From the IMG/VR virus record IMGVR_UViG_3300027749_000049, positions 62,001 to 126,000 of that record: a DNA stretch of 64,000 nucleotides. The stretch is one strand, 5' to 3'. Positions within the stretch are counted from its first letter, which is position 1. Each line of letters opens with the position of its first letter. Positions 1 through 64,000 of the stretch are shown here, one piece after another. Origin of the DNA: a virus. Both the position numbers and the translations under genes were made by a program. The notes under the pieces are model-generated. The model ran no database searches. It worked only from the letters and a program-made list of their open reading frames with translations, and had not been told where the DNA came from.

Positions 1-190
1 CCTTAGTGGCTGGACACTCAAGTCTGGCTTTAGTATCCCACCATTCAACCTTTAATGGATAGTGCAAGGTTTTACTGTAATAGGAAGTATAACCTGTGTG
101 TTCTAATTTTATTGGACTGGGCTCTTTAACTGAGCTGGTGAACAGTAGTAGAGCAAGTACTGCTACTGATAAAAATTTAAAAGTTTTCAT
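1..190 (-). CDS. Partial secreted protein, possible non-specific nuclease
   Basis: Reads leftward from an ATG at 188-190 and is cut by the window edge after 63 codons. It starts with a clear signal peptide (MKTFKFLSVAVLALLLFTSS). The mature part has HTGYTSYYSKTL followed by KVEWWD, which recalls the first conserved strand of secreted EndoG/Serratia-type DNA/RNA nucleases of Bacteroidetes. The catalytic DRGH box would lie outside the window, so this function is a guess; the export signal is what the sequence shows. It is divergent from the CAP-domain gene. Confidence 0.5.
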   Translation of the reverse strand, partial: MKTFKFLSVAVLALLLFTSSVKEPSPIKLEHTGYTSYYSKTLHYPLKVEWWDTKARLECPATK

Positions 191-228
191 ATTTTTTATT
201 TATTAAGGAAATTTTATTAATATCAGGA

Positions 229-237
229 GTATATTAA
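229..237 (+). promoter_or_regulatory. Candidate GTATATTAA promoter for the CAP gene
   Basis: GTATATTAA lies about 20 bp before the ATG at 259 and matches the -10-like element repeated upstream of many genes in the window. No -35 element is evident. Confidence 0.4.
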
Positions 238-258
238 TCTTAATCAAATACTCTAATT

Positions 259-810
259 ATGAAAACTTTAATCTCAATATTATTTTTAAGTTTTGGAATC
301 AATGCATTCTCACAAACTCCTCAGGAATTAGAATTAATTAGATTAACAAATATTGAAAGAGCTAAAGAAAATCTTAGTCCGGTAGTTTATTCAGCCCTGT
401 TAGATTCGGCTGCTCAATTTCATAATAGATACCAGGTTGCAAAAGATAAAATTGATCATATTGAATATGAAATCCAACCTGGAGAAACTACAGAATACGT
501 TGGGCCAATGCAACGTATTGAAAAATATAATTCAAAATGGCTTAATATTTTTACTGGAGCAGTTGGTGAAATTTGTGCTGGTCGTTTTGCAACAGATTCA
601 CCAACTAAAATTACCGAAGACTCTGCGGTTCAGTTAATTTTTAGTCAATGGATGAATTCAGAAGGGCATAGAGCCATATTAATGACCCGTGACATTACTC
701 ATATTGCCTTTGCCTTAACTGTAAAACAGAGCCCAATCCGTAAAAGTATCTTTGGCGAACTTAGTACTTGGTCCTTTTATGGAACCGGTTTAGTAGCTAA
801 AACTTTTTAA
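259..810 (+). CDS. Secreted CAP/SCP-like domain protein
   Basis: 183 residues: signal peptide (about 1-18, ending AFSQ) and one CAP (cysteine-rich secretory/PR-1-like) domain. Family hallmarks are the N-terminal helix LTNIERAKENLSPV, a His in AAQFHNRY, the E of VGEICAG, and the late motif QWMNSEGHRAILM. Bacterial CAP proteins are exported; their biochemical role is mostly unknown. A phage copy suggests a product acting in the periplasm or at the cell surface of the infected cell. It converges with the next gene, and the two stop codons overlap by 4 bases. Confidence 0.85.
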   Translation: MKTLISILFLSFGINAFSQTPQELELIRLTNIERAKENLSPVVYSALLDSAAQFHNRYQVAKDKIDHIEYEIQPGETTEYVGPMQRIEKYNSKWLNIFTGAVGEICAGRFATDSPTKITEDSAVQLIFSQWMNSEGHRAILMTRDITHIAFALTVKQSPIRKSIFGELSTWSFYGTGLVAKTF

Positions 811-2573
811 AATTTAGGACAACCAACTGAGCTAGTTTTGCCTGGTGCTTTTGTACCAGTACTAGAGCCTAATCCTGGTATTCCCGGTAATTTAATAGTG
901 GTAGATTCATCAGCCCATCCAATGCGTACGTCCCAATTAGAAGAAGAGGTTGCAATTGGCTCAGTTATTTGAGGTTGTATTGAGGTTTTAGTAAAGTCTA
1001 TTGCAAAATGACCAAATGCAAATCTGTATTTACCAAATTTATCTTCATAGTCCGCCTGTAATTTTGGATCATTTGCTCTATTCGCATATTGTTCTTTATT
1101 CCATTTAACGGCTGGATCACCATTATTTGGTAAAGTTTGACTATTTGCATCAGCTGGTTTAATTATTGCAGCATCAACTCCGGCTGTTGTAAATGCAGAG
1201 TTAAGCGCAGTTTTTAAAGAGGTTAATCGGTCAAGGGCAAGATCGATATTCTTTTGGGTTGTATAATCTTTTAAACTAGGTTTCTTAGTTGCTTTATCAT
1301 ACGAACTTGGTACAATACTGGTAGAAGATGTTCCCCAAACTCTAACTGCTGTAATTTTACCACCATCCTGTGTAATTACGTCTACTGCATTTTTAACTGC
1401 AGTATTTAATGCAGTTTGCATTTCTGGTTTAATATCGATTGAATCGTCTGGAAAATAATTAACTGACTTCTTAAGTCCGTCAGAATTCCAGTCTCCATTT
1501 GCTTCTGGAAAAGTTCCGTTTAGTGTTGTTGATACTGGGGCAGCTGGAGTAGCTGATGGCTGTACTGTAATTGCTGATCCCTTTGGTACAATTGATAAAT
1601 TAGTTGCAAGCTTAATTGCTTGATCAGCAGTAAGTTCAGGTGTTCCAGGCTTAGCGGATTTAGCAGCTTTTACAATGTGCTCTTTAACTTTTGCATCAAG
1701 CGCATCCATAATTATTTTCTTATTTTCAGGCGTCATTGTCTGGTTTGCACTAAAATATTGAGAAATTGTTGCTTGTGAACCAAGGGCAGAGGTTAGTGTC
1801 TGAATATTTGCTTTTACTCTATCAAGAGTTAATTCTGAAATGTCTGTGCCCCAGCGATGATTTGAAAAGCCAGTAACTTTACCAGTGGTTGATAAGGCAT
1901 TAGCATATCCTTTAAAATAGTCAGCAAATGAAACTTGTTTACCGTCCATTGTGTAAGAGCCGGCTAACGAAGCGGTTGGAATAAGCATAGTTGCGGCACT
2001 TTGATTAAGGTTGAAGCCTTTACCCTTAATTAATTTAATAAAATTTGAAATTTCAGTAGCAATACTGGCAGCATTTTTCCAACTGGTAATTAGATTAGAT
2101 AATGCAGTTTTTGCAGTAGTTCCTATGTTTGCAAATTTTTGGTCAGCTGGATTAATTGCTGAAATTGTAGCAGCTGCTGCCGGAATTGCATTAACTAATG
2201 ATTCAATATTTGAAATATAGTTATATTTTGATGCACCAGTTGTTGTTGTTTTACCACCAGCAATAAAGCCGCCTATCCAAAAATACATACTTTTAGCAGA
2301 ATTTGCTTTATCTTGGGCTGCAGCACCTCCAGTTTTTACTAAACTTTTCCATAGACTAAGATCAGCACCGCCGCGTTTCCACCATTCCGTTACTGACTTG
2401 TAATTAGGTAAGGCTTTTGTTGCTTCGTCATCGTTTGCAATTAATAGTTCGTAAAGTCCATTAAGGTCTTGATTCTTGGCCATTTGCTGAATAGTTGCTT
2501 GGTCAACCGCTTCATTTAGCGATAGTGATTCAAGTAGCCAATTAGTATAGCTTTTAATTATTTGATTCTTCAT
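807..2573 (-). CDS. Large capsid-targeted-like protein with OmpA-like C-terminal domain
   Basis: 588 residues. The N-terminus MKNQIIKSYTNWLLES fits the K-x-(F/Y)-x-x-(F/W)-x-x-E signal shared by many proteins in this window. The middle is Ala/Thr-rich and helical. Around residues 370-500 the sequence (FPDDSIDIKPEMQTAL, GGKITAVRVWGTSST, NIDLALDRLTSLKTAL) resembles an OmpA/MotB-type peptidoglycan-binding fold, though the key residues are not certain. It ends in SSVGCPKF. A virion-associated protein is the best guess. It is the last gene of a leftward block. Confidence 0.75.
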   Translation of the reverse strand: MKNQIIKSYTNWLLESLSLNEAVDQATIQQMAKNQDLNGLYELLIANDDEATKALPNYKSVTEWWKRGGADLSLWKSLVKTGGAAAQDKANSAKSMYFWIGGFIAGGKTTTTGASKYNYISNIESLVNAIPAAAATISAINPADQKFANIGTTAKTALSNLITSWKNAASIATEISNFIKLIKGKGFNLNQSAATMLIPTASLAGSYTMDGKQVSFADYFKGYANALSTTGKVTGFSNHRWGTDISELTLDRVKANIQTLTSALGSQATISQYFSANQTMTPENKKIIMDALDAKVKEHIVKAAKSAKPGTPELTADQAIKLATNLSIVPKGSAITVQPSATPAAPVSTTLNGTFPEANGDWNSDGLKKSVNYFPDDSIDIKPEMQTALNTAVKNAVDVITQDGGKITAVRVWGTSSTSIVPSSYDKATKKPSLKDYTTQKNIDLALDRLTSLKTALNSAFTTAGVDAAIIKPADANSQTLPNNGDPAVKWNKEQYANRANDPKLQADYEDKFGKYRFAFGHFAIDFTKTSIQPQITEPIATSSSNWDVRIGWADESTTIKLPGIPGLGSSTGTKAPGKTSSVGCPKF

Positions 2574-2638
2574 TATATTATAGAGTAATTATTTTCTAGA
2601 TATTATTTATCTTTTGTACTATTTGATACTTACTGGTT

Positions 2639-2965
2639 TTAGTCGGCAAGATCATTAACTATAATATATTCAAGCCAGCCCATATCGTATACAGTTTCAC
2701 CATTATATAGATCATCCATAAATCTAGACCATTCATCTTCAGTACGACGGTCAATGAATTTATCAATAATTTGGCCAGTTCTCTCTTTTAGTTTGCGAAT
2801 TGCGGCATTAATCTCAGGATCGCTACCCCATTCATCTAATACCTTTTGGTATCTTTTGTCAAACGACTCAGGCTCGACAATTCCCAATTCCCTAAGTCTT
2901 GCTAGGTTAGCCTCATTGTCTGATTCCTGGATCAAGTATTGCTTAAATAGTTTGATTTGTTTCAT
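2639..2965 (-). CDS. Small protein with capsid-targeting-like N-terminus
   Basis: 108 residues. MKQIKLFKQYLIQES matches the KxFxxFxxE signal, followed by NLARLRELGIVE, a second motif shared by several of these proteins. The rest is acidic and helical with no recognised domain. If a T4-type prohead protease acts here, cleavage could follow the first or second Glu. Confidence 0.8.
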   Translation of the reverse strand: MKQIKLFKQYLIQESDNEANLARLRELGIVEPESFDKRYQKVLDEWGSDPEINAAIRKLKERTGQIIDKFIDRRTEDEWSRFMDDLYNGETVYDMGWLEYIIVNDLAD

Positions 2966-3057
2966 TTTTAAAGAGATATTTTGATTATTTATCTAGGGTC
3001 GACCAATTTTAAAATGGATTAGGTACTTTAACTAAGTAATAATTTTAAATCAAAAAG

Positions 3058-3366
3058 ATGAAAAAGTCAACATCAAAAACAAAGTCTACTACCAAGGTAG
3101 CAGCAAAGGCAGTATCAACTCCAGTAGTTGCAACTGTTTCTCGTAGTACTAATAGCCGTAAAGGTGCTAGCTACAAAAAATTATCAATTCCACAAAAATT
3201 GGAAATCATCACAGGCCGTAAGCGTCGTGGAGATAACCAGGTAATTGCTGCTGAATTGAATGTGACCCCTACTTACGTAAGTGGAGTAGTAAACGGTCGT
3301 CACCAAAATACTAAAATTGTGAATCGTATGTACGATAAAGTACGCGGTCGCAAGGTAGTTGCATAA
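3058..3366 (+). CDS. Basic helix-turn-helix DNA-binding protein
   Basis: 102 residues. Residues 1-40 are a Lys/Thr/Ala/Val-rich tail resembling histone-like tails. Residues 42-95 look like a compact HTH (IPQKLEIITGRK, then NQVIAAELNVTPTYVSGVVNGR, of which AAELNVTPTYVSGVV is the recognition unit). Likely a nucleoid-associated or regulatory protein. It is the only rightward gene between leftward blocks and ends at a bidirectional terminator. Confidence 0.75.
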   Translation: MKKSTSKTKSTTKVAAKAVSTPVVATVSRSTNSRKGASYKKLSIPQKLEIITGRKRRGDNQVIAAELNVTPTYVSGVVNGRHQNTKIVNRMYDKVRGRKVVA

Positions 3367-3388
3367 GTTTAGCAACTTACAACAGTCT

Positions 3389-3417
3389 AAAGGGAATCAG
3401 TTAATGGTTCCCTTTTT
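3389..3417. terminator. Bidirectional terminator between convergent genes
   Basis: AAAGGGAA and TTCCCTTT form a stem around a short loop with T-rich flanks. It overlaps the stop of the leftward gene at 3397 and sits just after the HTH gene. Confidence 0.75.
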
Positions 3418-3675
3418 TGTGATTTGAACAGTTAGATCACCAGTGCCTTGCAGCAGTCGGTGCCATTCACCTTTTGGAATAATGACCGGTTTGGTTAGGA
3501 CAACTGGTAAACAGTTCTCAAATTGAATGAGCCAGTCAGTTTGGCCTAGTGATTCAACTACCCGATCTTCATCATCACGGTGCCAAGTAAGTTCTTCCCG
3601 ATCAAGGTCGGCACTGAATTTTCGGACTGAGATTTCACCAGTAATTTGGGTTTCTTGAAATGGAAGTTGCATCAT
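3397..3675 (-). CDS. Small cupin-like conserved phage protein
   Basis: 92 residues. The core ELTWHRDDEDRVVE, then DWLIQFENCLP and IIPKGEWHRLL, resembles a small single-domain cupin-like family seen in T4-like phages, with HRD and WHR as possible metal- or ligand-binding positions. No catalytic function can be assigned. It starts 3 bp after the stop of the small upstream ORF. Confidence 0.7.
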   Translation of the reverse strand: MMQLPFQETQITGEISVRKFSADLDREELTWHRDDEDRVVESLGQTDWLIQFENCLPVVLTKPVIIPKGEWHRLLQGTGDLTVQITKKGTIN

Positions 3676-3678
3676 TTA

Positions 3679-3825
3679 TTACTTTTTACCAAGTTGGCGT
3701 TTTACTTCAGCTCTAACGCTTTCCATCTTTTTTGCATAAGCTGGATTCTTTTTACGGTTAAACACAACTTGTTGATTAATGCTACCAGAAACCTGGGTAA
3801 GTTTTGCCACCCCAAAGATGGGCAT
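3679..3825 (-). CDS. Small basic protein overlapping the end of the upstream gene
   Basis: 48 residues from an ATG at 3825, ending in AEVKRQLGKK. It overlaps the last 44 bases of the 3782-4369 gene in another frame and stops 3 bp before the cupin-like gene, filling what would otherwise be a gap. The Lys/Arg-rich C-terminal half reads like real coding sequence. The alternative is a +1 frameshift extension of the upstream protein. Confidence 0.55.
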   Translation of the reverse strand: MPIFGVAKLTQVSGSINQQVVFNRKKNPAYAKKMESVRAEVKRQLGKK

Positions 3826-4369
3826 AGCGATTAATACGACAAGCCCAGTAACCTGCGCTCATGCGGTCCGTTTTAAGATGGCACTGGTGGCGAGCTGCAA
3901 AGCTTTTACGCGCAGCCGGATTACTAACCTTTGCAGTAAGTCCGCCGTGAACATCGCCAAATGCAATTTTCTTGACTTTACCCGTGGCCGGGTTCTTTAC
4001 GTAGACGTGATATTTCTTGGCTCCACCGCGTTGAGGTTTACCGATTTCTACGGTTTTACCGTGGTATTCGGCTTCAAAAATTGGAAAGTCGAGTAGGATA
4101 GTTGTGCCTTCAAATTGGGCAGTTAGGCCCAGGTCGGTATCCCTAAACAGGTCCTGATCTATACTAGACAGGCTAATTTCTCCAGCTTGCCAAACCCTTC
4201 GAGCCTCAACGATTAAGCGCTGATGGGCAAGACTGCCGGGTCTAAATACTGATTCGCAAACCGAGAGGCCGGCCACTAGGTGGTATTGCAGTGCCTCGTG
4301 TAGAGGAACCTTGTGCTCTGCTTTTTCTTGGTAGGCTTCAGTTATCCAAGCCTGGAATGGTTTCAACAT
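3782..4369 (-). CDS. Capsid-targeted-like protein with Cys/His C-terminal domain
   Basis: 195 residues from ATG 4369; longer in-frame starts lie in GC-rich leader without support. The N-terminus MLKPFQAWITEA matches the shared signal. The C-terminal domain (KKIAFGDVHGGLTAKV, ARKSFAARHQCHL, MSAGYWACR, ending YPGFW) belongs to a family common in phage structural proteins, where RKSFxARHxC and YWxC probably bind zinc or stabilise the fold. Probably virion-associated. Confidence 0.78.
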   Translation of the reverse strand: MLKPFQAWITEAYQEKAEHKVPLHEALQYHLVAGLSVCESVFRPGSLAHQRLIVEARRVWQAGEISLSSIDQDLFRDTDLGLTAQFEGTTILLDFPIFEAEYHGKTVEIGKPQRGGAKKYHVYVKNPATGKVKKIAFGDVHGGLTAKVSNPAARKSFAARHQCHLKTDRMSAGYWACRINRYAHLWGGKTYPGFW

Positions 4370-4434
4370 TTTCTCTTTTTCTTTTTTCCGGCCCGCCCAA
4401 GGGGGTAACCTTGGCGGTGCAGGCACGCCCAATT

Positions 4435-4815
4435 TTATCTGCGGTTACCCAACCCATACTGCATTATTAACTGTACCCCATTTTCATTAAAGCCTAATTC
4501 GCGTAACCGTTTTGCAAACGGTGCAAATATTGTACCTAACTCTTCTGGTCGCTGGCGATGAATTTCAGAGGCGACTGCTTTTGCTCGGCGTATCAATTTT
4601 TCCGGGTCAGTAATTAATTTACTCATACTCACGGCTCGGCCCAATGGGTTTGACCCCGCAACCAGGTCCCTGGCACGGTCTAGATCCTTGATATGCGGGC
4701 GTTGACCATCAATTCGGCGGTCGGGTTGAACCTCTGCAATACCCAATTGGATAAGCCGGGCATAGTTAAGTTCAGTATTTTCAAATAGCTTAAATGAGGT
4801 TATGTAGTTTTTCAT
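4435..4815 (-). CDS. Small protein with capsid-targeting-like N-terminus
   Basis: 126 residues. MKNYITSFKLFEN is a variant of the shared signal; LNYARLIQLGIAE carries the second motif. The rest is basic and helical (RRAKAVASEIHRQRPEEL) with no recognised domain. It sits 2 bp from the stop codon of the gene upstream, in the same leftward operon. Confidence 0.75.
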   Translation of the reverse strand: MKNYITSFKLFENTELNYARLIQLGIAEVQPDRRIDGQRPHIKDLDRARDLVAGSNPLGRAVSMSKLITDPEKLIRRAKAVASEIHRQRPEELGTIFAPFAKRLRELGFNENGVQLIMQYGLGNRR

Positions 4816-4817
4816 AG

Positions 4818-5276
4818 TTATAGTTTATTTAATGGGGGTAGAAATTCGCCAGTTGCCACAAATCTCCAGATATTGTCGGTTGCTATCCATAAGACATCCG
4901 CATCGTGTTGGTAGGCTTCATCTAGTAACCATTCATCAACGATTTCAGTATCACCTTCACGACCATAAGCCTCCATGAAGCCTGGAATACTTTGTGGAAA
5001 ATCTACCCAAGAGTCTTCTTCAGCTTTGGATTGAGCCAGATCCGCCGGCCAATTTTCATAACGCTGCCAAATAACAAAAGGTTCTGGATTACCGTATAGT
5101 GGATTTTTAAGCCCAATATTTTCCCAACGTAAGCTTGCTTTAATAACCCTGAGCCCTTTCTCTGCGATACCCAATTGGTTAAGCCTAGCTAGATTTACCA
5201 GGTGCTGAGCCTCTGGTGAAAGACTTAAAGCCTCGGTTAGTGCAAACTTATGAAATTGATCAATATACTGTTTCAT
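4818..5276 (-). CDS. Acidic protein with capsid-targeting-like N-terminus
   Basis: 152 residues, taking the ATG at 5276 because it places the signal MKQYIDQFHKFALTEAL at the N-terminus. The second motif, NLARLNQLGIAEKG, follows at about residue 30. The remainder is acidic and Trp-rich (WENIGLKNPLYG, WLLDEAYQHDADVLW) and unrecognised. First gene of the leftward operon, next to the GC-rich island. Confidence 0.75.
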   Translation of the reverse strand: MKQYIDQFHKFALTEALSLSPEAQHLVNLARLNQLGIAEKGLRVIKASLRWENIGLKNPLYGNPEPFVIWQRYENWPADLAQSKAEEDSWVDFPQSIPGFMEAYGREGDTEIVDEWLLDEAYQHDADVLWIATDNIWRFVATGEFLPPLNKL

Positions 5277-6009
5277 GGTATTATTTATAGGAGCCCGCTC
5301 CACGATTTATTTAATCTATTAGCCTGTATAAGCAGACCCCAACCCGGGGGAGAATTTGCTCCAGGTAGCGGGTGACCTCCCAAATGAGCCCAGCAAACCG
5401 GCCCGGGCCCGGGGAGAATTTCAGAATAGCTCTTGGGCACATTGGTATTGTCGGTGAATCCTGGTCCGTGGAGAAACCGGAAAAAAGTAAAGTGCTGCGG
5501 CCGGCCTCCAGGAGTACTTTTTTTATGTCAGCAAGGTCACTCCTGGGGCACCTCCCGGAGTCACCCCGGGCTGCTATATTGTGAGCCTGGGGCAGCTCCG
5601 GTAGTGACCTCCAGGGCAGCCTCCAGGGCATCTCCTGGGCCGGGAGTAGTTCACTTTTTGCTGCTCCCGGGACAGCTAGCCCGGTGGCAGGCCAGGAGCC
5701 GGCTGGCCAGTTGCTAGCTCGGTACCGAGCATGGAGCCTGCTCCTAGCTAGCCAAACTCCGGCCGGGCTTAGGCCTGTCCAGACCTGGCCTGCGCTAGAG
5801 ACCAGCCGAGCTTAGCCTAACCTGGGCCGGAATCGGTTGTACTGTACCCCGCCGAAATCGGTTAGACCCCGCCGAAAGTTAGTTAAGCTTAACCTAACCT
5901 GCTCTAGAGAAAAAAGCATTTAACTCCTTTAGCCTATGCATTTTTTTGGATCTAAACTTTGTGGTTGGATAGAGTATAAGATTTCTGTAAAATATAATTT
6001 AGGAAGAAG
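5277..6009. other. GC-rich gene-free island
   Basis: About 600 bases (5300-5900) are strikingly GC-rich in an AT-rich genome and dense in CCCGGG, GGCC and CTAG words. CCCCGCCGAAA occurs twice near 5848-5875, and CTTAGCCTAACCTG/CTTAACCTAACCTG are near-repeats close by. Reading frames on both strands are open only by composition. A possible hairpin with A- and T-tracts (5910-5947) closes it before an AT-rich promoter region. Replication, packaging or structural RNA roles are possible but not shown. Confidence 0.6.
5910..5947. terminator. Possible bidirectional terminator
   Basis: AAAAAAGCAT and ATGCATTTTTTT pair across a loop of about 16 bases. The short stem makes this tentative. Confidence 0.4.
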
Positions 6010-6321
6010 ATGTTATTACAAACCTTGGTTGCAGAATTTCTAAGAATTCTCGAGAAGTCTGGCCGGGACTGGCACCAAATAGCATGGGCAATTCGCGGTT
6101 TGGAATCTGAAGTCCGGGATTCAAGTCTCACGGCGGCGGATTGGTATCCGGAATTAGAAGAGTATTTAGGGAGCAGAGTTGTTGAAGCCTTGATCCTCGC
6201 AAGAGCCGAGGCAATAGACCGAGAAGAGTTTGAATGGGCGCATGAAATAACCCGCAGACTGGCAGAGTTAGGTTGGGAAAAATTTGAGGAAGAAGAATGT
6301 TACAGAGACCAAAGGATATAA
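6010..6321 (+). CDS. Unknown acidic helical protein with UVR-like segment
   Basis: 103 residues, helical and Trp/Glu-rich. AIDREEFEWAHEITRRLAELG resembles the short UvrB/UvrC (UVR) interaction helix pair (A...E-F-E-A...R). No other domain. First gene of a rightward operon after the GC island; its end overlaps the start of the next ORF. Confidence 0.6.
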   Translation: MLLQTLVAEFLRILEKSGRDWHQIAWAIRGLESEVRDSSLTAADWYPELEEYLGSRVVEALILARAEAIDREEFEWAHEITRRLAELGWEKFEEEECYRDQRI

Positions 6322-6485
6322 TCGACCAGACTCTTGAGACCGCGCTAAAAAAACCAGGTCTAATTGACTGGAACTGGATCTTAGCAGATCTATTGGAGAA
6401 AAAGGTTGGGGTAGAAAAAAAGATTCTTTACCGCAGGGTTAAAGCCCTCCTAAAGTCTAGAAGAGAAGAACCTTGGTTATGGTAA
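6297..6485 (+). CDS. Unknown small helical protein
   Basis: 62 residues, starting inside the last codons of the previous gene in another frame (25-base overlap), typical of coupled phage genes. Basic C-terminal half (YRRVKALLKSRREEPW). No recognised family. Confidence 0.55.
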   Translation: MLQRPKDIIDQTLETALKKPGLIDWNWILADLLEKKVGVEKKILYRRVKALLKSRREEPWLW

Positions 6486-6521
6486 GATATACTTATACAG
6501 AAATATAAAATATAATACAAT

Positions 6522-6743
6522 ATGAAAAATAGAAAAGAACAGATTGTTCAGTTACTTGGAGCGCTCGCGATTGGATTTGCAGCCTCGGTAATAATGGCTT
6601 TTCCAGTTAAATGGCTCTGGAACTGGTTGATTCCAGAAATTTTTACAGGTGTTGCGCAGATTTCTGCACTGCAGGCTTGGGGTCTAGTATTCCTAATCCA
6701 ATTGTTGGTACCTAAATCCGGAAAAGACTTAACTAAGAAATAA
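6522..6743 (+). CDS. Small two-helix membrane protein
   Basis: 73 residues with two hydrophobic helices (about 9-33 and 41-63) and charged ends. No family recognised. Separated by 5 bp from the next gene. Confidence 0.65.
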   Translation: MKNRKEQIVQLLGALAIGFAASVIMAFPVKWLWNWLIPEIFTGVAQISALQAWGLVFLIQLLVPKSGKDLTKK

Positions 6744-6748
6744 TTGGT

Positions 6749-6979
6749 ATGGGAAAAGGCGGACGCAAAGGCGGAACAGAAGACAGGGTACAAGAAAAGA
6801 TTGACCGGACCCGAGGTCAAGACCGGGATTCAGATCCAGGATTTTGGCCCTATCTAAAAATGGTAGAAGACTGGGCTGGAAGACATAATTTTTCCTACAC
6901 CGAAGCCGAGGTCAAGCAGGCCTGGACAAGCGGCCAATGGGTAGAAGATTTTATTCTAGTTAAATGTAAACGTAGATAA
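6749..6979 (+). CDS. Unknown charged small protein
   Basis: 76 residues with a strongly charged Gly/Arg/Asp-rich N-terminus and a C-terminal Trp-rich segment (FWPYLKMVEDWAGRHNF). Last gene of its operon, followed by a strong terminator. Confidence 0.55.
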   Translation: MGKGGRKGGTEDRVQEKIDRTRGQDRDSDPGFWPYLKMVEDWAGRHNFSYTEAEVKQAWTSGQWVEDFILVKCKRR

Positions 6980-7000
6980 CTCTTAACCAAATCTTTTCTG

Positions 7001-7039
7001 AAAAGGTCCCTAACTATTTTTTAGTTGGGGACCTTTTTT
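7001..7039 (+). terminator. Rho-independent terminator
   Basis: AAAGGTCCC pairs with GGGACCTTT around an AT-rich inner stem, followed by a T-run. Confidence 0.85.
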
Positions 7040-7060
7040 CTTTAACGAGTTCCGCAAATT

Positions 7061-7127
7061 GTTAATAACTTTTTTCTAAAATAATTCACTAAAAATTTTT
7101 TAGTCTCAAATAGATTTGTTATATTTA
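7061..7127 (+). promoter_or_regulatory. Early-type promoter with GTTAATAAC box
   Basis: GTTAATAAC at 7061, TTTTTTAGTCTCAAA near 7096-7110, and the -7 element TATATTTA at 7120 (59 bp box-to-element). It drives the DUF6011-like gene through an A-rich leader. Confidence 0.75.
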
Positions 7128-7155
7128 CTCTATCAACCAATCTAAAAAATCAACT

Positions 7156-7674
7156 ATGAGAAACCAATCAACTCCCCGTCCGAACCTCAACCCACTCGCT
7201 CTTCCAAAACTTGCCTTAGCGGGCAGAGCGGTGCTTACCTTTCGCAATCTTGCAGAAGGCAGCCACATGACAGTTAAAATCAAGCAGTTGCGCGACAAGC
7301 AAGATCGCAAGAAAATGCTGCCAATTTTCTACGTGTACATTTCTTTACTTAACGACGGTCGTACCGGCATGGATTTTGCAGGTACCCTGTTCGCGGAGGA
7401 TATGGGAACCAAACTTGGTCGCGGAGTTCAGCCGGACTCTCGCCTAGCCCGTGCTCTGGGCTGGATCGTAGCCGCAATCAAAAATCCTGAAATCTTACGC
7501 GGTCGAGTTGGACTCTTCCATGAAGGTAGATGTTGCAAATGCGGACTACCGCTTACCCATCCGGAATCTATCCACACCGCTCTTGGCCCAGTATGCTTGG
7601 AGAGAATGGTAGCCGCCGCACAAAGAGAAGAATTCAACATTGCCGAAATCTTTACACCGATCGAGTCTATTTAG
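7156..7674 (+). CDS. DUF6011-like zinc-binding protein
   Basis: 172 residues. The C-terminal motif CCKCGLPLTHPESIHTALGP followed by VC matches DUF6011, a small zinc-knuckle domain found in phage proteins. The N-terminal part (LAEGSHMTVKIKQLRDK, FYVYISLLNDG) looks like a beta-rich domain that may bind nucleic acid or protein. Preceded by an early-type promoter; a hairpin (CGAGTCTA/TAGACTCG, 7662-7679) covers its stop codon. Confidence 0.75.
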   Translation: MRNQSTPRPNLNPLALPKLALAGRAVLTFRNLAEGSHMTVKIKQLRDKQDRKKMLPIFYVYISLLNDGRTGMDFAGTLFAEDMGTKLGRGVQPDSRLARALGWIVAAIKNPEILRGRVGLFHEGRCCKCGLPLTHPESIHTALGPVCLERMVAAAQREEFNIAEIFTPIESI

Positions 7675-7690
7675 ACTCGGCCGGCTCGGT

Positions 7691-7702
7691 CTCCCTAGTC
7701 CC
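7691..7702 (+). repeat. CTCCCTAGTCCC repeat, intergenic copy
   Basis: Exact 12-mer between the stop hairpin of the upstream gene and the next GTTAATAAC promoter. One of eight exact copies in the window. Confidence 0.85.
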
Positions 7703-7706
7703 AGTT

Positions 7707-7751
7707 GTTAATAACTTTATTTTTCCGTGTCAAAAATTATACTTATATTTG
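7707..7751 (+). promoter_or_regulatory. Early-type promoter with GTTAATAAC box
   Basis: GTTAATAAC at 7707 and TATATTTG at 7744, a separation of 37 bp. Only 4 bases after a CTCCCTAGTCCC copy. Confidence 0.75.
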
Positions 7752-7777
7752 TATTAACCAATCTAAACCAACCAAAC

Positions 7778-7990
7778 ATGACAGAAGAACAATCGCTAAT
7801 TTTCAGCCAGGTGTTAGACACCAATTGGCAAGTTAAAGAACTAATGGACGCCAACAAATGGCTCGAGTCTTTTGAGAAAGTAAAAGAGTTAAATGCCTTA
7901 AAGCAGAAACTTAAAGAGTCAATGGGCGCGGCCGCGTACGATAAATTTATTACTACTGGCCAGAAAATGTTTGCCTCAAGTCAAGATTAA
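7778..7990 (+). CDS. Unknown small acidic/helical protein
   Basis: 70 residues from the ATG after the A-rich leader, chosen because the promoter lies inside any longer reading. Helical, with a repetitive Lys/Glu/Leu segment (SFEKVKELNALKQKLKES) likely to form a coiled coil. No family recognised. Confidence 0.7.
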   Translation: MTEEQSLIFSQVLDTNWQVKELMDANKWLESFEKVKELNALKQKLKESMGAAAYDKFITTGQKMFASSQD

Positions 7991-8013
7991 TTAACCCTTA
8001 ACCAAACTTAACC

Positions 8014-8199
8014 ATGAAGAAGAAAATCAAATCATTTATCGAACGATTAGCCGGTCTTGACCAGACAGCCGGAACCCCAGTAAACTTGGAATTTGGCGGC
8101 GGTCCACGACTACAGAGCACAGTGTTACCGGATGAGACCCTAGGCTTCAACGAGTTTTGGGAAAGGGTATATAAGCTCAACGGTCAAAAGACTCCCTAG
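8014..8199 (+). CDS. Unknown small protein ending inside a CTCCCTAGTCCC repeat
   Basis: 61 residues, basic N-terminus (MKKKIKSFIERLAGL) and a Gly/Pro-rich middle. The stop codon TAG is the one inside the repeat at 8192-8203. Confidence 0.6.
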   Translation: MKKKIKSFIERLAGLDQTAGTPVNLEFGGGPRLQSTVLPDETLGFNEFWERVYKLNGQKTP

Positions 8200-8203
8200 T
8201 CCC
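8192..8203 (+). repeat. CTCCCTAGTCCC repeat over a stop codon
   Basis: Exact 12-mer; its TAG serves as the stop of the 8014 gene, so here it is read in a frame different from the copies in other genes. Confidence 0.85.
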
Positions 8204-8251
8204 AGTGTTATACCTAATTAATTATTAATCAACCCATAAAACAAATCAACT

Positions 8252-8560
8252 ATGCAAGAATACAAATTAGAACTTGGAGAAGACGAATATCAAGTAACAC
8301 TTGAGTTTGGTAAATACCATGGAAACGGAAGAACTGCAATTACTGTTGTAGATGCAACGTTCGGTGAAGACCTTCTAGTAGCTACGGTAAATATACCGGA
8401 AGCAAGTTTGGAAGAAGGAGAAACTGTAATAAAAGATTATTCAGAGAACGAAGGAATCCTAAAGTTCTTAGTCGAGAATAAGATCGTTAGTAAACCAGTC
8501 AGAACCGTAAGCACAGGTTTTGTACAATGTCAGGTGGTTAAATTATTAATTAATCCTTAA
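8252..8560 (+). CDS. Unknown beta-rich small protein
   Basis: 102 residues with alternating hydrophobic/charged strands (YQVTLEFGKYHGNGRTAITV, DLLVATVNIPEASLEEG). Preceded by the conserved leader (ATTAATCAACCC...AAATCAACTATG). No family recognised. Confidence 0.65.
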   Translation: MQEYKLELGEDEYQVTLEFGKYHGNGRTAITVVDATFGEDLLVATVNIPEASLEEGETVIKDYSENEGILKFLVENKIVSKPVRTVSTGFVQCQVVKLLINP

Positions 8561-8564
8561 GCCT

Positions 8565-8936
8565 ATGAAGAGTATCAAAGTTCGATTTAATTTAGGAGCC
8601 GGTAAAAACTTTATGAAATGGAAGATTGAAAGACCGGACGGTAATGTATCATACCACTCGCCAAAGGAGGTTCAACTCGTAATGGCAGGTTGCGTGTTAA
8701 AAAATCAAAGGTCCACTGCACTTAAAATATTTCAAGGAGCAAATAAAACTGTCTGCTCTTGGATACTATGTGAGAGCATAGAAATTAGGGTACCAACGAT
8801 TTCAAAGATAAACGAACTAGATCGGGTTTCTTATAATCCAAGAGTAACACCCAATTGGATCTTTCAAGGTTCGGTTGCGGATGGAACCCGATTTAATAAT
8901 TTGGTAAGCTTAGATAATAAAGTTTATAATTGTTAA
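8565..8936 (+). CDS. Unknown small protein
   Basis: 123 residues. FMKWKIERPDGNVSYHSPKE resembles small conserved phage proteins that carry a W-(K/R)-(I/V)-x-x-x-x-G pattern; two Cys lie in the middle. It starts 4 bp after the previous stop, so probably the same transcript. Confidence 0.6.
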   Translation: MKSIKVRFNLGAGKNFMKWKIERPDGNVSYHSPKEVQLVMAGCVLKNQRSTALKIFQGANKTVCSWILCESIEIRVPTISKINELDRVSYNPRVTPNWIFQGSVADGTRFNNLVSLDNKVYNC

Positions 8937-8976
8937 TAACTTTATTTTCAGGTCTCAAACCCTTTTGTTATATTTA
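8932..8976 (+). promoter_or_regulatory. Early-type promoter with GTTAATAAC box
   Basis: GTTAATAAC at 8932 and TATATTTA at 8969, 37 bp apart. The box overlaps the stop codon of the upstream gene. Confidence 0.72.
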
Positions 8977-9006
8977 CAATCTAAACCCCTAAAAACCAAA
9001 CCAATC

Positions 9007-9252
9007 ATGGCAAAAAAAGAATTCACAGTAAAACAAGGGCTAGCAGTCCAAGCCGATAACATGGCGTTCTGGAAAAAACTCTTAAAGAAGAAACACTATG
9101 CAACATTAGAAGAAGTTGTTGCTACACGAAATAGAGAGATCAAAGCTCGAGACGGTTATGAGGTCTATCGCGGTTCAGATATAAGTTGCGCAGTGCAGAA
9201 CTTGTTCTATATTTCTGGAGAGTGTGACTCATTAATTCCAGTGGAAGACTAA
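9007..9252 (+). CDS. Unknown small basic protein
   Basis: 81 residues from the ATG at 9007 after the A-rich leader; an upstream in-frame start would precede the promoter. Lys-rich N-terminal half, one Cys pair near the C-terminus (DISCAVQNLFYISGECDS). No family recognised. Confidence 0.65.
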   Translation: MAKKEFTVKQGLAVQADNMAFWKKLLKKKHYATLEEVVATRNREIKARDGYEVYRGSDISCAVQNLFYISGECDSLIPVED

Positions 9253-9274
9253 GGTACAAGTAATCCTACATTAT

Positions 9275-9305
9275 AAAAAGCGCGGCCAGTCAGCTGCGCT
9301 TTTTT
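9275..9305 (+). terminator. Rho-independent terminator
   Basis: AAAAGCGC and GCGCTTTT form the stem, ending in a T-run that runs directly into a GGTATA promoter. Confidence 0.8.
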
Positions 9306-9320
9306 GGTATAGTATAATTA
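9306..9320 (+). promoter_or_regulatory. GGTATA-type promoter after terminator
   Basis: GGTATAGTATAATTA immediately follows the T-run; a -10-like element without a recognisable -35. Confidence 0.5.
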
Positions 9321-9338
9321 TTATTAAAGACCAAAGAG

Positions 9339-9455
9339 ATGAGACACGATAACCAGGGCAAGAGACCCGATCAACTAGACCTCTCTGCTAAATTAGCAAG
9401 TATAGCAGTAATAGGAATCTTAATTAGTGTAATTATTATTAAGATATTTGGGTAA
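9339..9455 (+). CDS. Small single-pass membrane protein
   Basis: 38 residues: polar N-terminus (MRHDNQGKRPDQ) then one Ile/Val-rich transmembrane helix ending IIIKIFG. It lies right after a promoter and fills the gap before the 9488 gene. Confidence 0.55.
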   Translation: MRHDNQGKRPDQLDLSAKLASIAVIGILISVIIIKIFG

Positions 9456-9487
9456 GATAATATTATAACCAACTAGATATAAAGGAT

Positions 9488-9763
9488 ATGGAAGCACGGG
9501 ATTTAGAAAAGAAAAAGATTATTACAGACTTAACTGACTTGGCTCAAAGTCTAGTAATTGGCGGAATCCGTAAAGACCAGCCGGATATTTTAATGTTAGG
9601 CAAGACCTTGCTTGCAGCAATTGGAGCAGTAGAAACACCGGGCGGTGCAGACATTCTAGAAGGTGTACTTAGAGAAACAAGCAACCGGATAAGAGTAGAA
9701 CAAGAGCCGGATAAGGTGCTAAAAGATTTACTTAGTGGGCTAGGAATCTCAACTAATGGGTAA
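9488..9763 (+). CDS. Unknown small helical protein
   Basis: 91 residues, helical (IITDLTDLAQSLVIGGI, ILEGVLRETSNRIRVEQE). No family recognised. It lies between the small membrane protein and the first sigma factor. Confidence 0.6.
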   Translation: MEARDLEKKKIITDLTDLAQSLVIGGIRKDQPDILMLGKTLLAAIGAVETPGGADILEGVLRETSNRIRVEQEPDKVLKDLLSGLGISTNG

Positions 9764-9814
9764 TATAACTTTAAATAAGAAACTAAATTTGATTGGTTTG
9801 GTTGATCCAGGACT

Positions 9815-9834
9815 GGGAACCCTAACAGGTTCCC
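9815..9834 (+). terminator. Hairpin before the sigma factor gene
   Basis: GGGAACC and GGTTCCC pair around CTAACA; only a weak T-stretch follows, so it may be an attenuator rather than a full terminator. Confidence 0.5.
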
Positions 9835-9873
9835 TTTCCAGGTATTAGGAGCCAAAGTTAAATACAAGATAAT

Positions 9874-10824
9874 ATGAAAAACATAAATTCAAAAGACGTC
9901 GTAAGAACCTTAGCCGAAAACAAAGAGAGTTACGATAAGTACGTAAACGAGATTGGAAAAAACAGACCCTTAAGCCGGGAAGAAGAGCTTGAAACCTTTG
10001 CACGAATCGCGGCTGGCGACGAGACCGCGGTAACCAAGATTATAAAACATAACCTGCTGTTTGTTGTAACGGTTGCAAAGAAATACCAGAACGTTGTGCA
10101 ACAAGGTAGCTTGACTCTAGAAGACTTGATAAGCGAGGGTAATGTTGGGCTAGCCAAAGCGGTCCGCCGTTTTGACCCTGCAACCGGTAACAAATTTATA
10201 TCATATGCAGTATGGTGGATCAAGCAGACAATAATAGAAGCAATCAACGATCACGTTAAGGTAATCCGAATTCCTTCTAATGCAAGATACACTATGAATA
10301 CTCTTAATGAGATAGAACGAGAGCTTGAAGCAAAGCACGGCAGACCGGTTACGGTTGACGAATTATTGGAAGCAGCGGAGGTCCATCCAAAGATGGAAAA
10401 TAAAATGAAGCTCTCTACTCGAGTTATTGCAGACCTTAAAGGAGTAACTGGCTTTGAGAAAAGAATAGACGATCCAATTGGTCAGGATTCCGAAGAGAGC
10501 TTTGGAGACCGATTGGAATCTGCAGATAAAACAGATTCCGGACTATACAAGGAAGAAAGGTCTAGAGTAATAGAGGCAATGTTGGCTGGCCTAACGTCCG
10601 AAACACGGGAATGGATTAACTTGGTGTATGGGCTCAACGGCTCGGAACCTCAAAGTTATAAAAGCGTTGCTGACCGATTTGAGTGTAGTCCGGAAACTAT
10701 TAGACAGCGAGTTAACATGGCTCTCACTAGAATCCGCCGAACCCATAAAGATAAACTAAATTACTTTGACCCAAATTATACTGGAAGAGATTCACAGTAT
10801 AAAAGAATTAGACCGACCTGGTAA
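9874..10824 (+). CDS. RpoD-like RNA polymerase sigma factor
   Basis: 316 residues with the layout of short Bacteroidetes primary sigma factors: region 1.2 (YDKYVNEIGKNRPLSREEE), region 2 (LTLEDLISEGNVGLAKAV, RFDPATGNKFISYAVWWIKQ), region 3 (MNTLNEIERELEAKHGRP) and region 4 with a helix-turn-helix (SYKSVADRFECSPETIRQRV). The conserved YAVWWIKQ promoter-melting segment is intact. It probably redirects host RNA polymerase to phage promoters; which class is unknown. A second, divergent sigma factor lies 1.8 kb downstream. Confidence 0.95.
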   Translation: MKNINSKDVVRTLAENKESYDKYVNEIGKNRPLSREEELETFARIAAGDETAVTKIIKHNLLFVVTVAKKYQNVVQQGSLTLEDLISEGNVGLAKAVRRFDPATGNKFISYAVWWIKQTIIEAINDHVKVIRIPSNARYTMNTLNEIERELEAKHGRPVTVDELLEAAEVHPKMENKMKLSTRVIADLKGVTGFEKRIDDPIGQDSEESFGDRLESADKTDSGLYKEERSRVIEAMLAGLTSETREWINLVYGLNGSEPQSYKSVADRFECSPETIRQRVNMALTRIRRTHKDKLNYFDPNYTGRDSQYKRIRPTW

Positions 10825-10826
10825 TT

Positions 10827-10891
10827 GTTAATAACTTTTGAAAAAAGATTCCCTAAACATTTTTTTGTTTGGGGATTTTTTGTTATATTTG
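10827..10891 (+). promoter_or_regulatory. Early-type promoter with an embedded terminator
   Basis: GTTAATAAC at 10827 and TATATTTG at 10884 (57 bp). Between them a hairpin with a T-run (ATTCCC...GGGATTTTTT, about 10849-10881) ends the sigma transcript and its T-run sits where other copies have TTTTTTAGTGTCAAA. Confidence 0.72.
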
Positions 10892-10920
10892 TACTCTAAA
10901 CCAATCTAAAAAAATCAATT

Positions 10921-11154
10921 ATGAAACAGGAAGTTAAGATTAAAAAAGTTTACGCGGCCGGCATTATAAATCCAAAAGACCAATGGTCTTGGCAAGGTAC
11001 GGTGGTTGCCCATTCAATAGCGGAAGCTAAAAGATTATTAACCTCATATAAAAAAGAGGATGGTATGCAGGGTCGTTGCGAGGTAATCGATATGGATGGA
11101 CCTCATTATACAAATCGCCCAATCGGCGTAAGCGATTCTACTCAATTATTTTAA
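10921..11154 (+). CDS. Unknown small protein
   Basis: 77 residues with a beta-alpha-beta feel (VKIKKVYAAGIINPKDQWSW, GTVVAHSIAEAKRLLTSYKK). The pattern recalls small phage proteins with an AHS.AEA+ helix but no family can be named. Own early-type promoter. Confidence 0.65.
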   Translation: MKQEVKIKKVYAAGIINPKDQWSWQGTVVAHSIAEAKRLLTSYKKEDGMQGRCEVIDMDGPHYTNRPIGVSDSTQLF

Positions 11155-11176
11155 ATCAATCTAAACCCCAAATCTC

Positions 11177-11305
11177 ATGATAAAGAAAATTATAATCGCA
11201 GCAATCGTAATACTGTTGATACTTAAGTTTAGACTCGTTGGAGAAATTATTATTTCAGTCCTAAATTTATTGGAGTCAATTGTACGGACCCTAATCTCAA
11301 TTTAA
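11177..11305 (+). CDS. Small hydrophobic membrane peptide
   Basis: 42 residues, almost entirely Ile/Leu/Val with a few charges (MIKKIIIAAIVILLILKFRL). Follows the conserved AATCTAAACCCC leader and ends exactly where the next promoter box begins. Likely a membrane peptide. Confidence 0.5.
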   Translation: MIKKIIIAAIVILLILKFRLVGEIIISVLNLLESIVRTLISI

Positions 11306-11307
11306 TT

Positions 11308-11373
11308 GTTAATAACTATTTTTAAAATAAATGAAAATAAATTTTTTAGTGTCAAACCTATTTGTTATATTTG
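11308..11373 (+). promoter_or_regulatory. Early-type promoter with GTTAATAAC box
   Basis: GTTAATAAC at 11308, TTTTTTAGTGTCAAA at 11342-11356, TATATTTG at 11366; box to -7 distance 58 bp. Confidence 0.8.
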
Positions 11374-11404
11374 TATTCTAAACCAATCTAAAAAAACTAA
11401 AATC

Positions 11405-11578
11405 ATGTCAGACAGAAAAATCGCCTTTACAATATTAGAAGAACTTCGCGCAGCGGGTTTTTCAGACACCCAAATCCTAGAAGATATTTTAGGTAATCAA
11501 TTATCCGGATCTGAAGCAGCAGAGGCAATCACTGCAACAGCTGAAGCATTTAACGAGTACATGGATTTTAATTCTTAA
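11405..11578 (+). CDS. Unknown small acidic protein
   Basis: 57 residues from the ATG at 11405 after the A-rich leader. Acidic helical protein (FTILEELRAAGFSDTQILED). No family recognised. Confidence 0.65.
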   Translation: MSDRKIAFTILEELRAAGFSDTQILEDILGNQLSGSEAAEAITATAEAFNEYMDFNS

Positions 11579-11612
11579 TCAATTTAACCAACCCCTAAAA
11601 ACCTTATCAATT

Positions 11613-12008
11613 ATGGAAATCAAATTAACCACAACCGAATCAGAAGAAATATTTCATAACGCTCTTTGCAACGGGCTAGGCTACGTGCAAGGATATGGAA
11701 TCGAATTGGATTTCTTTAAGCAAGACTATGAACGAGCTTCTAGTGCCTTAAAGCAGGAAAATCCTGGAACCCAAATCTGTTACGAAGATGTTTTACTTAG
11801 ACTCTTGAAAGACGGTAAAGAACTTACAATGGTCGATCACGAATGCGAAGGAGAATATACTCGTTCTATTTCTATCAAGGATGTCCACGAGCGAGTTTCT
11901 AAAACTCCAATCAGACACTTGATGAATATGATAAATGAAGAAGACGATGCTGAAACTGCTGATGTAGTTTTACAGACAGTATTCTTTGAAGACGTAATAT
12001 TCGGCTAG
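11613..12008 (+). CDS. Unknown acidic protein
   Basis: 131 residues, acidic and soluble (LTMVDHECEGEYTRSISIKD, NEEDDAETADVV). No family recognised. A GC-rich hairpin (GAACCGGC/GCCGGTTC, 12011-12031) follows the stop and may end transcription. Confidence 0.65.
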   Translation: MEIKLTTTESEEIFHNALCNGLGYVQGYGIELDFFKQDYERASSALKQENPGTQICYEDVLLRLLKDGKELTMVDHECEGEYTRSISIKDVHERVSKTPIRHLMNMINEEDDAETADVVLQTVFFEDVIFG

Positions 12009-12030
12009 CCGGAACCGGCTTTGGCCGGTT

Positions 12031-12042
12031 CTCCCTAGTCCC
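12031..12042 (+). repeat. CTCCCTAGTCCC repeat, intergenic copy
   Basis: Exact 12-mer directly after the GAACCGGC/GCCGGTTC hairpin and 5 bases before a GTTAATAAC box, the same arrangement as at 7691. Confidence 0.85.
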
Positions 12043-12047
12043 AAATT

Positions 12048-12092
12048 GTTAATAACTTTATTTTTTAGTGTCAACTTAATTACTTATATTTG
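12048..12092 (+). promoter_or_regulatory. Early-type promoter with GTTAATAAC box
   Basis: GTTAATAAC at 12048 and TATATTTG at 12085, 37 bp apart, with TTTTTTAGTGTCAA between. Confidence 0.78.
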
Positions 12093-12132
12093 CTTTATCA
12101 ATTATTAATCAACCCTTAAAAACAAATCAATC

Positions 12133-12552
12133 ATGGCAACAAGAAGCAGAATCGCAATTGAAAATTCAGACAAGACAGTATCAAGTATTTACTGCCACAG
12201 TGACGGCTACCCTGAAGGAGTCGGTCAAACCCTAATGTCTTTCTATCAAGACAGAACAAAAGTTGAAGAGCTAATCGCTCTTGGCGATCTTAGTATCTTG
12301 GGAGCCCGAACAGCCCCAACCCCAGGTACTCCGCATTCGTTTGATGGAGAACGAGAAAAAGGAGTAACAGTAGCCTACCACCGGGACCGAGGTGAAGATC
12401 TCCCTAGTCCCAGACTTGATGCCGGGTTAGCGGTATTCAACGAGTCAGACGTTGAACAATACGGATACGTATTTACTCTTGACGGAGAATGGTACATGGT
12501 AGAAAACGGTACCGATTTTAGAGAATTAGTACCACTATCTGAAATATTATAA
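12133..12552 (+). CDS. Conserved phage protein of the MATRSRIAI family
   Basis: 139 residues. The opening MATRSRIAIENSDKTVSSIY, followed by CHSDGYPEGVGQTLMSFYQD and ELIALGDLSILG, matches a protein widespread in large T4-like and other phages whose function is unknown. Contains a CTCCCTAGTCCC copy read as Leu-Pro-Ser-Pro at about residue 90-93, a stretch that looks like an insert in the family. Own early-type promoter. Confidence 0.8.
   Translation: MATRSRIAIENSDKTVSSIYCHSDGYPEGVGQTLMSFYQDRTKVEELIALGDLSILGARTAPTPGTPHSFDGEREKGVTVAYHRDRGEDLPSPRLDAGLAVFNESDVEQYGYVFTLDGEWYMVENGTDFRELVPLSEIL
12400..12411 (+). repeat. CTCCCTAGTCCC repeat inside a gene
   Basis: Exact 12-mer in the coding sequence of the 12133 gene, translated as L-P-S-P. 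Confidence 0.85.
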
Positions 12553-12556
12553 AAAT

Positions 12557-12591
12557 AAATTTTTTAGTGTCAAAATAATTAGTTATATTTA
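12557..12591 (+). promoter_or_regulatory. Early-type core promoter without GTTAATAAC box
   Basis: TTTTTTAGTGTCAAA followed by TATATTTA at 12584, but no upstream GTTAATAAC. It drives the second sigma factor, which may therefore be regulated differently. Confidence 0.7.
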
Positions 12592-12611
12592 CAATCTAAA
12601 ACCAATCAATC

Positions 12612-13340
12612 ATGAGCAATAAAAGATTTGAAACAGCAGCCGGTCTGCCACAGTATTTTAAAAGTTTAGATAGGCATTCTAAACCAATCAGTAAAGAAGA
12701 AGAGCATAATCTGGCCAGACGAATTCAGGCTGGAGACGAGACGGCGGTAGATATTTTAGTAACAGCCAATCTTAAGTTCGTTGTAACTCTTGCCAATAAG
12801 TTTATTGGTATGGGCTTATCAATTGAAGACTTAATTCAAGAAGGAAATGCTGGTCTTATCGAAGCTGCTCGTAAGTTTACAGCAGATAAGAATGTAAAGT
12901 TTATAACCTATGCCCAATTCTGGATTCGCAAAAGATTAAATCTTTCTCTTTGCGAGTATGGAAGAACAGTTAGGATTCCGGTAAATCAGGAATACGATCT
13001 ATACAAACGCAAGATGGCAGGTGAATCAATTAACCTTACTAATATTGCACTAGATCGCCCAATCGGCGAGGATGGAGACAATACGCTAGGTGATCTTATC
13101 TTAAGAACAGAAGCAGTTGATCCATTTGAATCACAGGAAACTACACAGTTTATTAATCGATTACTCTGCAAGTTAAAGGTAACCGATAGAGAAATTGTAG
13201 AATTATTCTATGGTCTAGTAGGCGATGGCTTATCTACAAAAGAAATCGCTGCTCAAGTCGGTAAAACTCCAGCGGAAGTTAATCGTTCTCTTAAAGTTGC
13301 TAGAGCTCAAATGAGAAAGGAGGTTGTATGCAAACGCTAA
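12612..13340 (+). CDS. Second RpoD-like sigma factor, short form
   Basis: 242 residues. Region 1.2 (LPQYFKSLDRHSKPISKEEE), region 2 (LSIEDLIQEGNAGLIEAARK, NVKFITYAQFWIRKRL) and region 4 (GLSTKEIAAQVGKTPAEVNR) are clear; region 3 is abbreviated. Only about as long as the conserved core, and its region 2.4/4.2 residues differ from the 9874 protein, so the two probably recognise different promoters. The stop overlaps the next gene. Confidence 0.93.
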   Translation: MSNKRFETAAGLPQYFKSLDRHSKPISKEEEHNLARRIQAGDETAVDILVTANLKFVVTLANKFIGMGLSIEDLIQEGNAGLIEAARKFTADKNVKFITYAQFWIRKRLNLSLCEYGRTVRIPVNQEYDLYKRKMAGESINLTNIALDRPIGEDGDNTLGDLILRTEAVDPFESQETTQFINRLLCKLKVTDREIVELFYGLVGDGLSTKEIAAQVGKTPAEVNRSLKVARAQMRKEVVCKR

Positions 13341-13543
13341 CTCATGCAAGTACAATGGCCGAAATGGCGGTAGATATTTTATTCTCGGAAGGAGACCCAT
13401 TCAGAGGTAAAGTAGACAGACTTAAATTATACGATGCAATTCGTCAAGCCACATTGAAGAAATTAGTTATTGAAGACCATGATATTCTAGATGAGGAAGA
13501 ATTCCAGGAATGCCTAAAGGTTTCTAAAATAGAAAATTGTTAA
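13328..13543 (+). CDS. Unknown small acidic protein translated from an SD-like site
   Basis: 71 residues, overlapping the end of the sigma gene by 13 bases. AAAGGAGG (13316-13323), inside the sigma coding sequence, is a strong Shine-Dalgarno-like site, rare here. Helical (MAEMAVDILFSEGDPFRGKV); no family recognised. Confidence 0.6.
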   Translation: MQTLTHASTMAEMAVDILFSEGDPFRGKVDRLKLYDAIRQATLKKLVIEDHDILDEEEFQECLKVSKIENC

Positions 13544-13603
13544 TAACTTTTGAAAAATAAGTCCCCAACCATTTTTTTGTTTGGGGATTTTTTGTTATAT
13601 TTG
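13539..13603 (+). promoter_or_regulatory. Early-type promoter with an embedded terminator
   Basis: GTTAATAAC at 13539 and TATATTTG at 13596 (57 bp); between them CCCCAACCATTTTTTTGTTTGGGG with a T-run ends the previous transcript. Same architecture as at 10827. Confidence 0.75.
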
Positions 13604-13634
13604 CTCTATATTAATCAATTAACCCCAATAGACA

Positions 13635-13811
13635 ATGAAAAAGCCAAAGACTGCCCCAAAGAAATTACTCAAACAACTAGAGTATTTTAAACAAACTGCC
13701 GATTTCTTCCGAAATGCAACAGGAACCCAGAACGATTTGGATAATGCTGCACAATACGATCGATGGGCTGATGGTGTACAGAAACAAATAGATGATATTA
13801 TTAATTCTTAA
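13635..13811 (+). CDS. Unknown small helical protein
   Basis: 58 residues: basic N-terminus (MKKPKTAPKKLLKQ) and a helical, Gln/Asp-rich body (YFKQTADFFRNATGTQNDLD). Follows the early-type promoter and conserved leader, which supports it as a real gene. Confidence 0.6.
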   Translation: MKKPKTAPKKLLKQLEYFKQTADFFRNATGTQNDLDNAAQYDRWADGVQKQIDDIINS

Positions 13812-13822
13812 TCCAATATCCT

Positions 13823-13963
13823 ATGAAAATCTTAAGCATTATAAATAATGAATTCGTAGAAATCCTATGGATTGACGATTCAGAAATAGAGTTAATTCCT
13901 ATTCAAGAGTTTATTGATATCCATGGGGTTGAGAAGTTAGAAGCCTTTAAAAATAAGGCCTAA
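13823..13963 (+). CDS. Unknown very small acidic protein
   Basis: 46 residues (MKILSIINNEFVEILWIDDS at the start), acidic with a short beta-like N-terminus. Starts 11 bp after the previous stop in the same transcript. No family recognised. Confidence 0.5.
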   Translation: MKILSIINNEFVEILWIDDSEIELIPIQEFIDIHGVEKLEAFKNKA

Positions 13964-14025
13964 TCTTTTGACCCCAATTAGGTATAATAATACTAGCAGA
14001 AATAGGAAAATAAATAATAGAAACC

Positions 14026-14289
14026 ATGGCAGACTTAAATCAATACTCGCGAATCTTATTGGATCTTATCCATCTTAGACAGACTGATTACGATGCCTTC
14101 ATGAATAGACTTTATGAAGCCCTAACCGGCGAGTTTAAAGATGCTCTTTACGATAAGAGCCCAATTGAAGAGAAATCTCAAGCAGTTTGGAGCATGATAA
14201 AACATTTTGAAAAACAGGAAGAATTTGAGAAATGCGCAAGTCTCAAGAAGATGATAGAAGAAATTGACCATAAACCCCTTAACAAATAA
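14026..14289 (+). CDS. Small protein with UVR-motif helix
   Basis: 87 residues. The C-terminal segment KQEEFEKCASLKKMIEEID fits the UvrB/UvrC interaction (UVR) motif: E-F-E-x-C/A-A-x-L-+-x-x-I. In host proteins this helix pair mediates protein contacts. No catalytic domain. A GTATAATAA-type element lies upstream near 13982. Confidence 0.65.
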   Translation: MADLNQYSRILLDLIHLRQTDYDAFMNRLYEALTGEFKDALYDKSPIEEKSQAVWSMIKHFEKQEEFEKCASLKKMIEEIDHKPLNK

Positions 14290-14293
14290 GACT

Positions 14294-14359
14294 ATGTGTA
14301 TACTCGCAGGAATCCTAGTAATTGTAGCACTCATTGCTCAATTTAAAATAAAAGACTAA
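14294..14359 (+). CDS. Possible membrane micropeptide
   Basis: 21 residues, MCILAGILVIVALIAQFKIK then D: one hydrophobic segment with a basic end. It occupies the space between two genes with 4-bp and 1-bp gaps. Could be chance. Confidence 0.3.
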   Translation: MCILAGILVIVALIAQFKIKD

Positions 14360-14360
14360 T

Positions 14361-14660
14361 ATGGCAGCTTCATTAATTAAAATCGTAACCTCAACCTCAA
14401 TTCGAGAGTTTACGCCAGCAGCAGTAGTAAAGATTGAATACCAGATTGGAGCAAGCAAACTAGATATTGTGTTGCACGGCTTGGTTGTTGTAACACTACA
14501 ATTACAGTCAGCAGCGGAAGCCTTAATCAAGCTAGGCCAGCTCGAGACTGCCATGAATTCTGGAACTGGGATTGCAACAATAACTGAGACGCCAACTGTT
14601 ACAACTACAACTGTTGCTCCAACAACTACCACTACTACATTAGGTTGGCCTCCCGGTTAA
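14361..14660 (+). CDS. Probable virion protein with Thr-rich tail
   Basis: 99 residues. The N-terminal part is a small beta-rich domain; the C-terminal third is a Thr-rich low-complexity tail (TTTTVAPTTTTTT) like the linker in the fibre-like protein at 52540. That resemblance suggests a structural protein or a shared linker, although it lies among regulatory-type genes. The stop codon overlaps a GTTAATAAC box. Confidence 0.6.
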   Translation: MAASLIKIVTSTSIREFTPAAVVKIEYQIGASKLDIVLHGLVVVTLQLQSAAEALIKLGQLETAMNSGTGIATITETPTVTTTTVAPTTTTTTLGWPPG

Positions 14661-14722
14661 TAACTTTGTTAATAACTTTTGGGAAATAAATTTTTTAGTG
14701 TCAAAAAGATTTGTTATATTTG
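14656..14722 (+). promoter_or_regulatory. Early-type promoter with tandem GTTAATAAC boxes
   Basis: Two boxes at 14656 and 14668, 12 bp apart, before TTTTTTAGTGTCAAA and TATATTTG at 14715; distances 59 and 47 bp. The only tandem case in the window. Confidence 0.8.
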
Positions 14723-14752
14723 TATTCTAAACCAATCTAAAAACAATCAACC

Positions 14753-15136
14753 ATGACAAAATTATTTTTAATTCGCTTCGGCCAAACTCCAAGTCCAATC
14801 GTATCGCAAGCATTAGCTCCGCATATCGTTGGTAAAGCATCAGCACTTCCAATTCCTGGTGCAGTACTATCCATCTTCAATACTGAGTCATCAATAGAAG
14901 ATGTGAGAGCATCCATTGAAGAAACTGGTGCATTCTTTATCTTAACGGATAATGCAGAATTAGTATTACCTCAACCACTAATGGCGGAAATTGAAAAGGT
15001 TTTCCCAAGTGGAGCTCAACCCGTAAAGGAGGATAAAACTTTAACGATGGATGATATCCTTGACCTAATAAGTCAAAATGGAATTGAGTCACTTACTCCA
15101 TCTCAACTCCAAATCTTAAGATCCGGTACTGTATAA
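14753..15136 (+). CDS. Unknown protein
   Basis: 127 residues with a short alpha/beta N-terminal domain (LFLIRFGQTPSPIV, AFFILTDNAELVLPQPLM) and a C-terminal helical tail (MDDILDLISQNGIESLTPSQ). No family recognised. Own early-type promoter and terminator make it a single-gene unit. Confidence 0.65.
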   Translation: MTKLFLIRFGQTPSPIVSQALAPHIVGKASALPIPGAVLSIFNTESSIEDVRASIEETGAFFILTDNAELVLPQPLMAEIEKVFPSGAQPVKEDKTLTMDDILDLISQNGIESLTPSQLQILRSGTV

Positions 15137-15148
15137 TTAACTGAACAC

Positions 15149-15176
15149 AAGACTCTCCTTAATGGAGAGTCTTTTT
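15149..15176 (+). terminator. Rho-independent terminator
   Basis: AAGACTCTCC and GGAGAGTCTT around TTAAT, then T-run. Confidence 0.88.
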
Positions 15177-15208
15177 CTCCGTGTTAAATAACCAAAAAGC
15201 ACCTAATC

Positions 15209-15424
15209 ATGAATGAGATAGTAAGACTATACTTAGAACAAAACGGTACCGAAACCTGTATCAAAGACCCAGCCGAAATGATCAGACTCTTGAGTTCTGC
15301 AACGGATGATATAGACCTGGATTACCATGACCAGCGCGGACACGCCAAAGCCGGATCAAGTCGAGACCTAATTGGAAAGACTGTTAAGATCGGAGACCAC
15401 GAATTGGAAATACCTCAACACTAA
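15209..15424 (+). CDS. Unknown small acidic protein
   Basis: 71 residues, acidic (ATDDIDLDYHDQRGHAKAGS). No family recognised. Ends 4 bp before the next GTTAATAAC box. Confidence 0.6.
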   Translation: MNEIVRLYLEQNGTETCIKDPAEMIRLLSSATDDIDLDYHDQRGHAKAGSSRDLIGKTVKIGDHELEIPQH

Positions 15425-15427
15425 ATT

Positions 15428-15492
15428 GTTAATAACTTTTCCCAAAATAATAGGACCCAGATTTTTTAGTTTGGGTTTTTTTTGGTATATTA
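15428..15492 (+). promoter_or_regulatory. Hybrid promoter: GTTAATAAC box with GGTATATTA element
   Basis: GTTAATAAC at 15428, a terminator (ACCCAG...TTGGGTTTTTTTT, 15454-15483), then GGTATATTAG. The TATATTAG starts 58 bp from the box, the same spacing as in the TATATTTG promoters. Confidence 0.65.
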
Positions 15493-15513
15493 GAATAAAT
15501 AAACAATAAAAAA

Positions 15514-15960
15514 ATGGTAAACCTAAAAAAATTATTAGTAATAATTGCAGCTTGGAATCAAGCAGATCAGGATGAATCTACTTTAGCTGAATTACAATCT
15601 TACTATGCGGACAAAAATATCCAAGCTCTATCCTTGGAAGATCTGACAAGCCGTACGTCTTTCTTGCCTAATAGCCTTGTGATGACATGCGAAGATGATC
15701 CAAGAGATTCATGTTTTTATACAGAAGATGGAATTCATCTTACTCCAATAGTGATGATAGATGCAAATAGTCAAGAAGAAATAGATCCCAAAGAAGTTCT
15801 AACCGAAGAAGAAGCAGAAGACGAAGGTTACGAATACTACGACTTTGAAACGTTTATGGACCATTTCGAAGGATACGAAAACATACTACTAAACTTTAAA
15901 ATTACTAGAGTCAACAGTATTAAAGAAGGAACTGTACTTCGATTTGACGAATTTATCTAA
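15514..15960 (+). CDS. Unknown strongly acidic protein
   Basis: 148 residues, about a quarter Asp/Glu (VLTEEEAEDEGYEYYDFETF). Such acidic phage proteins often mimic DNA or bind basic partners, but no family is recognised. Single-gene unit ended by a terminator. Confidence 0.65.
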   Translation: MVNLKKLLVIIAAWNQADQDESTLAELQSYYADKNIQALSLEDLTSRTSFLPNSLVMTCEDDPRDSCFYTEDGIHLTPIVMIDANSQEEIDPKEVLTEEEAEDEGYEYYDFETFMDHFEGYENILLNFKITRVNSIKEGTVLRFDEFI

Positions 15961-15979
15961 AAACAATTAATCTAGCTAC

Positions 15980-16015
15980 AAAAAGCGGTTCGGAAACGGG
16001 CCGCTTTTTTTTTTT
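15980..16015 (+). terminator. Rho-independent terminator
   Basis: AAAAAGCGG and CCGCTTTTT with a long T-run. Confidence 0.85.
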
Positions 16016-16039
16016 GAAAATAATTGGAAAAAGTTTTTT

Positions 16040-16163
16040 ACTGTCAAGTTTTTGTTTTATATTAGCTTTGTAATTAATTTTACTACGGTTCGCTGAACAA
16101 GCGCAGAGGGTAGACTCCGACCTACGACACTGTGTAAGTTGTTAACACACGATTGTTAATAAC
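16040..16163 (+). ncRNA. Gene-free stretch, possible small structured RNA
   Basis: A variant promoter (TTTTTTACTGTCAAG, TTTTATATTAG, 16034-16068) is followed by about 80 bases with no ORF but with stems such as GTAG(G)...CCTAC and TGTGT/ACACA (near 16133-16149), then the next GTTAATAAC box. A short transcribed RNA is possible; nothing identifies a family. Confidence 0.35.
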
Positions 16164-16221
16164 TTTATTTAAAAATAATTCACAAATAATTTTTTAGTGT
16201 CAAACCTATTTGTTATATTTG
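16155..16221 (+). promoter_or_regulatory. Early-type promoter with GTTAATAAC box
   Basis: GTTAATAAC at 16155, TTTTTTAGTGTCAAA, TATATTTG at 16214; 59 bp. Confidence 0.8.
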
Positions 16222-16251
16222 CTCTATATTAATCAATTAAAAAAATCAACT

Positions 16252-16509
16252 ATGGCAAATTCAATGCAACCAATCAACGCTCAAATTCTTAGGTCAGAGT
16301 TAAATCAGCGTATCGTAAAATTCTTTTTTGTAAAGAAAGACGGCAGCCTCAGAGAGGTACATGGTACAACCAAACTTGCGCACGTTCCTGCGGACAAACA
16401 TCCACAAGGAGTACGTGAAACCCCAGCCAGCGTGATCACCTTCTGGGATCTCTTAGCGGGCGATTGGCGCAGTGCTAAAGTAGAAACACAATTCTTTATT
16501 AACGACTAA
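16252..16509 (+). CDS. SH3-like DUF2693-type protein
   Basis: 85 residues from the ATG after the leader. VKFFFVKKDGSLREVHGTTK then VITFWDLLAGDWRSAK matches the DUF2693/SH3-like beta-barrel family of small phage and Bacteroidetes proteins, where F-x-K-x-D-G-x-x-R and WRS-(F/A)-K are typical. Function unknown; possibly a nucleic-acid or protein binder. Confidence 0.78.
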   Translation: MANSMQPINAQILRSELNQRIVKFFFVKKDGSLREVHGTTKLAHVPADKHPQGVRETPASVITFWDLLAGDWRSAKVETQFFIND

Positions 16510-16528
16510 CCCCCTAAACCTAAATCAC

Positions 16529-16714
16529 ATGGCAACACAAGAAGCAATCAATGAAGCAATTGCCCAATGGGGCGAAGACGCAGTCTATCAAGCAATGGAA
16601 GTCGTAGCGATGTCAGATGCTGACGGAGCTTGGTCAATGTTCGAAGATATGGGCATGTTCGAATGCGCGGAAGTAGTAGAATTTCTTTACTTCGATGGTG
16701 CGGCTGACGACTAA
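16529..16714 (+). CDS. Unknown small acidic protein
   Basis: 61 residues, acidic and helical, Ala/Met-rich (QWGEDAVYQAMEVVAMSDAD). It follows the DUF2693 gene by 19 bp with a conserved CTAAACC leader. No family recognised. Confidence 0.6.
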   Translation: MATQEAINEAIAQWGEDAVYQAMEVVAMSDADGAWSMFEDMGMFECAEVVEFLYFDGAADD

Positions 16715-16768
16715 AGAATAAATAACTGTAGTACATTAGTAGTAATTAACCAATCAAAAATCAAACTT

Positions 16769-17899
16769 ATGCAAGAGAAAATCGGTAAAAAAGAAATCAC
16801 AGTCAGAGACTTTTTCGAGAACCACCATAGTGGTCGAGTTCCTAACTTAACAGTACAACAGCTGTACACGCAGTTCATGACGCAAGGCTCTGATGCTACT
16901 GGTATATCTTATGGCCTCTTCAATGGAGTAGTTAAGAAACTCCGCTTTGAGACCGGCGACTCCCTAGTCCCGGCTGCAGGTCAAAGTACAATAGCGCGCC
17001 CAACCTCACAAGACCAGGCGGACTCCGTAGTAACAATAAGCGACGAGCCGGAGATCTTCGAGATTGGATCAATGCAATTCCCTGACTTCAAGAAGTTTAC
17101 CACAGGTACAGTGTTTGACCAGTTAATGTCAGATCATGACGAAGAGGGCGGAGTGTTTGCAGGTACAGCCAATATAGTTATTGGAGAGTCAGGAGTTGGT
17201 AAGTCAACTATTACATTAGACCTCTTAGCTAAGATTAAACAGCAGCAACCGGATGCAAAGGTGCTCTATATCTCTAGTGAAATGACACGTAACGACTTGT
17301 ATTTCTATTACAAGAAAATGCCAATCATTGAAACTATTCCTACTCTCTTGATTATGGATTACCTACTAGGTCGTTTTGACAGGACCTTGCAAAAAGCAAT
17401 CAACGGCGACTATGACGTAATCTTAATTGACTCTCATCAGGATATTATTGTTAAACTAAAAGATGTCTTAGGCTGGAAGAGTACAAGAGCTGAGACTTGG
17501 TTAACCAATCTTATTATTGAAGCAGCAGACAAGAAAGGAAAAGCAATCTTTGCAATTCAACACATGACCAAAGGCGGTCAGTATGTTGGTTCAACCTATC
17601 TAAAGCATGCGACAACAAGTATGATGGAAATCCGCAAGGACGAGACTGGTCGCCGATACGCTGAGTTTACAAAGAACCGTCGTGGAGGTAGTCTGGTAGG
17701 TAAGCGCCTTTATTACTCCCTAGTAAACGGAGAGGTTCAATGGGACAAAGACTCATGGAGACAAGAGAATGTTGTTGCTGAACTTGCAGGTCAGGAGTCA
17801 GAACGCCGCCACCAGTTAGAGGGTCAGTTTAACGATCTTTTCTTGAGTGTTAAACGTCCAAGAACTGAAGAGGAAACTGCTGCTACTGAAGCCGAGTAG
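16769..17899 (+). CDS. RecA-fold (RadA/DnaB-like) ATPase
   Basis: 376 residues. An N-terminal 100-residue region (ITVRDFFENHHSGRVPNLTV) may be a winged-helix-like adaptor. The ATPase core has Walker A GESGVGKST at 139-147, a KVLYISSEM strand, Walker B YDVILID at 215-221, a sensor-like FAIQHM, and a late KNRRGG segment resembling the RadA signature. Probably acts in recombination or replication (helicase or strand-exchange related). It contains two copies of the CTCCCTAGT motif and lies directly before the DUF932 gene. Confidence 0.85.
   Translation: MQEKIGKKEITVRDFFENHHSGRVPNLTVQQLYTQFMTQGSDATGISYGLFNGVVKKLRFETGDSLVPAAGQSTIARPTSQDQADSVVTISDEPEIFEIGSMQFPDFKKFTTGTVFDQLMSDHDEEGGVFAGTANIVIGESGVGKSTITLDLLAKIKQQQPDAKVLYISSEMTRNDLYFYYKKMPIIETIPTLLIMDYLLGRFDRTLQKAINGDYDVILIDSHQDIIVKLKDVLGWKSTRAETWLTNLIIEAADKKGKAIFAIQHMTKGGQYVGSTYLKHATTSMMEIRKDETGRRYAEFTKNRRGGSLVGKRLYYSLVNGEVQWDKDSWRQENVVAELAGQESERRHQLEGQFNDLFLSVKRPRTEEETAATEAE
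16960..16971 (+). repeat. CTCCCTAGTCCC repeat inside the ATPase gene
   Basis: Exact 12-mer, translated in the frame giving S-L-V-P within a low-conservation linker. Confidence 0.85.
17716..17727 (+). repeat. CTCCCTAGTAAA variant in the ATPase gene
   Basis: Shares the 9-base core CTCCCTAGT; the last three bases are AAA instead of CCC. Encodes part of YYSLVNGEV. Confidence 0.6.
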
Positions 17900-17933
17900 T
17901 CGGAAACTAGTGCACAATTTTTAGTATATTAAC

Positions 17934-17942
17934 CTTATAAAA
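17934..17942 (+). promoter_or_regulatory. GTATATTAA promoter for DUF932 gene
   Basis: GTATATTAA after a TTTTT tract, 12 bp before the start codon region. Confidence 0.5.
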
Positions 17943-17954
17943 TAAAAAATAGAC

Positions 17955-19073
17955 ATGATAAACCAATCGCAATTCAACCAAGCAAAACAGGAACTTTCAG
18001 GATTAGATCCGTTAGTTAAGAGAGTAAAGCTCTCCGATATTATCTTAAATGATAATTCAATTAAACACAATTCAATTGAGATTGAAGGCTCAAGAGTTCC
18101 AGTCTCAGACAAGTTCTTCAACCGTCTAGGCCAAATGGTAAACCTTAATACTGGGTTAATGGGCAAAATGTCTAAGGTCGGGGACAAGGAGATCGAGACC
18201 AAGTTGTTGCAGTCAGTAAAAGCCTATTCTGAAACCCGCGATGGTGGTAAAGAGTTCTTATTGGTAGGCGACGGTGCAAGCCATCAGGTTACTAATATCG
18301 TGCGAGCTGACAAATACCACAGGTTATCTAACGATACCTTATTCGCGACTGCTGACACTATCCTAAATGAAATTCCGGATATGCATATCGAGTCTATTGA
18401 CCGTACTGGTCCAGGTGGAGTAAGTATTAATCTTATCCATGGCAGCCAAGTTGGTTACGAGAAAATTGGTAAGGACGAGGTATTCCGTTTTGGGATCTCC
18501 CTAGTAAATGGTGCTACATCAAGTCGAGTTGACGATTTCTTCTACCGCCTTGCATGCGCAAACGGTGCAGTTGCTCGTAACTTAAATACAGCATTTGAAT
18601 TTGGTAACGGCGACGAAGCCTTCCGTAAATTGCTAGAGCAAATGAGCGGTTGGGCAAAAGCAGGTTTTGTACCACGTACTTTCCAAGACAGACTGGAACG
18701 TGCAATGGTAACCAAAGCAAGCTATTCGGAAGTTGAAAAAGCCTTGTACTCAGTAACTGGTGCAATCGGCGAAAAGGATTTCGATATGGCTGCCAAGTTG
18801 GTAAAGGGTGCAGAACAACAGTTCTTCCCAGAATACGATGCGGCTACTAAACGTATCTTCCGTGCCGGCCACAATCCACTAAGCTTAACTGATGCTCAAA
18901 AGAAGTTTATCAAAACTGATGCTACGGTTTGGGATGTTGTTAACGAATTAACCTGGATTGGAAGTCATGATACAATCTTTGACCTTAAGAATTCAAAAGG
19001 TTTTAAAGTAGCAGGTGGTAATCTATTCGCTAAGACATGGGATCTAGAACATGCAGGTTTAGCGCAAATCTAA
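17955..19073 (+). CDS. DUF932-like phage/plasmid protein
   Basis: 372 residues. The middle part (TSSRVDDFFYRLACANGAVA after FRFGISLVNG) fits DUF932, in which a late R-(L/V)-x-C-x-N-G motif is diagnostic. DUF932 proteins occur in phages and plasmids and are often linked with DNA recombination or replication, but their biochemistry is unknown. Carries a CTCCCTAGTAAA copy at 18497. Followed by a terminator. Confidence 0.8.
   Translation: MINQSQFNQAKQELSGLDPLVKRVKLSDIILNDNSIKHNSIEIEGSRVPVSDKFFNRLGQMVNLNTGLMGKMSKVGDKEIETKLLQSVKAYSETRDGGKEFLLVGDGASHQVTNIVRADKYHRLSNDTLFATADTILNEIPDMHIESIDRTGPGGVSINLIHGSQVGYEKIGKDEVFRFGISLVNGATSSRVDDFFYRLACANGAVARNLNTAFEFGNGDEAFRKLLEQMSGWAKAGFVPRTFQDRLERAMVTKASYSEVEKALYSVTGAIGEKDFDMAAKLVKGAEQQFFPEYDAATKRIFRAGHNPLSLTDAQKKFIKTDATVWDVVNELTWIGSHDTIFDLKNSKGFKVAGGNLFAKTWDLEHAGLAQI
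18497..18508 (+). repeat. CTCCCTAGTAAA variant in the DUF932 gene
   Basis: Same 12-base variant as at 17716, again encoding S-L-V-N-G; these two could also reflect a shared protein motif. Confidence 0.55.
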
Positions 19074-19097
19074 TCCTTATATAATACACACTCTAAG

Positions 19098-19126
19098 AAG
19101 GGGTCCTCAACAGGGACCCCTTTTTT
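19098..19126 (+). terminator. Rho-independent terminator
   Basis: AAGGGGTCC and GGGACCCCTT around a short loop, then T-run. Confidence 0.9.
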
Positions 19127-19130
19127 GGGT

Positions 19131-19265
19131 TTAACCTTGACCTACATTGCGCTTAACATAGTACTTACTGTTCTTGCTTACTGATGTCTTCTTTTTAGAG
19201 TGGACACCAGGTCTGCGACGCTTGGCTTTGGCTACCCGATTGGTTGTGGTTGACTGTTTGGCCAT
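19131..19265 (-). CDS. Small highly basic conserved phage protein
   Basis: 44 residues, about 40 percent Lys/Arg. KRRRPGVHSKKKTSVSKNSK then YYVKRNVGQG matches a small basic protein found in many phages (pattern RPG(V/I)H-(A/S)-K...KNSK.Y.K...GQG), function unknown, perhaps nucleic-acid binding. Encoded opposite to its neighbours and sharing the terminator at 19098. Confidence 0.75.
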   Translation of the reverse strand: MAKQSTTTNRVAKAKRRRPGVHSKKKTSVSKNSKYYVKRNVGQG

Positions 19266-19397
19266 TAGTTAAATCTATATTTTTATACTATTTAATCCCA
19301 AAAACCGTGCAGTCCCGGCGAGGACCCTGGAATCGGCCCCAGGCCATGGGGATTTTCGTCACACAGTACTATCCTCGCCCCGAATATAAATAACCAT
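19266..19397. other. Intergenic region, GC rising
   Basis: About 130 bases between divergent genes. GC content rises sharply here (CCCGGCGAGGACCCTGG). CCCGGCGAGGA and its near-complement around 19310-19380 suggest a long imperfect inverted repeat. No gene seen. Confidence 0.4.
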
Positions 19398-19799
19398 ATG
19401 AAAGAAGCTTCTACATCAGACATTAGTTTTGTCCGGTTCTGTATTGCAGAATTAGGGATCGAAACAAGTCCCAATATCAGGATAGGCGATGACCACCGTA
19501 AGGCGCAAGAGCACCGAGCTATGGGTTACTATAGTCCAGCAGATAACTTGATCTGGGTGTTACGCGGTAGTCGGGTACCTGCAGACTGGTATCGAACCCT
19601 AGCCCATGAATTGGTCCACTGGCGCCAGCGCGAGCTAGGCCAAGGTTTGGACGGTGCAGACGGTAGCGAAATCGAGAATGAAGCTAACTCTAAAGCAGCA
19701 GTACTCTTACGGGAATGGGGTAGAAGAGATGAATTAATTTATGTCTTACCTAATGAGGCGCAACCGGCTGACCCCCAAGTAGAGCCTGCGACCCCATAA
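19398..19799 (+). CDS. Zinc metallopeptidase-like protein
   Basis: 133 residues. AHELVHWRQRELGQG is a zincin HExxH motif, with a probable third ligand in EIENEANSKA. The family (IrrE/SprT-like small zincins) is common in phages; substrates are unknown. The start is the only ATG before the conserved core. Its last 50 bases overlap the convergent recombinase-like gene. Confidence 0.75.
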   Translation: MKEASTSDISFVRFCIAELGIETSPNIRIGDDHRKAQEHRAMGYYSPADNLIWVLRGSRVPADWYRTLAHELVHWRQRELGQGLDGADGSEIENEANSKAAVLLREWGRRDELIYVLPNEAQPADPQVEPATP

Positions 19800-20415
19800 T
19801 CAGGTAGCTTAAGTCTTCCTTTAACTCTGCCCTGTATTCTTCCTGATACAGGGTTTTTTGTATAACATGCAGTTCAACACCGTGCCAGACCAGGAATCTC
19901 TCTAGAATCTCAGCACCCGCAAACCTGGCCAGCCTGTCCGGGGTCTCAACTATAACCATGCTTATCTGCTTGCGTAACACTAAGTCAAAGATCTTGTCTA
20001 GCCCAGACCTGCCGACTAGGCTACCAGCCTTACCGACCTCCGCAATTACCTGGTCTACCCTGATCCCGGCCGCCGTGCAGTAGGCTAGCACCCGGTCCTG
20101 CTGAGCCTGCAGCCGGGTTCGGGATGAGACGCCGGCCGCGCCCTGGTCCGGAATTCCCGCCGCCCGGCAGTAGACTACGACTTCCCTAGACTGGGGTAGT
20201 TTACTCCCTAGTAGCTTCAAGAGGTCCTGCTTGTCGTAGTAGATCCGGCCGTTGATCTCGTTCTTCCAGTGTCTTAGGGTACCGGCTTTAACGTAGCGGT
20301 CTAGGGTCTTTAAGGAAATACCTAGGAATTCCGCGGCCCCCTTCTTGTACACGAGCTCGCCGGTTGGGAACTCGGTTAGGGGTCTAGAGTCTGGGGTCTG
20401 GGCTGGTTCCTGCAT
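19750..20415 (-). CDS. IS607-type serine-recombinase-like protein lacking the usual catalytic Ser
   Basis: 221 residues: an N-terminal MerR-type helix-turn-helix (AAEFLGISLKTLDRYVKAGT, about 27-46) and a resolvase domain (about 77-190). The domain keeps VVVYCRAAG, the Arg-bearing ETPDRLARFAG loop and ELHVIQ, but the active-site RVS(S) is replaced by RAAG. A VSSRTRLQAQQD segment follows a small insertion and could hold a displaced serine. No TnpB partner is visible, and the gene is very GC-rich, unlike its surroundings. Likely a domesticated or degenerate transposon gene. Confidence 0.72.
   Translation of the reverse strand: MQEPAQTPDSRPLTEFPTGELVYKKGAAEFLGISLKTLDRYVKAGTLRHWKNEINGRIYYDKQDLLKLLGSKLPQSREVVVYCRAAGIPDQGAAGVSSRTRLQAQQDRVLAYCTAAGIRVDQVIAEVGKAGSLVGRSGLDKIFDLVLRKQISMVIVETPDRLARFAGAEILERFLVWHGVELHVIQKTLYQEEYRAELKEDLSYLIMGSQALLGGQPVAPH
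20204..20212 (+). repeat. CTCCCTAGT core within recombinase-like gene
   Basis: Nine-base core on the + strand, antisense to the recombinase-like gene. Confidence 0.5.
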
Positions 20416-20566
20416 GGGGTTATTTATCTACTGCCCGGCCTGCCCGCTTGGACAGCCCCCGGCCCCGGGTCCAGCAGTGTCCATATACTTCTCGAGTCCG
20501 GGCCCCCTCTAGAGCCCGGGAGCCTGCTCGGGTCCGTGGAGGCCGCGGTCGCCGTACTCCCTAGTC

Positions 20567-20740
20567 CCCATGAATGCACAGCTTGTACCCTTTGGGCGGT
20601 GGCAAGCAGGGGTACTCCCTAGTCCCACGGGGCCGGGGTCAGGGCTGGGCTCGGCTGGCCTGGCAGGGGTACTCCCTAGTCCCGAGCCGGGCTGGCCTGG
20701 TTGGGTAGAGCCGGGCTGGCTGCAGGTACTCCCTAGTCCT
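20567..20740 (+). repeat. Array of four CTCCCTAGTCC(C/T) copies
   Basis: Copies start at 20567, 20625, 20672 and 20729 (spacings 58, 47 and 57), all on the + strand and each preceded by GTA (GGGGTA or similar). The first three are the exact 12-mer; the last ends in T. The spacings are close to multiples of one helical turn. Confidence 0.88.
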
Positions 20741-20800
20741 GGGTAACCAGGACATGGGCCTGCCCTAGACTTGGCTAGTCTAGTAGTCAGGGTCTATAGG

Positions 20801-20848
20801 ATAGGGTTCTGAATAGGGTTGGGTATAGGGTTGGGTATACGGGTTATT
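20801..20848 (+). repeat. Four 12-bp tandem repeats
   Basis: Imperfect units ATAGGGTTCTGA, ATAGGGTTGGGT (twice) and ATACGGGTTATT run head to tail, resembling telomere-like G/T repeats. Confidence 0.75.
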
Positions 20849-20986
20849 TTTCTTTTTATGTATATAAGTAGACAGAGTCTTGCCTGGAGAGTTTCTTCTT
20901 AGATTAGTATCTTTACTTAGAGTAGTAGGGCGCGCCTCTAAGCTTTGGGACGCAGGCATACCCACGGCCAGGACCCGGACCGATTG

Positions 20987-20996
20987 GGTATATTAG
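20987..20996 (+). promoter_or_regulatory. GGTATATTAG promoter for the tRNA-like cluster
   Basis: GGTATATTAG ends 7 bases before the first tRNA-like gene. Confidence 0.55.
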
Positions 20997-21003
20997 ACTC
21001 AAT

Positions 21004-21088
21004 AGTCAGGTGGCTGAAATGGTAACAGCACAACGAAACTCTTAGGGTTGTTGGTCAAAACTTATAGGTTCGATTCCTGTCCTGATTA
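21004..21088 (+). tRNA. tRNA-like gene A, expanded anticodon loop
   Basis: Acceptor AGTCAGG/CCTGATT, D-arm GCTG...CAGC, T-arm ATAGG-TTCGATT-CCTGT are all good, and length (85) fits a class II (Leu/Ser-type) tRNA. The anticodon stem that pairs well is ACAAC/GTTGT, which encloses a 12-base loop (GAAACTCTTAGG) rather than 7. No anticodon can be assigned with confidence. 3' end is ACA, no encoded CCA. Confidence 0.65.
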
Positions 21089-21091
21089 CAA

Positions 21092-21162
21092 ATAAATGAG
21101 TTCACAATTTGCCGATGCACTTCGCCATGCGGATTCACAATGGGCTAATGTACCTCATTTAT
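21092..21162 (+). ncRNA. Structured spacer RNA between tRNA-like genes
   Basis: A perfect 9-bp closing stem (ATAAATGAG/CTCATTTAT) encloses about 53 bases that contain TTCACAAT twice. No T-loop sequence is present, so it is not a tRNA. Confidence 0.5.
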
Positions 21163-21164
21163 AC

Positions 21165-21241
21165 AGTCAGGTAGCTAAATGGGTAAAGCGGTTCCTCTTC
21201 ACAAAGATGGAATGATGCAGGTTCGAGTCCTGTCCTGACTA
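21165..21241 (+). tRNA. tRNA-like gene B, anticodon arm is one long hairpin
   Basis: Acceptor AGTCAGG/CCTGACT, D-arm GCTAAATGGGTAAAGC and T-arm GCAGG-TTCGAGT-CCTGT are tRNA-like. The anticodon arm folds as GTTCC-TCTT-CACA-AAGA-T-GGAAT, a 9-bp hairpin with a 4-base loop, leaving no standard 7-base anticodon loop. Confidence 0.6.
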
Positions 21242-21252
21242 CACAGATTAAT

Positions 21253-21262
21253 GGTATAATAA
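21253..21262 (+). promoter_or_regulatory. GGTATAATAA promoter within the tRNA-like cluster
   Basis: Matches the GGTATAwTA element; suggests that genes C-E form a separate transcript. About 70 bases of untranslated leader with a GTGCAC palindrome follow. Confidence 0.5.
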
Positions 21263-21335
21263 CCCTATAAAAGTAGAAACAACGTCTCCCCAGTTTCTTG
21301 TTCCGTGCACGGAAAGGATTTATAAGGAGCAATTT

Positions 21336-21441
21336 AGTCAGGTGGCGGAATGGTAGACGCTAAGAAAGAGATAAACTTTGTACTTCACATGATGGTACAC
21401 TAAAGCATTATCTCGTATAGGTTCGAATCCTATCCTGACTA
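21336..21441 (+). tRNA. tRNA-like gene C with a long extended anticodon stem
   Basis: Acceptor AGTCAGG/CCTGACT, Leu-type D-arm (GGCGGAATGGTAGACGC) and T-arm ATAGG-TTCGAAT-CCTAT. Between D- and T-arms lies an extended hairpin: GAGATAA/TTATCTC, CTTT/AAAG and TGTAC/GTACA stacked under an 11-base loop (TTCACATGATG). Length is 106 bases against about 85 for class II tRNAs. Confidence 0.6.
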
Positions 21442-21443
21442 CA

Positions 21444-21523
21444 AATAGATGTATTGATCGTCTAGCGGTAAGACATATCGTAAGATAAGACGCAGGTTCA
21501 AATCCTGGGTATTTGCATCTATT
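21444..21523 (+). tRNA. tRNA-like element D with a tetraloop in place of the anticodon arm
   Basis: D-arm GTC-TAGCGGTAA-GAC and T-arm (GCAGG-TTCAAAT-CCTGG) are recognisable. Between them is TATC-GTAA-GATA, a 4-bp hairpin with a GNRA-type loop and no anticodon. The outer ends pair as AATAGATG/CATCTATT, but this stem is not directly next to the T-arm, so the acceptor is uncertain. Confidence 0.45.
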
Positions 21524-21527
21524 AAAT

Positions 21528-21611
21528 AGTCAGGCGGCGAGCATGGTGGCACCTACCCAAGTGGCTTGAGCTCGTTAATGGTCCATACCCGTTCGAATCG
21601 GGTCCTGACTA
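21528..21611 (+). tRNA. tRNA-like gene E
   Basis: Acceptor AGTCAGG/CCTGACT and T-arm ACCCG-TTCGAAT-CGGGT are perfect. The D- and anticodon arms do not fold in the usual way; one reading has a loop CTACCCAA, another places CAAG-TGG-CTTG as a mini-hairpin. No anticodon assigned. Confidence 0.55.
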
Positions 21612-21625
21612 CTAATATAAAAATA

Positions 21626-21862
21626 ATGAAAGCAATACTTGAATTTGACTTAACTGATCCGGCTGATGTTGAAGCCCACCTACGTTGTGTACAGTCCTTG
21701 GAGCTGGTGCTCTTTGTGCTCAAGATAGAAGCCGACCTCAGGGCTAAACTAAAGCACGGCGAGCTCAGCGAATGCGAATGGCGAACCCTTGACAAGTTCA
21801 GGGAAGAGTTTTATGCAGAGCTCAATGGGCACGGTATTAACCTTGACAAGCTGATTAGTTAG
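21626..21862 (+). CDS. Unknown small acidic protein
   Basis: 78 residues from the ATG at 21626; a longer frame would run into tRNA-like gene E. Acidic and helical (LTDPADVEAHLRCVQSLELV, CEWRTLDKFREEFYAELNG). Resembles small phage proteins of unknown function. Confidence 0.65.
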   Translation: MKAILEFDLTDPADVEAHLRCVQSLELVLFVLKIEADLRAKLKHGELSECEWRTLDKFREEFYAELNGHGINLDKLIS

Positions 21863-21874
21863 AGCCCAATTGGT

Positions 21875-21883
21875 GTATATTAG
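21875..21883 (+). promoter_or_regulatory. GTATATTAG promoter
   Basis: GTATATTAG upstream of the 21920 gene. Confidence 0.5.
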
Positions 21884-21919
21884 CCTAGATAAATAACTTT
21901 ACAAAAAAAGAATTAGAAA

Positions 21920-22231
21920 ATGAAACAACCAATAATTAAAAGATTTGGGCAATTTGTAAACGAAAACCACATGGGCGATATGAATGATATGGGTCGTGAA
22001 GATGTTGCATATACTTATGAAGTTGGTGTAGCTGTTCAGGAGATTGGTAAACGTGAAACCTCTAAACTAATAGATGAATTTGAAAAAGCCGGTATTGAGA
22101 TATTAGATAGAACTGACGGTTTATATAATGGCGATGAGGACTGGACGTTAAGAGGTACCAAGTCAAATTTAGAAAGGACGCTTCTTTCATGGGGTTTTGA
22201 TTTTAATGAAGATAATCTGGTAAACGACTAG
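21920..22231 (+). CDS. Small protein with capsid-targeting-like N-terminus
   Basis: 103 residues. MKQPIIKRFGQFVNEN is a clear KxFxxFxxE signal. The body (VAVQEIGKRETSKLIDEFEK, GIEILDRTDGLYNGDEDW) has an alternating alpha/beta pattern but no named family. Flanked by a promoter and a terminator. Confidence 0.78.
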   Translation: MKQPIIKRFGQFVNENHMGDMNDMGREDVAYTYEVGVAVQEIGKRETSKLIDEFEKAGIEILDRTDGLYNGDEDWTLRGTKSNLERTLLSWGFDFNEDNLVND

Positions 22232-22264
22232 GACTTTGTAATATTAATTACCAACACATAACTC

Positions 22265-22298
22265 TAAAAGGACCCTTAGCAATATCGGTCTTTTTTTT
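22265..22298 (+). terminator. Rho-independent terminator
   Basis: AAAAGGACC and GGTCTTTT with T-run that runs into a GGTATATTAA element. Confidence 0.75.
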
Positions 22299-22299
22299 G

Positions 22300-22309
22300 G
22301 GTATATTAA
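22300..22309 (+). promoter_or_regulatory. GGTATATTAA promoter fused to terminator
   Basis: The element begins directly after the terminator T-run. Confidence 0.55.
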
Positions 22310-22345
22310 CCTAAATAAATAACCTTACCAAAAAGAATTAAACTA

Positions 22346-23122
22346 ATGAAACACGAAATAATAAAAGGATTTACCAAGTTTATAAACGAAAACTACTCTG
22401 ACGAATCGGCTGACAACTCAATATCACCTAAACAGCACAGTTCAAATTTAGACAGACTACGCCAATTAGGTATAGCGGACGGGATTGCAACTGTATATGC
22501 AGGTAACAGCAATGAAGAAATGCTTAGACTTACATTTAGTACAAGTGATGAGGAAGTTTTAATTAGTCTAGATTCATTAGCAGAGGTAGTTGATATTGAT
22601 GATATGTCTGAAGAAGGTGAGGCTGCAATTAACTCAGCACTATGGAACAGAGCCGAACAACTTGCAAAAAGTCATGGTTGCAGTATATTAATTGATGATG
22701 AGACTGGCTCTGAGCATCATATATACGAAGCAGCAAATGAAAATGCTAATCTAAATCGACTTAGGCAATTAGGTATTGCTGACCATGAATGGCAAGCGAG
22801 TATGGTTATTGATTTTGATTACATATACGATGGTACACCAGATGGAGTTAAAGCACTATTTATGGAGCATGCGCAAAATGCAGGAGCAGTTAAAATTAAT
22901 CTAGAGTCAGTTGACATTGATGATTGGACAGATGAGAATACCCAAACAACTGATGAAGATGGTGAAACTGGGATTAACTATGGGTTTCAAGCATTAATCT
23001 ATTTTACATTTACTACTCCCTTAACTGACTATCACCAAATAAAAGAATCACTTGAAAGTACCTTTCCAAATAATGTGTTTATGTATGTTGACGAGTTATC
23101 TCGACTTGATTCGAATAAATAA
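22346..23122 (+). CDS. Protein with capsid-targeting-like N-terminus and two LGIAD motifs
   Basis: 258 residues. Signal MKHEIIKGFTKFINENY, then LDRLRQLGIAD near residue 33-43 and NLNRLRQLGIAD near residue 133-144, so the body seems to be two modules each introduced by the motif. The second module has a pattern (MVIDFDYIYDGTPDGVKALF) also visible in the 24117 protein (VQLEIDWDQ). Function unknown. Confidence 0.8.
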   Translation: MKHEIIKGFTKFINENYSDESADNSISPKQHSSNLDRLRQLGIADGIATVYAGNSNEEMLRLTFSTSDEEVLISLDSLAEVVDIDDMSEEGEAAINSALWNRAEQLAKSHGCSILIDDETGSEHHIYEAANENANLNRLRQLGIADHEWQASMVIDFDYIYDGTPDGVKALFMEHAQNAGAVKINLESVDIDDWTDENTQTTDEDGETGINYGFQALIYFTFTTPLTDYHQIKESLESTFPNNVFMYVDELSRLDSNK

Positions 23123-23139
23123 AAAAAAAGAATTAGAAA

Positions 23140-24033
23140 ATGAAAAAGATAATTAAAGGATTTACTCAATTTGTAAACGAAAACTTCTATTATGGGGAAA
23201 AAGATAGTGATGCTACTTTATTTGATAGCTATGAAGAAGCTGATAAAATTACAGCGGCTGCATTAGGTTGTAGTCTAGAAGAACTAGACAACTATTTTAT
23301 TGGTTCACCAGTTACAAGAGAAGGCGAACCTAATATGATGGATGATTTTGCTCCAGTGATAGACTTGTTTAATACTGAAATAGATCCTGAAGAACCTCAA
23401 TGGTCAGTTCGTAATACACGTAACAGCGACTGGCGTTTAAAGAAACACGGTCAAATTATTTGGACAGTAAATCAGGCTGGTCCAGGTGGTTATGCTCAAG
23501 CTCATCTATTTAACCATAACGGAATGACAGTTGTAGTAATTGATGGAGATGATGGTCCGTTTGTCTATATTAAACCAAGTGTAAACGAAGGAGATAATCC
23601 AGCACATAATTTCTTGAGAAAAACACATAAACACAAGACTGGTGAAGAGCCTAACCCTAAATATAATGGGGAAGAACTAGAACGTGAGTTTGGTGCTATG
23701 AGCGATACTGATAAAGATCGTTTTGAAAAAGTTGCAGATCGTACTAGAAATTTCCGTAAAGCTGATGTTAGCCGTGCAAAAGAGTCAGTAATTGCCGCAT
23801 TCTACCGTAACAATCCAAACCGACTATTATTGATATTAGACGACGCATACTTTACTCGTGGAAGCGAGGTCGCAACTGATATTGTTGACAAGTTTGTGAA
23901 TGACCCGAGTATGACACTAACTCAACTAGCACAAGAGGTTTCATCTAGTGATACTCATCGCGAGACTAGTCCAGAATCGGTGATTCGCCTATTGACTATG
24001 TACGCTAACAATCCTAGGATTGGAATATCTTAA
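23140..24033 (+). CDS. Protein with capsid-targeting-like N-terminus
   Basis: 297 residues. Signal MKKIIKGFTQFVNENFYYG. The middle (QIIWTVNQAGPGGYAQAHLF, MTVVVIDGDDGPFVYIKPS) is beta-rich; the C-terminal part is helical (NNPNRLLLILDDAYFTRGSE). No family recognised. Followed by a terminator. Confidence 0.78.
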   Translation: MKKIIKGFTQFVNENFYYGEKDSDATLFDSYEEADKITAAALGCSLEELDNYFIGSPVTREGEPNMMDDFAPVIDLFNTEIDPEEPQWSVRNTRNSDWRLKKHGQIIWTVNQAGPGGYAQAHLFNHNGMTVVVIDGDDGPFVYIKPSVNEGDNPAHNFLRKTHKHKTGEEPNPKYNGEELEREFGAMSDTDKDRFEKVADRTRNFRKADVSRAKESVIAAFYRNNPNRLLLILDDAYFTRGSEVATDIVDKFVNDPSMTLTQLAQEVSSSDTHRETSPESVIRLLTMYANNPRIGIS

Positions 24034-24053
24034 ACACTAGTTTAAAATTTCTT

Positions 24054-24087
24054 AAAAAAGGACCCATAGCAATATTGGTCCTTTTTT
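24054..24087 (+). terminator. Rho-independent terminator
   Basis: AAAAAAGGACC and GGTCCTTTTTT; almost the same sequence as the 22265 terminator. Confidence 0.88.
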
Positions 24088-24089
24088 GG

Positions 24090-24099
24090 GGTATAATAA
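24090..24099 (+). promoter_or_regulatory. GGTATAATAA promoter fused to terminator
   Basis: Starts 2 bases after the T-run and 18 bases before the 24117 start codon. Confidence 0.55.
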
Positions 24100-24116
24100 C
24101 CAAGATAAATAACTTC

Positions 24117-24572
24117 ATGAAATACCTTAAACTGTTTGAAAACCAATCTTCTCCAAATACAGCCAAGAATTTAGCTAGGCTAAGGCAATTAGGTATTGCT
24201 AAATACGCAGCTACTTGGGAAGTTCAACTTGAAATAGACTGGGATCAAGCTGCTCAAAGTGAACCTCAAGAAGTCAAGGACTATTTTATAGAAATCTTTG
24301 TGGATCAAGCTGAGCAATACGAATATCGTATTAACGTAGATTTAATTGATGTAGATACATGGAAGCACTCAAACTATTGGAGAGGTATTAATCCAAACTA
24401 TAATAGACGAGATTTTGTTACCTTTACTCTTGAGAGCCCAACTGCCGATCAGGAAGAGGTAGAACAATGGATTGACGATCATTTATTAGGTAGACTATTT
24501 AGTTCTCTTGAGTCTATTGAAAAAATTGAATATAACGAAGAAGCCGAAGAAGCCTCTGACCAAATTATATAA
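24117..24572 (+). CDS. Protein with capsid-targeting-like N-terminus
   Basis: 151 residues from the ATG at 24117, just after the promoter; a longer in-frame start would lie inside the terminator. MKYLKLFEN is a short form of the signal, followed by NLARLRQLGIAK. The body resembles module two of the 22346 protein (DWDQAAQSEPQEVKDYFIE). Confidence 0.78.
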   Translation: MKYLKLFENQSSPNTAKNLARLRQLGIAKYAATWEVQLEIDWDQAAQSEPQEVKDYFIEIFVDQAEQYEYRINVDLIDVDTWKHSNYWRGINPNYNRRDFVTFTLESPTADQEEVEQWIDDHLLGRLFSSLESIEKIEYNEEAEEASDQII

Positions 24573-24584
24573 TTAAATTATTTT

Positions 24585-26693
24585 ATGAAATTCCTTAAAC
24601 CTTTTAATCAATTAGACGAAATTCGGAAGTCCGACTTAAATCCAAACCTGAAAAGGCTAATTGATTTAGGTATTGCGGAGGAAGAGTTGGATTGGAAGGT
24701 AGACTACGATGAGGATACTAAGAGCATGGAAAGCAGTGATAAGCAAAGAATATTAAAGTATAGATCCCCAACCGGCGCTCACATTACTAAAATTGAGGGT
24801 AATATTGAAGCATTTCAAACCCAATTAGACATTTACTTTAGCAATGAAGATAAAATTCAAATGCATACTAAATTCTCACAACACCCTGGAGACAAGGGTC
24901 GAGCCACTTTTCAAGTTAAGCATAATAGTAAATGGCACTCAGTATTTAACCCAATAGTTAGTTCTGATAAAGCTGAACAATGGTTAGAGAAAGTAGAAGA
25001 CTCAGGCTCAAGCGTTCAGCCAATATTCTATTATTACGAAGAGTTTTTAAAAGCCTTACCTAATTACCAAAGTTATTGGACAATGGAAAATGAAGGTTTA
25101 GATTTAGACGAAATTCGGCAGTCTGCCTTAAATCCAAACCTGAAAAGACTAATTGATTTGGGTATTGCAAAGGAAGAGTTAGATTGGGACGTTAAGTATG
25201 ACGAGGACATGCGTGCTTATGAAAATACTGATAGACAAGCTACGTATGATTATGAATCCCCAACCGGTGATCAGGTTATTAGTGTTGAAGGCACAGTCAC
25301 CAAATTTGAAACTAAATTAAGCTTTAAGCTCAGTGATTCAACAATATATGCACATGTTAACTTCCCAAAATCAGCTAAGAGTAAAAGTCGAGTCATTTTA
25401 ACTATGGCGTATTCTGACAGCCAATCCAATCTACCTGTTTGGTTAACCGTATTTGGAGGTGGGCTCCGATCTAGCGAGCCTACTGGCAATGCCAAAGAAT
25501 GGTTAGGCTTAGTTAAGCAACACAATTCAGCGGTATGGCCTATCTTCTATTATTGCAATGAGTTTTTAAAAACCTTAAATGAAGGTTTAAATATTACAAC
25601 CAATGAAATGATGAAGCCTGACTATACTCGACTACAGTTATTCATTAGAGCTTTACGTGATTTACCAATTGACTCAAATATAATACTTAAAATACGCCAA
25701 CTAATTAATAATCTGATAATTGATCCTTATCATAATAGGATTTCTATTTTAGCTGAAGTAGACTACGGCTTTTCAGATATTCCAGGTATCAGTGAATTGG
25801 TTGCAAAGTTTAGTAGACCGCTCACTGAAGCCCTTGAGATACAACCTCATCAAGACGCTGAGATAACCCAAATGGGCATAACTCTTGCAAATTTTAAAAG
25901 GCTAGTTGAAATTGGAGTTATTGAGGATGAGGTATATCGTCGTCAATTTAAGAACCTGGCGGTTTCATTTAATAAATTAATTAAAGGTTTACAACTTAAC
26001 GTGAGAGACCAAACTGATCTTGACCTATTAATGTCGCTTAGACAAAAGGCTGGTCAAGATTCATTGCTTGGATTGGAAACTGCTGGCACTAAGGCTCTAT
26101 TAGCAAAAGGTTTACATCTGGTTTCAAGTCCAACTCAATTGACCAATGGCTCTTTAATATTTTCGCTTGACTCAGATTATAAACGTCGTAATGGATGGGG
26201 TATTGGGTTCTTTCCTGGTCCAAAGGTTATTAGGCGTATGACCCCAAAGCAAATCAATATTGGAGTTTGGTCAAGAAGCTATGGGTCAATGGATATTGGA
26301 ATAAAACATTTTAAGGATACCCCTACTGATGTTGACTTCTATAATAAGGCAATGTTATGGGCTGCTGATAACATTGATTTTGAACATGCAGCTTTGTATC
26401 CCGAAGAGAACCAATGGAAATATTATAAAAAGAAAAAGGACTCACCAGCTAAACGGTCTGAATCAGACGAATTACGTGTACAAGCAACCGCAATGGATTC
26501 AAGGACTAGGATCAAACCATATCAAACATGGGAAGGCCGGCTTGAAGCACTTAACGTTCATCTTGAAGCCTCGAAATTAAGACTTAAAGCCTCTCAACTT
26601 GACAATGATGAAGCTGCAGTAATCAGTGCAAAAGAGCAAATTGCCCATATTGAACTTGATATAGCTAACTTACAAAACAAATTAACCAATTAA
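24585..26693 (+). CDS. Large capsid-targeted-like protein with internal duplication
   Basis: 702 residues. MKFLKPFNQLDEIRKS starts a unit ending NLKRLIDLGIAEEELDW (about 21-37); the unit recurs at about residues 170-200 with DEIRQSALNPNLKRLIDLGI, and a third copy (FKRLVEIGVIED) lies near residue 440. Each of the first two is followed by a similar beta-rich domain (SPTGAHITKIEGNIEAF and SPTGDQVISVEGTVTKF). The C-terminus is a coiled coil (LRLKASQLDNDEAAVISAKE). Function unknown; the repeats suggest a multi-unit structural or internal protein. Confidence 0.8.
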   Translation: MKFLKPFNQLDEIRKSDLNPNLKRLIDLGIAEEELDWKVDYDEDTKSMESSDKQRILKYRSPTGAHITKIEGNIEAFQTQLDIYFSNEDKIQMHTKFSQHPGDKGRATFQVKHNSKWHSVFNPIVSSDKAEQWLEKVEDSGSSVQPIFYYYEEFLKALPNYQSYWTMENEGLDLDEIRQSALNPNLKRLIDLGIAKEELDWDVKYDEDMRAYENTDRQATYDYESPTGDQVISVEGTVTKFETKLSFKLSDSTIYAHVNFPKSAKSKSRVILTMAYSDSQSNLPVWLTVFGGGLRSSEPTGNAKEWLGLVKQHNSAVWPIFYYCNEFLKTLNEGLNITTNEMMKPDYTRLQLFIRALRDLPIDSNIILKIRQLINNLIIDPYHNRISILAEVDYGFSDIPGISELVAKFSRPLTEALEIQPHQDAEITQMGITLANFKRLVEIGVIEDEVYRRQFKNLAVSFNKLIKGLQLNVRDQTDLDLLMSLRQKAGQDSLLGLETAGTKALLAKGLHLVSSPTQLTNGSLIFSLDSDYKRRNGWGIGFFPGPKVIRRMTPKQINIGVWSRSYGSMDIGIKHFKDTPTDVDFYNKAMLWAADNIDFEHAALYPEENQWKYYKKKKDSPAKRSESDELRVQATAMDSRTRIKPYQTWEGRLEALNVHLEASKLRLKASQLDNDEAAVISAKEQIAHIELDIANLQNKLTN

Positions 26694-26710
26694 AATATAC
26701 AATATAAAAT

Positions 26711-28432
26711 ATGAGAATAGTTGAATCATTTAGCAATTGGATAACTTCATACGAGATTAATGAAAATATCTCTGCTGCTAAAATCTTTATGCAAAAAAGA
26801 TATGCAAAAAGATTACGTAAAGAACCTAATGCGTTAACCCCTGAAGAATTAGTAAAAGCAGTAGAAGATCCAATTTATAAAGAGGTAATCGATATGGTTC
26901 AAGGCTATCCAGGTTATGCAATGTCATTTATTAAATTCCATTTTGATCATGGTGCAACTCTTGAGCAATTAGCTGAGTTGTTAAAGGTAATTCAAACCGA
27001 AAAATATATTATCCAACAACTACCAAAAACAATTGATCAATATTCAAATGCTGAACCGCTTGGTAATATTAAAGGTTTTGAACAGCTAATGGATGCAATT
27101 AGAACAGTTAAAAGATCAAAGGAGGCTAAATGGCTAGTTGATCGTCTACCTAAACGACTTAGGGATGGAGCTCGATCACTAGATATTGATGCTAAAAATA
27201 CCTTGGTTAATGCTGCAATTAAATTAACTGAATTAGATACTGAAAATCCAGTTGAACAAGGCAAATTATCAATTAGCGCTAGGCTGCTTACCAAAATTAA
27301 ACAGTTTGATACTGAAGGTTGGCAAATTGAAGAGGTGCTTGACTATATTGTAAAATACATTAAAGGATTCTCTAATCTAGACCTAAGCACTAAGATAAAG
27401 GCAATTGAGGCGTTAGACCCAGAGGCTGGAGTTTTATATTCTGACGATCAATATTTGGTAATGAGTATGCGAACTGAAAAAGCTCAAAAGGATCTATGTT
27501 CCATTGCCAACTGGTGTATTAATAGAGGACAGTTTAATAGCTATGCAAGTAAAGGTCTTCAAGTTAATATCTTTAATTTTGGACTTGACCCAACTGATAA
27601 ATTATTTTTAACCGGTACCACCATATCCTTTGGCGGTAAAGTAACTGATTCTCATGATATTAATGATAGATCCATTAAAGGTTCTGATAATCCAGTATAC
27701 CACTTTACTCAATTAGGTTACCCAAGCAACTTAGTAAAAACAGTAGTTCGTCAATTATCTACTGAGTTTATGGTTAAAAGGGTAGTCGCTAATCTTAACC
27801 TAGATAAACTTAAACCAGCTGAGGTATTATTTAATATTATTAAATCAAGTTACTTGATTGACCCAACCGCAAATACCGATTCATTAGACACTGTGTTATA
27901 CATAGTTGAGACTCGAATTAAATCGTCAATGTCAGAAGAAGAAATTATTAATTTATATTCTAAAAATGGAATACTTTCATTATTTTCTGCAAAGCTATTT
28001 AAAATGTTACTGCCGAATCCGGCTGAAATTAGTACTAAGAAAATACTAGATAATACAATTGGATTATTTGCTGAACTTAATAGTATTCATCAAACTGATC
28101 TGGCTGTACTTCAACAAGCTCCACACTTAACTTATATGTTATCTCAAGAGAAAGCAATTCTTAATGAACTTGGACTTACTCAACAAGATGTTGAAGAAGT
28201 AATGGAATCAATTGATCATGCGAGATTCCGTAAATTAATTATGGAATTTATAGCGGCGGAACCTATGACCAAGCCTGTTACTAAACCGGCTAGACCAACA
28301 ACTAAACCTGCTACACCAAGCAGACCAAGTCCAATTCCAAACAAACAACCGTTTAAACAACCTGAACCGGCAAAGGCGGAAGCTGATGATGTTATAAAAA
28401 GATATACACTATTAACCAATGAAAAGTTTTAA
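26711..28432 (+). CDS. Capsid-targeted-like protein with WCI-type domain
   Basis: 573 residues. N-terminus MRIVESFSNWITSYEINE is a looser version of the signal. Residues about 240-310 (LYSDDQYLVMSMRTEKAQKD then LCSIANWCINRGQFNSY) match a family found in large phages where an NWC-(I/T) motif sits in a compact alpha/beta domain of unknown function. The C-terminus is a Pro/Lys-rich linker (about 525-560). Overlaps the next gene by 14 bases. Confidence 0.75.
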   Translation: MRIVESFSNWITSYEINENISAAKIFMQKRYAKRLRKEPNALTPEELVKAVEDPIYKEVIDMVQGYPGYAMSFIKFHFDHGATLEQLAELLKVIQTEKYIIQQLPKTIDQYSNAEPLGNIKGFEQLMDAIRTVKRSKEAKWLVDRLPKRLRDGARSLDIDAKNTLVNAAIKLTELDTENPVEQGKLSISARLLTKIKQFDTEGWQIEEVLDYIVKYIKGFSNLDLSTKIKAIEALDPEAGVLYSDDQYLVMSMRTEKAQKDLCSIANWCINRGQFNSYASKGLQVNIFNFGLDPTDKLFLTGTTISFGGKVTDSHDINDRSIKGSDNPVYHFTQLGYPSNLVKTVVRQLSTEFMVKRVVANLNLDKLKPAEVLFNIIKSSYLIDPTANTDSLDTVLYIVETRIKSSMSEEEIINLYSKNGILSLFSAKLFKMLLPNPAEISTKKILDNTIGLFAELNSIHQTDLAVLQQAPHLTYMLSQEKAILNELGLTQQDVEEVMESIDHARFRKLIMEFIAAEPMTKPVTKPARPTTKPATPSRPSPIPNKQPFKQPEPAKAEADDVIKRYTLLTNEKF

Positions 28433-29810
28433 ACAATTCCTAAATGAAGCAGATATTAAAGGCAATCCTGCAGTATCTCCAGAATATTTAGCATCTTTAA
28501 ATAAAAGAGCTGAGCAAAGTGCTCGTGAAATTGAGTCTAAATACGGTCGCGATATGGGCTCGTTAATGAGAGCGGTTCATGAAGTTCAGCGTATGCAAAG
28601 AGGCAAAGAGAAACAGCTTGAGACTTTAACAAAAGAAGTTATCTTAGACCAGTATGCTACAATTCTTGGAGAAACCGAATTAGACATTCGAATTCCAGTT
28701 GATCAGCGTGAAATGAAACAGAAAATGGATCAAGAAGATCCAGAAGAACCTGAGCAACCAACCTTTAAGGAAATAGAAGACGAGGATACTAAAACAGCAA
28801 TTCACAAACGTAAGATCTTAAACATGATTGCACAAGGCGAAGCTATTAATTCAAAGAAGATGTTAATGGGCGATACTAACGTTGCTGGTTTAACTCAACT
28901 GTTTGGAGAAGAGCTTGCTAAAAAGATGGTTGAGCTTTTAGTTATGATCACCGATATTTGTAATGCGCGCGATTGGCGAATTCCAGAACAGGTTGCGGCT
29001 GCTATGATTGAACAAGGAAGCTCACTTAGTGGAATTTCTAAAATTGAATGGAAGCCTAAAAAGAAAAAGGAAAAAAAAGAAGAAGAATCCGAAGAAGAAC
29101 AGGAAGAGACCGAAGAAGATTTTTCAACTACGCCAAAATTAACTATTTTAGGTTTAGATCAGGCAATGTTATTCCATGAAGCGATTAAAGCAATATACGG
29201 TTTAATTAATCAAGGCGGGCTTGCCCATCTTGACGATGAGACTATTGCCAAAGTTTTTATGAATGCTGATACTCCAGAAGACGAAGCTCAAGACTTAAAA
29301 CGTGCTAAATTAACAGCCGCTGATCTTAGAGATTTTATTCAATCTTTTGCAGAGGTTGATGAGATTGAAAATGGTCGTGAATACGTTTGGGGTAAAATGA
29401 TTGATGCAAGTATTATACCAGATAAGGAATTCTTGGAGTTAATGAATTTGATTTTTACTGCAGCCCCAGAATACAGAACACTCGGAGAACGTGAACCTCA
29501 ATATACCGAAGACGAACTAGCTAAAGCAGCAGAGGCAATGCCTAAAGCTCAAGCAAAAGTTCGTAAACTTATTCAACTAATTAAGAAAGAGCTTAAGGAT
29601 TGGGAAGATTCGTTAGAGACTCCAGGCTATGAAGATAATTATGGAGAAGAAACTGATCAAGAGTTTAAAATGCCATCTCAACAATCTGACATATCTAGTC
29701 AAGAGCCAAATAAAAAGTTAAGCCCAAAAGAAATTCAAGATCTTATTGATCAAGCGCTAGATCGTAGAGATTTTGCTGAGGTTAAAAGATTATCTGATTT
29801 ACTTCGATAA
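28419..29810 (+). CDS. Capsid-targeted-like protein with acidic linker
   Basis: 463 residues. MKSFKQFLNEADIKG is a very clear signal with the T4-like end F-L-N-E-A. Long helices follow (REIESKYGRDMGSLMRAVHE), then a charged linker of alternating Lys and Glu runs (about 208-235), then more helices. The composition is like a scaffold or core protein. Followed by a terminator; last gene of the 24.1-29.8 kb operon. Confidence 0.8.
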   Translation: MKSFKQFLNEADIKGNPAVSPEYLASLNKRAEQSAREIESKYGRDMGSLMRAVHEVQRMQRGKEKQLETLTKEVILDQYATILGETELDIRIPVDQREMKQKMDQEDPEEPEQPTFKEIEDEDTKTAIHKRKILNMIAQGEAINSKKMLMGDTNVAGLTQLFGEELAKKMVELLVMITDICNARDWRIPEQVAAAMIEQGSSLSGISKIEWKPKKKKEKKEEESEEEQEETEEDFSTTPKLTILGLDQAMLFHEAIKAIYGLINQGGLAHLDDETIAKVFMNADTPEDEAQDLKRAKLTAADLRDFIQSFAEVDEIENGREYVWGKMIDASIIPDKEFLELMNLIFTAAPEYRTLGEREPQYTEDELAKAAEAMPKAQAKVRKLIQLIKKELKDWEDSLETPGYEDNYGEETDQEFKMPSQQSDISSQEPNKKLSPKEIQDLIDQALDRRDFAEVKRLSDLLR

Positions 29811-29831
29811 CTAAATTTAATTTTATATTCT

Positions 29832-29858
29832 AAAGGCTGGTAACTCCAGCCTTTTTTT
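29832..29858 (+). terminator. Rho-independent terminator
   Basis: AAAGGCTGG and CCAGCCTTT around TAACT, then T-run. Confidence 0.9.
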
Positions 29859-29889
29859 ATGTGATGATAGTACAATAGATTAAAAAGAC

Positions 29890-30108
29890 ATGGAAGCAGA
29901 AACTAAACTTACTAAAACTCAAATTGCAATTAGTCAAGCCCGTTTAATAATGGAAAGTTTTGATGCAAGTGGAGCGCTGACCATTGGTTATGACCAGCCT
30001 ACTTATGTCTTAACCTCTGATCAGATGTCAACCATTGCTGGAGCTCTGTATTTAGCAGATTGCGAAATTCAAGACATATTAGACAGACTATCAGTATTAG
30101 AGGATTAA
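29890..30108 (+). CDS. Unknown small protein
   Basis: 72 residues, helical with an acidic end (ADCEIQDILDRLSVLED). No family recognised. Placed 9 bp before smpB and probably cotranscribed. Confidence 0.6.
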   Translation: MEAETKLTKTQIAISQARLIMESFDASGALTIGYDQPTYVLTSDQMSTIAGALYLADCEIQDILDRLSVLED

Positions 30109-30117
30109 TAAACAGAT

Positions 30118-30540
30118 ATGATTGCTGAAAACCGAAAGGCCAAATACGAATATGAATTTATTGAGAGGTGGACTGCTGGTATTTCGCTAGTCGGGTCAGA
30201 GGTCAAGTCGATTAAAGCCGGACATATTGATTTTACTGGATCTTGGTGCGAATTACGAAATGGAGAATGCTGGATTAGGGAACTGTATATTAAAGAATCA
30301 GCTACGGCTTTTAGCCACCAGGATAAACGAGAGAGGCGCTTACTCTTAACTAAAAAGGAACTAAAGAAGCTTGATAAGCTGATGGACAAGGGCCTCACGA
30401 TCGTTCCAGTATCAATTCAGGTTAATCCAAAAGGTTTAATTAAAGTATCTATTGCCCTAGCCAAAGGTAAAAAACTTTGGGACAAGCGCCAAGTTATAAA
30501 AAATAGAGATGCTGACCGAGCTTTATTAGTTTCAGGTTAA
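30118..30540 (+). CDS. smpB: SsrA-binding protein SmpB
   Basis: 140 residues over the full SmpB fold: ENRKAKYEYEFIERWTAGIS (oligonucleotide-binding barrel start), LVGSEVKSIKAGHIDF, the conserved R-x-LLLTKKELKKL segment, KGLTIVPVSI, and the C-terminal AKGKKLWDKRQVIK tail that enters the ribosomal mRNA channel in host SmpB. SmpB binds the tRNA-like part of tmRNA and takes the place of the anticodon arm in trans-translation. A phage-borne copy is unusual. No tmRNA gene was found in this window. Somewhat shorter than host SmpB (about 150-160). Confidence 0.92.
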   Translation: MIAENRKAKYEYEFIERWTAGISLVGSEVKSIKAGHIDFTGSWCELRNGECWIRELYIKESATAFSHQDKRERRLLLTKKELKKLDKLMDKGLTIVPVSIQVNPKGLIKVSIALAKGKKLWDKRQVIKNRDADRALLVSG

Positions 30541-30568
30541 ATAAATAAACCTTGAAATAATAACAATT

Positions 30569-31417
30569 ATGAAATATATTAAACTATTTGAATCATTTAT
30601 TGCAGAAGTTGCGGGTTATCCATCTGCGTTTGCTGCAACCTCAGCAGTTAAAGGTTGGACTGATCAGGGTGGTGGTACTTGGATGGTTAATTGCACGTTA
30701 GGTAGAATTTATGTTGCAACAGTTGAAACCCAAAATACTAGTAATGTTTCAGTATTTCTACCAGCAAATGATCCGGCAATTATAAAACAACTTAAAACCG
30801 CCGTGCCGCTCCTTAATGTAAATGAACCTCCAGCCGGCAAACCAAAGACTATTACACTTGGTGGTACTACCTGGAATTATGAAAAGATGCTTACGTGTGA
30901 GCTAACTGATGTAAAGACAGGCGATCCAATTCTATTATCAATTGCCAATGTATTAAATAAAGTGCAAACAGCAGATAACGATCAATCAACTACTAATAAT
31001 CAACCCGTTTCTAATTATACTGGTCTTAAAGTTTCAACAACTGCCGATCCTAAAGTTAAAGAACTACAAACTGCAATTATTAATAGTGGAAATGCTGCTG
31101 CCGCTCTAGCACTCACTAACGCGGGAGGAGCTACTGGAATTTATGGTCCTGAAACATCAGCTGCAATTGTAATTTTAATAGGTGCTCCACCTACCACATC
31201 TATTAACGAAATTACAGCAGAGATTAACGCAAAGATTGCACCTAAGCTATCAGCTGGTAAAAAATATGCAGATGATTTCTTTGGTACAGTAGTTGATCCA
31301 AATGATCCATCCAAAAAAATTAAAATAGCAGATGTGATTCGGCAGCAAAGGGATGCTGATAAAGAGGCTGCCAATAACTCAGCCGCAGTTACTACTACCA
31401 CAACTAAAAAACCATAA
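30569..31417 (+). CDS. Capsid-targeted-like protein with peptidoglycan-binding-like region
   Basis: 282 residues. MKYIKLFESFIAEVAGYP is a clear signal (F-I-A-E, as in T4 internal proteins). The region about 150-220 (DPKVKELQTAIINSGN, GIYGPETSAAIVILIG) resembles a peptidoglycan-binding helix bundle, where G-x-(Y/F)-G-P-x-T is typical. Ends in a Thr/Lys-rich tail. Confidence 0.75.
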   Translation: MKYIKLFESFIAEVAGYPSAFAATSAVKGWTDQGGGTWMVNCTLGRIYVATVETQNTSNVSVFLPANDPAIIKQLKTAVPLLNVNEPPAGKPKTITLGGTTWNYEKMLTCELTDVKTGDPILLSIANVLNKVQTADNDQSTTNNQPVSNYTGLKVSTTADPKVKELQTAIINSGNAAAALALTNAGGATGIYGPETSAAIVILIGAPPTTSINEITAEINAKIAPKLSAGKKYADDFFGTVVDPNDPSKKIKIADVIRQQRDADKEAANNSAAVTTTTTKKP

Positions 31418-31483
31418 GTATTTTAATTAAATTAGCCAAATCTATTAATTAATTGGTATTATTTAATTTTAATAAACATATTT

Positions 31484-31684
31484 ATGGAAAATATAGTACA
31501 CGGAATTCTAGAATATTTAATAATTGGAATTTGCTGGGCAATCTTGGTTGAATACTTAGATTCTAGACAATCCTCTTCAAAACTAAAAAAGAGTATTACA
31601 ACTAGGCTTATACTTGTATTGCTTTGGCCAGCTACAGTATTCATAGCAATCGTTAATGTATTAAGTAATTTAATAAAAAAGTAA
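31484..31684 (+). CDS. Small two-helix membrane protein
   Basis: 66 residues: one hydrophobic helix at about 5-23 and another at about 44-62 with a charged loop. No family recognised. A GGTATTATTTAA sequence upstream (31454) may be its promoter. Confidence 0.6.
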   Translation: MENIVHGILEYLIIGICWAILVEYLDSRQSSSKLKKSITTRLILVLLWPATVFIAIVNVLSNLIKK

Positions 31685-31685
31685 T

Positions 31686-31895
31686 ATGTCAAAATCAATA
31701 TTAGTACACGATCGGTTTAGAACTAATGAATTAAGTGTACAACCAGGCAGATCAACTGTAACTGTTGAATATGCAGATGGATCTAATCGATCCTATAATA
31801 AAGTTAAAAATCCAAGAGCTTATATTAATTCAATAATTAAAGATGAGACTATCTCTTCAGTAAAAGTAGACGGTCAAGCCTATTGGGCAAGATAA
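31686..31895 (+). CDS. Unknown small beta-rich protein (KTSC-like)
   Basis: 69 residues. VTVEYADGSNRSYNKV followed by a helix (PRAYINSIIKD) and SSVKVDGQAYWAR gives the strand-strand-helix-strand pattern seen in small KTSC-like domains, but the hallmark residues are not all present. Starts 2 bases after the previous stop. Confidence 0.6.
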   Translation: MSKSILVHDRFRTNELSVQPGRSTVTVEYADGSNRSYNKVKNPRAYINSIIKDETISSVKVDGQAYWAR

Positions 31896-31917
31896 ATAAC
31901 CTAAAGTTTTTTAATAA

Positions 31918-32664
31918 ATGCAATATCCATTTATCTCATGTAAATGTATTACCTACGGTAGAGTTAATTTATTAGAAGAGAGCATTGAATCATTCATTAA
32001 ACAAGAATATCCTGGTAAAAAGGAACTTATTATTGTAAATGATTATCCACTACAAAAATTAGAATACAACCATCCCGATGTAAAGATCTATAATCTAGAT
32101 CAAACATTTGAAACAATTGGCGAGAAAGAGAACTTTGCCGTTGCTAAATGTTCAGCAGATATTATTGCAGTTTGGGATGACGATGATGTTGCAATGCCAA
32201 ATCATCTTACTAATATTGCCAAATTCTTTATTGAAGGTTCTGATCTATTGCATTGGGAACGTGGGGTCCTATTCAACGAACCAAATATCAGTGCAATCAC
32301 AGGTCTTGGAAACTCCGGTATTGTTTACAGTAAACAAATATGGGAAAAATTAGGTGGCCATCCTCTTGAGAACGCTGGTTATGATATGACCTTTGTTATT
32401 GCAATCAAGAACGCTAGTCGTAATATTGTATTAGCGGATCCACCAAATGAAGAAGTTAGTTGGTTCTATATGTGGGGCGGTAGAGGCTATCACATGAGCG
32501 GTTTAGGCACAGATAATGAAGGTCGTCCAAACGTTATCACTCGACACTCAGATCACATTGAAGCATTAAGAGTGGCAGGCCAAATTCCAACTGGCGAAGT
32601 CAAGTTAAGACCTCATTGGAAAAAAGATTATTCCCAAATGCTAAAAAATTATATAACCAAATAG
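31918..32664 (+). CDS. GT-A family 2 glycosyltransferase
   Basis: 248 residues. FISCKCITYGRVNLLEESIE and KELIIVNDYP are the N-terminal nucleotide-sugar motifs of family 2 glycosyltransferases, and AVWDDDDVAMPNHL holds the metal-binding DxD. It probably transfers a sugar from a nucleotide donor. First of three glycan-related genes with gaps of 3 bp or overlaps. Confidence 0.88.
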   Translation: MQYPFISCKCITYGRVNLLEESIESFIKQEYPGKKELIIVNDYPLQKLEYNHPDVKIYNLDQTFETIGEKENFAVAKCSADIIAVWDDDDVAMPNHLTNIAKFFIEGSDLLHWERGVLFNEPNISAITGLGNSGIVYSKQIWEKLGGHPLENAGYDMTFVIAIKNASRNIVLADPPNEEVSWFYMWGGRGYHMSGLGTDNEGRPNVITRHSDHIEALRVAGQIPTGEVKLRPHWKKDYSQMLKNYITK

Positions 32665-32667
32665 ATT

Positions 32668-33300
32668 ATGAAGAATTATAAAATCCAAGAAGGCTATATA
32701 TGTAGACTTGAACCAGGCCATCATGATGATTCAAATTGGGAAGGCCAATCTCAATATGAAGTATATCAATACTGCGCTGAGTTCATGAGAGAAAATGGTT
32801 TACAAACTATAGTTGACGTAGGTTGCGGCAGTGGATTTAAACTAATAAAATACCTAAGTGAGTTTAAAACAATTGGTACTGATACTGAACCGTGTTATTC
32901 TTTACTTAAGTCAAAATATCCTGATCGTGAATGGTATTTAGCTGGAGAACCTGAGAAATCATTCTTTGAAAATCCAAGCATTAAAGATGCTGATGTTGTT
33001 TTATGTTGCGATGTAATCGAGCACATTGTTGATCCTGATAGTTTAGTGGAACACCTAATAGATTTGAATGCTAAGTACTACATCATCTCTACTCCATGTA
33101 GAGAAGTGTTATGTAATAGTGCTAAATATTCTGCTACATATAAATCAACATGGAACGGTCCTCCGTTAAATGGGTGCCATGTAAGAGAATGGACCATGGC
33201 AGAATTAGTAGAATATCTTTCAGAAAAATTTGAGGTGATTCATTCTTTTCATGGAGAGAAACAAATTGAATGTCAATATCATCTAGTAAAAAAACTGTGA
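32668..33300 (+). CDS. SAM-dependent methyltransferase (class I)
   Basis: 210 residues. IVDVGCGSGFKLIKYL is the SAM-binding glycine motif I, GTDTEP the acidic end of strand 2, and ADVVLCCDVIEHIVDP the motif seen in methyltransferases of glycan and quinone pathways. Sits between two glycosyltransferases, so a sugar or small-molecule substrate is likely. Overlaps the next gene by 31 bases. Confidence 0.85.
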   Translation: MKNYKIQEGYICRLEPGHHDDSNWEGQSQYEVYQYCAEFMRENGLQTIVDVGCGSGFKLIKYLSEFKTIGTDTEPCYSLLKSKYPDREWYLAGEPEKSFFENPSIKDADVVLCCDVIEHIVDPDSLVEHLIDLNAKYYIISTPCREVLCNSAKYSATYKSTWNGPPLNGCHVREWTMAELVEYLSEKFEVIHSFHGEKQIECQYHLVKKL

Positions 33301-33992
33301 AGGTATTAATAACGAGCGCTTCATTTGGTAGCCCATTATCTAATAATATAGTTCAGCAAGAATCTGATAGCCTTGAGATAACAGTTAACCATATCTCAGA
33401 TAACGTTGCAAAGCTAACTACCAACGGTCAAGTCCAGTCAGTTGCTCAAGCTAATCGGATTAATGCAATGCATCCACGGCTCAGAGCAAAAATACCAAAG
33501 ATGCTACAGTGGTCTGAATTTCCAGGTTACGACTACTATATTTGGGTGGACTCAAAATTAAGGATGGATAATCCAAAGGCAGCCGAGTCTCTGGTTGAAG
33601 CATGTTCCGGAAAAGATGCCTGTTTCTTTAGACACTCTTCTCGAGCATCAATCAAATCGGAGCTTAAATACGTGGTTGATTGTATAAATCAAGGTTCACA
33701 ATATCTTATTGACAGATACTCTGGAGAAGATATGACAGGTCAAGTATCAACTTACTTAGCTGACCCAAATTTCATAGATGATTCCCTATTTGAATGCGGA
33801 GCTTTTGTCTATTCAAGCAGAGCTGTTCAAAATCCTGATCTAAACTTATTCAAGGAATGGTTCTATCATAATTGTATCTGGTCGGTGCAGGATCAACTTA
33901 GTCTACCGTACTTGATTCAATCATTTGGAATCAATTATGGGGTCTTGGACGGAACCGTATACAAAAATAAGTATCTCAATCTGGATAGTTAA
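33270..33992 (+). CDS. TOD1/MUCI70-like glycosyltransferase-like protein (DUF616)
   Basis: 240 residues. KIPKMLQWSEFPGYDYYIWV then DSKL and FFRHSSRASIKSELKYV match the DUF616 pattern (yiWlD..., H..R...y.E). This family is related to glycosyltransferases acting on polysaccharides. Could modify the host surface or phage DNA or virion glycans; the target is unknown. Confidence 0.75.
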   Translation: MSISSSKKTVKVLITSASFGSPLSNNIVQQESDSLEITVNHISDNVAKLTTNGQVQSVAQANRINAMHPRLRAKIPKMLQWSEFPGYDYYIWVDSKLRMDNPKAAESLVEACSGKDACFFRHSSRASIKSELKYVVDCINQGSQYLIDRYSGEDMTGQVSTYLADPNFIDDSLFECGAFVYSSRAVQNPDLNLFKEWFYHNCIWSVQDQLSLPYLIQSFGINYGVLDGTVYKNKYLNLDS

Positions 33993-34011
33993 TCCTAATA
34001 AATAAACCCAG

Positions 34012-35154
34012 ATGAAACACTTAAAACCATATACATCATTTATTAATGAGGGCCAATTTTATCAAGGGGAACTTAACCCAGTATTTTGGCAAGATGGTCA
34101 ATTTGACCAAGAGACCCGAACTAAACTATTACAAATAGCTACCGATTTTTATACTGACCTTAAAGTTGAGGCTCCAATTATTGATATTCATTTAACTGGA
34201 TCATTAGCCAATTTTAACTGGACCGAACACTCTGACCTTGATGTACACGTTCTACTTGACTTCTCAACGATCGGAGAGGATGTTGAACTGGTTAAAAAAG
34301 CAATGGACGGCTTGCGATTCGTTTGGAACTTAAGACATCCAGTTAAAATTAAAGGATTTGATGTTGAACTCTATGCACAAGACCATAAAGAGCCTCACGT
34401 TGCATCAGGTTTATATTCTTTGCTAAAAGGCGAATGGATTATTGAACCAAAGGCAGATGAGCCAAAAATTGATGAAAACGACGTTTTACGTAAAGCCGAA
34501 GCTTATAAAGTAGAAATTGCTGAACTTGAAAAAGAGGTTGAGCAAACTGATTCTGACCAAGCACGCGAAGCCCAAGACCGTATCTCTGCCCTAAAGCAAA
34601 AGATAATGAAAGCTCGTAAAGAGGGTCTTGCCGCAAATGGAGAGTTCTCTATTGAGAATCTAGTATTTAAACAGTTACGTAATGCCGGATTTATTGAAAG
34701 ACTAATAAATCTTGGAGCGAAAGCCTATTCCCATATCTATTCAGATCCAGCAGATTCGCTAGACCATGACGAGAGAGTAAATGAATCACTAGTTGGAAAA
34801 GGCAGTACAGTATTGGTACTTGGGCCAGAGGTTGAAGGTGCTAAACGATTATTCCTGTTTCATGCTGACTGGTCAAGGCAAGTTGAAAGAAACGGGTGGA
34901 CTGTAAACATGGTTGGTCTTACTGCACCAGTTTATATCGTTCAAGAACAGGAAGGTAGATTAGTTGCAAAGACTATATCGATAAGCCCAGGTAATTTAAA
35001 GAAATATGTAGGCCTTACTGACTATAATGTTGTCCTAAATTCCAAAACAAAAACTCCGTTTTGGCATCAAGCTGTTAAGTATACAAATGCTGCTGCTTTA
35101 TTAAAAGATCTGTCAGCAAGCATTCGATCAATACCAGAAGTTACATTTAATTAA
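34012..35154 (+). CDS. Nucleotidyltransferase-domain protein with capsid-targeting-like N-terminus
   Basis: 380 residues. MKHLKPYTSFINEGQ is the shared signal (F-I-N-E). A polymerase-beta-type nucleotidyltransferase core follows: LTGSLANFNW with Gly63-Ser64, then HSDLDVHVLLD with Asp75 and Asp77 as metal ligands. The middle is a coiled coil (about 165-205). NERLINLGAKA, near residue 235, recalls the second shared motif. Such domains transfer nucleotides to RNA, protein or small molecules. With the signal, it could be delivered with the DNA at infection (inference). Confidence 0.82.
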   Translation: MKHLKPYTSFINEGQFYQGELNPVFWQDGQFDQETRTKLLQIATDFYTDLKVEAPIIDIHLTGSLANFNWTEHSDLDVHVLLDFSTIGEDVELVKKAMDGLRFVWNLRHPVKIKGFDVELYAQDHKEPHVASGLYSLLKGEWIIEPKADEPKIDENDVLRKAEAYKVEIAELEKEVEQTDSDQAREAQDRISALKQKIMKARKEGLAANGEFSIENLVFKQLRNAGFIERLINLGAKAYSHIYSDPADSLDHDERVNESLVGKGSTVLVLGPEVEGAKRLFLFHADWSRQVERNGWTVNMVGLTAPVYIVQEQEGRLVAKTISISPGNLKKYVGLTDYNVVLNSKTKTPFWHQAVKYTNAAALLKDLSASIRSIPEVTFN

Positions 35155-35175
35155 TAATTTAAGTATTTAATATAT

Positions 35176-35208
35176 AAATGGGTCCTAGAAATAGAGACCC
35201 ATTTTTTT
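35176..35208 (+). terminator. Rho-independent terminator
   Basis: AAATGGGTC and GACCCATTT, then T-run running into GGTATATTAG. Confidence 0.88.
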
Positions 35209-35218
35209 GGTATATTAG
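35209..35218 (+). promoter_or_regulatory. GGTATATTAG promoter fused to terminator
   Basis: Begins right at the end of the T-run; the next start codon is 8 bases downstream. Confidence 0.6.
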
Positions 35219-35225
35219 GACTAAC

Positions 35226-35639
35226 ATGAAATCAACTGACTTAAGAATAGGAAATATTGTGGATCTTGGAAACAGGATTGCTAAGATTATTGAGGTCGGT
35301 CCACTAATGTGCATAGTTGTGGACTTAGAAGAAACTCAAGACACGATTGAAGATTACGAAAGAGTAAAAGGTCTTCCATTAACCGATGAATGGTTTATTA
35401 AATGGGGCTTTCATAAGGATGGTGAGTATTGGTGCAGAGGTATAAACGATTATAAGTTTTGCTTTAGATATCGGGACTGGGCTAAAAACTGGGCATTTTA
35501 TCAAGAGTTTACAGATAGTCCCGACCAAGAGGATGATGGCACGAAATACCCAATCTCATTTGATATTGAATACGTGCATCAAATACAAAACTTATGGTTC
35601 GCATTATTACATTACGAGATAACAACTAACCTAGAATAA
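35226..35639 (+). CDS. Conserved Bacteroidetes-phage protein (LRIGN...YVHQxQNL family)
   Basis: 137 residues from the ATG right after the promoter; the longer frame would start inside the terminator. LRIGNIVDLG at the start, PLTDEWFIKWGFHKDGEYW in the middle and YVHQIQNLWFAL at the end match a family very common in phages and mobile elements of Bacteroidetes. Function unknown. A useful host indicator. Confidence 0.82.
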   Translation: MKSTDLRIGNIVDLGNRIAKIIEVGPLMCIVVDLEETQDTIEDYERVKGLPLTDEWFIKWGFHKDGEYWCRGINDYKFCFRYRDWAKNWAFYQEFTDSPDQEDDGTKYPISFDIEYVHQIQNLWFALLHYEITTNLE

Positions 35640-35640
35640 T

Positions 35641-35787
35641 ATGGAAGATAAAGAACTAATCATAAAAGCAATAGCTGATAGAATTAAAGAAGAGCAAAAG
35701 AAACATGAAAGGAGTATTCCAGATTGGCATGAAATTGCTGCTAGAAAGATTTATGCTACTTTTGATATAAAACTAAAACAAGACTAA
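35641..35787 (+). CDS. Unknown small helical protein
   Basis: 48 residues, starting 1 base after the previous stop. Charged and helical (IKAIADRIKEEQKKHERSI). Fills the space before the topoisomerase promoter. Confidence 0.55.
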   Translation: MEDKELIIKAIADRIKEEQKKHERSIPDWHEIAARKIYATFDIKLKQD

Positions 35788-35856
35788 TATTGGTTAGTTT
35801 AAAAGAATCTAGCTCTATTTAAAAACTTTTAGTACTTTTACAAATACAATAAAAAT

Positions 35857-37692
35857 ATGGCATCGAACAAAGACATAGGAAAGAAGTATCAATTATTAGA
35901 CGAGATTGAACACGTACTTAAAAGACCAGGCATGTATATTGGTTCTACTAAACCTCATACCGGAAATGAATGGATCCTAGAAGATGGAGTCTATGAAAAA
36001 TACGAACTCACATATAACCCAGGTTTTCTTAAGTTGTTTGATGAGATCATTTCAAATTCAGTTGATGAGCATAAGCGCTCAGGTAAAATCAATACAATTA
36101 AAGTAACTACTACCCTAGACACTATTACCATTTGGGATAATGGCGGAATCCCAGTAGTTCAACATCCTGAACATAAAGTTTGGATTCCAGAATTAATTTT
36201 CTCTAATCTTAGAGCTGGTTCAAATTTTAATGACGATGAAGGTCGTACTGTTGCAGGTACAAATGGAGTAGGTGCATCGCTAGTTAATATATTCTCAAAG
36301 AGGTTTGTTATTGATACAGCTGATGGCAAGAATCGCTTGCTACAAACCTTTACCAACAACATGGCAAACCGAACCCCTGCTAAAATTAGTCGCAGCAGCC
36401 AAGGTTTTACTGAGATTACATATGTTCCAGATCTGGCCAGATTTGAAATGAAAGAGATTAATGCAAGCAATTGGAAGATGATGCGCAAACGGGTTATTGA
36501 TATTGCGGCAGCAAATCCAGGCCTTAAATTAGAATTCAATGGAGAAAAGTTTAAATTTAAAACATTTAAAGAATACGTTGATCTCTATGTAAAGGATTCA
36601 ATTTGGGAAAAGTCAAAGGACTGGGAATTTGCAATGGGCGTTTCAAAAGAAGGTTATCAATCTATTTCATTTGTTAATTCAATTCAAACCAAAGACGGAG
36701 GAACTCATGAAGCTTATATCTTAAATCAGGTTATTGAGTACCTACGTACCATGATTAAGAAAAAACATAAGGTTGAAGTTAAACCATCTGAAATAAAAAA
36801 CCATCTATTTCTTTTTATAAATTGTACAGTCTTAAATCCAGCATTCTCTTCCCAAACTAAAGAGAAGTTAATTACTGAACCTAAAGATTTTGGTACCAAA
36901 CACGATGTAACTGAAAAATTTGCAAAGGCTGTATTTACATCAGAAGTAATTCAGTCTCTACTGGATTGGATTGAGCAAAAGAAAAATGCAGATGAGAGAG
37001 CTGAACTTCGTAAACTAAATAAATCTCTTGCAAATACTAAAGTCTTAAAATTAATTGATGCAAAAGGCAAGGACCGCAACAAATGTGTTCTTGGAATATT
37101 TGAAGGTATGTCTGCCTTATCGGCAGTTCGTAAGTTTAGAGATCCTCAGAACTTTGGAGCATTTCCATTAAAAGGTAAGTTCCTAAATGTAAGTGAGATG
37201 ACAAACTCTGGCGTTATTCAGAATGATGAGGTGGTTCAGTTAATGGCTTCATTAGGAATTAAGTTAGGAGAAGAACCCAAGGATCTTAGGTATGGAAAAG
37301 TTTACATCTATACTGATGCAGACCCAGATGGAGACTCAATTGCAGCTCTCCTAATAAACTTCTTTAATAAGTATTGGCCAGAACTATTTGATCAAGGTCG
37401 AGTATTTAAAGTAATGACTCCACTTGTTGTTGCAAAGAAAAGCAAAGAAGTAAAACCTTTCTATTCAAATGAAGAATATTCTGCATGGGAAAAGAAATCA
37501 GGTTCAAAGGGTTGGGATGTTGAATATAAGAAAGGCCTTGCTGCTCTTGAAGATGTTGAGTATCGAGATATTATACACAGCCCAGTTCTGGTTAAACTTC
37601 AAAACGATAAGCTATATAAAGATAGCCTTAGTGATTGGTTTGGGTCTGACTCTGAACCTCGTAAAGAAAAACTTCTTAAGCTTTCAATATAA
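35857..37692 (+). CDS. 39: T4-type DNA topoisomerase II, ATPase/TOPRIM subunit (gp39-60-like)
   Basis: 611 residues. The GHKL ATPase has DEIISNSVDEH, WDNGGIPV and GTNGVGASLVNIFS; the transducer domain follows; the TOPRIM part has GIFEGMSALSA and YTDADPDGDSIAALL, the metal site. Together these equal T4 gp39 plus gp60 in a single chain. Its partner is the 38087 gene. It relaxes or unknots phage DNA during replication. A TTTTAGTACTTTTACAAATA region precedes it, but no clear promoter. Confidence 0.95.
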   Translation: MASNKDIGKKYQLLDEIEHVLKRPGMYIGSTKPHTGNEWILEDGVYEKYELTYNPGFLKLFDEIISNSVDEHKRSGKINTIKVTTTLDTITIWDNGGIPVVQHPEHKVWIPELIFSNLRAGSNFNDDEGRTVAGTNGVGASLVNIFSKRFVIDTADGKNRLLQTFTNNMANRTPAKISRSSQGFTEITYVPDLARFEMKEINASNWKMMRKRVIDIAAANPGLKLEFNGEKFKFKTFKEYVDLYVKDSIWEKSKDWEFAMGVSKEGYQSISFVNSIQTKDGGTHEAYILNQVIEYLRTMIKKKHKVEVKPSEIKNHLFLFINCTVLNPAFSSQTKEKLITEPKDFGTKHDVTEKFAKAVFTSEVIQSLLDWIEQKKNADERAELRKLNKSLANTKVLKLIDAKGKDRNKCVLGIFEGMSALSAVRKFRDPQNFGAFPLKGKFLNVSEMTNSGVIQNDEVVQLMASLGIKLGEEPKDLRYGKVYIYTDADPDGDSIAALLINFFNKYWPELFDQGRVFKVMTPLVVAKKSKEVKPFYSNEEYSAWEKKSGSKGWDVEYKKGLAALEDVEYRDIIHSPVLVKLQNDKLYKDSLSDWFGSDSEPRKEKLLKLSI

Positions 37693-38072
37693 TGACAGAT
37701 AACAAAACCTTAATCCTTGCAGAGTTTGAACAGCTTAAAGGCCAATTCGTAATCAATGACAGCTGGGAAATTGAAAGACTTGTAGCAGTTGGTGAAGACG
37801 ATATGGACTACTACTGGATAACCTATAATGGCCGAAAACTAAAATGGAATACTTGCGTCGGGCGCATCATGCCGCTTAAAGGCCATTTACAAAATAAAGA
37901 TTATTCAGAATTAATTAGAATAGCTAAGCTAAATCATTACGATCAGGTCACTCTTTGGGGTAATAAAGAACCTGAGAAATTTCAGACAGCCTGTGACGAA
38001 CACATTAAAGAAGTTTTAACTTTACCAGAAGACCACCGTTTTTTAACTGAGGTCTATATGGAACTAAATTAG
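37692..38072 (+). CDS. Unknown protein between topoisomerase subunits
   Basis: 126 residues; the ATG shares one base with the topoisomerase stop codon. WEIERLVAVGEDDMDYYWIT is a short beta region, followed by an alpha-rich part. No family recognised. Confidence 0.7.
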   Translation: MTDNKTLILAEFEQLKGQFVINDSWEIERLVAVGEDDMDYYWITYNGRKLKWNTCVGRIMPLKGHLQNKDYSELIRIAKLNHYDQVTLWGNKEPEKFQTACDEHIKEVLTLPEDHRFLTEVYMELN

Positions 38073-38080
38073 TATATTAA
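38072..38080 (+). promoter_or_regulatory. GTATATTAA element before gp52-like gene
   Basis: GTATATTAA, 7 bases before the start codon; may allow separate expression of the second subunit. Confidence 0.4.
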
Positions 38081-38086
38081 TAAAGA

Positions 38087-39448
38087 ATGAATCAACTACA
38101 AAATAAAACAGTTACTGAGTATCTTGACCAGGACTATGCAATGTACGGCATGTACACGTTAGAGAGTAGAGCAATTCCATCTGTGATTGATGGTTTTAAA
38201 CCTACTGCTCGTAAAATTATCTACATTGCAGATAAGGTTTGGAAATCAGGTAATGAGAAACCCTTAAAGATATTTCAATTAGGCGGACGTATTGCAGCTG
38301 ATGCACATTACCACCATGGCGATGGATCCTTAAATGGTGCAATTATTGGAATGGCTCAATCATTTAAGAACTCGTTACCTCTACTTGAAGAGCTTGGTCA
38401 ATTTGGTTCTTTACGATCTCCTGAAGCTGGCGCTGCTCGTTATATTTCAACCAAATTAACTTCAAACTTTAGATTATTATATAAAGACTTTGAACTACTA
38501 GAAAATCAGGTCGAAGAAGGCAATGTGATTGAACCTAAATATTTCTTACCAGTTATTCCAACTGTCCTATTAAATGGAAGCTCAGGTATTGCAGTAGGTT
38601 TTGCAACTAATATTCTTAATCGTAATCCACTTGACCTAGTTGATGCATGTGTTAAAGTGCTTGATGGTAAAAAGGTTGGCAAATTACTTCCATGGTGGAA
38701 AGAATATTCTGGCCAAGTTGAGTCGGTTGCTGGTACCAATCAATATGTAATGCGTGGAGTATATGAGATTCAAAATACAACTACTGTTAATATTACAGAG
38801 TTACCGCCATCAATGACCTTTCAGAAATATGAAGTGTACCTTAACTCTTTAGTAGATAGAGGAATTGTTTATTCGTATGAAGACAATTCAACTAACGGCA
38901 TTAATTATACAATTAAATTTGCACGAGCAACCCTAGCTGATCTTATTGCAAAGGGCAAGCTTGATCAAACCCTTAAAATGGTTGAGACTGAAACTGAGAA
39001 CTTAACTTGCTTAAATGAACGTGGTAAATTAATAATCTTTGAAGAGGTTTCTCAAGTTGTAGAATACTTTATAACTTTCAGATTAAGTTTTTATTCAAAG
39101 CGAAAGGCTTTCTTAATTAATAAGTATACTGAAGAACTTAAGTATCTTTCAAACCGAGCACGCTTTGTAAAACTTATAGTTGACGGAAAATTAAAGGTTA
39201 ATAATGTTCCGCGAAAAGAAATAGTAGAATACCTGCAAGCAAATGGATTTGATGAAGTAAATGGGTCTTACAGTTACTTACTAAACATGCCAATTCATTC
39301 CTTAACCAAAGAAACCTATGAGCAATTATTAAAAGAGGTTGCTGATAAGAAAATTGAATTAGCTGAAATTAAAAAATTAGAACCAATTGATATGTACAGA
39401 ACAGATTTAACTGATCTTAAAAAGAATTTAAAAACAACACTAAAATAA
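38087..39448 (+). CDS. 52: T4-type DNA topoisomerase II, DNA-cleaving subunit (gp52-like)
   Basis: 453 residues, close to T4 gp52 (442). ARKIIYIADKVW and HYHHGDGSLNGAIIGMAQ are the winged-helix and tower conserved parts; AGAARYISTKL carries the catalytic Tyr at residue 119. ILLNGSSGIAVGFATNIL-type sequence follows. It lacks the C-terminal GyrA beta-propeller, as T4 gp52 does. Confidence 0.95.
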   Translation: MNQLQNKTVTEYLDQDYAMYGMYTLESRAIPSVIDGFKPTARKIIYIADKVWKSGNEKPLKIFQLGGRIAADAHYHHGDGSLNGAIIGMAQSFKNSLPLLEELGQFGSLRSPEAGAARYISTKLTSNFRLLYKDFELLENQVEEGNVIEPKYFLPVIPTVLLNGSSGIAVGFATNILNRNPLDLVDACVKVLDGKKVGKLLPWWKEYSGQVESVAGTNQYVMRGVYEIQNTTTVNITELPPSMTFQKYEVYLNSLVDRGIVYSYEDNSTNGINYTIKFARATLADLIAKGKLDQTLKMVETETENLTCLNERGKLIIFEEVSQVVEYFITFRLSFYSKRKAFLINKYTEELKYLSNRARFVKLIVDGKLKVNNVPRKEIVEYLQANGFDEVNGSYSYLLNMPIHSLTKETYEQLLKEVADKKIELAEIKKLEPIDMYRTDLTDLKKNLKTTLK

Positions 39449-39450
39449 AG

Positions 39451-39822
39451 ATGGAAAGACACGAAGTAATTTCGCAAACGTTAGGTTTTCCAGGAAGAAT
39501 GATTTCTGGTTCAAAGAGTGGATATCACAAAAATTATCCAAACAATCTGGTAATATTCAATGCAAATGTATGCACTGACAGAAATAAAATATGGTATGGA
39601 GATTTGGATTTAACGTTAGATAAAGAAAAGCTTTCCTTACTTGCAGTTGCACTAGGCCAAGATCTATATGTTCTATACGAGATGGATGGCCGATTTGAAA
39701 ATGAAAAAGCTCCAATACTTAAAGCAGCATCAGTCATTTTTAAAGCTGACGGAACTTGGGAAATTGGCCAAGGGTCAAGATATGAAAGACTTGATGCTGA
39801 AACCCTAACCATAAATAATTAA
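39451..39822 (+). CDS. Unknown protein
   Basis: 123 residues, beta-rich (NNLVIFNANVCTDRNKIWYG, LYVLYEMDGRFENEKAPILK). Starts 2 bases after the topoisomerase stop. No family recognised. Confidence 0.7.
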   Translation: MERHEVISQTLGFPGRMISGSKSGYHKNYPNNLVIFNANVCTDRNKIWYGDLDLTLDKEKLSLLAVALGQDLYVLYEMDGRFENEKAPILKAASVIFKADGTWEIGQGSRYERLDAETLTINN

Positions 39823-39829
39823 TACACTC

Positions 39830-40381
39830 ATGATTAAATCATTTACTCAATTCCTAACCGGTATATTTGAAAAGAAAGGCGAAACTCATGAGTTTGGCTG
39901 CGCAATGGTCTATTTTAACTTTCCGGAAATAGCAGACTTCCATTCACAAATTGATCAAGCTGACGTCTATACTGAAGAAGGCGACCGTTCATTTGGCCTA
40001 GAGGACGAACCTCATACTACTCTACTATACGGATTACATTCATATAAAATTCCAGACCAAGAAGTGTTGGATATTTGCATGGCTCAACCAATTGGCCCAA
40101 TGACCTTAGTCAATGCATCTCTATTTCAAAATGAAAAATACGATGTTCTTAAATTTGACGTTGAGAATCCAGTCTTATCCAAAATAAATGCAGAATTAGC
40201 AAAGTTTCCGCATACTACTAATTTTCCAGACTACCATCCTCATGCAACCATTGGATACTTAAAACCTGGTACTGGTAAAAAATACGTCGAATTATTTAAG
40301 GATAAACAATACGAAGTTGTACCTGAGAAAATTGTATATTCAAAACCAGGAGGAGAAAGGATTGAGAAGCCGTGGAATTAG
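39830..40381 (+). CDS. 2H phosphoesterase with capsid-targeting-like N-terminus
   Basis: 183 residues. N-terminus MIKSFTQFLTGIFEKKGE is a variant of the shared signal. The two HxT motifs of 2H phosphoesterases are at H62-T64 (EPHTTLLYGL) and H138-T140 (YHPHATIGYL), with the spacing of the family. 2H enzymes open 2',3'- or 2',5'-linked phosphodiesters; phage members include Acb1 (T4 57B), which cuts the cyclic signal of CBASS immunity, and RNA-end-processing enzymes. Which of these applies cannot be told here. Overlaps the next gene by 10 bases. Confidence 0.83.
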   Translation: MIKSFTQFLTGIFEKKGETHEFGCAMVYFNFPEIADFHSQIDQADVYTEEGDRSFGLEDEPHTTLLYGLHSYKIPDQEVLDICMAQPIGPMTLVNASLFQNEKYDVLKFDVENPVLSKINAELAKFPHTTNFPDYHPHATIGYLKPGTGKKYVELFKDKQYEVVPEKIVYSKPGGERIEKPWN

Positions 40382-40836
40382 TTAGTACATATATTTGCAA
40401 AAAAGGAGATATTGGGGTCCACGATAATATGTTTGGTGGAACAATTCTTTCAATAATAGACGATGCTTCAGCCAGTTATTCTTCCCAAATTTGCGATACT
40501 CAACGAATTGTTACCCTAAAGATTGACGAGCTTATTTTTAAGAAACCGGTTAAGGTTGGCAATATCCTAAAAGTATATGCAGATGTAAAAGAGTTCGGTA
40601 CAACCTCAGTTACCCTATACATTGAGGTTCGTAAACACAACGTATACACAGGTTTACAAACAGTTGTGACTCATACCCATATTAAATTTGTTAGAATAGA
40701 CGATGAAGGTCTTCCGCTTGCAATAAGTAATAGAGTTAAAGAGAGATATGCTGAGCGTATGAAAGAATACGGTAGAGCTCTATTTACTCCAGAAGAAATG
40801 ATACAGTTAAAAAAGAAACCTAAGAATAAGGATTAA
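40372..40836 (+). CDS. Hotdog-fold acyl-CoA thioesterase-like protein
   Basis: 154 residues. GVHDNMFGGTILSIIDDAS is the hotdog motif of YciA/acyl-CoA thioesterases (D-x-N-x-x-G-G-x-(I/L)-(L/M)-x-x-(I/L)-D-(D/E)), and TLKIDELIFKKPVKVGNIL the second strand region. Host members hydrolyse acyl-CoA thioesters. Rare in phages. Overlaps the phosphoesterase gene, so the two are translated together. Confidence 0.82.
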   Translation: MELVSTYICKKGDIGVHDNMFGGTILSIIDDASASYSSQICDTQRIVTLKIDELIFKKPVKVGNILKVYADVKEFGTTSVTLYIEVRKHNVYTGLQTVVTHTHIKFVRIDDEGLPLAISNRVKERYAERMKEYGRALFTPEEMIQLKKKPKNKD

Positions 40837-40837
40837 T

Positions 40838-41584
40838 TTATAGGGTAATACCTACAATAATTGAAGCGGTCTCCTGTAAAGGGCTAACCGCTTTATTTAT
40901 GTAATATGGATAACCTTGATAACTTAGCACATATAATAACCCAATTGAATATTTCCTGGTTAGGCTTAATGTAATTGAATTTGTACTTCTAACATTTAAG
41001 TTGTTATTGAAACTAACTTGGCGGTCTGAATAAATTGCTGGTTGAAATAGGGTAATTGATGATACCTTAACCAATGAATGTATTGCATCAAACCTAAATC
41101 TAGTTGATGCTCTAACTGTGAAGTTATTCATATCAGCATTTGAGCTTGATGAATAATATTCAGGTAAAATTAATTCAGAAATATTAAGCGTACATTTTTT
41201 GGTTTGTATAATTGATAAACCAAAACCCAAACCTACTGAACTTCTAAGATTAATGTTACGTTGAAAGGATTTTTCATTTTCAGTAAAGCCCATTAATTTC
41301 CAATTACGGCCAAGAGCCTTGGTTAAGTTAGCAGTTGTATAGAATTCGCTTTCATATAAATTCATAGCTGCTGTACCGTATGGAGACTGTTCACTCCATC
41401 GGTAGTTGGAATTGATTGACCAAGCATATCTGCCAGTATCCTTTTTGATTTCTGCCTTAACGGTAAGTCCAAGAGAACTAAAATTTCCCCTGGCGCCATC
41501 TGCTCCAAGGGAAAGATTTTTAGCAATTTGGCCATTGCTTATTTGAGCCAATAGTAGTACAGCTACTAATAATAAGTATCTCAT
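40838..41584 (-). CDS. Secreted beta-barrel-like protein
   Basis: 248 residues: signal peptide (MRYLLLVAVLLLAQISNGQ) followed by many amphipathic strands and a C-terminal strand ending SIIVGITL, as in outer-membrane proteins of Bacteroidetes. It probably inserts in or lines the outer membrane. Convergent with the thioesterase gene and first of a leftward group with the collar protein and endolysin. Confidence 0.65.
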   Translation of the reverse strand: MRYLLLVAVLLLAQISNGQIAKNLSLGADGARGNFSSLGLTVKAEIKKDTGRYAWSINSNYRWSEQSPYGTAAMNLYESEFYTTANLTKALGRNWKLMGFTENEKSFQRNINLRSSVGLGFGLSIIQTKKCTLNISELILPEYYSSSSNADMNNFTVRASTRFRFDAIHSLVKVSSITLFQPAIYSDRQVSFNNNLNVRSTNSITLSLTRKYSIGLLYVLSYQGYPYYINKAVSPLQETASIIVGITL

Positions 41585-41598
41585 TTAACTAATTGAGT

Positions 41599-41889
41599 TT
41601 ATGGACGCATTGGATATTCGCCAGCGATTGCAATATAAAACGGGATATATTGTTTATCACGATAATGTGTTTGACCCGGAACATGATCTAAGATATTTCC
41701 TCTATCATCTCTAAGTCTTAGGTCAGGTAGTGCAAATGTATGTTGACCATCTCCGCCATACGATCCACCGATTAAAGAGAATAGGGCAGGATTTTCTTCT
41801 GCTGATAAAATTTGACCTTCACATTTTGCCCAGCCTTCTGGTGCCCAATCCCATGGGAATTGTATAATTGTTCCAATAAAAGTTTCCAT
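41599..41889 (-). CDS. Tail-collar domain protein
   Basis: 96 residues. GTIIQFPWDWAPEGWAKCEG, ENPALFSLIGGSYGGDGQHT and FALPDLR match the phage tail-collar (microcystin-dependent protein) domain, here a single short domain. It may cap a fibre or be related to secreted MdpB-type proteins. Confidence 0.88.
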   Translation of the reverse strand: METFIGTIIQFPWDWAPEGWAKCEGQILSAEENPALFSLIGGSYGGDGQHTFALPDLRLRDDRGNILDHVPGQTHYRDKQYIPFYIAIAGEYPMRP

Positions 41890-41901
41890 TGTTTTATTTT
41901 A

Positions 41902-42720
41902 TTATTTTAATAACGCGTAATATTCGTTAAAGTGTTTTAGCCTATCGTCTAAACCTAACGTTCCGCCATTTACTCTTTTAGTAACGGCGGTTACGGTTGC
42001 AGTATCTGCACCCTTATCGCAAACTGCCCAAAGGTTATTAGATTGAAAAAAGAAAGCGGCTGAGGCTAATGGGTATTTAGTAGCAACCAGATCCGGATTA
42101 GCTAAAATATCTTCACTAACTGTTTTATCAAATCTGGTATAGTTCTCTTTGCCAGTTAATTGAATATAACCGCGACCTCTAAATTTCCAGCCTTCTCCAC
42201 TAGTTTCAGCACCATTACCCATACGGCTACTATAAACTCGGTTTGCAATTTTTTCAGGTTGTCTTTCATATGGGGCAGCAGCTGCTTCGTTAACAAAATA
42301 CTTTCCAAATGTTCCAACAAGACCTTTTGCTGAATAGTTTAAATTTTCCTGTACAGCTTTAAATCCACCACTTTCGTGTCCGCATTGAGAAAGAAAGTGT
42401 GCAAGTCTTAATGATGTAGTAATTCCAAATTTAGCAGCGGTATCTGGGATTTGAGCAATAACTGTATCCGGTACAAGACCCTTAAGTGCAGAAAGTTTAA
42501 ATTCGCTAGCCTGAATTACAACTTGAGTAGTTGAAACTGGTCCCATTAGTTTGTCCCAAGAAGATTGAACTATTGTTCCATCCGCCGTTAAACCATTAGC
42601 CAGTTGCCATTCTTTTACCCTTTTTTCAGTTACTGGCCCAAATTGGCCATCTGCTGTTAGTCCAAGCTTGGTTTGAAGTTGACTAACATCCGGCCCGGTT
42701 GATCCATTTTTTAATAACAT
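41902..42720 (-). CDS. Endolysin: peptidoglycan-binding domain plus GH19-type muramidase/chitinase domain
   Basis: 272 residues. Residues 1-60 are a peptidoglycan-binding (PG_binding_1) repeat (GSTGPDVSQLQTKLGLTADG, FGPVTEKRVKEWQ). Residues about 80-270 are a GH19-type hydrolase: LRLAHFLSQCGHESGGF with the catalytic Glu, and FRGRGYIQLTGKENY. No signal peptide, so a holin-type pathway is expected. It lysis-degrades the cell wall. Neighbours upstream on the other strand encode small membrane proteins that may complete a lysis set. Confidence 0.9.
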   Translation of the reverse strand: MLLKNGSTGPDVSQLQTKLGLTADGQFGPVTEKRVKEWQLANGLTADGTIVQSSWDKLMGPVSTTQVVIQASEFKLSALKGLVPDTVIAQIPDTAAKFGITTSLRLAHFLSQCGHESGGFKAVQENLNYSAKGLVGTFGKYFVNEAAAAPYERQPEKIANRVYSSRMGNGAETSGEGWKFRGRGYIQLTGKENYTRFDKTVSEDILANPDLVATKYPLASAAFFFQSNNLWAVCDKGADTATVTAVTKRVNGGTLGLDDRLKHFNEYYALLK

Positions 42721-42788
42721 AAATATGAGTTTCTTGTTATTTATTCGTTGGATTCATCCTATCTAAATACCAGAATAAATAATTAAGT

Positions 42789-43160
42789 ATGGGCATTTAT
42801 ATCAACAAAAGAGTTTCAAAATTGATATTGGATTGGTGTATTCAAAAATACGGGCCAAGTGCATATGCTAATGTGAAAACCTTAAGCATTGATCTGGATC
42901 CTAACCTGGAATGCTTTGGTCAATACTTTCCGTATCCTAATACAATCGTAATAAACCCCAAGAAGCATCGATCTCTTATTGCACTGTGCTCAACTATCAT
43001 ACACGAGTATACACATTTTCAACAAGATATGGTAAAGTATTTAGAATATCGAACCAGCTATGAAAATCATCCATATGAGATAAGCTCAAATAATCGAGGT
43101 GACCGCGATAAACTTGAGGCTCGGCGTTATATTTTAGGGAAACTACGCAAGCGATTGTAG
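42789..43160 (+). CDS. Zincin metallopeptidase-like protein
   Basis: 123 residues. IIHEYTHFQQDMVKYLEY contains HExxH (HEYTH) with a possible third ligand, E, in RDKLEARRYI. Small zincins of this sort are common in large phages; function unknown. Divergent from the endolysin gene. Confidence 0.75.
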   Translation: MGIYINKRVSKLILDWCIQKYGPSAYANVKTLSIDLDPNLECFGQYFPYPNTIVINPKKHRSLIALCSTIIHEYTHFQQDMVKYLEYRTSYENHPYEISSNNRGDRDKLEARRYILGKLRKRL

Positions 43161-43200
43161 TATAATTACTCTATAAATAACAAAAATAAAACAAAAACAA

Positions 43201-43389
43201 ATGAGAAAGTCAATTTTCGCTATCGTTGCTATCACTGCAATGCTTGCTAGCTGTCAAAACGCAGCAACTGAGACGCCAGTTACAATTGGAGCTGATTCAA
43301 CGCTAGTTGATTCAACCGACTGTATTACTCCGGATTCATGCGCTGCAGTTAATTCAACTTCAGTGACTGATACTACAGTGTCTAAGTAA
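43201..43389 (+). CDS. Small lipoprotein
   Basis: 62 residues. Lipobox LASC at residues 15-18 after a short hydrophobic segment; the mature part is Thr/Ser/Asp-rich. An outer-membrane lipoprotein near lysis genes could be an o-spanin, but it lacks helices typical of spanins. Followed by a strong terminator. Confidence 0.7.
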   Translation: MRKSIFAIVAITAMLASCQNAATETPVTIGADSTLVDSTDCITPDSCAAVNSTSVTDTTVSK

Positions 43390-43412
43390 TTAGTTAACAC
43401 TTTTTACTATCT

Positions 43413-43449
43413 AAATGCTCAAAGTGCAAACTTTGAGCATTTGTTTTTT
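43413..43449 (+). terminator. Rho-independent terminator
   Basis: AAATGCTCAAAG and CTTTGAGCATTT form a 12-bp stem, then GTTTTTTG. Confidence 0.9.
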
Positions 43450-43477
43450 GTATAAATAACAAAAAATATTGTATGCC

Positions 43478-43762
43478 ATGTCAGAAAATCAAAACCCAAT
43501 TACTGGATTTGCGGATACATTTCTATCAAAATTAAAAGAACAGTCATTTGTAATCATTCTTATGCTTGGAGTAATATATTACCAGCACCGTTTAATGGAA
43601 GAGCGAGTTAACTATTGGCAAAAGTTATATGAAGAAAAAGAACTTTATATGACAGAGACAGCCAAGGATGACAAGCAAATTCTATTAGAAAGAATTAAGT
43701 ATTTACAAGATCAACGTGATAAGTACGTAGATGAAGCACTTAATGAGGCAAGAACAAAATAG
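43478..43762 (+). CDS. Small membrane protein with coiled coil (spanin-like)
   Basis: 94 residues from the ATG at 43478. One transmembrane helix (about 21-38) followed by a charged coiled coil (YWQKLYEEKELYMTETAKDD). The arrangement resembles an i-spanin or a membrane-anchored adaptor; no family recognised. Confidence 0.65.
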   Translation: MSENQNPITGFADTFLSKLKEQSFVIILMLGVIYYQHRLMEERVNYWQKLYEEKELYMTETAKDDKQILLERIKYLQDQRDKYVDEALNEARTK

Positions 43763-43779
43763 AAAAAAATATTATAAAA

Positions 43780-44037
43780 ATGAACGAAACATCAATAGTT
43801 GGTATAGTTTTAGCATTAATTGGTATTCTTAAAGGTAAAGATATTTGGGAATTCTTTAAGCAACGAGCGGATGTTAAAAGTAAATCAACTGATAAAGTTA
43901 TTGAAGTATATGAAAAGCAATTAAATAATTGCGAAACCAAGGTTCAGAATCTTGAAAGTAAAAATGAACTGTTATCTAAACGGTTTGAGGCTAAGTTAAA
44001 GAGTAGAGGAGCTAAAAAACCTGAAAATAAAGCTTAG
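43780..44037 (+). CDS. Small membrane protein with coiled coil (holin-like)
   Basis: 85 residues: an N-terminal hydrophobic helix (about 5-18) and a long charged coiled coil (VIEVYEKQLNNCETKVQNLE). Similar layout to the previous gene; could be a holin or part of a two-component envelope complex. Confidence 0.6.
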   Translation: MNETSIVGIVLALIGILKGKDIWEFFKQRADVKSKSTDKVIEVYEKQLNNCETKVQNLESKNELLSKRFEAKLKSRGAKKPENKA

Positions 44038-44090
44038 TCAATTAGAACCAAATTTTAGAAATTGAGTATTATAATATAAAATAATATTCA

Positions 44091-44336
44091 ATGGAGCAAA
44101 ATGTCAGAGTCGGCCTTGAAAACTCAAGCCCAATTATTTGCGAGTCTTGCGGTGGAGACACCTTTAGCGAAGCAACCTATTTACGAAAAATTTCAAAATT
44201 ATTAACTGGCTCACCGGAAGATATGATCGTACCGGTTCCAACATTTATATGTACCAAATGTGGTCATGTGAATACTCAATTTCAAGTAAAGGATGCTAAG
44301 TCTCAACCTACTGACGCGCCAAAAATAATTTCATAA
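44091..44336 (+). CDS. Zinc-ribbon-like small protein
   Basis: 81 residues. CESCGG and FICTKCGHVN give two CxxC pairs, typical of a zinc ribbon; the KISKLLTGSPEDMIVPVP segment between them matches a small conserved phage family of unknown function. Confidence 0.75.
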   Translation: MEQNVRVGLENSSPIICESCGGDTFSEATYLRKISKLLTGSPEDMIVPVPTFICTKCGHVNTQFQVKDAKSQPTDAPKIIS

Positions 44337-44337
44337 C

Positions 44338-45021
44338 ATGGAGATAACATTTATAGCAGACACACATTGGCTTGTTTCAGATGCCAGTGATCGAGCCGAA
44401 TTAACTGAGCTTTTACCCGGTGGCCCAATTTTGGTACATGCAGGAGACGTAAGCGGCAGAGGTACTGAAAGAGAGATCCGGATTTTCTTAGACTGGTTTC
44501 ATAAGCTACCGTACATGCATAAAATCTTAATTGCAGGTAATCATGACTTCTTTTTTGAAGTTGCAAAACCTGAAGAGGTTCAAGCCTTACTTGCTGAATA
44601 TCCTGGAATTACCTACTTAAATGATAGTGGAGTTACAATTGAAGGTATTAAATTTTGGGGTAGTCCAGTAACTCCGGAGTTTCATAATTGGGCATTTAAT
44701 CGTTTTGAAAATGAAATTGGTGCCCATTGGGATCTTATACCTGAAGACACTGACGTCTTAATAACCCATGGTCCTCCTCATGGTGTACTAGATAAAACAA
44801 TCAGAGAAGGTTGGAGTGTTGGTTGTAAACACCTATTAAAGAAGGTTGATCAAGTTAAACCGCAAGTTCATGTATTTGGCCATATTCATGAAGCCATGGG
44901 CCAAATTAAAATTGGCAATACAACCTTTATCAATGCGTCAGTTGTTGACGAACGCTACTCATTGTATTATGAGAATCCTCCAATTATTTGGGTTGAACCA
45001 AAAACTCAAAGTTTAGTATAA
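44338..45021 (+). CDS. Calcineurin-like metallophosphoesterase
   Basis: 227 residues. FIADTHW (DxH), ILVHAGDVSG (GD), LIAGNHDFFF (GNHD), VLITHGPPHG and VFGHIHEAMG (GHxH) give the full set of metal ligands. Family acts on phosphoester bonds in nucleic acids, nucleotides or proteins; substrate unknown. One of three such enzymes in the window. Confidence 0.9.
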   Translation: MEITFIADTHWLVSDASDRAELTELLPGGPILVHAGDVSGRGTEREIRIFLDWFHKLPYMHKILIAGNHDFFFEVAKPEEVQALLAEYPGITYLNDSGVTIEGIKFWGSPVTPEFHNWAFNRFENEIGAHWDLIPEDTDVLITHGPPHGVLDKTIREGWSVGCKHLLKKVDQVKPQVHVFGHIHEAMGQIKIGNTTFINASVVDERYSLYYENPPIIWVEPKTQSLV

Positions 45022-45031
45022 TAATATAGAG

Positions 45032-45253
45032 ATGGATCAATTAGAAAACAAAAAAACCTATTCATTTAAGCTTGGTGGATTATATCCAGTCATTGCCTTT
45101 TGTACTGCAATGATAGGTTACACAATTCATCATAGTATATTTTGGAGTATTATGGATTTCTTTTTTGCTCCATTTGCTTGGATGAAATGGTTAATCATGC
45201 ATCAAGTAAATATTACAATCATTAAGGAAACGTTTTTCTTTTTTATACAGTAG
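45032..45253 (+). CDS. Small membrane protein
   Basis: 73 residues, hydrophobic in two segments (about 11-32 and 35-55), Phe/Trp-rich. No family recognised. Its end lies just before tRNA-Ser. Confidence 0.55.
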   Translation: MDQLENKKTYSFKLGGLYPVIAFCTAMIGYTIHHSIFWSIMDFFFAPFAWMKWLIMHQVNITIIKETFFFFIQ

Positions 45254-45265
45254 TTCTTTACATAC

Positions 45266-45355
45266 GGAGAGGTACCAAAGCGGTTTACTGGACCAGTCTT
45301 GAAAACTGGCGATCTTGAAAGGGATCCGTGAGTTCGAATCTCACCCTCTCCGCCA
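45266..45355 (+). tRNA. tRNA-Ser(UGA)
   Basis: Canonical cloverleaf: acceptor GGAGAGG/CCTCTCC, anticodon arm CCAGT-CTTGAAA-ACTGG with TGA, a long variable arm and T-loop TTCGAAT, discriminator G and encoded CCA, the only encoded CCA in the window. Reads UCA codons. Confidence 0.95.
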
Positions 45356-45378
45356 CATTTAATTAATAATAAAACCCA

Positions 45379-46068
45379 ATGATTAAAAACAGAACACCAT
45401 ACCTTGGTAAAATTAGACTTAAGTTTGAAAAGTTTCCTCACTATTCAGGAAAAGACAAACTAAATAAAGTACACCTAAACTTGGGCTTTACTAAATTAGT
45501 AAGTCGAATAACTCCATTTAAGGATTTTAAAGGCTGGATTGTAAACCCTAACTGTATTAAATTAATAGAGGAGAATACTGGCCTAAAGATAAAGACTCAC
45601 ACAGTCGATCACCATGGCCAAGGAGATGAGTTTCTTCTTTACCATTCAAGTATACACCCTGACGGTCATTACGTGGGATCAATTGAAGAGGGCTGGTGGT
45701 ATTATAATAACAAGTTAAGAGCAACCAAAGGCTCGCATCCACATACTGCATGGCATAAAGAAAAGAAACAATGGGTCGGTTATTCACATAGAGCTTCCCA
45801 GTCTTTTGGTAAAGGCGATAGGTTATTTACTGAGACCTGGACTATCCCAGTTAAAGATCTATTAAGCTATGATCGGTACTATATGAAACATATTGACAAG
45901 TTTTATGAAGAGGTTGAACGCTGGGCCAAAACCGGAGCAACTGACGACTTAACCCTTGCAAAATGGGCTACTGACTATATTCCATTTAAGCTTAGAGGAG
46001 CTAAAACAATTCATTCATACGAACAGGCATATGAAGCAGCTGTTAACTTTGCAAAATACGTCAGCTAA
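45379..46068 (+). CDS. Unknown protein with His-rich core
   Basis: 229 residues. Several His residues in clusters (HTVDHHGQGDEFLLYHSSIH, SHPHTAWHKEKKQWVG) could bind a metal. C-terminal helical part (DRYYMKHIDKFYEEVERW). No family recognised. Confidence 0.7.
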   Translation: MIKNRTPYLGKIRLKFEKFPHYSGKDKLNKVHLNLGFTKLVSRITPFKDFKGWIVNPNCIKLIEENTGLKIKTHTVDHHGQGDEFLLYHSSIHPDGHYVGSIEEGWWYYNNKLRATKGSHPHTAWHKEKKQWVGYSHRASQSFGKGDRLFTETWTIPVKDLLSYDRYYMKHIDKFYEEVERWAKTGATDDLTLAKWATDYIPFKLRGAKTIHSYEQAYEAAVNFAKYVS

Positions 46069-46329
46069 ATGAAGAAAGGTTCCCAAATTCGTGCTGAAAT
46101 ACTGGACAAGGACTTACGTAACTTGGCTGCAGAATTTGTAGAGAAATTAGAGACTGACCCATACCAACCGGGCGTGGTCCACCCACAAATATACCCAGAC
46201 GATTTACAAGAAGTGGTTGAAGACCTTTTCTATATTAGGGGTTATTCTGAGGCAACCATTAAAATCTTTAGAAATAAGGACGGAGTTTCAATTAAGGTTG
46301 AAGTATTGGACCGGGCTGGGAATAAATAA
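46069..46329 (+). CDS. Unknown small protein
   Basis: 86 residues, starting directly after the previous stop. Contains PGVVHPQIYPDDLQEVVEDL. No family recognised. Confidence 0.6.
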   Translation: MKKGSQIRAEILDKDLRNLAAEFVEKLETDPYQPGVVHPQIYPDDLQEVVEDLFYIRGYSEATIKIFRNKDGVSIKVEVLDRAGNK

Positions 46330-46347
46330 CTAAAAGTTATTACCCTA

Positions 46348-46902
46348 GTGAAAGCTAAGAAATTTAAACAATTTGTAACCGAAGCAATTAAGCGCAGATC
46401 TGCAGATATTAGTGTTGACGTAGAAGAGTGTGTATTTGTTATTAATGATACCATTTATTTTATGACACTTGCAATTGATGCAGCAGTTGACCATGAACCA
46501 GCTGATTCGTCAGTTGGATTATCAGCTTCAACTTATGTAGACGAATGGTGGTTAGATAATATTCCATTTTGTGAAAAATTAACAGATCCAGAAATTAATC
46601 AACTAATATTAGACCAATTAGGTTTAACTGTTAAAAATATGGATAGGCTAAGAGAGCTTGGAATAACTGATAAGCCTAAGACATCTATAATACCCGATAT
46701 TATATGGAATGCTTTAAATAAGTACCCAATGGAAGAGGTAACTGAACCTGAATTATCTCAAATACAGGATATTTTATCTAAACAAATTGATGCCTCTAGC
46801 TATAGGAATTTAATATATCACGATTTAACTGGAGACTTTGACGAGCGAGTTACTAGAGAATTAGATAATGAAGTTGACCATTATGATAATGGCAGATGGT
46901 AA
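46348..46902 (+). CDS. Protein with capsid-targeting-like N-terminus, GTG start
   Basis: 184 residues from a GTG at 46348, required to include MKAKKFKQFVTEAIKRR (F-V-T-E). The second motif, MDRLRELGITD, is near residue 98. Acidic remainder with no family. Confidence 0.78.
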   Translation: MKAKKFKQFVTEAIKRRSADISVDVEECVFVINDTIYFMTLAIDAAVDHEPADSSVGLSASTYVDEWWLDNIPFCEKLTDPEINQLILDQLGLTVKNMDRLRELGITDKPKTSIIPDIIWNALNKYPMEEVTEPELSQIQDILSKQIDASSYRNLIYHDLTGDFDERVTRELDNEVDHYDNGRW

Positions 46903-46952
46903 TACTTATTAAAACTGCTCAATATAAATAACCTAAAATAATTAAAACAACC

Positions 46953-47501
46953 ATGCAAATGTTAAAATTCACACAATTTGTAAATGAAGCAAAACTTACA
47001 GACACAGCTCTCATTTCAAAATTGGATAGAATCCATGAAATTAAAGAAAGACTTAAGGAACTAACTGCTGAAACCAAGTCAATTGAAGGCGAATTAAAAG
47101 ACTTTGATGCTAGTGTTAAACCAGTGTTTGATGCAATGAAAGTCCTAAATGATAAATTAGCCTTAACTGAGAAATACGTAATTAAGATTACCAGATACGG
47201 TGGAGAAGGTAGTGCAGTTTCTTATGGTAAAGCAGTTGAACAAGCTCTTACCCAAGTTGATGAAGCTGCTCAAGCAATTATTAACGAATGTGTTAGAGTA
47301 AATACTGCAGTAACTAGCGTAAAACACTCTTACGATATTCAAAAGGTTGACGAATCTAAATTGTCTGATAAAGTAAAAGCAATAGTTGCTAGATTCTCTG
47401 ATAAAATCAGGTCAGCTGTTGAGAAATTCAAATCAGTATTTGCAACTAAAACAGCTAAGATTGATCAAGCTAATCAAAAATTAGCAGGTATCGTAAAGTA
47501 A
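46953..47501 (+). CDS. Coiled-coil protein with capsid-targeting-like N-terminus
   Basis: 182 residues. MLKFTQFVNEAKLTD (from Met3) is a clear signal. The body is a coiled coil (LKELTAETKSIEGELKDF) with basic heptads near the end. Similar in character to small core or internal proteins. Confidence 0.8.
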   Translation: MQMLKFTQFVNEAKLTDTALISKLDRIHEIKERLKELTAETKSIEGELKDFDASVKPVFDAMKVLNDKLALTEKYVIKITRYGGEGSAVSYGKAVEQALTQVDEAAQAIINECVRVNTAVTSVKHSYDIQKVDESKLSDKVKAIVARFSDKIRSAVEKFKSVFATKTAKIDQANQKLAGIVK

Positions 47502-47528
47502 TTACACCAAAAAAAGAAATATCGAACA

Positions 47529-49871
47529 ATGTCAATATTAAAAACCACGCTAAAAGTTGAGTCAACTACCCTATTTCCGACTCCGACTGCACTTACTAAT
47601 GTAAATAATAATGCAGAGATTGCTGACAGTAATTTTGGAAAGATTGCAGTTAATCACTTAACTCCTGCCTATTTAGTTACTGGAGACTTAGGTGCAAAAG
47701 GAACCTTCCTATATGTAAAAGCATCAGTGACTAATGGTCCTGAGATTGCAGTTAATATTTACGGAGATGATGCAGAAACTCCAGTGGTAACTGTATTTAC
47801 TGGCGATTCCGGCTTTATTCCAGTTACTGCAACTCAAGGTAAATTATATGCTAAAACAACTTATGGTACTGCTAACTTAGAATATTTTGTTGGAAGCCGC
47901 GGAGAAGATCTTGGTCAATTTACGCTAGTATATCATTTAGATAATACTCCTGGTACTACTTGGAAGTATTTTGTAGTTGATGCAAACAGTGGAGTTGCTT
48001 CTAAGTTATACGATACTGGCTTTGCTAAAGCAGATTACAATATGGACGGTTACGAAAGTGGCGTACAAAATGCAGGAATTGTTTTTAGACTTAATGCAAC
48101 AGGCGTATTAGATGATCAATTATTCTTAACTGATAAAACTGGAGCTCCGCTATTTGGACACGGTCTTACCGTTGATTATGATAATTGGTGGTCATTAGAA
48201 GGTAAAGGAATTCTATGGACATACGTAACTGCAACCGGTTGGAGACTGTCTTATTATAACGGTAATGAAGTTTATCATCATGATTTTGTTGGAGCAAGCG
48301 GTATCGATATTGAAACTAACTGGGATAATTGCTCAGCAAATGGAACCGTTGCTGCCTATATTTACAATCATAACGGTATTAGTAATCAAGAGGCAATCTA
48401 TTTAATTAAAGACGATCAAAAGAGCCTAATTACTGATATTAATACAGATACGTATATTTATGCAGATGCTTCAACATATACATTTGCTAACTATTTTATT
48501 GTAACTCTGTATGATGATGATAACGGATACTATACTGGCCTTAAAATCTTTGATACAAGTGGAAGCTTATTAAAATCGGTTAATTTAACTCCAAATACAT
48601 ATAACAGTATGTCATGGGATTTCTATGGTACTGGACATTTGCAAGGTTACTTGTATAATTATAGTGACACAGCGGTTGATTATTTAATGTTTAACTATAA
48701 TCAGTCAACTGGTGTTCTAATTGGAGAAGGTCTTGACTGGACTCATGAAAAGGGTTCTAATTTTCCTGACGTAAATATTGAATATAATAATTATTATCCA
48801 ACCTATACCGAAGGTGCTAAAGCTGAATCAATCGCCATATTATTTTATAATGAAGATGATAATAATTATGATTTAATTACTCCAGTTCTTATAGATTATT
48901 TAGATATTCATTATGTAATTGGAAATGCAACTACTGCAAATAAACAGGTAATACACTCTGACCCAGGCATAGACTATTGGGTTAACTTAAATCTGGAAAT
49001 TAATGATACGAGCATTCAAATGCTTACTCAATACGCAGATTATGAAGGTGGACCTCTGTATGCAGTTAATTTTACAACCACTGGTTCAACTCAATATGTA
49101 TTAGTACAGGACATGACTACATATACTCCTGGAAATTCATGGGATTTTTATACAACTGGAGACTATCGACTATTCCAATACAGCAATCAGGCATTAGATA
49201 AAACAATTTATAAAGTAATCTCAGGCACAACTGTCCTAGATACTCTTACCATTGATAATGCCTACGAAACAAATTGGAGAACTCAACTAAATTCAATCTT
49301 CATTCGTACTTGGAATCTAGTCGGAACCCAAAAGTGCTGGTATTTTAATACAGTTACTGGTAAATTTGTTCAACTTCCTAAATTCTATTCACAAAGAGGT
49401 TATGCAAATATTACTGCAACTGATGGACTTGAACCTAACTATATGATATTAATTTCACCAAGCTATTGGAGAGATGATAATAAATGGGCAGCAAGAATGT
49501 TGGTAAATGGAGTTGTTAGTGCTGAGGTTATTATTTTAGACGAATCAGCGGTTAATATTGGGGACTGGAACTGGTACCTTACTCCTCAAGGTTTTTGGTT
49601 CCTATATCAAGATTCAGATAACTTCGATAAATGGGTAATTAAAGGTTGGGATCATTCATTAACCTCAACCTATACAATAAATACTGATTGTAAATATTGG
49701 AGTTGGGACGATGACTATAATAATATTAATATGTTTGCATTTAGACCAGACTCAGGTTCTCTTGAGTGGAACATATTTAACCTAGGCTCATTAATTAATT
49801 ACAAACAATATATTGGAGCAGATGATTTTAATCCAACCTATGTTATTAATGATTGGAACTATATTGACTAA
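47529..49871 (+). CDS. Large fibre- or decoration-like structural protein
   Basis: 780 residues. The N-terminal 130 residues start MSILKTTLKVESTTLFPTP and are paralogous to the 50265 protein, suggesting a virion-attachment domain. The rest is a repetitive beta-rich array with Trp/Asn/Tyr motifs (TYNSMSWDFYGTGHLQGYLY, NSWDFYTTGDYRLFQYSN), as in beta-propeller or fibre repeats. Probably a tail fibre or surface decoration; strand-rich and secreted-free (no signal). Confidence 0.75.
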   Translation: MSILKTTLKVESTTLFPTPTALTNVNNNAEIADSNFGKIAVNHLTPAYLVTGDLGAKGTFLYVKASVTNGPEIAVNIYGDDAETPVVTVFTGDSGFIPVTATQGKLYAKTTYGTANLEYFVGSRGEDLGQFTLVYHLDNTPGTTWKYFVVDANSGVASKLYDTGFAKADYNMDGYESGVQNAGIVFRLNATGVLDDQLFLTDKTGAPLFGHGLTVDYDNWWSLEGKGILWTYVTATGWRLSYYNGNEVYHHDFVGASGIDIETNWDNCSANGTVAAYIYNHNGISNQEAIYLIKDDQKSLITDINTDTYIYADASTYTFANYFIVTLYDDDNGYYTGLKIFDTSGSLLKSVNLTPNTYNSMSWDFYGTGHLQGYLYNYSDTAVDYLMFNYNQSTGVLIGEGLDWTHEKGSNFPDVNIEYNNYYPTYTEGAKAESIAILFYNEDDNNYDLITPVLIDYLDIHYVIGNATTANKQVIHSDPGIDYWVNLNLEINDTSIQMLTQYADYEGGPLYAVNFTTTGSTQYVLVQDMTTYTPGNSWDFYTTGDYRLFQYSNQALDKTIYKVISGTTVLDTLTIDNAYETNWRTQLNSIFIRTWNLVGTQKCWYFNTVTGKFVQLPKFYSQRGYANITATDGLEPNYMILISPSYWRDDNKWAARMLVNGVVSAEVIILDESAVNIGDWNWYLTPQGFWFLYQDSDNFDKWVIKGWDHSLTSTYTINTDCKYWSWDDDYNNINMFAFRPDSGSLEWNIFNLGSLINYKQYIGADDFNPTYVINDWNYID

Positions 49872-49905
49872 TACTTAGAAATTAAAAAAGAAAAAATATA
49901 ACACT

Positions 49906-50244
49906 ATGAATTACATAATAACCGCAACAATATTCGATCAAATCAATATTGCAACTAGCGATCCTGGAAAAGAAGGAATTGTTCCTGCTGCAAAATTAGT
50001 AAAGCAGATGGCTGATAAATCTTCATACAATATCAATGCCGGCAAAGATACTAAATTTACTGGTGCTGAACTTAAAGCTAAAATTAAAGCTGACCTTAAA
50101 TTAGCAGACACAATTATTGATGTTACTCTTAAAACTGGAGACGGTAAGATTGTAGCGGATGAGGTAGCTTGTGAAGCTTATGGAATTAAATTTGAGGCAA
50201 CTAATGCCTATGTAGCACCAGTTACTCCAGTAAAAACTGTTTAA
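49906..50244 (+). CDS. Unknown small protein
   Basis: 112 residues, mixed alpha/beta, Lys/Ala-rich (GAELKAKIKADLKLADTIID). Between two paralogous structural genes, so possibly a virion protein. Confidence 0.65.
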   Translation: MNYIITATIFDQINIATSDPGKEGIVPAAKLVKQMADKSSYNINAGKDTKFTGAELKAKIKADLKLADTIIDVTLKTGDGKIVADEVACEAYGIKFEATNAYVAPVTPVKTV

Positions 50245-50264
50245 TTAAAAAATATTAAAACTAA

Positions 50265-50672
50265 ATGTCAACTCTTAAAACCACACTCATATTTGAATCG
50301 GCTGCTTTATTTCCAACGCCAATGTCATTTACTAAAATTGCAACTGAAACCTTAACTGGTACCTATGCATCATTTCAAACCAATACGTTGGCTGCAGGTT
50401 CTTTAGAAACCTTATTTGAAACTAATGAATCAATTGGAAACTCTGGTGTTCTGTATTTTTATGCAAATGCAGCTTCGGCTAATACAAAACCAATTGACTT
50501 AGTTATTGATAATAAAAGTACAAGCCAATCTTATTTTGTTAGACTAATTCCTGGAGATATAACCTATTTGCCAGTATTTGCAGCAGACTATGCAGGTATC
50601 AAAATTTCAGCAAGAAATAACGATCCTAGTAATACAGCAGCTCTTACCTATTTTTATGGATCTAAAGACTAA
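50265..50672 (+). CDS. Structural protein paralogous to the fibre N-terminus
   Basis: 135 residues: MSTLKTTLIFESAALFPTP aligns with the start of the 47529 protein, and both end the domain with a YF-x-G-S segment. Likely a single-domain virion protein or attachment unit. Confidence 0.75.
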   Translation: MSTLKTTLIFESAALFPTPMSFTKIATETLTGTYASFQTNTLAAGSLETLFETNESIGNSGVLYFYANAASANTKPIDLVIDNKSTSQSYFVRLIPGDITYLPVFAADYAGIKISARNNDPSNTAALTYFYGSKD

Positions 50673-50675
50673 TTA

Positions 50676-50695
50676 AAACCTTTTTTAAAAAGGTT
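50676..50695 (+). terminator. Small terminator-like hairpin
   Basis: AACCTTTTTTAAAAAGGTT hairpin right after the 50265 gene. Confidence 0.5.
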
Positions 50696-50707
50696 AACAT
50701 AATAACC

Positions 50708-50744
50708 TAAGAAAACCTTGAACCTAAAAAATTCAAGGTTTTTT
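50708..50744 (+). repeat. 37-bp repeat (left copy) containing a terminator
   Basis: Identical 37 bases to 51119-51155. AAAACCTTGAA and TTCAAGGTTTTTT form a rho-independent terminator. Confidence 0.9.
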
Positions 50745-50745
50745 A

Positions 50746-50755
50746 GGTATATTAA
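50746..50755 (+). promoter_or_regulatory. GGTATATTAA promoter for tRNA-Met
   Basis: One base after the terminator T-run; 14 bases before the tRNA. Confidence 0.55.
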
Positions 50756-50768
50756 TAATATAAACATA

Positions 50769-50838
50769 GCGGGTTAGAGCAGTGGTAGCTCGCGAGCCTC
50801 ATAAGCTCGAGGTCGGTGGTTCGAATCCCTCACCCGCA
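50769..50838 (+). tRNA. tRNA-Met(CAU)
   Basis: Anticodon arm CGAGC-CTCATAA-GCTCG, acceptor GCGGGTT/CACCCGC with one mismatch at the inner pair, D-arm GAGC-AGTGGTAGCTC. T-stem has a mismatch. No CCA encoded. Elongator or isoleucine(lysidine)-type cannot be decided by eye. Confidence 0.85.
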
Positions 50839-50844
50839 ACCCGG

Positions 50845-50947
50845 ATCCATGCAAGTTGAGCGCAAACCAAATTGCTCTTCAGGTAGATTTGTATGGATTA
50901 AACACCCCGTCACGGTATGCTCTAAGGGGCAGGAGTGAACTGAAGAG
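50845..50947 (+). ncRNA. Structured RNA between tRNA-Met and tRNA-Asp
   Basis: Two alternative long stems: ATCCAT...ATGGAT with inner CAAAT/ATTTG (50845-50898), and CTCTTCAG/CTGAAGAG (50875-50947) enclosing CCCC...GGGG. The stems share bases and exclude each other. No T-loop, so not a tRNA. Confidence 0.5.
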
Positions 50948-50951
50948 AAAC

Positions 50952-51025
50952 GGACTGGTAGTTCAGCTGGTTAGAATGCCGCCCTGTCACGGCGGAGGTC
51001 ACGGGTTCGAGTCCCGTCCAGTCCG
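50952..51025 (+). tRNA. tRNA-Asp(GUC)
   Basis: Canonical: acceptor GGACTGG/CCAGTCC, anticodon arm CCGCC-CTGTCAC-GGCGG with GTC, T-arm ACGGG-TTCGAGT-CCCGT, discriminator G. No CCA encoded. Confidence 0.95.
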
Positions 51026-51029
51026 CAAA

Positions 51030-51066
51030 TCATATTAGGGTCGAGCCGTATTGTGCCATGATATGA
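51030..51066 (+). ncRNA. Hairpin after tRNA-Asp
   Basis: TCATAT/ATATGA closes a 25-base loop region. Weak on its own. Confidence 0.3.
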
Positions 51067-51070
51067 AATA

Positions 51071-51110
51071 GACTTGAGAGGATTAGAGACGGCCGTGACT
51101 ACCTCAAGTC
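51071..51110 (+). ncRNA. Hairpin RNA with perfect 8-bp stem
   Basis: GACTTGAG/CTCAAGTC enclosing 24 bases that contain the palindrome ACGGCCGT. Confidence 0.45.
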
Positions 51111-51118
51111 AAATTATT

Positions 51119-51155
51119 TAAGAAAACCTTGAACCTAAAAAATTCAAGGTTTTTT
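51119..51155 (+). repeat. 37-bp repeat (right copy) containing a terminator
   Basis: Identical to 50708-50744, so the tRNA-Met/tRNA-Asp cassette is bracketed by direct repeats. Confidence 0.9.
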
Positions 51156-51165
51156 GGTATAATAA
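51156..51165 (+). promoter_or_regulatory. GGTATAATAA promoter
   Basis: Directly after the terminator, 15 bases before the 51181 gene. Confidence 0.55.
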
Positions 51166-51180
51166 CCCTAAAATAAAAAA

Positions 51181-51570
51181 ATGACACATACAACATTATT
51201 AAACACAGCAGAGCGGTTAATGCAACTGCCAAAGGAAATTGAAAGCTTGCAGTATTCTATCCTAAAAAAGATGGCATCATCTACTATAATTGCAGCAAGT
51301 GCTTCAAGTATTGAATCAAAGATTAGACTTGAAATTAATTCAGAAGTAGATGCAAACGGTAAAAAAGTTTACTCAAATGCTGAAACTCGTGGAGCTGAAT
51401 TTGAAGAAAGAGCTCAATTTAATTCCGAGTTATTGGCAATTCGAGAAGACTATGACTTAATGCAAAGAGAGATTCAGGAAATGAAAATTCAGGTAGAGAC
51501 CCTAAATAATGAACAGCGTAATATCCGTTCAATTCTGCACTTCTTTGCTGGACACGATGACCAGTTATAA
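51181..51570 (+). CDS. Coiled-coil protein, unknown
   Basis: 129 residues, almost entirely helical (LMQREIQEMKIQVETLNNEQ). No family recognised; single-gene unit between promoter and terminator, next to fibre-like genes. Confidence 0.7.
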   Translation: MTHTTLLNTAERLMQLPKEIESLQYSILKKMASSTIIAASASSIESKIRLEINSEVDANGKKVYSNAETRGAEFEERAQFNSELLAIREDYDLMQREIQEMKIQVETLNNEQRNIRSILHFFAGHDDQL

Positions 51571-51591
51571 TTAAGTTAACCTTTATATATT

Positions 51592-51619
51592 AAACCGGTT
51601 CACTTGGACCGGTTTTTTT
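51592..51619 (+). terminator. Rho-independent terminator
   Basis: AAACCGGT and ACCGGTTT with T-run. Confidence 0.9.
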
Positions 51620-51654
51620 ATGTGAGATAAATAGAATAAAGTAATTAAAACAGG

Positions 51655-52524
51655 ATGAGTACTACCCCATTTGCATATAATCCAAGTCAGTCTACTATTG
51701 CTGGAACAACAAATTTAGTTAATTTATCAATAGGAACAACTGATCAGCACTATGGTGCTAATCCGGGTGGGTTAACTTGGTGGCTAGGACCTGAAGATAT
51801 AACTGGTTATCTAATTTGCAGACCGGTACCTGCTGGAAATCAGCCAACTCAAATTGGTGCAATTGGAACAGTTCGATTTGCTAGAAGCACGGCTAAAACT
51901 GATCAATCATTTTTGGAACTGGCTAATTATATTAAAAGAGATTTAGGCGGATCTCCTAACTTGGCTAGTGCATCAGCCGCTCTTACTTGGTTAACCGATA
52001 ATGGCTATTGGACTTCATGGGTTCAACCATATATTGCAGGTTTATATAAAACAACATACAATGGATATTTTGCAGATAACGTTAGCTTCTTTGCAACTGC
52101 AACTCCACAAGCATTTGGTGCAAATCCAATAACTGAAGTCCAAACAACCTCTATCTTTGAACCAGCGACGGATGATGGATCCGATTTTAGTTGTCAATGG
52201 CTAGGTTATTTTAAACCAACAACTTCTGAAACTTATACATTTTACACATCAAGCGATGATGCATCGTATATGTGGATCGGTGCAAATGCTCAAACTGGTT
52301 TTACGACAGCCAATGCAACGGTTAACAATGGTGGATTGCATGGAACAACTGAAAAATCGGGATCAATTACATTAACCGCTGGCACTTATTATCCAGTTAG
52401 AATTCAATTTGGTGAACGTGGTGGTGGGGATGTATTAACATTTAATTACTCAACTCCAACTATCTCTAAAACAACTAATGTTACTGGATTAGTTTTCTAT
52501 AATTCAACAACAAACAATTTTTAA
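51655..52524 (+). CDS. Fibre-like protein with PA14/GLEYA-type C-terminal domain
   Basis: 289 residues. N-terminal ~125 residues (NPSQSTIAGTTNLVNLSIGT, NPGGLTWWLGPEDITGYLI, LANYIKRDLGG) are shared with the 52540 protein. The C-terminal part (YFKPTTSETYTFYTSSDDAS, YYPVRIQFGERGGGDVLTFN) matches the PA14/GLEYA carbohydrate-binding fold. Likely a virion surface or receptor-binding protein. Confidence 0.82.
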   Translation: MSTTPFAYNPSQSTIAGTTNLVNLSIGTTDQHYGANPGGLTWWLGPEDITGYLICRPVPAGNQPTQIGAIGTVRFARSTAKTDQSFLELANYIKRDLGGSPNLASASAALTWLTDNGYWTSWVQPYIAGLYKTTYNGYFADNVSFFATATPQAFGANPITEVQTTSIFEPATDDGSDFSCQWLGYFKPTTSETYTFYTSSDDASYMWIGANAQTGFTTANATVNNGGLHGTTEKSGSITLTAGTYYPVRIQFGERGGGDVLTFNYSTPTISKTTNVTGLVFYNSTTNNF

Positions 52525-52539
52525 AAATAAAATACTATA

Positions 52540-53655
52540 ATGGCTAGTACAAAACCATTTTCTAGAAATCCATCACATACTGCAATTTCAGGGGTAACCA
52601 ATCTTGGAGATATTGCAATAGGAACCTCTGCTCAAAACTATTCAGCTAATCCAGGCGGATTAACTTGGTGGATGGGGCCAGACGAATCAACTGGCTATGT
52701 GATTGGTGCACCAGTTGCTCTAGAAAATCAATCAACTCCAATTGGATCAGTAGGAAATGTTCAATTTTGGAGAACCAATTCCTTAAGCGATTCTGAATTT
52801 CTTTCATTAGCCAATTATGTTAAACGGACATTCGGTGGAGCTGCTGATTTAGCAACTGCAACCGATGCTAATGTATGGTTAGCTGCAAACAATTACTATA
52901 CAAACTGGACTTTGCCAGCAACTACAACAACGACGACGGCTGCTCCGACTACGACCACCACTACCACAGCTTCAGGTGGATTAGTGACAAGTGGACTAGT
53001 ATTCAATTTACAAACCGCACCTTCATCTGGAACAACATGGACAGATGCAAGTGGAAACGGTTATAATGCAACATTACAAGGTTCGCCATCTTATGTATCT
53101 AATAATGGTGGAGGTATACTATTAAATAATGCGGACTATACTGGGGTAGATTTTATTAGTGTTCCATATAACATTAGCAGTAATACGTTTACGGTTGAAA
53201 TAGTTGCATCGTTTAACTCAACCTCGTATTGGGCAACAATTTGGGGTAACGAGGCATACAGTTTCAGTAGAGGATACTTTGCGTATCAACTTAATTCAAC
53301 AAATATAACTTGGGGTTCGCCAAGTAGTAATACAACGGCAGCGACCATAACTGCAAGTAATTCAATAAGACACTGGGTCTTTGTAGTTAACGGTACAAGT
53401 AAAAGTTTATACTTAAATGGATCTCAGCTGGGTTCAACTGTAACCTTAAATAATCCAACTGGTGGATATGCAACTGGTAATTTCTATTTTGGCTCAAGAC
53501 ATACTAATACAGGTACTGGAAATACAGACAGACTTAACAATTCAAATTCTGCAAACTATCCAGTATTCTACCAAATGAGAATATACAACACAGCTCTATC
53601 TGCTGCAAATGTGGATACTAATTTTAACGCAATCCGATCAACCTACGGTCTGTAA
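52540..53655 (+). CDS. Fibre-like protein with LamG-type C-terminal domain
   Basis: 371 residues. The N-terminal domain repeats that of the 51655 protein (NPSHTAISGVTNLGDIAIGT, LANYVKRTFGG). A Thr-rich linker (about 129-143) leads to a laminin-G/concanavalin-type lectin domain (WTDASGNGYNATLQGSPS, YFGSRHTNTGTG, YQMRIYNTALSAANVDTNF). Same anchor, different sugar-binding end. Confidence 0.85.
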   Translation: MASTKPFSRNPSHTAISGVTNLGDIAIGTSAQNYSANPGGLTWWMGPDESTGYVIGAPVALENQSTPIGSVGNVQFWRTNSLSDSEFLSLANYVKRTFGGAADLATATDANVWLAANNYYTNWTLPATTTTTTAAPTTTTTTTASGGLVTSGLVFNLQTAPSSGTTWTDASGNGYNATLQGSPSYVSNNGGGILLNNADYTGVDFISVPYNISSNTFTVEIVASFNSTSYWATIWGNEAYSFSRGYFAYQLNSTNITWGSPSSNTTAATITASNSIRHWVFVVNGTSKSLYLNGSQLGSTVTLNNPTGGYATGNFYFGSRHTNTGTGNTDRLNNSNSANYPVFYQMRIYNTALSAANVDTNFNAIRSTYGL

Positions 53656-53660
53656 TTCTT

Positions 53661-53670
53661 GGTATATTAA
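53661..53670 (+). promoter_or_regulatory. GGTATATTAA promoter for clpP
   Basis: Sits 4 bases after the fibre stop codon and 4 bases before the clpP start. Confidence 0.55.
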
Positions 53671-53674
53671 TACC

Positions 53675-54346
53675 ATGATGAATGAATTCCAAAAGTATGC
53701 AATGAGCGAGCACGGGGTGTCCTCATTGAAATTAGATTATTACGGTAAACAAGTTGAGTCATCCATGACTCCTTATATCTTAGAAGAACGCGAGTTACGT
53801 GTTACTCAAATGGATATTTTTTCGAGGCTCATGCGCGATAGAATTCTTTGGGTTGCTGGTCCAGTAAATGATTATATGTCAACTATTGTGCAGGCTCAGT
53901 TAATGTTCCTAGATTCAGTTGATGGTACTGATATTACAATGCATATTGATTCTCCAGGCGGATCAGTTAAGTCTGGACTTTCAATGGTGGACGTAATGGA
54001 TTATATTAAAGCTGATATCCGAACTGTAAATACTGGAATGGCTGCATCAATGGGATCTATTCTCTTAGGTGCTGGCACAAAGGGTAAGCGTAGTTCCCTA
54101 AAGCATTCAACCACAATGTTACACCAATCTTCTGGTGGATTTAGCGGAAATATCCAGGACGCTGAAGTTGACTGGGCTGAATGGCAAAAAGTTAATCATG
54201 AACTATTTGTATTATTAGGTAAATACTGTGGTAAAAAACCTGATCAGGTAAAGAAGGATGCAACCAGAGACTTTTGGTTAAGCGCAGAAGAGGCTGTAAA
54301 ATACGGAATCATTGATGAGATTGTAAAATCTAAAAAATCTAAATAA
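53675..54346 (+). CDS. clpP: ClpP-type serine protease
   Basis: 223 residues from the ATG at 53675, just after the promoter. ClpP core: ITMHIDSPGGSVKSGLSMVD, catalytic Ser125 in GMAASMGS, His150 in TTMLHQSSGG and Asp199 in ATRDFWLSAEEA. No C-terminal extension. It could work with host or phage AAA unfoldases, or act on virion precursors, as ClpP-like proteases do in some phages. Confidence 0.93.
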   Translation: MMNEFQKYAMSEHGVSSLKLDYYGKQVESSMTPYILEERELRVTQMDIFSRLMRDRILWVAGPVNDYMSTIVQAQLMFLDSVDGTDITMHIDSPGGSVKSGLSMVDVMDYIKADIRTVNTGMAASMGSILLGAGTKGKRSSLKHSTTMLHQSSGGFSGNIQDAEVDWAEWQKVNHELFVLLGKYCGKKPDQVKKDATRDFWLSAEEAVKYGIIDEIVKSKKSK

Positions 54347-54352
54347 TAATAT

Positions 54353-54772
54353 ATGCATGGTAAAGTATTAGTACTCCTACGTGGAGTTCCTGGAGCAGGC
54401 AAAAGCTCGTTCGCAAATTTTGTATGGAATAGTGGTGTAATTTTTGAAGCTGATAAATTCTTTGATACGCCAGATGGAGGTTATAAGTTTGATGGAGCTA
54501 AATTAAAAGAAGCCCATGAATGGTGTAGGCTTGGTGTACAAACTGCAATGGAAGAAAATATTCAAACCAACGGTCAGTATTATCCAGAAATAATTGTATC
54601 AAATACATTTACTCGTGAATGGGAAATGCAAGCCTATGTAGACTTAGCCAAAGAATTTGGGTATACAATAGTCTCCCTAATTGTTGAGAACCGTCATGGT
54701 GGAGTTAATCAACATGGAGTACCTGAGGAAAAGGTGCAAGAAATGCGAGACCGATTTGAAGTAAAATTATAA
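54353..54772 (+). CDS. P-loop kinase-like ATPase
   Basis: 139 residues. GVPGAGKSS (residues 11-19) is a Walker A P-loop near the N-terminus, as in polynucleotide-kinase/zeta-toxin-like or NEDD4BP2-type AAA_33 kinases; VSNTFTREWEMQAYVDLAKE is the conserved lid helix, and LIVENRHGGVNQHGVPEEKV the C-terminal part. The substrate could be an RNA 5'-end or small molecule; unknown. Confidence 0.82.
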   Translation: MHGKVLVLLRGVPGAGKSSFANFVWNSGVIFEADKFFDTPDGGYKFDGAKLKEAHEWCRLGVQTAMEENIQTNGQYYPEIIVSNTFTREWEMQAYVDLAKEFGYTIVSLIVENRHGGVNQHGVPEEKVQEMRDRFEVKL

Positions 54773-54780
54773 ATTAAAGT

Positions 54781-54789
54781 GGTATATTA
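54781..54789 (+). promoter_or_regulatory. GGTATATTA promoter
   Basis: Upstream of the 54814 gene. Confidence 0.5.
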
Positions 54790-54813
54790 TTTAAAATCAT
54801 AAAAAATAAAGCT

Positions 54814-55149
54814 ATGAACAAAAAAGAATTAATTGATGCATTTCTACAGAAGCTGGGAGTGTTTGGCAAAAAACTTGGTAACCTAATTATTGTTGCCATT
54901 GCAATGTTAGCAGGTTTCTTTATTGGCTATTACTATTGGGTAATGACAAACAAGGTTGGAAAATCTCAATGGGATAGTATTAAGCCACTAACCACAACAT
55001 CAGTTGCAATTAATGAACGTAATGAATTATTGGTAATTGACCGAAAGACTGGAATCTATTCAATTTATCAAGATTCAGTAGGGAGTGTTATTTTTAATCT
55101 CTATGCAAATCGTATTTATAAACAAGCAGTTCCAGTAACTACTAAATAA
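54814..55149 (+). CDS. Small membrane-anchored protein
   Basis: 111 residues: one transmembrane helix (about 21-45), then a short beta-rich domain. Its stop codon overlaps the transglycosylase start, so the two are probably coupled. Confidence 0.65.
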   Translation: MNKKELIDAFLQKLGVFGKKLGNLIIVAIAMLAGFFIGYYYWVMTNKVGKSQWDSIKPLTTTSVAINERNELLVIDRKTGIYSIYQDSVGSVIFNLYANRIYKQAVPVTTK

Positions 55150-55664
55150 TGACCTCATTAAAAACCATATTAATCTTGAGCAGCTTAATCTTATTTGGAG
55201 CAATATGGACTTATGAGATTAATGAAACCACTGTTGGACTACCGGATGGAGCACGCACAATTGAAAGTGCTCCACCCTGTGTTCAAATGTATGATCACCT
55301 TAAGGAATATTCAGATAAGTACAAGATTCCATTTCATATTGCATATGGAGTAGCTCATAAAGAAACTGGATACAATGGAGCATTTGATTGGTCATATAAT
55401 CCAGCACTAACCTCGTCGGCTGCTGCATACGGAGCAATGCAGGTACAGGTGCCTACTGCAAACTTTATTTGGCCGTCAGGCAAAAAGATTACCGCAAAAA
55501 GATTATTGACGGATCTGAAATTTAATGTTGAGACCTCAATGAAACTGCTTGCACATTTGAAAAAACGATACGGTAGTTGGGAACTTGCATTGGGTTGTTA
55601 TAATACCGGAAGACCTTTAATAAATTCATATGCACTAGAAATTGTACACTCAAACTATAAATAA
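55149..55664 (+). CDS. Membrane-anchored lytic transglycosylase
   Basis: 171 residues. N-terminal signal/anchor helix (about 5-22). The SLT fold has the catalytic Glu in AYGVAHKETGYNG, YGAMQVQVPTA, and WELALGCYNTG. It cleaves peptidoglycan strands. Could aid lysis or act as a virion-associated lysin. Confidence 0.87.
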   Translation: MTSLKTILILSSLILFGAIWTYEINETTVGLPDGARTIESAPPCVQMYDHLKEYSDKYKIPFHIAYGVAHKETGYNGAFDWSYNPALTSSAAAYGAMQVQVPTANFIWPSGKKITAKRLLTDLKFNVETSMKLLAHLKKRYGSWELALGCYNTGRPLINSYALEIVHSNYK

Positions 55665-55678
55665 AAAAATTAAATAAA

Positions 55679-55939
55679 ATGGCAGACTTTTGTAATAAAT
55701 GCGCTCACGAATTATGGGGAGAAGATTTTGAACCAGAAATCGATGTTCCTAAAATAGCTAATCAACTTCCGGCTGGTCATTATATTTCGGTACTTTGTGA
55801 AGGTTGCGTAATGGTTGCAGTTTCAAAGGACGACACCGGTAAAGTTAATATTGCCTATGGCAATATTGGAGGAGATGACTTAACTTGGGGGTCTTTTGAA
55901 GACTGGGAAGCAAAGGACTCAAGTTTAAAAATTAAATAA
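55679..55939 (+). CDS. Small zinc-binding-like protein
   Basis: 86 residues. CNKCAHELWG at the start and CEGC about 40 residues on could bind one zinc; the C-terminal part is acidic. No family recognised. Confidence 0.65.
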   Translation: MADFCNKCAHELWGEDFEPEIDVPKIANQLPAGHYISVLCEGCVMVAVSKDDTGKVNIAYGNIGGDDLTWGSFEDWEAKDSSLKIK

Positions 55940-55940
55940 T

Positions 55941-56195
55941 ATGACACACTTAGATAAATTTGAAATGGTTAATTTGTGCGAGACCTCTGAGGAATTAACT
56001 AATGCATTAAGGGCAATTGCTGATCAGGAAACTGGTATGATCAAAGGTCGATTACGTGAATTTGATTCACAGCGGATGGCCGGATATGTTTCACTAGTTA
56101 TAAATGAAGGAGCTCCAGCCAATTTATTAACCAGAGAATTTGGAATTCGGCAACAAGCTCTATATTTAAGGTACTGTATACAAAACGGAATTTAA
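55941..56195 (+). CDS. Unknown small helical protein
   Basis: 84 residues, possible helix-turn-helix (LTREFGIRQQALYLRYCI). Starts 1 base after the previous stop. Confidence 0.6.
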   Translation: MTHLDKFEMVNLCETSEELTNALRAIADQETGMIKGRLREFDSQRMAGYVSLVINEGAPANLLTREFGIRQQALYLRYCIQNGI

Positions 56196-56196
56196 T

Positions 56197-56487
56197 ATGA
56201 CACCAGAAGAAAAAATAGAGATACTAGAGGCAAGATTGGAATTACGTTCTAAAATAATGCTTGAATTAATGGATGCAACTGAATATTATCAATCTCGCTC
56301 CCATATAATTGAAAAAATTAGTTTAGAATTAATGGCTTGTCCATGGTGGAAGATTACAAAGCTTATTAAATTAGAAAAACGAATTCATTTGGCAATTTTA
56401 AGTCATATGGAAGATCGGTCAATTGACCAAACGGTTGACCGCCTAATGGAACTTGCCGTAAATAATTTGGAGGATCTTAACTCATGA
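56197..56487 (+). CDS. Unknown helical protein
   Basis: 96 residues, helical with coiled-coil parts (LELMACPWWKITKLIKLEKR). Starts 1 base after the previous stop and overlaps the next start by 4 bases. Confidence 0.6.
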   Translation: MTPEEKIEILEARLELRSKIMLELMDATEYYQSRSHIIEKISLELMACPWWKITKLIKLEKRIHLAILSHMEDRSIDQTVDRLMELAVNNLEDLNS

Positions 56488-57140
56488 TGAAATTAACAAT
56501 TGAACCTCATCAGCGTGTTTGGTTTACTTCAGACACTCATTACATGCACTCTAATATTTGTAGAGGTACGTCTAATTGGGTAGAGGGCAGTAAGACTCGT
56601 GATTTTGACGAGCTTGAACAAATGAATGAGGTTATTATTAATAATATTAATAATTCAGTTAGGGAAGACGATATTCTATTTCATCTAGGTGATTGGTCAT
56701 TTGGGGGATACGAGAATATTGAAGGGTTTAGGCAAAAGATTACCTGTAAGAACATTCATCTACTACTTGGAAATCACGACCATCACATCGAGAATGACAA
56801 GGGCGGTATTCAAAAACTATTTAAGTCAGTTAATAATTATCTTAGGCTTGAACTTAATATTTTAAATCCAGAAGCTAAAGAAACCATTCGTAAAACTTTT
56901 GTACTATGCCATTACCCAATTGCAAGTTGGCACGATATGAACCGCGGAGTTATTCAATTGCATGGGCACGTGCATTTACCGCCAGACCTAAAGTTACATG
57001 AAGGTAAAGCAATGGATGTTGGAATGGATGGTAATTTATTGGAGCCATATTCTTTACAAGAAATTTTACAAATAATGAGGGACCGCCCAATCAGGTGCCT
57101 TGAATTACCAAACGACCATCATGAGGATGGTGCAAAATAA
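56484..57140 (+). CDS. Calcineurin-like metallophosphoesterase (YfcE/MPP type)
   Basis: 218 residues. VWFTSDTHYMHSNI (DxH), DDILFHLGDWSFGG (GD), IHLLLGNHDHHIE (GNHD), VLCHYPIASW and IQLHGHVHLPPD (GHxH). This variant is frequent in T4-like and marine phages. Substrate unknown. Confidence 0.9.
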   Translation: MMKLTIEPHQRVWFTSDTHYMHSNICRGTSNWVEGSKTRDFDELEQMNEVIINNINNSVREDDILFHLGDWSFGGYENIEGFRQKITCKNIHLLLGNHDHHIENDKGGIQKLFKSVNNYLRLELNILNPEAKETIRKTFVLCHYPIASWHDMNRGVIQLHGHVHLPPDLKLHEGKAMDVGMDGNLLEPYSLQEILQIMRDRPIRCLELPNDHHEDGAK

Positions 57141-57156
57141 TATTATAAATTAACGA

Positions 57157-57636
57157 ATGATTCAACAAGTAGACGCCTTACTCAAGGATATTAATACAAA
57201 ACCAAACTGGAGTGCAAAAGAACTTGCACCAAAATTACAGTCTCTATCTCATCAATTGGAAAATCAATTACAGGCAGACGGTAAAGTTGTAAATTTTACT
57301 GGAGCTAGTAAAAAATCAAAAGTAAAAGTAATCCGAAAATACGATCTTCTCTATTTAGCAATAGTTGGAGTTCCTCATTATTTCCTAATCCATAAAATTG
57401 ACAGAGACACAGTCTTTGGAATTATTTTTACCTCAACCAATAAACCAGAACACTGCATACACGAAGTATTAGAGGACCGAATTCTTGAAGGATCCTTTGC
57501 TACTTGCACCTATTTTACAGTTTCATTAGCTGAAGCAATGGACTCTTTTATCCGAGTTTACGAAAGCAAAAAGGAAGCTGACGATATTTTTGTAAAGGTC
57601 AAAGCCCATTATAAAACAGTCTTTAATTTTAAATAA
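57157..57636 (+). CDS. Unknown alpha/beta protein
   Basis: 159 residues, helical N-terminus (LQSLSHQLENQLQADGK) and a beta-rich domain (LLYLAIVGVPHYFLIHKIDR, FGIIFTSTN) like PemK-type or nuclease folds in outline, but without clear signature residues. Unassigned. Confidence 0.6.
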   Translation: MIQQVDALLKDINTKPNWSAKELAPKLQSLSHQLENQLQADGKVVNFTGASKKSKVKVIRKYDLLYLAIVGVPHYFLIHKIDRDTVFGIIFTSTNKPEHCIHEVLEDRILEGSFATCTYFTVSLAEAMDSFIRVYESKKEADDIFVKVKAHYKTVFNFK

Positions 57637-57660
57637 TTAGTTCAATATTATGTACCTTTG

Positions 57661-57670
57661 GGTATATTAA
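57661..57670 (+). promoter_or_regulatory. GGTATATTAA promoter before RNA-repair island
   Basis: 16 bases before the HD-hydrolase start codon; may drive the whole 57.7-60.8 kb block. Confidence 0.55.
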
Positions 57671-57685
57671 TATAAAGAATTAATT

Positions 57686-58237
57686 ATGAAAGCTCAAGAT
57701 AATCCAAAAATTGATTGGATCATCTCTCAACACAGGGATACTAATCATATGTACGATGCGTACTTACCTTACGAATTCCATTTAAGAATGGTCGTAGAGG
57801 TTGCAAATAAATTCCAACACTTAATTACCTATAAGCAAGATTTTCCTAGTGTAATTCTTGGAGCATGGGGCCATGACTTGATTGAGGATACTCGCGTTTC
57901 CTACAATGATGTTAAGCAAGAACTTGGCAAAATGGCTGCTGACATTATCTATGCATGCTCAAATGAAAAGGGTAAAACCCGAGAAGACCGAGCAAATCAT
58001 AATTATTATAGAGTAATCAGGTCAACTCCTTATGCAGTATTTGTAAAGTTATGCGATCGTATTGCCAATGTGCAATATTCAAAAATGTCAGGCAGTCGTA
58101 TGTTTGAAATGTATAAGAAAGAAAATCGTGGCTTTACTCAATCATTGGAACTTAGACATGATATGATAGAATATTCAGGCCATGAGTATTATAAAATGTA
58201 CCAGTACTTAAACGAGCTATTTAGACAAGAGTCATAA
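57686..58237 (+). CDS. HD hydrolase of the RelA/SpoT-MESH1 type
   Basis: 183 residues. YEFHLRMVVEVANKF (first His), LGAWGHDLIEDT (HD at 63-64 and the ED pair), and VKLCDRIANVQYS (late Asp) match the metal-dependent (p)ppGpp hydrolase/MESH1 fold. It could remove alarmones made during infection or act on another nucleotide. First gene of the island. Confidence 0.82.
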   Translation: MKAQDNPKIDWIISQHRDTNHMYDAYLPYEFHLRMVVEVANKFQHLITYKQDFPSVILGAWGHDLIEDTRVSYNDVKQELGKMAADIIYACSNEKGKTREDRANHNYYRVIRSTPYAVFVKLCDRIANVQYSKMSGSRMFEMYKKENRGFTQSLELRHDMIEYSGHEYYKMYQYLNELFRQES

Positions 58238-58240
58238 CTT

Positions 58241-58813
58241 ATGAAAATAATATTTTTAGATATAGATGGTGTTCTTAATTGTGAAAATGCATACAAAAAT
58301 GGAGAATGTCAATATCAGGGGTGGACTTGGGAAGACGGTCGCAAAGATCATTACCAACGTTTTTGCGTACGTAGCAAGGATTTATTAAATAAGCTCATTG
58401 ATGAAACTGGAGCAAAAATTATTATCAGTTCAACATGGAGAATGAGTGGTATTGAATTTATGAGGAAGGTGTGGGAGTTTGAAGAAATGCATGGCGAAAT
58501 AATAGGAATTACTCCATCATTGAGAACCAATGGTATTAATATTCCAAGAGGAATGGAAATTAAATATTATCTAGAAAATGATTTAAAATTCCAACACATT
58601 AATTGGTCAGAAGAAGAACAACAGAAATGCATAGATACTTCAGGAGTAGAGAATTATATTATTATTGACGATGATTCTGACATGCTTTATGGACAACGAA
58701 ATCATTTTGTACACGTATTACCGTCCCCAAGAAATAAAGATGGATTTAATCAATTCTATTATGAAACCGCTTTACAGAAGTTAAGTAGAACAATAATCGA
58801 TTTGAATTATTAA
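58241..58813 (+). CDS. HAD phosphatase of the Swiss-Army-Knife RNA-repair type
   Basis: 190 residues. DIDGVLN gives D7 and D9; KIIISSTWRMSGIE is motif II and IIIDDDSDML motif IV. The shape (long insert with a Trp/Asp-rich cap) fits the HAD domain found in Swiss-Army-Knife RNA-repair proteins, which removes 3'-phosphates or processes RNA ends. Adjacent to an RNA ligase. Confidence 0.85.
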   Translation: MKIIFLDIDGVLNCENAYKNGECQYQGWTWEDGRKDHYQRFCVRSKDLLNKLIDETGAKIIISSTWRMSGIEFMRKVWEFEEMHGEIIGITPSLRTNGINIPRGMEIKYYLENDLKFQHINWSEEEQQKCIDTSGVENYIIIDDDSDMLYGQRNHFVHVLPSPRNKDGFNQFYYETALQKLSRTIIDLNY

Positions 58814-58828
58814 TAAAAAAATATAACA

Positions 58829-59974
58829 ATGGAAAATAAAGACTCAGTTTGCTATGTAGCAAAAATTAACGAAATTAGGCCTATTGAAGGTGCAGACAAC
58901 ATTGAATTAGCAATTGTTGGAGGATGGAATTGTATTACTAAAAAAGGAGAATATGCAGCTGACGATTTAATTGTAGTTGCTACAACTGATGCAGTCATTC
59001 CACAAGAATTATCAGATGTAATGAACGTGACAAATTATTTACGTAAAGGTGGACGTGTTCGTACTGTAAAATTACGTGGAGTATATTCAGAATGTTTAAT
59101 TATTCCGTTTGAACATTGTAAAGATGGCACTAAATTAGCCAATACCAAATGGAACGAAGGAGAAGACATGATGATGTTCTTAGGTATTTTCAAGTATGAA
59201 CCGCCAGTTAAAACAATATCATTAGGCGGTGGTAAAAAGATTCGCTATCAAGATAACCCTAATTTTCATGTTTACTACAAGTTTCCTAACTTGAAGAATG
59301 TAGCTGGGATGTTTACTGAAGATGATGCGGTAGAAATTACTCGTAAAATCCACGGAACAAATGCTCGTTATGGAATTGTTAAGAAGACTAAATTAACATT
59401 TTGGGACAAGGCTAAGAAATTCTTTGGTTTGGCTGACAAATGGATAGGTTATGAATTTGTAGTTGGTTCTCATAATGTTGAAAAGGGTTCTGATTCTCAA
59501 GGTTTCTACGATACGAATGTTTGGTACCAAATTGCAGACAAATATGAAATCAAACAGAGATTATGGGAATACGTTAAGAGTGTTGCAATGGAACCAGAAA
59601 TCGGAGACGGCATTACAATCTATGGAGAAATTTATGGAGCTGGAATTCAAAAAAATTATGAATACGGATTAACTGACATTGAGTTTGTTGGGTTTGATGT
59701 CAAAGAGGCTGGAGAATACTTAAGTCCTATCAATTCTAAATTGATGATTAAAGATATTTTGCAATTGCCTTATGTTGAAATCTTACATTTTGGAAACTGG
59801 TCTCAAGAAACCCAAGACAAATTTGTATTCAATAATTTTATTGCAGGTACTAAAGTTCCAGAAGAAGGAATTGTAATTAAGTACCATACTGGAGAAAGAA
59901 ACAAAGTTGCAAAGGTAATTAATCCTGACTACTTGATTTACGGAGAAAAACACGATATCGGAGACTCACACTAA
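58829..59974 (+). CDS. RNA ligase of the DRB0094 (Rnl5) type
   Basis: 381 residues. N-terminal OB-like domain (RPIEGADNIELAIVGGWNCI, about 15-120) and a nucleotidyltransferase domain with catalytic Lys173 in KIHGTN, EFVVGSHN, and the late motifs EEGIVIK and VAKVINPDYL. It seals RNA nicks or breaks with ATP. Next to HAD and cREC genes, so an RNA-repair role is likely. Confidence 0.92.
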   Translation: MENKDSVCYVAKINEIRPIEGADNIELAIVGGWNCITKKGEYAADDLIVVATTDAVIPQELSDVMNVTNYLRKGGRVRTVKLRGVYSECLIIPFEHCKDGTKLANTKWNEGEDMMMFLGIFKYEPPVKTISLGGGKKIRYQDNPNFHVYYKFPNLKNVAGMFTEDDAVEITRKIHGTNARYGIVKKTKLTFWDKAKKFFGLADKWIGYEFVVGSHNVEKGSDSQGFYDTNVWYQIADKYEIKQRLWEYVKSVAMEPEIGDGITIYGEIYGAGIQKNYEYGLTDIEFVGFDVKEAGEYLSPINSKLMIKDILQLPYVEILHFGNWSQETQDKFVFNNFIAGTKVPEEGIVIKYHTGERNKVAKVINPDYLIYGEKHDIGDSH

Positions 59975-59980
59975 GCCCTA

Positions 59981-60331
59981 ATGATAAACCTCAAGACACT
60001 AATAATAGGAATGCTATTTGGGCTTATAGCTCAAGTGCTAACATTCTTTCAGCTACAAGGACAAATGCGATATGAGTGGTTTAAAAACCATTATTGGGCA
60101 ATAGTGTTAATGGGTATTCCGATATCAATGACATTTATGTATTCAGTAAAAAATATGATAATAGCATTTGATGGTCAAATGTGGCCATCTCGATTAATTG
60201 GGTTCAGCATAGGAGCAATCTCATTTACTTACCTAAGCTATGTTATATTTAATGAGCCTATTACCGCAAAGACATTAGTGTGCTTGGCATTAGCCGTTGC
60301 AATATTATTAATACAATTATTTTGGAAATAA
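59981..60331 (+). CDS. Small four-helix membrane protein (EamA/DMT-like)
   Basis: 116 residues with four hydrophobic helices (about 6-24, 38-57, 67-87, 95-115); YSVKNMIIAFDGQMWPSRLI and PITAKTLVCLALAVAILLIQ recall half of a small DMT/EmrE-type transporter. Function unknown. Confidence 0.7.
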   Translation: MINLKTLIIGMLFGLIAQVLTFFQLQGQMRYEWFKNHYWAIVLMGIPISMTFMYSVKNMIIAFDGQMWPSRLIGFSIGAISFTYLSYVIFNEPITAKTLVCLALAVAILLIQLFWK

Positions 60332-60332
60332 A

Positions 60333-60800
60333 ATGGAAGAAAATAAATTAATTAGAATTTACCTAGACGATGTTAGAACACCAATTGAACAGGATTGGAT
60401 TGTTGTTAGAAGTTATCAGGAGTTCAAGGATGCAGTCAATGAAATTGGGCTAAGGAATATTCATATGATCTCGTTAGATCACGACTTAGGCGACTCAGCT
60501 ATGTCGGAGTATTTTACAAATGTGAGTCCTAATTATAAATTAGACTATAATAATATTACAGAAAAAACTGGAATGGACTGTACTAAATGGTTAGTTAATA
60601 AGTTTTATGACGAAAATCCAAAACGGCTTGATATGAGTCGTCAAGATAAACGTAATGTACCAATTAAATTTCCAGCAGTTTACGTGCACTCAGCCAATCC
60701 AATTGGTTCAGCTAATATGATGGGTTACTTTAATAATTTCTTTATGAATGAAGGCGAACCTCAAAATTGTGTACGAGTTCAGATACCGCATACCGTTTAA
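60333..60800 (+). CDS. cREC-type cyclic-phosphate-processing receiver domain
   Basis: 155 residues. IRIYLDDVRTP (D12 D13) and IHMISLDHDLGD are the hallmarks of the cREC domain, a receiver-like fold associated with RNA repair and 2',3'-cyclic-phosphate processing; TGMDCTKWLVNKF and FPAVYVHSANPIGSANM follow. It completes the HD-HAD-ligase-cREC island next to tRNA genes. Confidence 0.82.
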   Translation: MEENKLIRIYLDDVRTPIEQDWIVVRSYQEFKDAVNEIGLRNIHMISLDHDLGDSAMSEYFTNVSPNYKLDYNNITEKTGMDCTKWLVNKFYDENPKRLDMSRQDKRNVPIKFPAVYVHSANPIGSANMMGYFNNFFMNEGEPQNCVRVQIPHTV

Positions 60801-60803
60801 TTT

Positions 60804-60813
60804 GGTATAATAA
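60804..60813 (+). promoter_or_regulatory. GGTATAATAA promoter for Leu tRNAs
   Basis: 10 bases before tRNA-Leu(UAG). Confidence 0.6.
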
Positions 60814-60823
60814 TTATAAGATT

Positions 60824-60905
60824 GCCCTCTTGTTGGAATTGGTAGACATCAATGACTTAGGATCATTGGCCGTAAGGTGTAAGAGTTCGAGTCTCTTAGA
60901 GGGTA
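60824..60905 (+). tRNA. tRNA-Leu(UAG)
   Basis: Acceptor GCCCTCT/AGAGGGT, Leu-type D-arm, anticodon arm AATGA-CTTAGGA-TCATT with TAG, variable arm GGCCGTAAGGTGT, T-arm AAGAG-TTCGAGT-CTCTT, discriminator A. Standard; no CCA encoded. Confidence 0.93.
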
Positions 60906-60933
60906 CTACTAGAAATAGTAAACAACAGTTTCT

Positions 60934-61040
60934 AGCCGGGTGGTGGAAACGAGCAAGTGAAAACTTGCCGATGGATAGACACAGGTGCTTAAAATGCTCC
61001 CGCGTAAATGCAGTTACCCGTTCGAATCGGGTCCCGGCTA
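60934..61040 (+). tRNA. tRNA-Leu(UAA)-like with a hairpin insertion in the D-loop
   Basis: Acceptor AGCCGGG/CCCGGCT, T-arm ACCCG-TTCGAAT-CGGGT and anticodon loop CTTAAAA (TAA) look like Leu. The D-arm reads GTGGAAA then about 21 inserted bases with GCAAGT-GAAA-ACTTGC (a 6-bp GNRA hairpin) then ATGGATAGACAC. Removing the insertion restores a normal Leu D-arm. Anticodon stem has several wobble or weak pairs. Confidence 0.8.
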
Positions 61041-61199
61041 CAAAAATAAACTCAACAAATAAAGTCGTGAGTTACTTTAAAATAGCCAATTATAAGCCAA
61101 CATAAAGCTGTTGGATACAGACGGAGTAATTACCAGAGTATAGGCACCGATTGTGATATTGTAACAAATACCCTTCTGAGTTGGGTTTGTTTTTAATAT
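61041..61199. other. Gene-free spacer between tRNA-like genes
   Basis: About 160 bases, AT-rich on both sides of a short more GC-rich part. No convincing ORF and no tRNA T-loop. It may hold processing sequences for the flanking tRNAs; nothing definite seen. Confidence 0.4.
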
Positions 61200-61305
61200 A
61201 GCCAGATGGGCGTAATGCGGGATGGTACCCAAGTCCCCAACTCGAAAGAGGTAAGGTTGTCTAATCCGTCTAGTACGGTATCCGGTTCGAGTCCGGCTCT
61301 GGCTT
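61200..61305 (+). tRNA. tRNA-like gene F with expanded D and anticodon regions
   Basis: Acceptor AGCCAGA/TCTGGCT and T-loop TTCGAGT are clear; a class II variable arm CCGT-CTAGT-ACGG is present. The D-arm seems to hold an extra CGTAATGCG and the anticodon arm an extra CTC-GAAA-GAG mini-hairpin within CAAC...GTTG. No anticodon could be assigned. Discriminator T is unusual. Confidence 0.6.
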
Positions 61306-61321
61306 CTAACTGTATTTAATT

Positions 61322-61330
61322 GGTATAATA
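61322..61330 (+). promoter_or_regulatory. GGTATAATA promoter
   Basis: Just before the 61336 gene, after tRNA-like gene F. Confidence 0.5.
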
Positions 61331-61335
61331 TAATT

Positions 61336-62040
61336 ATGAAATTATTAGAATATAACGAAGATAACCTCATCACCTATACCGTATACGAAGTTTCTCCAAA
61401 AATCTATGTCGTAGAAGCAGCTGATGATTATGCTAGAGCAATGTTATTTGTTAGAGCTCAAGAATATTATGAGTCCGCGTATTCTGAATTTAGAAAAAAG
61501 ACCTTTTGTATTTTTGAATACATGAATAAGTATCGTAAAGAAAGAGGTACTAAGTATTTTGGATATACTAAAGATTGGAGCGGATACAATATTCCAAGCG
61601 ATTCTCTTGAAGCCTGTCTTAATGGTTTAACTTCTAATAAAGCTTTGACCACTCCATATGATACTCTTATACATACAATATATACAACAATTCGTAAGCA
61701 CCAACCTCGTGGAAAATTTTATATATTGGGAGTAGACGATATAAAATCACAAGTAATGGATCATGAACTTTCCCATGCACTATTCTATACAAATAAAAAG
61801 TATAAAGCCGAAATGGTAGAAATGGTTTTATCTTTAAAGACGAGTGTATACGAACAATTAGAAGCATACTTATCTCAAATGGGTTATGTTAAGCAGGTTA
61901 TGGTTGACGAAATCCATGCATATCTTTCAACTGGCTTGATTGAGCCAATGGACCGGGCTAGAGGTTCAATTGCCGCCTCAAAGAAATTTAAAAAGGTTTT
62001 TAAAGAATACCGAAAAACATTTAATTTAAAACTTGATTGA
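61336..62040 (+). CDS. Metallopeptidase-like protein (HELSH motif)
   Basis: 234 residues. MDHELSHALFYTNKKYK carries HExxH (HELSH). The C-terminal region (SQMGYVKQVMVDEIHAYLST) holds a likely third ligand. This type occurs in large phages; substrate unknown. Shares one base with the next start. Confidence 0.75.
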   Translation: MKLLEYNEDNLITYTVYEVSPKIYVVEAADDYARAMLFVRAQEYYESAYSEFRKKTFCIFEYMNKYRKERGTKYFGYTKDWSGYNIPSDSLEACLNGLTSNKALTTPYDTLIHTIYTTIRKHQPRGKFYILGVDDIKSQVMDHELSHALFYTNKKYKAEMVEMVLSLKTSVYEQLEAYLSQMGYVKQVMVDEIHAYLSTGLIEPMDRARGSIAASKKFKKVFKEYRKTFNLKLD

Positions 62041-62243
62041 TGTATAAATTTGAACTAGTTGATTCCGAAATTAAAAAATTCGAGAAGTGGAAAAAGAAAC
62101 AGAAAAAGAAGGACCCATTCATGCCAACTGCCGGTGAAAGATGGACTTTTATGTTTACTCCAACTGGAATTGGTACAGTAGTTGAAGTAAAAGACCAAAC
62201 TACTGGAGACGTACTTGACTTAACTGATTGGGACTTATGGTAA
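62040..62243 (+). CDS. Unknown small basic protein
   Basis: 67 residues; Lys-rich N-terminus (FEKWKKKQKKKDPFMPTAG) then a small beta domain (WTFMFTPTGIGTVVEVKDQT). Overlaps the next gene by 7 bases. Confidence 0.6.
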   Translation: MYKFELVDSEIKKFEKWKKKQKKKDPFMPTAGERWTFMFTPTGIGTVVEVKDQTTGDVLDLTDWDLW

Positions 62244-62554
62244 ATTATGAAACTTGTAACTGTGGTAAAAAAGCAACCTGGCTATATGCGCCTTCAACGG
62301 ATTCTACAGAGAATCCTTTTCACTGTGATGATTGCGTTCCTCGCGGTTGTTCTTGTAATAGCTACCATACTGACCCAAACGCTTATCACCCTCCTCTCGA
62401 AAATCCTGAATTACCGGAAGGCATTGAAAACAAAGATTGGCACTGGCTTAATGAAGAAAAAACTGAATGGTGCCGATTAGATGATGAGGGCCGAGAATAT
62501 CCATGTTGTGAATTTTGGTATGACGAAAATGGCTATGAAATTGAAGAAAAATAA
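62237..62554 (+). CDS. Cys-rich zinc-binding phage protein
   Basis: 105 residues from ATG 62237. CNCGKKATWLYAPS, HCDDCVPRGCSCN and a late CC give a pattern of a conserved phage family with several zinc sites; function unknown. Confidence 0.8.
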   Translation: MVNYETCNCGKKATWLYAPSTDSTENPFHCDDCVPRGCSCNSYHTDPNAYHPPLENPELPEGIENKDWHWLNEEKTEWCRLDDEGREYPCCEFWYDENGYEIEEK

Positions 62555-62564
62555 ATTATAGATT

Positions 62565-63251
62565 ATGAGAACTTTAGTAATATCAGATATACACATTGGA
62601 TCTAAAGGTTGCAATACTGAAGCAATTACAATGTTATTAAAAACAGAAACATTTGATCGACTGATTTTAGTTGGCGATATTATTGATGGATGGCTCTTTA
62701 CTAAATATAAAAAGTTTTCTCAAGACCATACTAACTTAATAAGAAAATTTCTAAAGATTTCAAAGAGAATGGAAGTTATTTGGATAGCTGGCAATCATGA
62801 TGAGTTCCTAAGAAAATATTTACCAGTTGATATTGGTAATATTATAGTAGTTGATGAATGGACCGAAGATGGAATATGGTTTTGTCATGGAGACAAATAC
62901 GATGGAATCGTTAAGATGCACTGGTTGGGAATGTTAGGTTCAATTGGCTATGACTTGGCAATTGAACTAGACCGATTTATAAAAAGATTTGGTAAAAAAA
63001 CAAGTTTGTCAAAATACTTAAAGGATAATGTAAAGGCAGCTGTTTCATTTATGGTTGATTTTGAAAATGAAATGGTTCGTCAAGCAAAAAAGAGAAATTG
63101 CCATACTGTTGTATGCGGTCACATTCATACTCCATCAGATAAAGAAATAGACGGAGTTCGCTACTTAAACACTGGCGACTGGATTGAAAATACTTCATAT
63201 GTTATATATGAGTCAACTAAAAACACTAACTGGCTAACCTTATTTAGATAA
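62565..63251 (+). CDS. LpxH-like metallophosphoesterase
   Basis: 228 residues. VISDIHIGSKG (DxH), LVGDIIDGWLF, IAGNHDEFLRKY, FCHGDKYDG and VVCGHIHTPSD match UDP-2,3-diacylglucosamine hydrolase-type enzymes (LpxH/LpxI branch), which act in lipid A synthesis. A phage copy could alter host lipid A or act on another substrate. Followed directly by a glycosyltransferase. Confidence 0.85.
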   Translation: MRTLVISDIHIGSKGCNTEAITMLLKTETFDRLILVGDIIDGWLFTKYKKFSQDHTNLIRKFLKISKRMEVIWIAGNHDEFLRKYLPVDIGNIIVVDEWTEDGIWFCHGDKYDGIVKMHWLGMLGSIGYDLAIELDRFIKRFGKKTSLSKYLKDNVKAAVSFMVDFENEMVRQAKKRNCHTVVCGHIHTPSDKEIDGVRYLNTGDWIENTSYVIYESTKNTNWLTLFR

Positions 63252-63967
63252 TGATTAATGATTTAACTATTATAATTCCATGCTATAATGAAGAGGCCTA
63301 TATTGGTAGAACTCTTAGAGCTATATTAAGACAAAAAGAATGTGCTGGTGTTAAAATAATTATAGCAGATGCTGGCTCAACTGATCAAACTGTTAATATA
63401 ATTAATTCAATAGCTCTAAAATTTAATCTAAATGTTGAAATAATTAAAGGAGGTTTGCCTGCAATTGGCCGAAACGCCGGTGCTCAAATAGCAACTACTC
63501 CATTATTGCTATTTTTAGATGCTGATATTACATTTACACATAACAGAGTTATTATTGAATCGGTTAATACCCTCCTTGCTGGTAATTATGCAGTACTTGG
63601 AACAACCCCTAAATATAAAGGAGAATTTGATTTACGAGCAACTTTTATATTTTGGATAAACGGACTAACTACTTGGTATCTTTCTAAAACTAAACCATTT
63701 GCAATAGGCGGATTTATGTTGATACGCAAATTTATTTTTAATGACCTTGGCGGATTTGACGAGCTTGCCCATCAAAGTGAAGACTGGTTATTAAGTAGAA
63801 AAATAAAGCCTAATAAATTTAAGCTTATACCTAAACTAATTACACAGGACAATCGCCGATTTAAAAAATATGGATATCTTAATATGATTTGGCTAGTTAT
63901 TAAAAATTGGCTGAACCGTAATAATGAATCGCATTTTTATAAAGACCAAAAATATTGGCATAACTAA
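63251..63967 (+). CDS. Family 2 glycosyltransferase
   Basis: 238 residues; the start overlaps the previous stop by one base. LTIIIPCYNEEAYIGRTL, IIIADAGSTDQTVNIINSI and LLFLDADITF (DxD) are the GT2 motifs; a hydrophobic C-terminal part (YLNMIWLVIKNWL) suggests membrane association. Probably surface-glycan modification. Confidence 0.9.
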   Translation: MINDLTIIIPCYNEEAYIGRTLRAILRQKECAGVKIIIADAGSTDQTVNIINSIALKFNLNVEIIKGGLPAIGRNAGAQIATTPLLLFLDADITFTHNRVIIESVNTLLAGNYAVLGTTPKYKGEFDLRATFIFWINGLTTWYLSKTKPFAIGGFMLIRKFIFNDLGGFDELAHQSEDWLLSRKIKPNKFKLIPKLITQDNRRFKKYGYLNMIWLVIKNWLNRNNESHFYKDQKYWHN

Positions 63968-63969
63968 CT

Positions 63970-64000
63970 ATGAATAAACTCCAAGAGGAATTTGAACAAT
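63970..64000 (+). CDS. Partial gene at the right edge
   Basis: Starts 2 bases after the glycosyltransferase stop (MNKLQEEFEQ...) and runs off the window. Confidence 0.5.
   Translation, partial: MNKLQEEFEQ

What the first reader, a model, noticed from the sequence alone, without database searches (positions are those of the whole stretch)
21004..21611. Cluster of tRNA-like genes with the same acceptor stem but abnormal anticodon arms
Seen: four units (A, B, C, E) share acceptor AGTCAGG/CCTGA(C/T)T and good T-arms, yet A has a 12-base anticodon loop, B a 9-bp hairpin with a 4-base loop, C a stacked hairpin of about 16 bp with an 11-base loop, and E no standard arm; element D has TATC-GTAA-GATA in place of an anticodon arm. 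Canonical tRNAs elsewhere in the window (Ser, Asp, Leu-UAG) fold normally, so this is not general decay. They may be anticodon-less decoys against tRNA-cutting nucleases, precursors with small introns, or a novel tRNA-mimic class.
Basis: seen in the sequence. Interest (0 to 1): 0.9.

Follow-up and report, generated by a model that had tools for sequence, protein, structure and literature searches.

The report
Phage tRNA-like RNAs with swappable inserts
Many uncultured phages, this one included, carry small RNA genes built like the top half of a transfer RNA but with the codon-reading arm replaced by one of hundreds of different, often conserved RNA inserts, which looks like a natural carrier for phage regulatory or decoy RNAs that no searched database describes.

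Summary
Elements A, B, C and E share a perfect AGTCAGG/CCTGAYT acceptor stem, a T arm and a D arm, and none has a canonical anticodon arm; ordinary tRNAs in the same phage are normal. It is not local decay. Scans of IMG/VR with half-element patterns gave 398 distinct elements in 211 phage stretches. Among AGTCAGG elements with a Leu-type D arm, 2 of 197 have a canonical anticodon arm; by a looser test 240 of 277 AGTCAGG-type genes lack one, against 24 of 281 with other acceptors. The tRNA core is kept (A15-U48 with compensatory G15-C48, U-1, C74). The inserts form about 270 sequence clusters. Some recur in unrelated phages with compensatory changes, and one family also exists free-standing, outside any tRNA scaffold. 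In a syntenic relative the inserts are replaced while the chassis stays. Best reading: a phage-specific tRNA-like chassis, matured as a tRNA, that carries swappable sRNA payloads and cannot decode. Leucylation is possible but unproven; a coupling test was negative. What the payloads bind is unknown. No Rfam family, named-phage homologue or paper found describes it. Introns and tmRNA are disfavoured; a nuclease-decoy role stays open.

The parts
21004..21088 (+). Element A: tRNA-like; acceptor AGTCAGG/CCTGATT, D arm, ACAAC/GTTGT hairpin with 12-nt loop, T arm, A73
   Evidence: Rfam tRNA 37.0 bits; fold
21092..21162 (+). S1: conserved non-tRNA structured RNA between A and B, closed by ATAAATGAG/CTCATTTAT
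   Evidence: 84% identical in L278, L279, L282, L292 and L307, where it also lies directly beside AGTCAGG tRNA-like elements; fold z -2.47
21165..21241 (+). Element B: tRNA-like with a 9-bp bulged hairpin and 4-nt loop in place of the anticodon arm
   Evidence: Rfam tRNA 50.8 bits; ARAGORN mislabels it tRNA-SeC; fold
21267..21331 (+). S2: conserved non-tRNA structured RNA between B and C (GTAGAAACAAC..CCAGTTTCTTGTT..GGATTTATAAGGAG)
   Evidence: 85-89% identical in L218, L146 (two tandem copies) and L129; 3' end kept in syntenic relative L020 2-35
21336..21441 (+). Element C: tRNA-like with Leu-type D arm and a ~16-bp stacked hairpin insert
   Evidence: Rfam tRNA 38.3 bits; fold z -2.97; homologous insert in L152, L261, L262 with GAGATAA/TTATCTC changed to GAAATTA/TAATTTC
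21445..21522 (+). Element D: weaker tRNA-like, D-like hairpin, TATC-GTAA-GATA, T-like hairpin, closing helix ATAGATG/CATCTAT; different acceptor
   Evidence: Rfam tRNA 21.0 bits, below cut-off; fold z -2.56
21528..21611 (+). Element E: tRNA-like with perfect acceptor and T arm, no anticodon arm; in syntenic relative G002 the same T arm and downstream DNA carry a different insert
60934..61040 (+). Leu-type tRNA gene with a hairpin inserted in the D loop (GCAAGTGAAAACTTGC)
61200..61305 (+). Second class of tRNA-like element (GCGTAATG-hairpin-TCC..AAGGTTG core)
   Evidence: 17-sequence alignment, 8 of 12 predicted pairs with double changes
58241..59974 (+). RNA-repair pair: HAD_SAK_2 domain protein and RNA ligase, upstream of the second tRNA-like group (context only)

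Best explanation
These are phage small-RNA genes built on a tRNA-like chassis. Shown from sequence: the acceptor stem, T arm, D arm and elbow contacts of a tRNA are conserved, while the anticodon (and variable) arm is replaced by an insert; inserts differ between elements, but families of inserts are conserved between unrelated phages, covary, occur in chassis with different acceptors, and in one case occur without any chassis. Inferred: the RNA is transcribed (in some cases from a promoter placed at its own 5' end), is cut by host RNase P and 3' tRNA-processing enzymes, receives CCA, and so becomes a stable RNA that cannot read codons; the chassis may also be leucylated and bound by EF-Tu. 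The insert is the working part: a trans-acting RNA that binds a host or phage factor (most likely as a decoy or inhibitor in host takeover or counter-defence) and is exchanged as a cassette between phages.
For: (1) Family: 398 distinct elements in 211 phage stretches, about 270 insert clusters; no full-length relative in 50,697 named phage records by the four queries tried. (2) tRNA core under constraint: 122 of 133 matches of the 5' half alone have the paired 3' half, with T48 in 118; A15-T48 in 209 and compensatory G15-C48 in 9 of 245; T-1 82%, A73 92%, C74 98%, flanks close to those of ordinary phage tRNAs; compensated acceptor swaps such as AGTCAAG/CTTGACT, GGTTGGG/CCCAACC and GATTATG/CATAATT with a constant insert. 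(3) No decoding arm: 2 of 197; 37 canonical and 240 not, against 257 and 24 for other tRNAs. (4) Inserts behave as functional RNAs: 80 pairs with unrelated flanks (0.54, random 0.57) share inserts at 0.82 identity; LC family 99.5% of cells paired, 40 double-change cells against 13.2 shuffled; C insert covaries. (5) Payload separable from chassis: the F1 insert sits in about 30 distinct tRNA-like copies and in 3 distinct free-standing RNAs with three other, still paired P1 helices. (6) Cassette swap in synteny: relative G002 keeps S2, the E T arm and downstream DNA but has other inserts; ordinary tRNA-Ser (in G001) and tRNA-Asp (in G002) are identical to the window's. (7) Bacteroidota-type -7 box TANNTTTG in 22 cases at 9-24 nt upstream against 3.7 expected, 11 of them at exactly 12 nt, and 2 for ordinary tRNAs.
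Against: No expression data. The loci were fetched with AGTCAGG-type patterns, so family size and acceptor dominance are partly biased (insert-seeded scans, reduce but do not remove this). Inserts as a set are only mildly more structured than nearby DNA (mean z -0.61 against -0.24), so some could be filler. The coupling expected if LeuRS charging mattered was not seen: A73 is 89% with a Leu-type D arm and 88% without (p 0.87). No payload target was found; no antisense match to the own locus. The A, B, D and E inserts of this window have no close homologue in the fetched loci.
Confidence: 0.6

Rival explanations
1. Anticodon-less tRNA decoys: the RNAs soak up host nucleases or toxins that recognise the tRNA elbow, acceptor or CCA tail; the inserts only block use by the ribosome and are free to vary.
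For: tRNA-targeting immunity is widespread, including CCA-tail cleavage by Cas12a3 (PMC12851939) and anticodon nucleases that phage tRNAs evade (PMC10264068; PMC11555353); the window phage has RNA ligase, an RNA-repair HAD protein and a Thoeris inhibitor.
Against: Decoys would not need inserts conserved at 82% between unrelated phages, covarying inserts, or an insert that also exists without the tRNA part. RNA-ligase relatives lie near elements in only 6 of 211 loci.
Confidence: 0.15
2. Leucylated carrier: the elements exist to supply or divert leucyl-RNA through host LeuRS, which ignores anticodon and variable arm, for a non-ribosomal use or to starve translation.
For: E. coli LeuRS needs A73, A15-U48, G18G19 and A20a, and charges tRNA-Leu lacking anticodon and variable arms (PMC9976931); 167 of 211 Leu-type elements keep A14, A15, A20a and A73 together.
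Against: About 40% of elements lack the Leu-type D arm; A73 is equally common with and without it; LC and class-2 chassis have other D arms. It does not explain the inserts.
Confidence: 0.12
3. Pre-tRNAs with small introns in the anticodon or D loop, spliced by a phage endonuclease and RNA ligase.
For: The phage has an RNA ligase; D-loop hairpin insertions into otherwise normal-looking genes occur (window 60934-61040).
Against: Shortest inserts are 23-33 nt in all, too short for an anticodon arm, variable arm and intron; 2 of 197 have a canonical arm; no intron family rang in the cluster; F1 occurs outside tRNA genes.
Confidence: 0.05
4. tRNA pseudogenes or recombination scars with no function.
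For: Relative G001 has only a T-arm relic at the syntenic place; the inserts of A, B, D and E are unique so far.
Against: Compensated acceptor, T-arm and Levitt-pair changes, promoter boxes at a fixed distance and conserved inserts in unrelated flanks.
Confidence: 0.05

Closest known systems
tmRNA (SsrA, RF00023)
   Same: A tRNA-like top half (acceptor, D loop, T arm) with the anticodon arm replaced by other RNA; charged by an anticodon-independent synthetase (alanine)
   Different: No Rfam tmRNA match in the cluster; inserts of about 20-150 nt in which no tag reading frame was noticed; A73 with no G3-U70 pair; several per genome and many insert types. Two contigs carry a separate true tmRNA (L040, L269).
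Phage-encoded tRNAs (arrays; tRNAs that evade anticodon nucleases)
   Same: Interleaved with ordinary phage tRNAs in some arrays, same 5' and 3' flanks
   Different: No canonical anticodon arm
tRNA-Leu
   Same: D arm GTGGCGGAATTGGTAGACGC, A15-U48, A20a, A73 in the main subclass
   Different: A1-U72 acceptor AGTCAGG, anticodon and variable arms absent; other subclasses have other D arms
Viral tRNA-like structures: plant-virus 3' TLS, gammaherpesvirus vtRNA/TMERs (from general knowledge)
   Same: Viral RNAs that borrow tRNA shape or processing
   Different: Plant TLS are 3' ends of RNA genomes; TMERs add hairpins 3' of the tRNA-like part rather than replacing the anticodon arm; eukaryotic hosts
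Engineered tRNA-scaffold expression of RNA aptamers (from general knowledge)
   Same: Works like it: cargo RNA placed where the anticodon arm was
   Different: Natural, phage-borne, hundreds of cargos

Membership tests
Canonical (decoding) tRNA | 7-bp acceptor, T arm, D arm | tested here: met
Canonical (decoding) tRNA | 5-bp anticodon stem with 7-nt loop and U33 | tested here: not met
   window A, B, C, E none; family 2 of 197
Canonical (decoding) tRNA | aminoacylation | not testable with these tools
   identity elements present in the main subclass, coupling test negative
tmRNA (RF00023) | match to the tmRNA covariance model | tested here: not met
   none in the window
tmRNA (RF00023) | alanine identity pair G3-U70 | tested here: not met
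   T3-A70 in 210 of 223; T3-A70 in the window elements
tmRNA (RF00023) | tag reading frame | not tested
   none noticed on reading inserts; no systematic scan
Intron-bearing pre-tRNA | insert removal restores a canonical anticodon arm | tested here: inconclusive
   short inserts with no arm; removal not modelled one by one
tRNA-Leu identity set | A73, A15-U48, G18G19, A20a | tested here: inconclusive
   A14, A15, A20a and A73 together in 167 of 211 Leu-type elements, T48 in 177 of 191; not kept in the other D-arm classes, and A73 not coupled to the D arm
tRNA-nuclease decoy | binds or is cut by a tRNA-targeting nuclease and protects the phage | not testable with these tools
   needs experiment

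The most novel reading that the evidence does not exclude
Phages of (probably) Bacteroidota carry a hitherto undescribed class of tRNA-chassis small RNAs: a conserved, tRNA-processed, non-decoding carrier into which hundreds of functional RNA modules have been slotted and between which modules are swapped, together with further conserved small RNAs in the same islands, forming an RNA-based arsenal against host factors.
Probability: 0.5. Interest if true: 0.95.

Novelty: categorically new. Interest (0 to 1): 0.87.

Why it matters
It would be a large natural family of non-decoding tRNA-like RNAs carrying interchangeable cargo, in phages with no isolate among the named records searched. It would mean tRNA annotation hides a class of phage regulators: programs drop them or mislabel them (B is called tRNA-SeC). 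The cargo modules, such as F1, are ready-made candidates for RNA inhibitors of host or defence proteins, and the chassis is a natural counterpart of the engineered tRNA scaffold.

Tried and rejected
Named phages: blastn searches gave no full-length relative, only partial T-arm or ordinary-tRNA matches, and none for the window cluster. Bacterial genomes: exact 5' half in 3 short MAG contigs only; 1 of 399 genomes of one order, on the same short contig. Antisense to own locus: longest complement 9.1 nt on average against 9.4 in unrelated loci. Neighbour genes: commonest family in 19 of 211 loci, so no partner gene; RNA ligase, HAD and Tad6 relatives in 6, 4 and 3 loci. Rfam: no known family for free-standing F1 and only tRNA, tmRNA and one group I intron in 146 kb of arrays. 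LeuRS coupling: negative. Window E against the LC family: only loosely alignable, so not claimed as a member. A search for all inserts outside scaffolds was swamped by edge matches and not used. Literature: six library searches found no description; preprints are not held.

Full report
What is in the window. The window is part of a 128 kb IMG/VR virus record. At 21004-21611 lie four tRNA-like units with the acceptor AGTCAGG/CCTGAYT (A, B, C, E) and a weaker one, D. Each of the four has a paired acceptor, a T arm and A73. None has a canonical anticodon arm in sequence or fold. Two further stretches between the units, S1 (21092-21162) and S2 (21267-21331), are conserved RNAs of their own in other phages, so most of the 600 bases is non-coding RNA. 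A second group lies at 60.8-61.3 kb, about 1 kb after an RNA ligase gene: a normal tRNA-Leu-UAG, a Leu-type gene with a D-loop hairpin, and a second class of tRNA-like element.

The family. Nearly all were the same kind of object: AGTCAGG, often a D arm GTGGCGGAATNGGTAGACGC, a variable insert, then the T arm. A scan with only the 5' half also hit its limit, and 122 of 133 matches had the paired 3' half. Together these gave 398 distinct elements in 211 stretches, with about 270 insert clusters. A few of the 398 are merged neighbours or ordinary tRNAs with a similar acceptor. Sixteen large contigs carried 1-9 copies each, all on one strand, with none for the reversed control pattern. Neighbouring genes are very diverse, the commonest family being in 19 of 211 loci, and include phage terminases. 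An exact form of the 5' half occurs in the collection of 84,980 bacterial and archaeal species genomes only on three short contigs.

Not decay and not decoding. In an identical scan of the same loci, 257 of 281 tRNA genes with other acceptors have a canonical anticodon arm, against 37 of 277 AGTCAGG-type genes (loose criterion). With a D-arm-seeded scan and a strict criterion it is 2 of 197. The core is constrained like a tRNA: T8, A14, A15-T48 in 209 of 245 with compensatory G15-C48 in 9, C74 in 241, U at -1 in 200. Acceptor stems change on both sides together, for example AGTCAAG/CTTGACT, GGTTGGG/CCCAACC, TGTGGGA/TCCCACA.

The inserts. Most are unique in the sample, but families recur. In 80 pairs whose flanks are no more alike than random (0.54 against 0.57), inserts are 0.82 identical. 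The C insert recurs in L152, L261 and L262, with the outer helix changed from GAGATAA/TTATCTC to GAAATTA/TAATTTC, two compensatory double changes. To avoid scaffold bias I scanned with insert sequences alone. The LC insert gave 21 distinct copies, all in tRNA-like chassis, with acceptors AGTCAGG, GATTATG, AATCATG, AATTATG and AGTTAGG, all matched on the 3' side. On an 18-sequence alignment 99.5% of cells pair, 40 cells show double changes (13.2 in shuffles), and one D-stem pair shows all four Watson-Crick types. The F1 insert gave about 30 distinct chassis-borne copies and, in five contigs (three distinct sequences), the same RNA with no tRNA part at all. Its P1 helix is GATAAC/GTTATC in the chassis, and GTTGAGC/GCTTGAC, GAGACAC/GTGTCTC or CCACAC/GTGTGG when free, with the same conserved nucleotides around it. 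One free copy follows a sigma-70-like promoter. Rfam has no match for it. This is the strongest single argument that the insert is a working RNA and the tRNA part a carrier.

Exchange. In relative G002, which shares the gene just downstream (82% identical protein) and the 702-aa gene (60%), the 3' end of S2 is followed by a different element where C stands here. The E position has the same T arm (ACCCG/CGGGT) and downstream DNA but another insert, belonging to a family also seen in L122 and L132. In G001 only a T-arm relic remains, read through by a small open frame. Ordinary tRNA-Ser (G001) and tRNA-Asp (G002) are identical to the window's.

Expression signals. The Bacteroidota-type -7 box TANNTTTG is concentrated just upstream of tRNA-like elements (22 at 9-24 nt, 11 at exactly 12 nt, against 3.7 expected) and not of ordinary tRNAs (2). 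This suggests that some are transcribed alone with a start near the mature 5' end, and that hosts are Bacteroidota. That this box is the Bacteroidota promoter type rests on general knowledge.

How it probably works. Shown: a conserved, covarying, tRNA-like top half, no decoding arm, conserved portable inserts, insert replacement in synteny. Inferred: maturation by RNase P, 3' processing and CCA addition; stability; action of the insert in trans on a host or phage factor. Leucylation fits the known rule that E. coli LeuRS ignores anticodon and variable arms and needs A73, A15-U48, G18G19 and A20a (PMC9976931), and 167 of 211 Leu-type elements keep A14, A15, A20a and A73. But A73 is no commoner with a Leu-type D arm than without, so I do not claim it. 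The decoy model is kept as a rival because tRNA-cutting immunity is common, including cleavage of CCA tails (PMC12851939), and this phage has RNA-repair genes.

Novelty. No Rfam family, no named phage among those searched, and no paper found in the library describes this. The nearest relatives in working are tmRNA and engineered tRNA scaffolds. Tests for canonical-tRNA and tmRNA membership fail on defining features. I rate it categorically new as an RNA class, with function unproven; the library holds no preprints, so a recent description could have been missed.

Noticed in passing
window 20440-20760: G+C-rich non-coding stretch with repeated copies of GTACTCCCTAGTCC; 92% identical in relative G001 (L018 335-574) although the 702-aa protein is only 60% identical there; beside an HTH_17/resolvase gene (19750-20415, minus strand) of IS607-transposase type.
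   Followed up: partly
window 45379-46068: Protein matching the type I Thoeris inhibitor Tad6 (Pfam, 2.4e-23), directly after tRNA-Ser.
   Followed up: no
window 58241-59974: HAD_SAK_2 RNA-repair domain protein next to an RNA ligase, upstream of the second tRNA-like group.
   Followed up: partly
window 61061-61195 and L255: Third conserved non-tRNA RNA (GTATAGGCA..TGTGA..TGTAACAAATACCC) between two tRNA-like elements.
   Followed up: partly
L008/L018 about 833-1010: Small open frame for a membrane-like peptide runs in frame through a leftover T arm and acceptor 3' strand.
   Followed up: no
L109, L180, L189, L218, L291: Short hairpins inserted into the D loop of tRNA-like elements, at about the same place as in window 60934-61040.
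   Followed up: partly
L040 7609-8193 (minus strand); L269 2327-2691: tmRNA genes on IMG/VR contigs, the first abutting a group I intron.
   Followed up: no
L043, L080, L102, L161: Another large tRNA-like family with conserved CACCCACTCGTCTCGTGGGCGCTGAA and GGGTTGACCACAAAGCCGGCTATTTTGT stretches and compensated acceptors.
   Followed up: no
upstream of many elements (L041, L071, L123, L170, L248, L249): Recurring short hairpin GACRSCTCGGAAAGACGAGSAACA immediately before tRNA-like elements.
   Followed up: no

What the first reader, a model, noticed from the sequence alone, without database searches (positions are those of the whole stretch)
30118..30540. Phage-encoded SmpB
Complete SmpB including the C-terminal tail. 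Established: SmpB binds tmRNA and rescues stalled ribosomes. No tmRNA is visible here; the phage may use host tmRNA, encode one elsewhere, or pair SmpB with its own anticodon-less tRNA-like RNAs. SmpB normally replaces the missing anticodon arm of tmRNA, which makes the coexistence with tRNA-like RNAs lacking anticodon loops suggestive.
Basis: partly seen in the sequence, partly recalled or inferred. Interest (0 to 1): 0.8.

Follow-up and report, generated by a model that had tools for sequence, protein, structure and literature searches.

The report
Phage-encoded ribosome-rescue pair, SmpB plus tmRNA
This large phage, probably infecting Bacteroidota, carries its own copy of both halves of the bacterial stalled-ribosome rescue kit (the protein SmpB here, and a tmRNA elsewhere in its genome), so the SmpB most likely works with that tmRNA and not with the odd tRNA-like RNAs nearby, which look like a separate and possibly new family of phage RNAs.

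Summary
The SmpB at 30118-30540 is real: full-length, 151 bits over the Pfam model, tail motif kept, under strong purifying selection, folding like solved SmpBs. Related 254-271 kb phage contigs keep the pair and a near-identical tag; in another SmpB lineage the two genes lie about 1 kb apart. Best explanation: a phage-owned trans-translation pair acquired long ago from Bacteroidota. Huge phages with tmRNAs and SmpB are already in print, so this is a new member of a known kind; the 24-aa tag (Bacteroidota tags: 8-9 aa) is its unusual feature. The idea that SmpB pairs with the anticodon-less tRNA-like RNAs is not supported: those RNAs occur mostly without SmpB, have U3-A70 in all 165 tested, and encode no tag. 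The tRNA-likes themselves are real and striking: an almost exclusively viral class with a fixed tRNA scaffold and exchanged, hypervariable inserts.

The parts
30118..30540 (+). smpB gene, 140 aa
   Evidence: PF01668 151 bits; solved SmpB structures E 1.4e-33; AlphaFold model and Foldseek; dN/dS 0.05-0.15
29890..30108 (+). 72-aa ORF directly upstream of smpB (9 nt gap); no Pfam or PHROGs match; probably co-transcribed (inference)
29832..29854 (+). terminator-like hairpin with T tail after the preceding gene, likely upstream boundary of a small smpB operon
   Evidence: 4 such sites found in the 4 kb, 2.6 expected from shuffles, so weak on its own
21004..21088 (+). tRNA-like element A, acceptor AGTCAGG/CCTGATT, no canonical anticodon arm (not part of the rescue pair)
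   Evidence: Rfam tRNA 37 bits; fold
21165..21241 (+). tRNA-like element B; ARAGORN calls tRNA-SeC(tca); the would-be anticodon loop folds into a longer hairpin
21336..21441 (+). tRNA-like element C, 106 nt, with a structured insert of about 55 nt
   Evidence: Rfam tRNA 38 bits; fold z -2.97
21446..21516 (+). tRNA-like element D, different acceptor, weak; not a member of the shared-acceptor class
21528..21611 (+). tRNA-like element E, acceptor AGTCAGG/CCTGACT; homology with sister phages L007 and L008 resumes at its T arm
20986..20997 (+). promoter-like GGGTATATTAGA ending 6 nt before element A; a near-identical motif precedes the first element in L238
   Evidence: seen by eye and counted; no expression data

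Best explanation
The gene is a working SmpB of a large phage, most likely infecting a member of the Bacteroidota. It partners the phage's own one-piece tmRNA, encoded 76 kb away in the same record. SHOWN by sequence: intact SmpB fold and tail motif; strong purifying selection; a tmRNA over the Rfam cut-off with the G3-U70 alanine identity pair, a T arm and an open tag frame ending in Leu-Leu-Ala-Ala-stop; the pair kept in related phages; SmpB descended from the Bacteroidota branch. INFERRED: the tmRNA is charged with alanine, SmpB stands in for its missing anticodon arm and carries it into ribosomes stalled on truncated mRNA, the ribosome switches to the tag frame, and the product is tagged for host proteases while the ribosome returns to phage translation. 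INFERRED, weaker: the phage needs its own set because infection makes many truncated messages (degraded host mRNA, cleaved phage mRNA) or because host trans-translation is limiting, and its three-fold longer tag changes how tagged proteins are handled.
For: SmpB. tmRNA in the same record: 111 bits, full model 1-374, ARAGORN tag. Same pair in relatives: 5 of the 7 contigs of at least 75 kb in the SmpB scan have a tmRNA over the cut-off (four of the five are near-identical 270-271 kb records and the fifth has the identical tmRNA, so about one independent case), plus a 254 kb phage-like contig binned in a Bacteroidetes MAG with SmpB, tmRNA and tRNA-likes. Tags of the three lineages: GNTTFWSLVNQGVNTPVTEELLAA, GNTNFWSLVNESVNAPVTEELLAA, GNTTFWSLVNETVNTPVTEELLAA. 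In a separate SmpB lineage tmRNA and smpB are 0.86-1.06 kb apart in 3 contigs (G054, G057, G063). All 4 SmpB-positive contigs of the tRNA-like set also have a tmRNA. Tree: 36 of 38 phage-collection SmpBs and all 7 Bacteroidota SmpBs fall in one supported group (99/93), the window in a phage-only group of 6 (100/100).
Against: No expression, binding or rescue data. SmpB and tmRNA are 76 kb apart here. SmpB also occurs in large phage records without a detected tmRNA: 2 of 7 contigs of at least 75 kb from the SmpB scan (G013, G014) and 3 of 6 huge phages (the other 3 score only 48-65 bits and ARAGORN finds no tmRNA in them), so the pairing is not obligatory. Five contigs have a tmRNA but no SmpB. 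The tag frame itself drifts: 4 of 5 codon differences between two relatives are non-synonymous. The AlphaFold tail has pLDDT only 51-58. In three of the four SmpB-positive contigs ARAGORN does not call the tmRNA.
Confidence: 0.85

Rival explanations
1. The phage SmpB works mainly with the host tmRNA (boosting host rescue during infection), and the phage tmRNA is used with host SmpB or is a spare.
For: Some large phages carry SmpB without a detected tmRNA and some the reverse. Bacteroidota genomes carry their own tmRNA, several with a G-starting tag, and the phage SmpB is of Bacteroidota descent, so cross-pairing is plausible.
Against: Wherever SmpB was found in the tRNA-like contig set a tmRNA was there too, 4 of 4; the pair is kept in three related lineages and is adjacent in another.
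Confidence: 0.25
2. One reading: SmpB binds the anticodon-less tRNA-like RNAs, filling the place of the missing anticodon arm, or those RNAs titrate SmpB, as is suggested for the TLD-only tmRNA type of mycobacteriophage DS6A.
For: Same genome, 8.5-9 kb apart; the topology (tRNA ends with an insert in place of the anticodon arm) resembles tmRNA; a TLD-only tmRNA exists in phage DS6A and a similar molecule inhibits tmRNA whether or not it can be charged with alanine (PMC4131195, passages).
Against: SmpB in only 4 of 16 large contigs with the RNAs, and 35 of 47 SmpB records lack their signature. U3-A70 in 165 of 165, no Ala-Ala-stop tag end in 165 (1.2 expected by shuffling). They keep an ordinary D arm and score as tRNA, and the tmRNA model gives no match at the array.
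Confidence: 0.07
3. SmpB is a recently captured host gene or a contaminating bacterial fragment with no role in the phage.
For: Two of the 38 phage-collection SmpBs in the tree do look like that: MT835488 groups with Lachnospiraceae and Pseudomonas phage Y6 with a gammaproteobacterium.
Against: The window's SmpB lies in a phage-only clade of 6 with a long stem (0.92 changes per column), its surroundings are homologous in relatives, and it is under purifying selection.
Confidence: 0.03

Closest known systems
SmpB and tmRNA of huge phages (Al-Shayeb et al. 2020, PMC7162821; passages read)
   Same: Huge phages reported there carry tmRNAs and SmpB among their translation genes.
   Different: The passages do not say which genomes hold both, nor give tags or neighbouring genes. 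Here both are shown in one record, with the tag and its conservation. All 66 phage records matched by this SmpB in the phage collection are under 60% identical to it.
Bacterial trans-translation (SmpB with one-piece tmRNA) of Bacteroidota
   Same: SmpB groups with Bacteroidota; tmRNA is one-piece with a tag starting G and ending in a hydrophobic residue-Ala-Ala.
   Different: Tag of 24 aa against 8-9 aa in the six Bacteroidota host tmRNAs for which ARAGORN gave a tag.
Phage tmRNA (mycobacteriophages Bxz1, Wildcat etc., Bacillus phage G: PMC4131195, passages; OM43 phage Melnitz: PMC9004378, passages)
   Same: Phage-encoded tmRNA.
   Different: Melnitz's is two-piece; no phage smpB is mentioned in the passages read.
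TLD-only tmRNA of mycobacteriophage DS6A (PMC4131195, PMC11915505; passages)
   Different: DS6A's is a tmRNA relative of about 65 nt; the elements here have U3-A70, an ordinary D arm and inserts of very varied length.
Pseudo-tRNA tRNA-Other of Bacillus cereus (PMC3399842, abstract)
   Same: A tRNA-like RNA that does not work in translation and may be a structural element of a regulatory RNA.
   Different: One chromosomal gene; here a large, variable, almost exclusively viral class.

Membership tests
SmpB (PF01668) | Profile match over most of the length | tested here: met
   151 bits, positions 1-136 of 143, cut-off 27
SmpB (PF01668) | SmpB fold | tested here: met
   AlphaFold mean pLDDT 81; 21 Foldseek hits at E <= 0.001, all SmpB
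SmpB (PF01668) | C-terminal tail with GKKxxDKR and a helix-forming end | tested here: met
   Motif present; within it K116-K119, W121, D122, K123 invariant and R124 nearly so in 14 phage SmpBs; helix 119-139 predicted, pLDDT 51-58. That DKR matters for tagging is recalled, from no call
SmpB (PF01668) | Binds tmRNA and supports ribosome rescue | not testable with these tools
   Needs a binding and a tagging assay
tmRNA (RF00023), partner in the same record | Covariance-model match over the cut-off | tested here: met
   111 bits, cut-off 47, positions 1-374
tmRNA (RF00023), partner in the same record | Alanine identity pair G3-U70 and A73 | tested here: met
   Acceptor GGGGATA/TATCTCC-A read from L002; that this pair is the alanine signal is general knowledge, from no call
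tmRNA (RF00023), partner in the same record | Open tag frame ending in a hydrophobic residue-Ala-Ala-stop | tested here: met
   ARAGORN: GNTTFWSLVNQGVNTPVTEELLAA*; open in two related lineages
Array elements as tmRNA or TLD | G3-U70 acceptor pair | tested here: not met
   U3-A70 in 165 of 165 elements, which were chosen by an AGTCAGG 5' end and a CCTGA(C/T)T 3' end
Array elements as tmRNA or TLD | Tag frame ending Ala-Ala-stop | tested here: not met
   0 of 165, 1.2 expected from shuffles
Array elements as ordinary tRNA | Acceptor, D and T arms | tested here: met
   MFE fold holds the acceptor in 164 and the T arm in 139 of 165; three window elements over Rfam's tRNA cut-off
Array elements as ordinary tRNA | Canonical anticodon arm (5 bp, 7-nt loop) | tested here: not met
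   No such arm in the MFE folds of the window elements; ARAGORN calls only 44 of 165, 11 of them without an assignable anticodon

The most novel reading that the evidence does not exclude
The phage's SmpB has a second job: it, or the A-site route it opens, also handles a new class of viral RNAs, tRNA-scaffold cassettes whose anticodon arm is replaced by an exchangeable hypervariable insert. Those RNAs would then be a swappable set of SmpB- or ribosome-directed effectors or decoys. (The part without SmpB, that these cassettes are a distinct and functional class of phage RNA, I put at about 0.7.)
Probability: 0.07. Interest if true: 0.9.

Novelty: new member of a known kind. Interest (0 to 1): 0.5.

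Why it matters
That makes a testable case of a virus that owns its ribosome-rescue step. It also separates this from the tRNA-like array, which deserves study as a different object: a nearly virus-only RNA class with a constant tRNA frame and exchanged inserts.

Tried and rejected
SmpB with tRNA-like RNAs as a tmRNA substitute: rejected on co-occurrence, acceptor identity and absence of a tag frame. Array elements as mini-tmRNAs: rejected (the tmRNA model gave no match at the array even at E <= 10, within that tool's first-look limits). Array elements as mimics of a host tRNA with the same acceptor: the 3' signature matched only 25 stretches in the genome-contig collection (84,980 species genomes); 11 of the 25 carry the scaffold, all in MAG contigs, a twelfth (L251) lies on the same contig as one of them, and the rest lack the acceptor. 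Array elements as ordinary tRNAs missed by software: ARAGORN on 165 isolated elements called 44, with scattered anticodons. General secondary structure in the inserts: only weakly better than shuffles (mean z -0.61, 14 of 162 below -2). Literature searches for such an RNA class gave no paper whose listing describes it; the library holds open-licence PMC papers only. Rows dropped: 7 redundant SmpB rows before the tree (65 distinct to 58). Of the 80 tabulated stretches of the 3'-signature scan, 39 lie in records of at least 40 kb; 38 were tested for SmpB (the 39th, L092, is the same record as L007). 40 further stretches fetched by that scan were not tested for SmpB.

Full report
WHAT IS THERE. 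ORF 30118-30540 (+, 140 aa) is SmpB: PF01668 at 151 bits against a cut-off of 27, PHROG 6791 (unnamed), and 15 distinct PDB sequences, all SmpB, best E 1.4e-33. An AlphaFold model from 14 phage SmpBs (mean pLDDT 81) matches 21 PDB chains at E <= 0.001, all SmpB or tmRNA-SmpB complexes. The tail is complete: GKKLWDKR and a terminal helix. K116 G117 K118 K119 W121 D122 K123 are invariant in the 14 aligned. dN/dS against four relatives is 0.05 to 0.15. The gene follows a 72-aa ORF by 9 nt, behind a terminator-like hairpin at 29832-29854.

THE MISSING tmRNA. The window is positions 62001-126000 of a 128,004-base virus record. In that record, outside the window at 15593-15959 on the minus strand, lies a tmRNA: Rfam RF00023, 111 bits, model 1-374, cut-off 47; ARAGORN agrees and reads the tag GNTTFWSLVNQGVNTPVTEELLAA. 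The acceptor GGGGATA/TATCTCC with A73 has the G3-U70 pair that general knowledge names as the alanine signal.

IS THE PAIR KEPT? Scanning IMG/VR with this SmpB gave 40 loci. A tmRNA over the cut-off was found in 5 of those 40 records. Most of the 40 are fragments; of the 7 that are at least 75 kb, 5 have it. Four of these five are near-identical 270-271 kb records and the fifth, 90.6 kb, has the identical tmRNA, so they count as one lineage. Their tag is GNTNFWSLVNESVNAPVTEELLAA; the two tmRNAs are 91% identical, and 4 of 5 codon differences in the tag are non-synonymous while the frame stays open. A 254 kb contig binned in a Bacteroidetes MAG, phage-like by its homology with the window, has a third version: SmpB (150.9 bits), tmRNA (81.5 bits) and tag GNTTFWSLVNETVNTPVTEELLAA, besides the bin's own SmpB and tmRNA. 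The distance between the two genes is about 75-78 kb in all three lineages. In a more distant SmpB lineage (G054, G057, G063) they are 0.86-1.06 kb apart. Against an obligatory pairing: two large SmpB contigs (165 and 152 kb) have no tmRNA over the cut-off; of six huge phages with SmpB (541-735 kb), three are over the cut-off, at 48-65 bits only, and three not, and ARAGORN finds no tmRNA in the three that are.

ORIGIN. In a tree of 58 SmpBs (7 redundant rows dropped), 36 of 38 phage-collection rows and all 7 Bacteroidota rows share a supported group (99/93); the window sits in a phage-only group of six (100/100) on a long branch. The two outliers, MT835488 and Pseudomonas phage Y6, group with other bacteria and may be host DNA. 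The host is therefore probably a Bacteroidota, in line with the MAG bin; this is inference.

THE TAG. Seven Bacteroidota genomes gave a tmRNA locus (an eighth, G095, gave none). For 6 of the 7 ARAGORN reads a host tag, of 8-9 aa: GENTYAMAA, GNTQYAMAA, GENNYALAA, GDYSYAMAA, EANYAMAA, ENNYALAA (L290 gave none). The phage tags in this lineage have 24 aa. Of nine phage tmRNA loci, ARAGORN reads five tags of 17-29 aa and one of 8, and calls no tmRNA in three. The tags are ARAGORN's readings, not proven. If right, the degradation-signal end is kept and the middle is lengthened.

THE tRNA-LIKE RNAs. Over the loci held, 190 distinct 3' ends had at least 175 nt upstream; 165 of these have AGTCAGG upstream (shuffled 7-mers: mean 1.6, highest 54). 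Of the 165, 139 have T at -1, and C74 is nearly constant. Between this fixed frame the inserts are hypervariable: element length 61-191 nt and 187 elements in 161 insert clusters, 143 of them singletons. At one locus the turnover can be watched: homology between the window and sister phages L007 and L008 resumes at the T arm of element E, while the insert before it is different, although another 4 kb of L007 is 95% identical to the window. In one trio (L080, L124, L128) a stem in the insert changes on both sides while its loop stays (read by eye).

NO LINK WITH SmpB. Of 38 contigs of at least 40 kb with the signature, 4 have SmpB; of the 16 of at least 75 kb, 4 have SmpB and 9 a tmRNA, and all 4 SmpB-positive ones are among the 9. 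The signature occurs in 12 of 47 SmpB records and in none of the six huge phages. All 165 elements have U3-A70; none has an Ala-Ala-stop (1.2 expected). So these RNAs are neither alanine acceptors of the tmRNA type nor tag carriers. A titration role like that suggested for the TLD-only tmRNA type of phage DS6A (PMC4131195, passages) is not excluded, since that inhibition is said not to need charging.

WHAT IS KNOWN. Al-Shayeb et al. 2020 state that huge phages encode tmRNAs and SmpB (PMC7162821, passages). Phage tmRNAs are known from mycobacteriophages, Bacillus phage G and Melnitz (PMC4131195 and PMC9004378, passages). Hence "new member of a known kind". Searches for the tRNA-like class listed no paper that describes it.

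VERDICT. Observation confirmed. Most likely mechanism: phage-owned trans-translation with the phage's tmRNA (0.85). Interest 0.5, raised above a routine gene by the conserved pair with a lengthened tag and by the tRNA-like class next to it.

Noticed in passing
window 21004-21611; also L007 25-427, L009 1032-1322 and 5170-5271, L238 3307-4731, and further IMG/VR stretches: A class of phage tRNA-like RNAs with constant ends (TAGTCAGG ... CCTGACTAC), a D arm like that of Leu-tRNA (recalled) and a constant T arm, with hypervariable exchanged inserts in place of the anticodon arm. The scaffold was found in only 11 of 25 signature hits in the 84,980-genome collection, all MAG contigs. Deserves a study of its own.
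   Followed up: partly
L254, L255, L256, L258, L259 (phage tmRNAs): ARAGORN reads tags of 17-29 aa in five further phage tmRNAs, against 8-9 aa in Bacteroidota hosts.
   Followed up: partly
window 61200-61305: Another tRNA-like element of 106 nt with a different acceptor (AGCCAGA/TCTGGCT) and no ARAGORN call.
   Followed up: no
ORFs at 24585, 26711, 28419, 30569 and 34012: Several neighbouring proteins begin with a short motif of the type MKxxKxFxxFxxE, resembling (recalled, not tested) the capsid-targeting leader of T4 internal proteins; SmpB lacks it (read by eye).
   Followed up: no
window 22265-22300 and 24050-24088; L238 4270-4305: Repeated terminator-like hairpin (GGACC..TAGCAATAT.GG(T/C)C followed by a T run); the sub-threshold Rfam sroB hit at 24003-24088 includes one such copy.
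   Followed up: no
window 20550-20740: Four copies of a GTACTCCCTAGTCC repeat in a GC-rich stretch just upstream of the tRNA-like array (read by eye).
   Followed up: no
L185, L085, L153, L096, L144: Some tRNA-like elements contain a second T-arm-like hairpin or an insertion inside the D loop, as if tRNA pieces were nested (read by eye).
   Followed up: no
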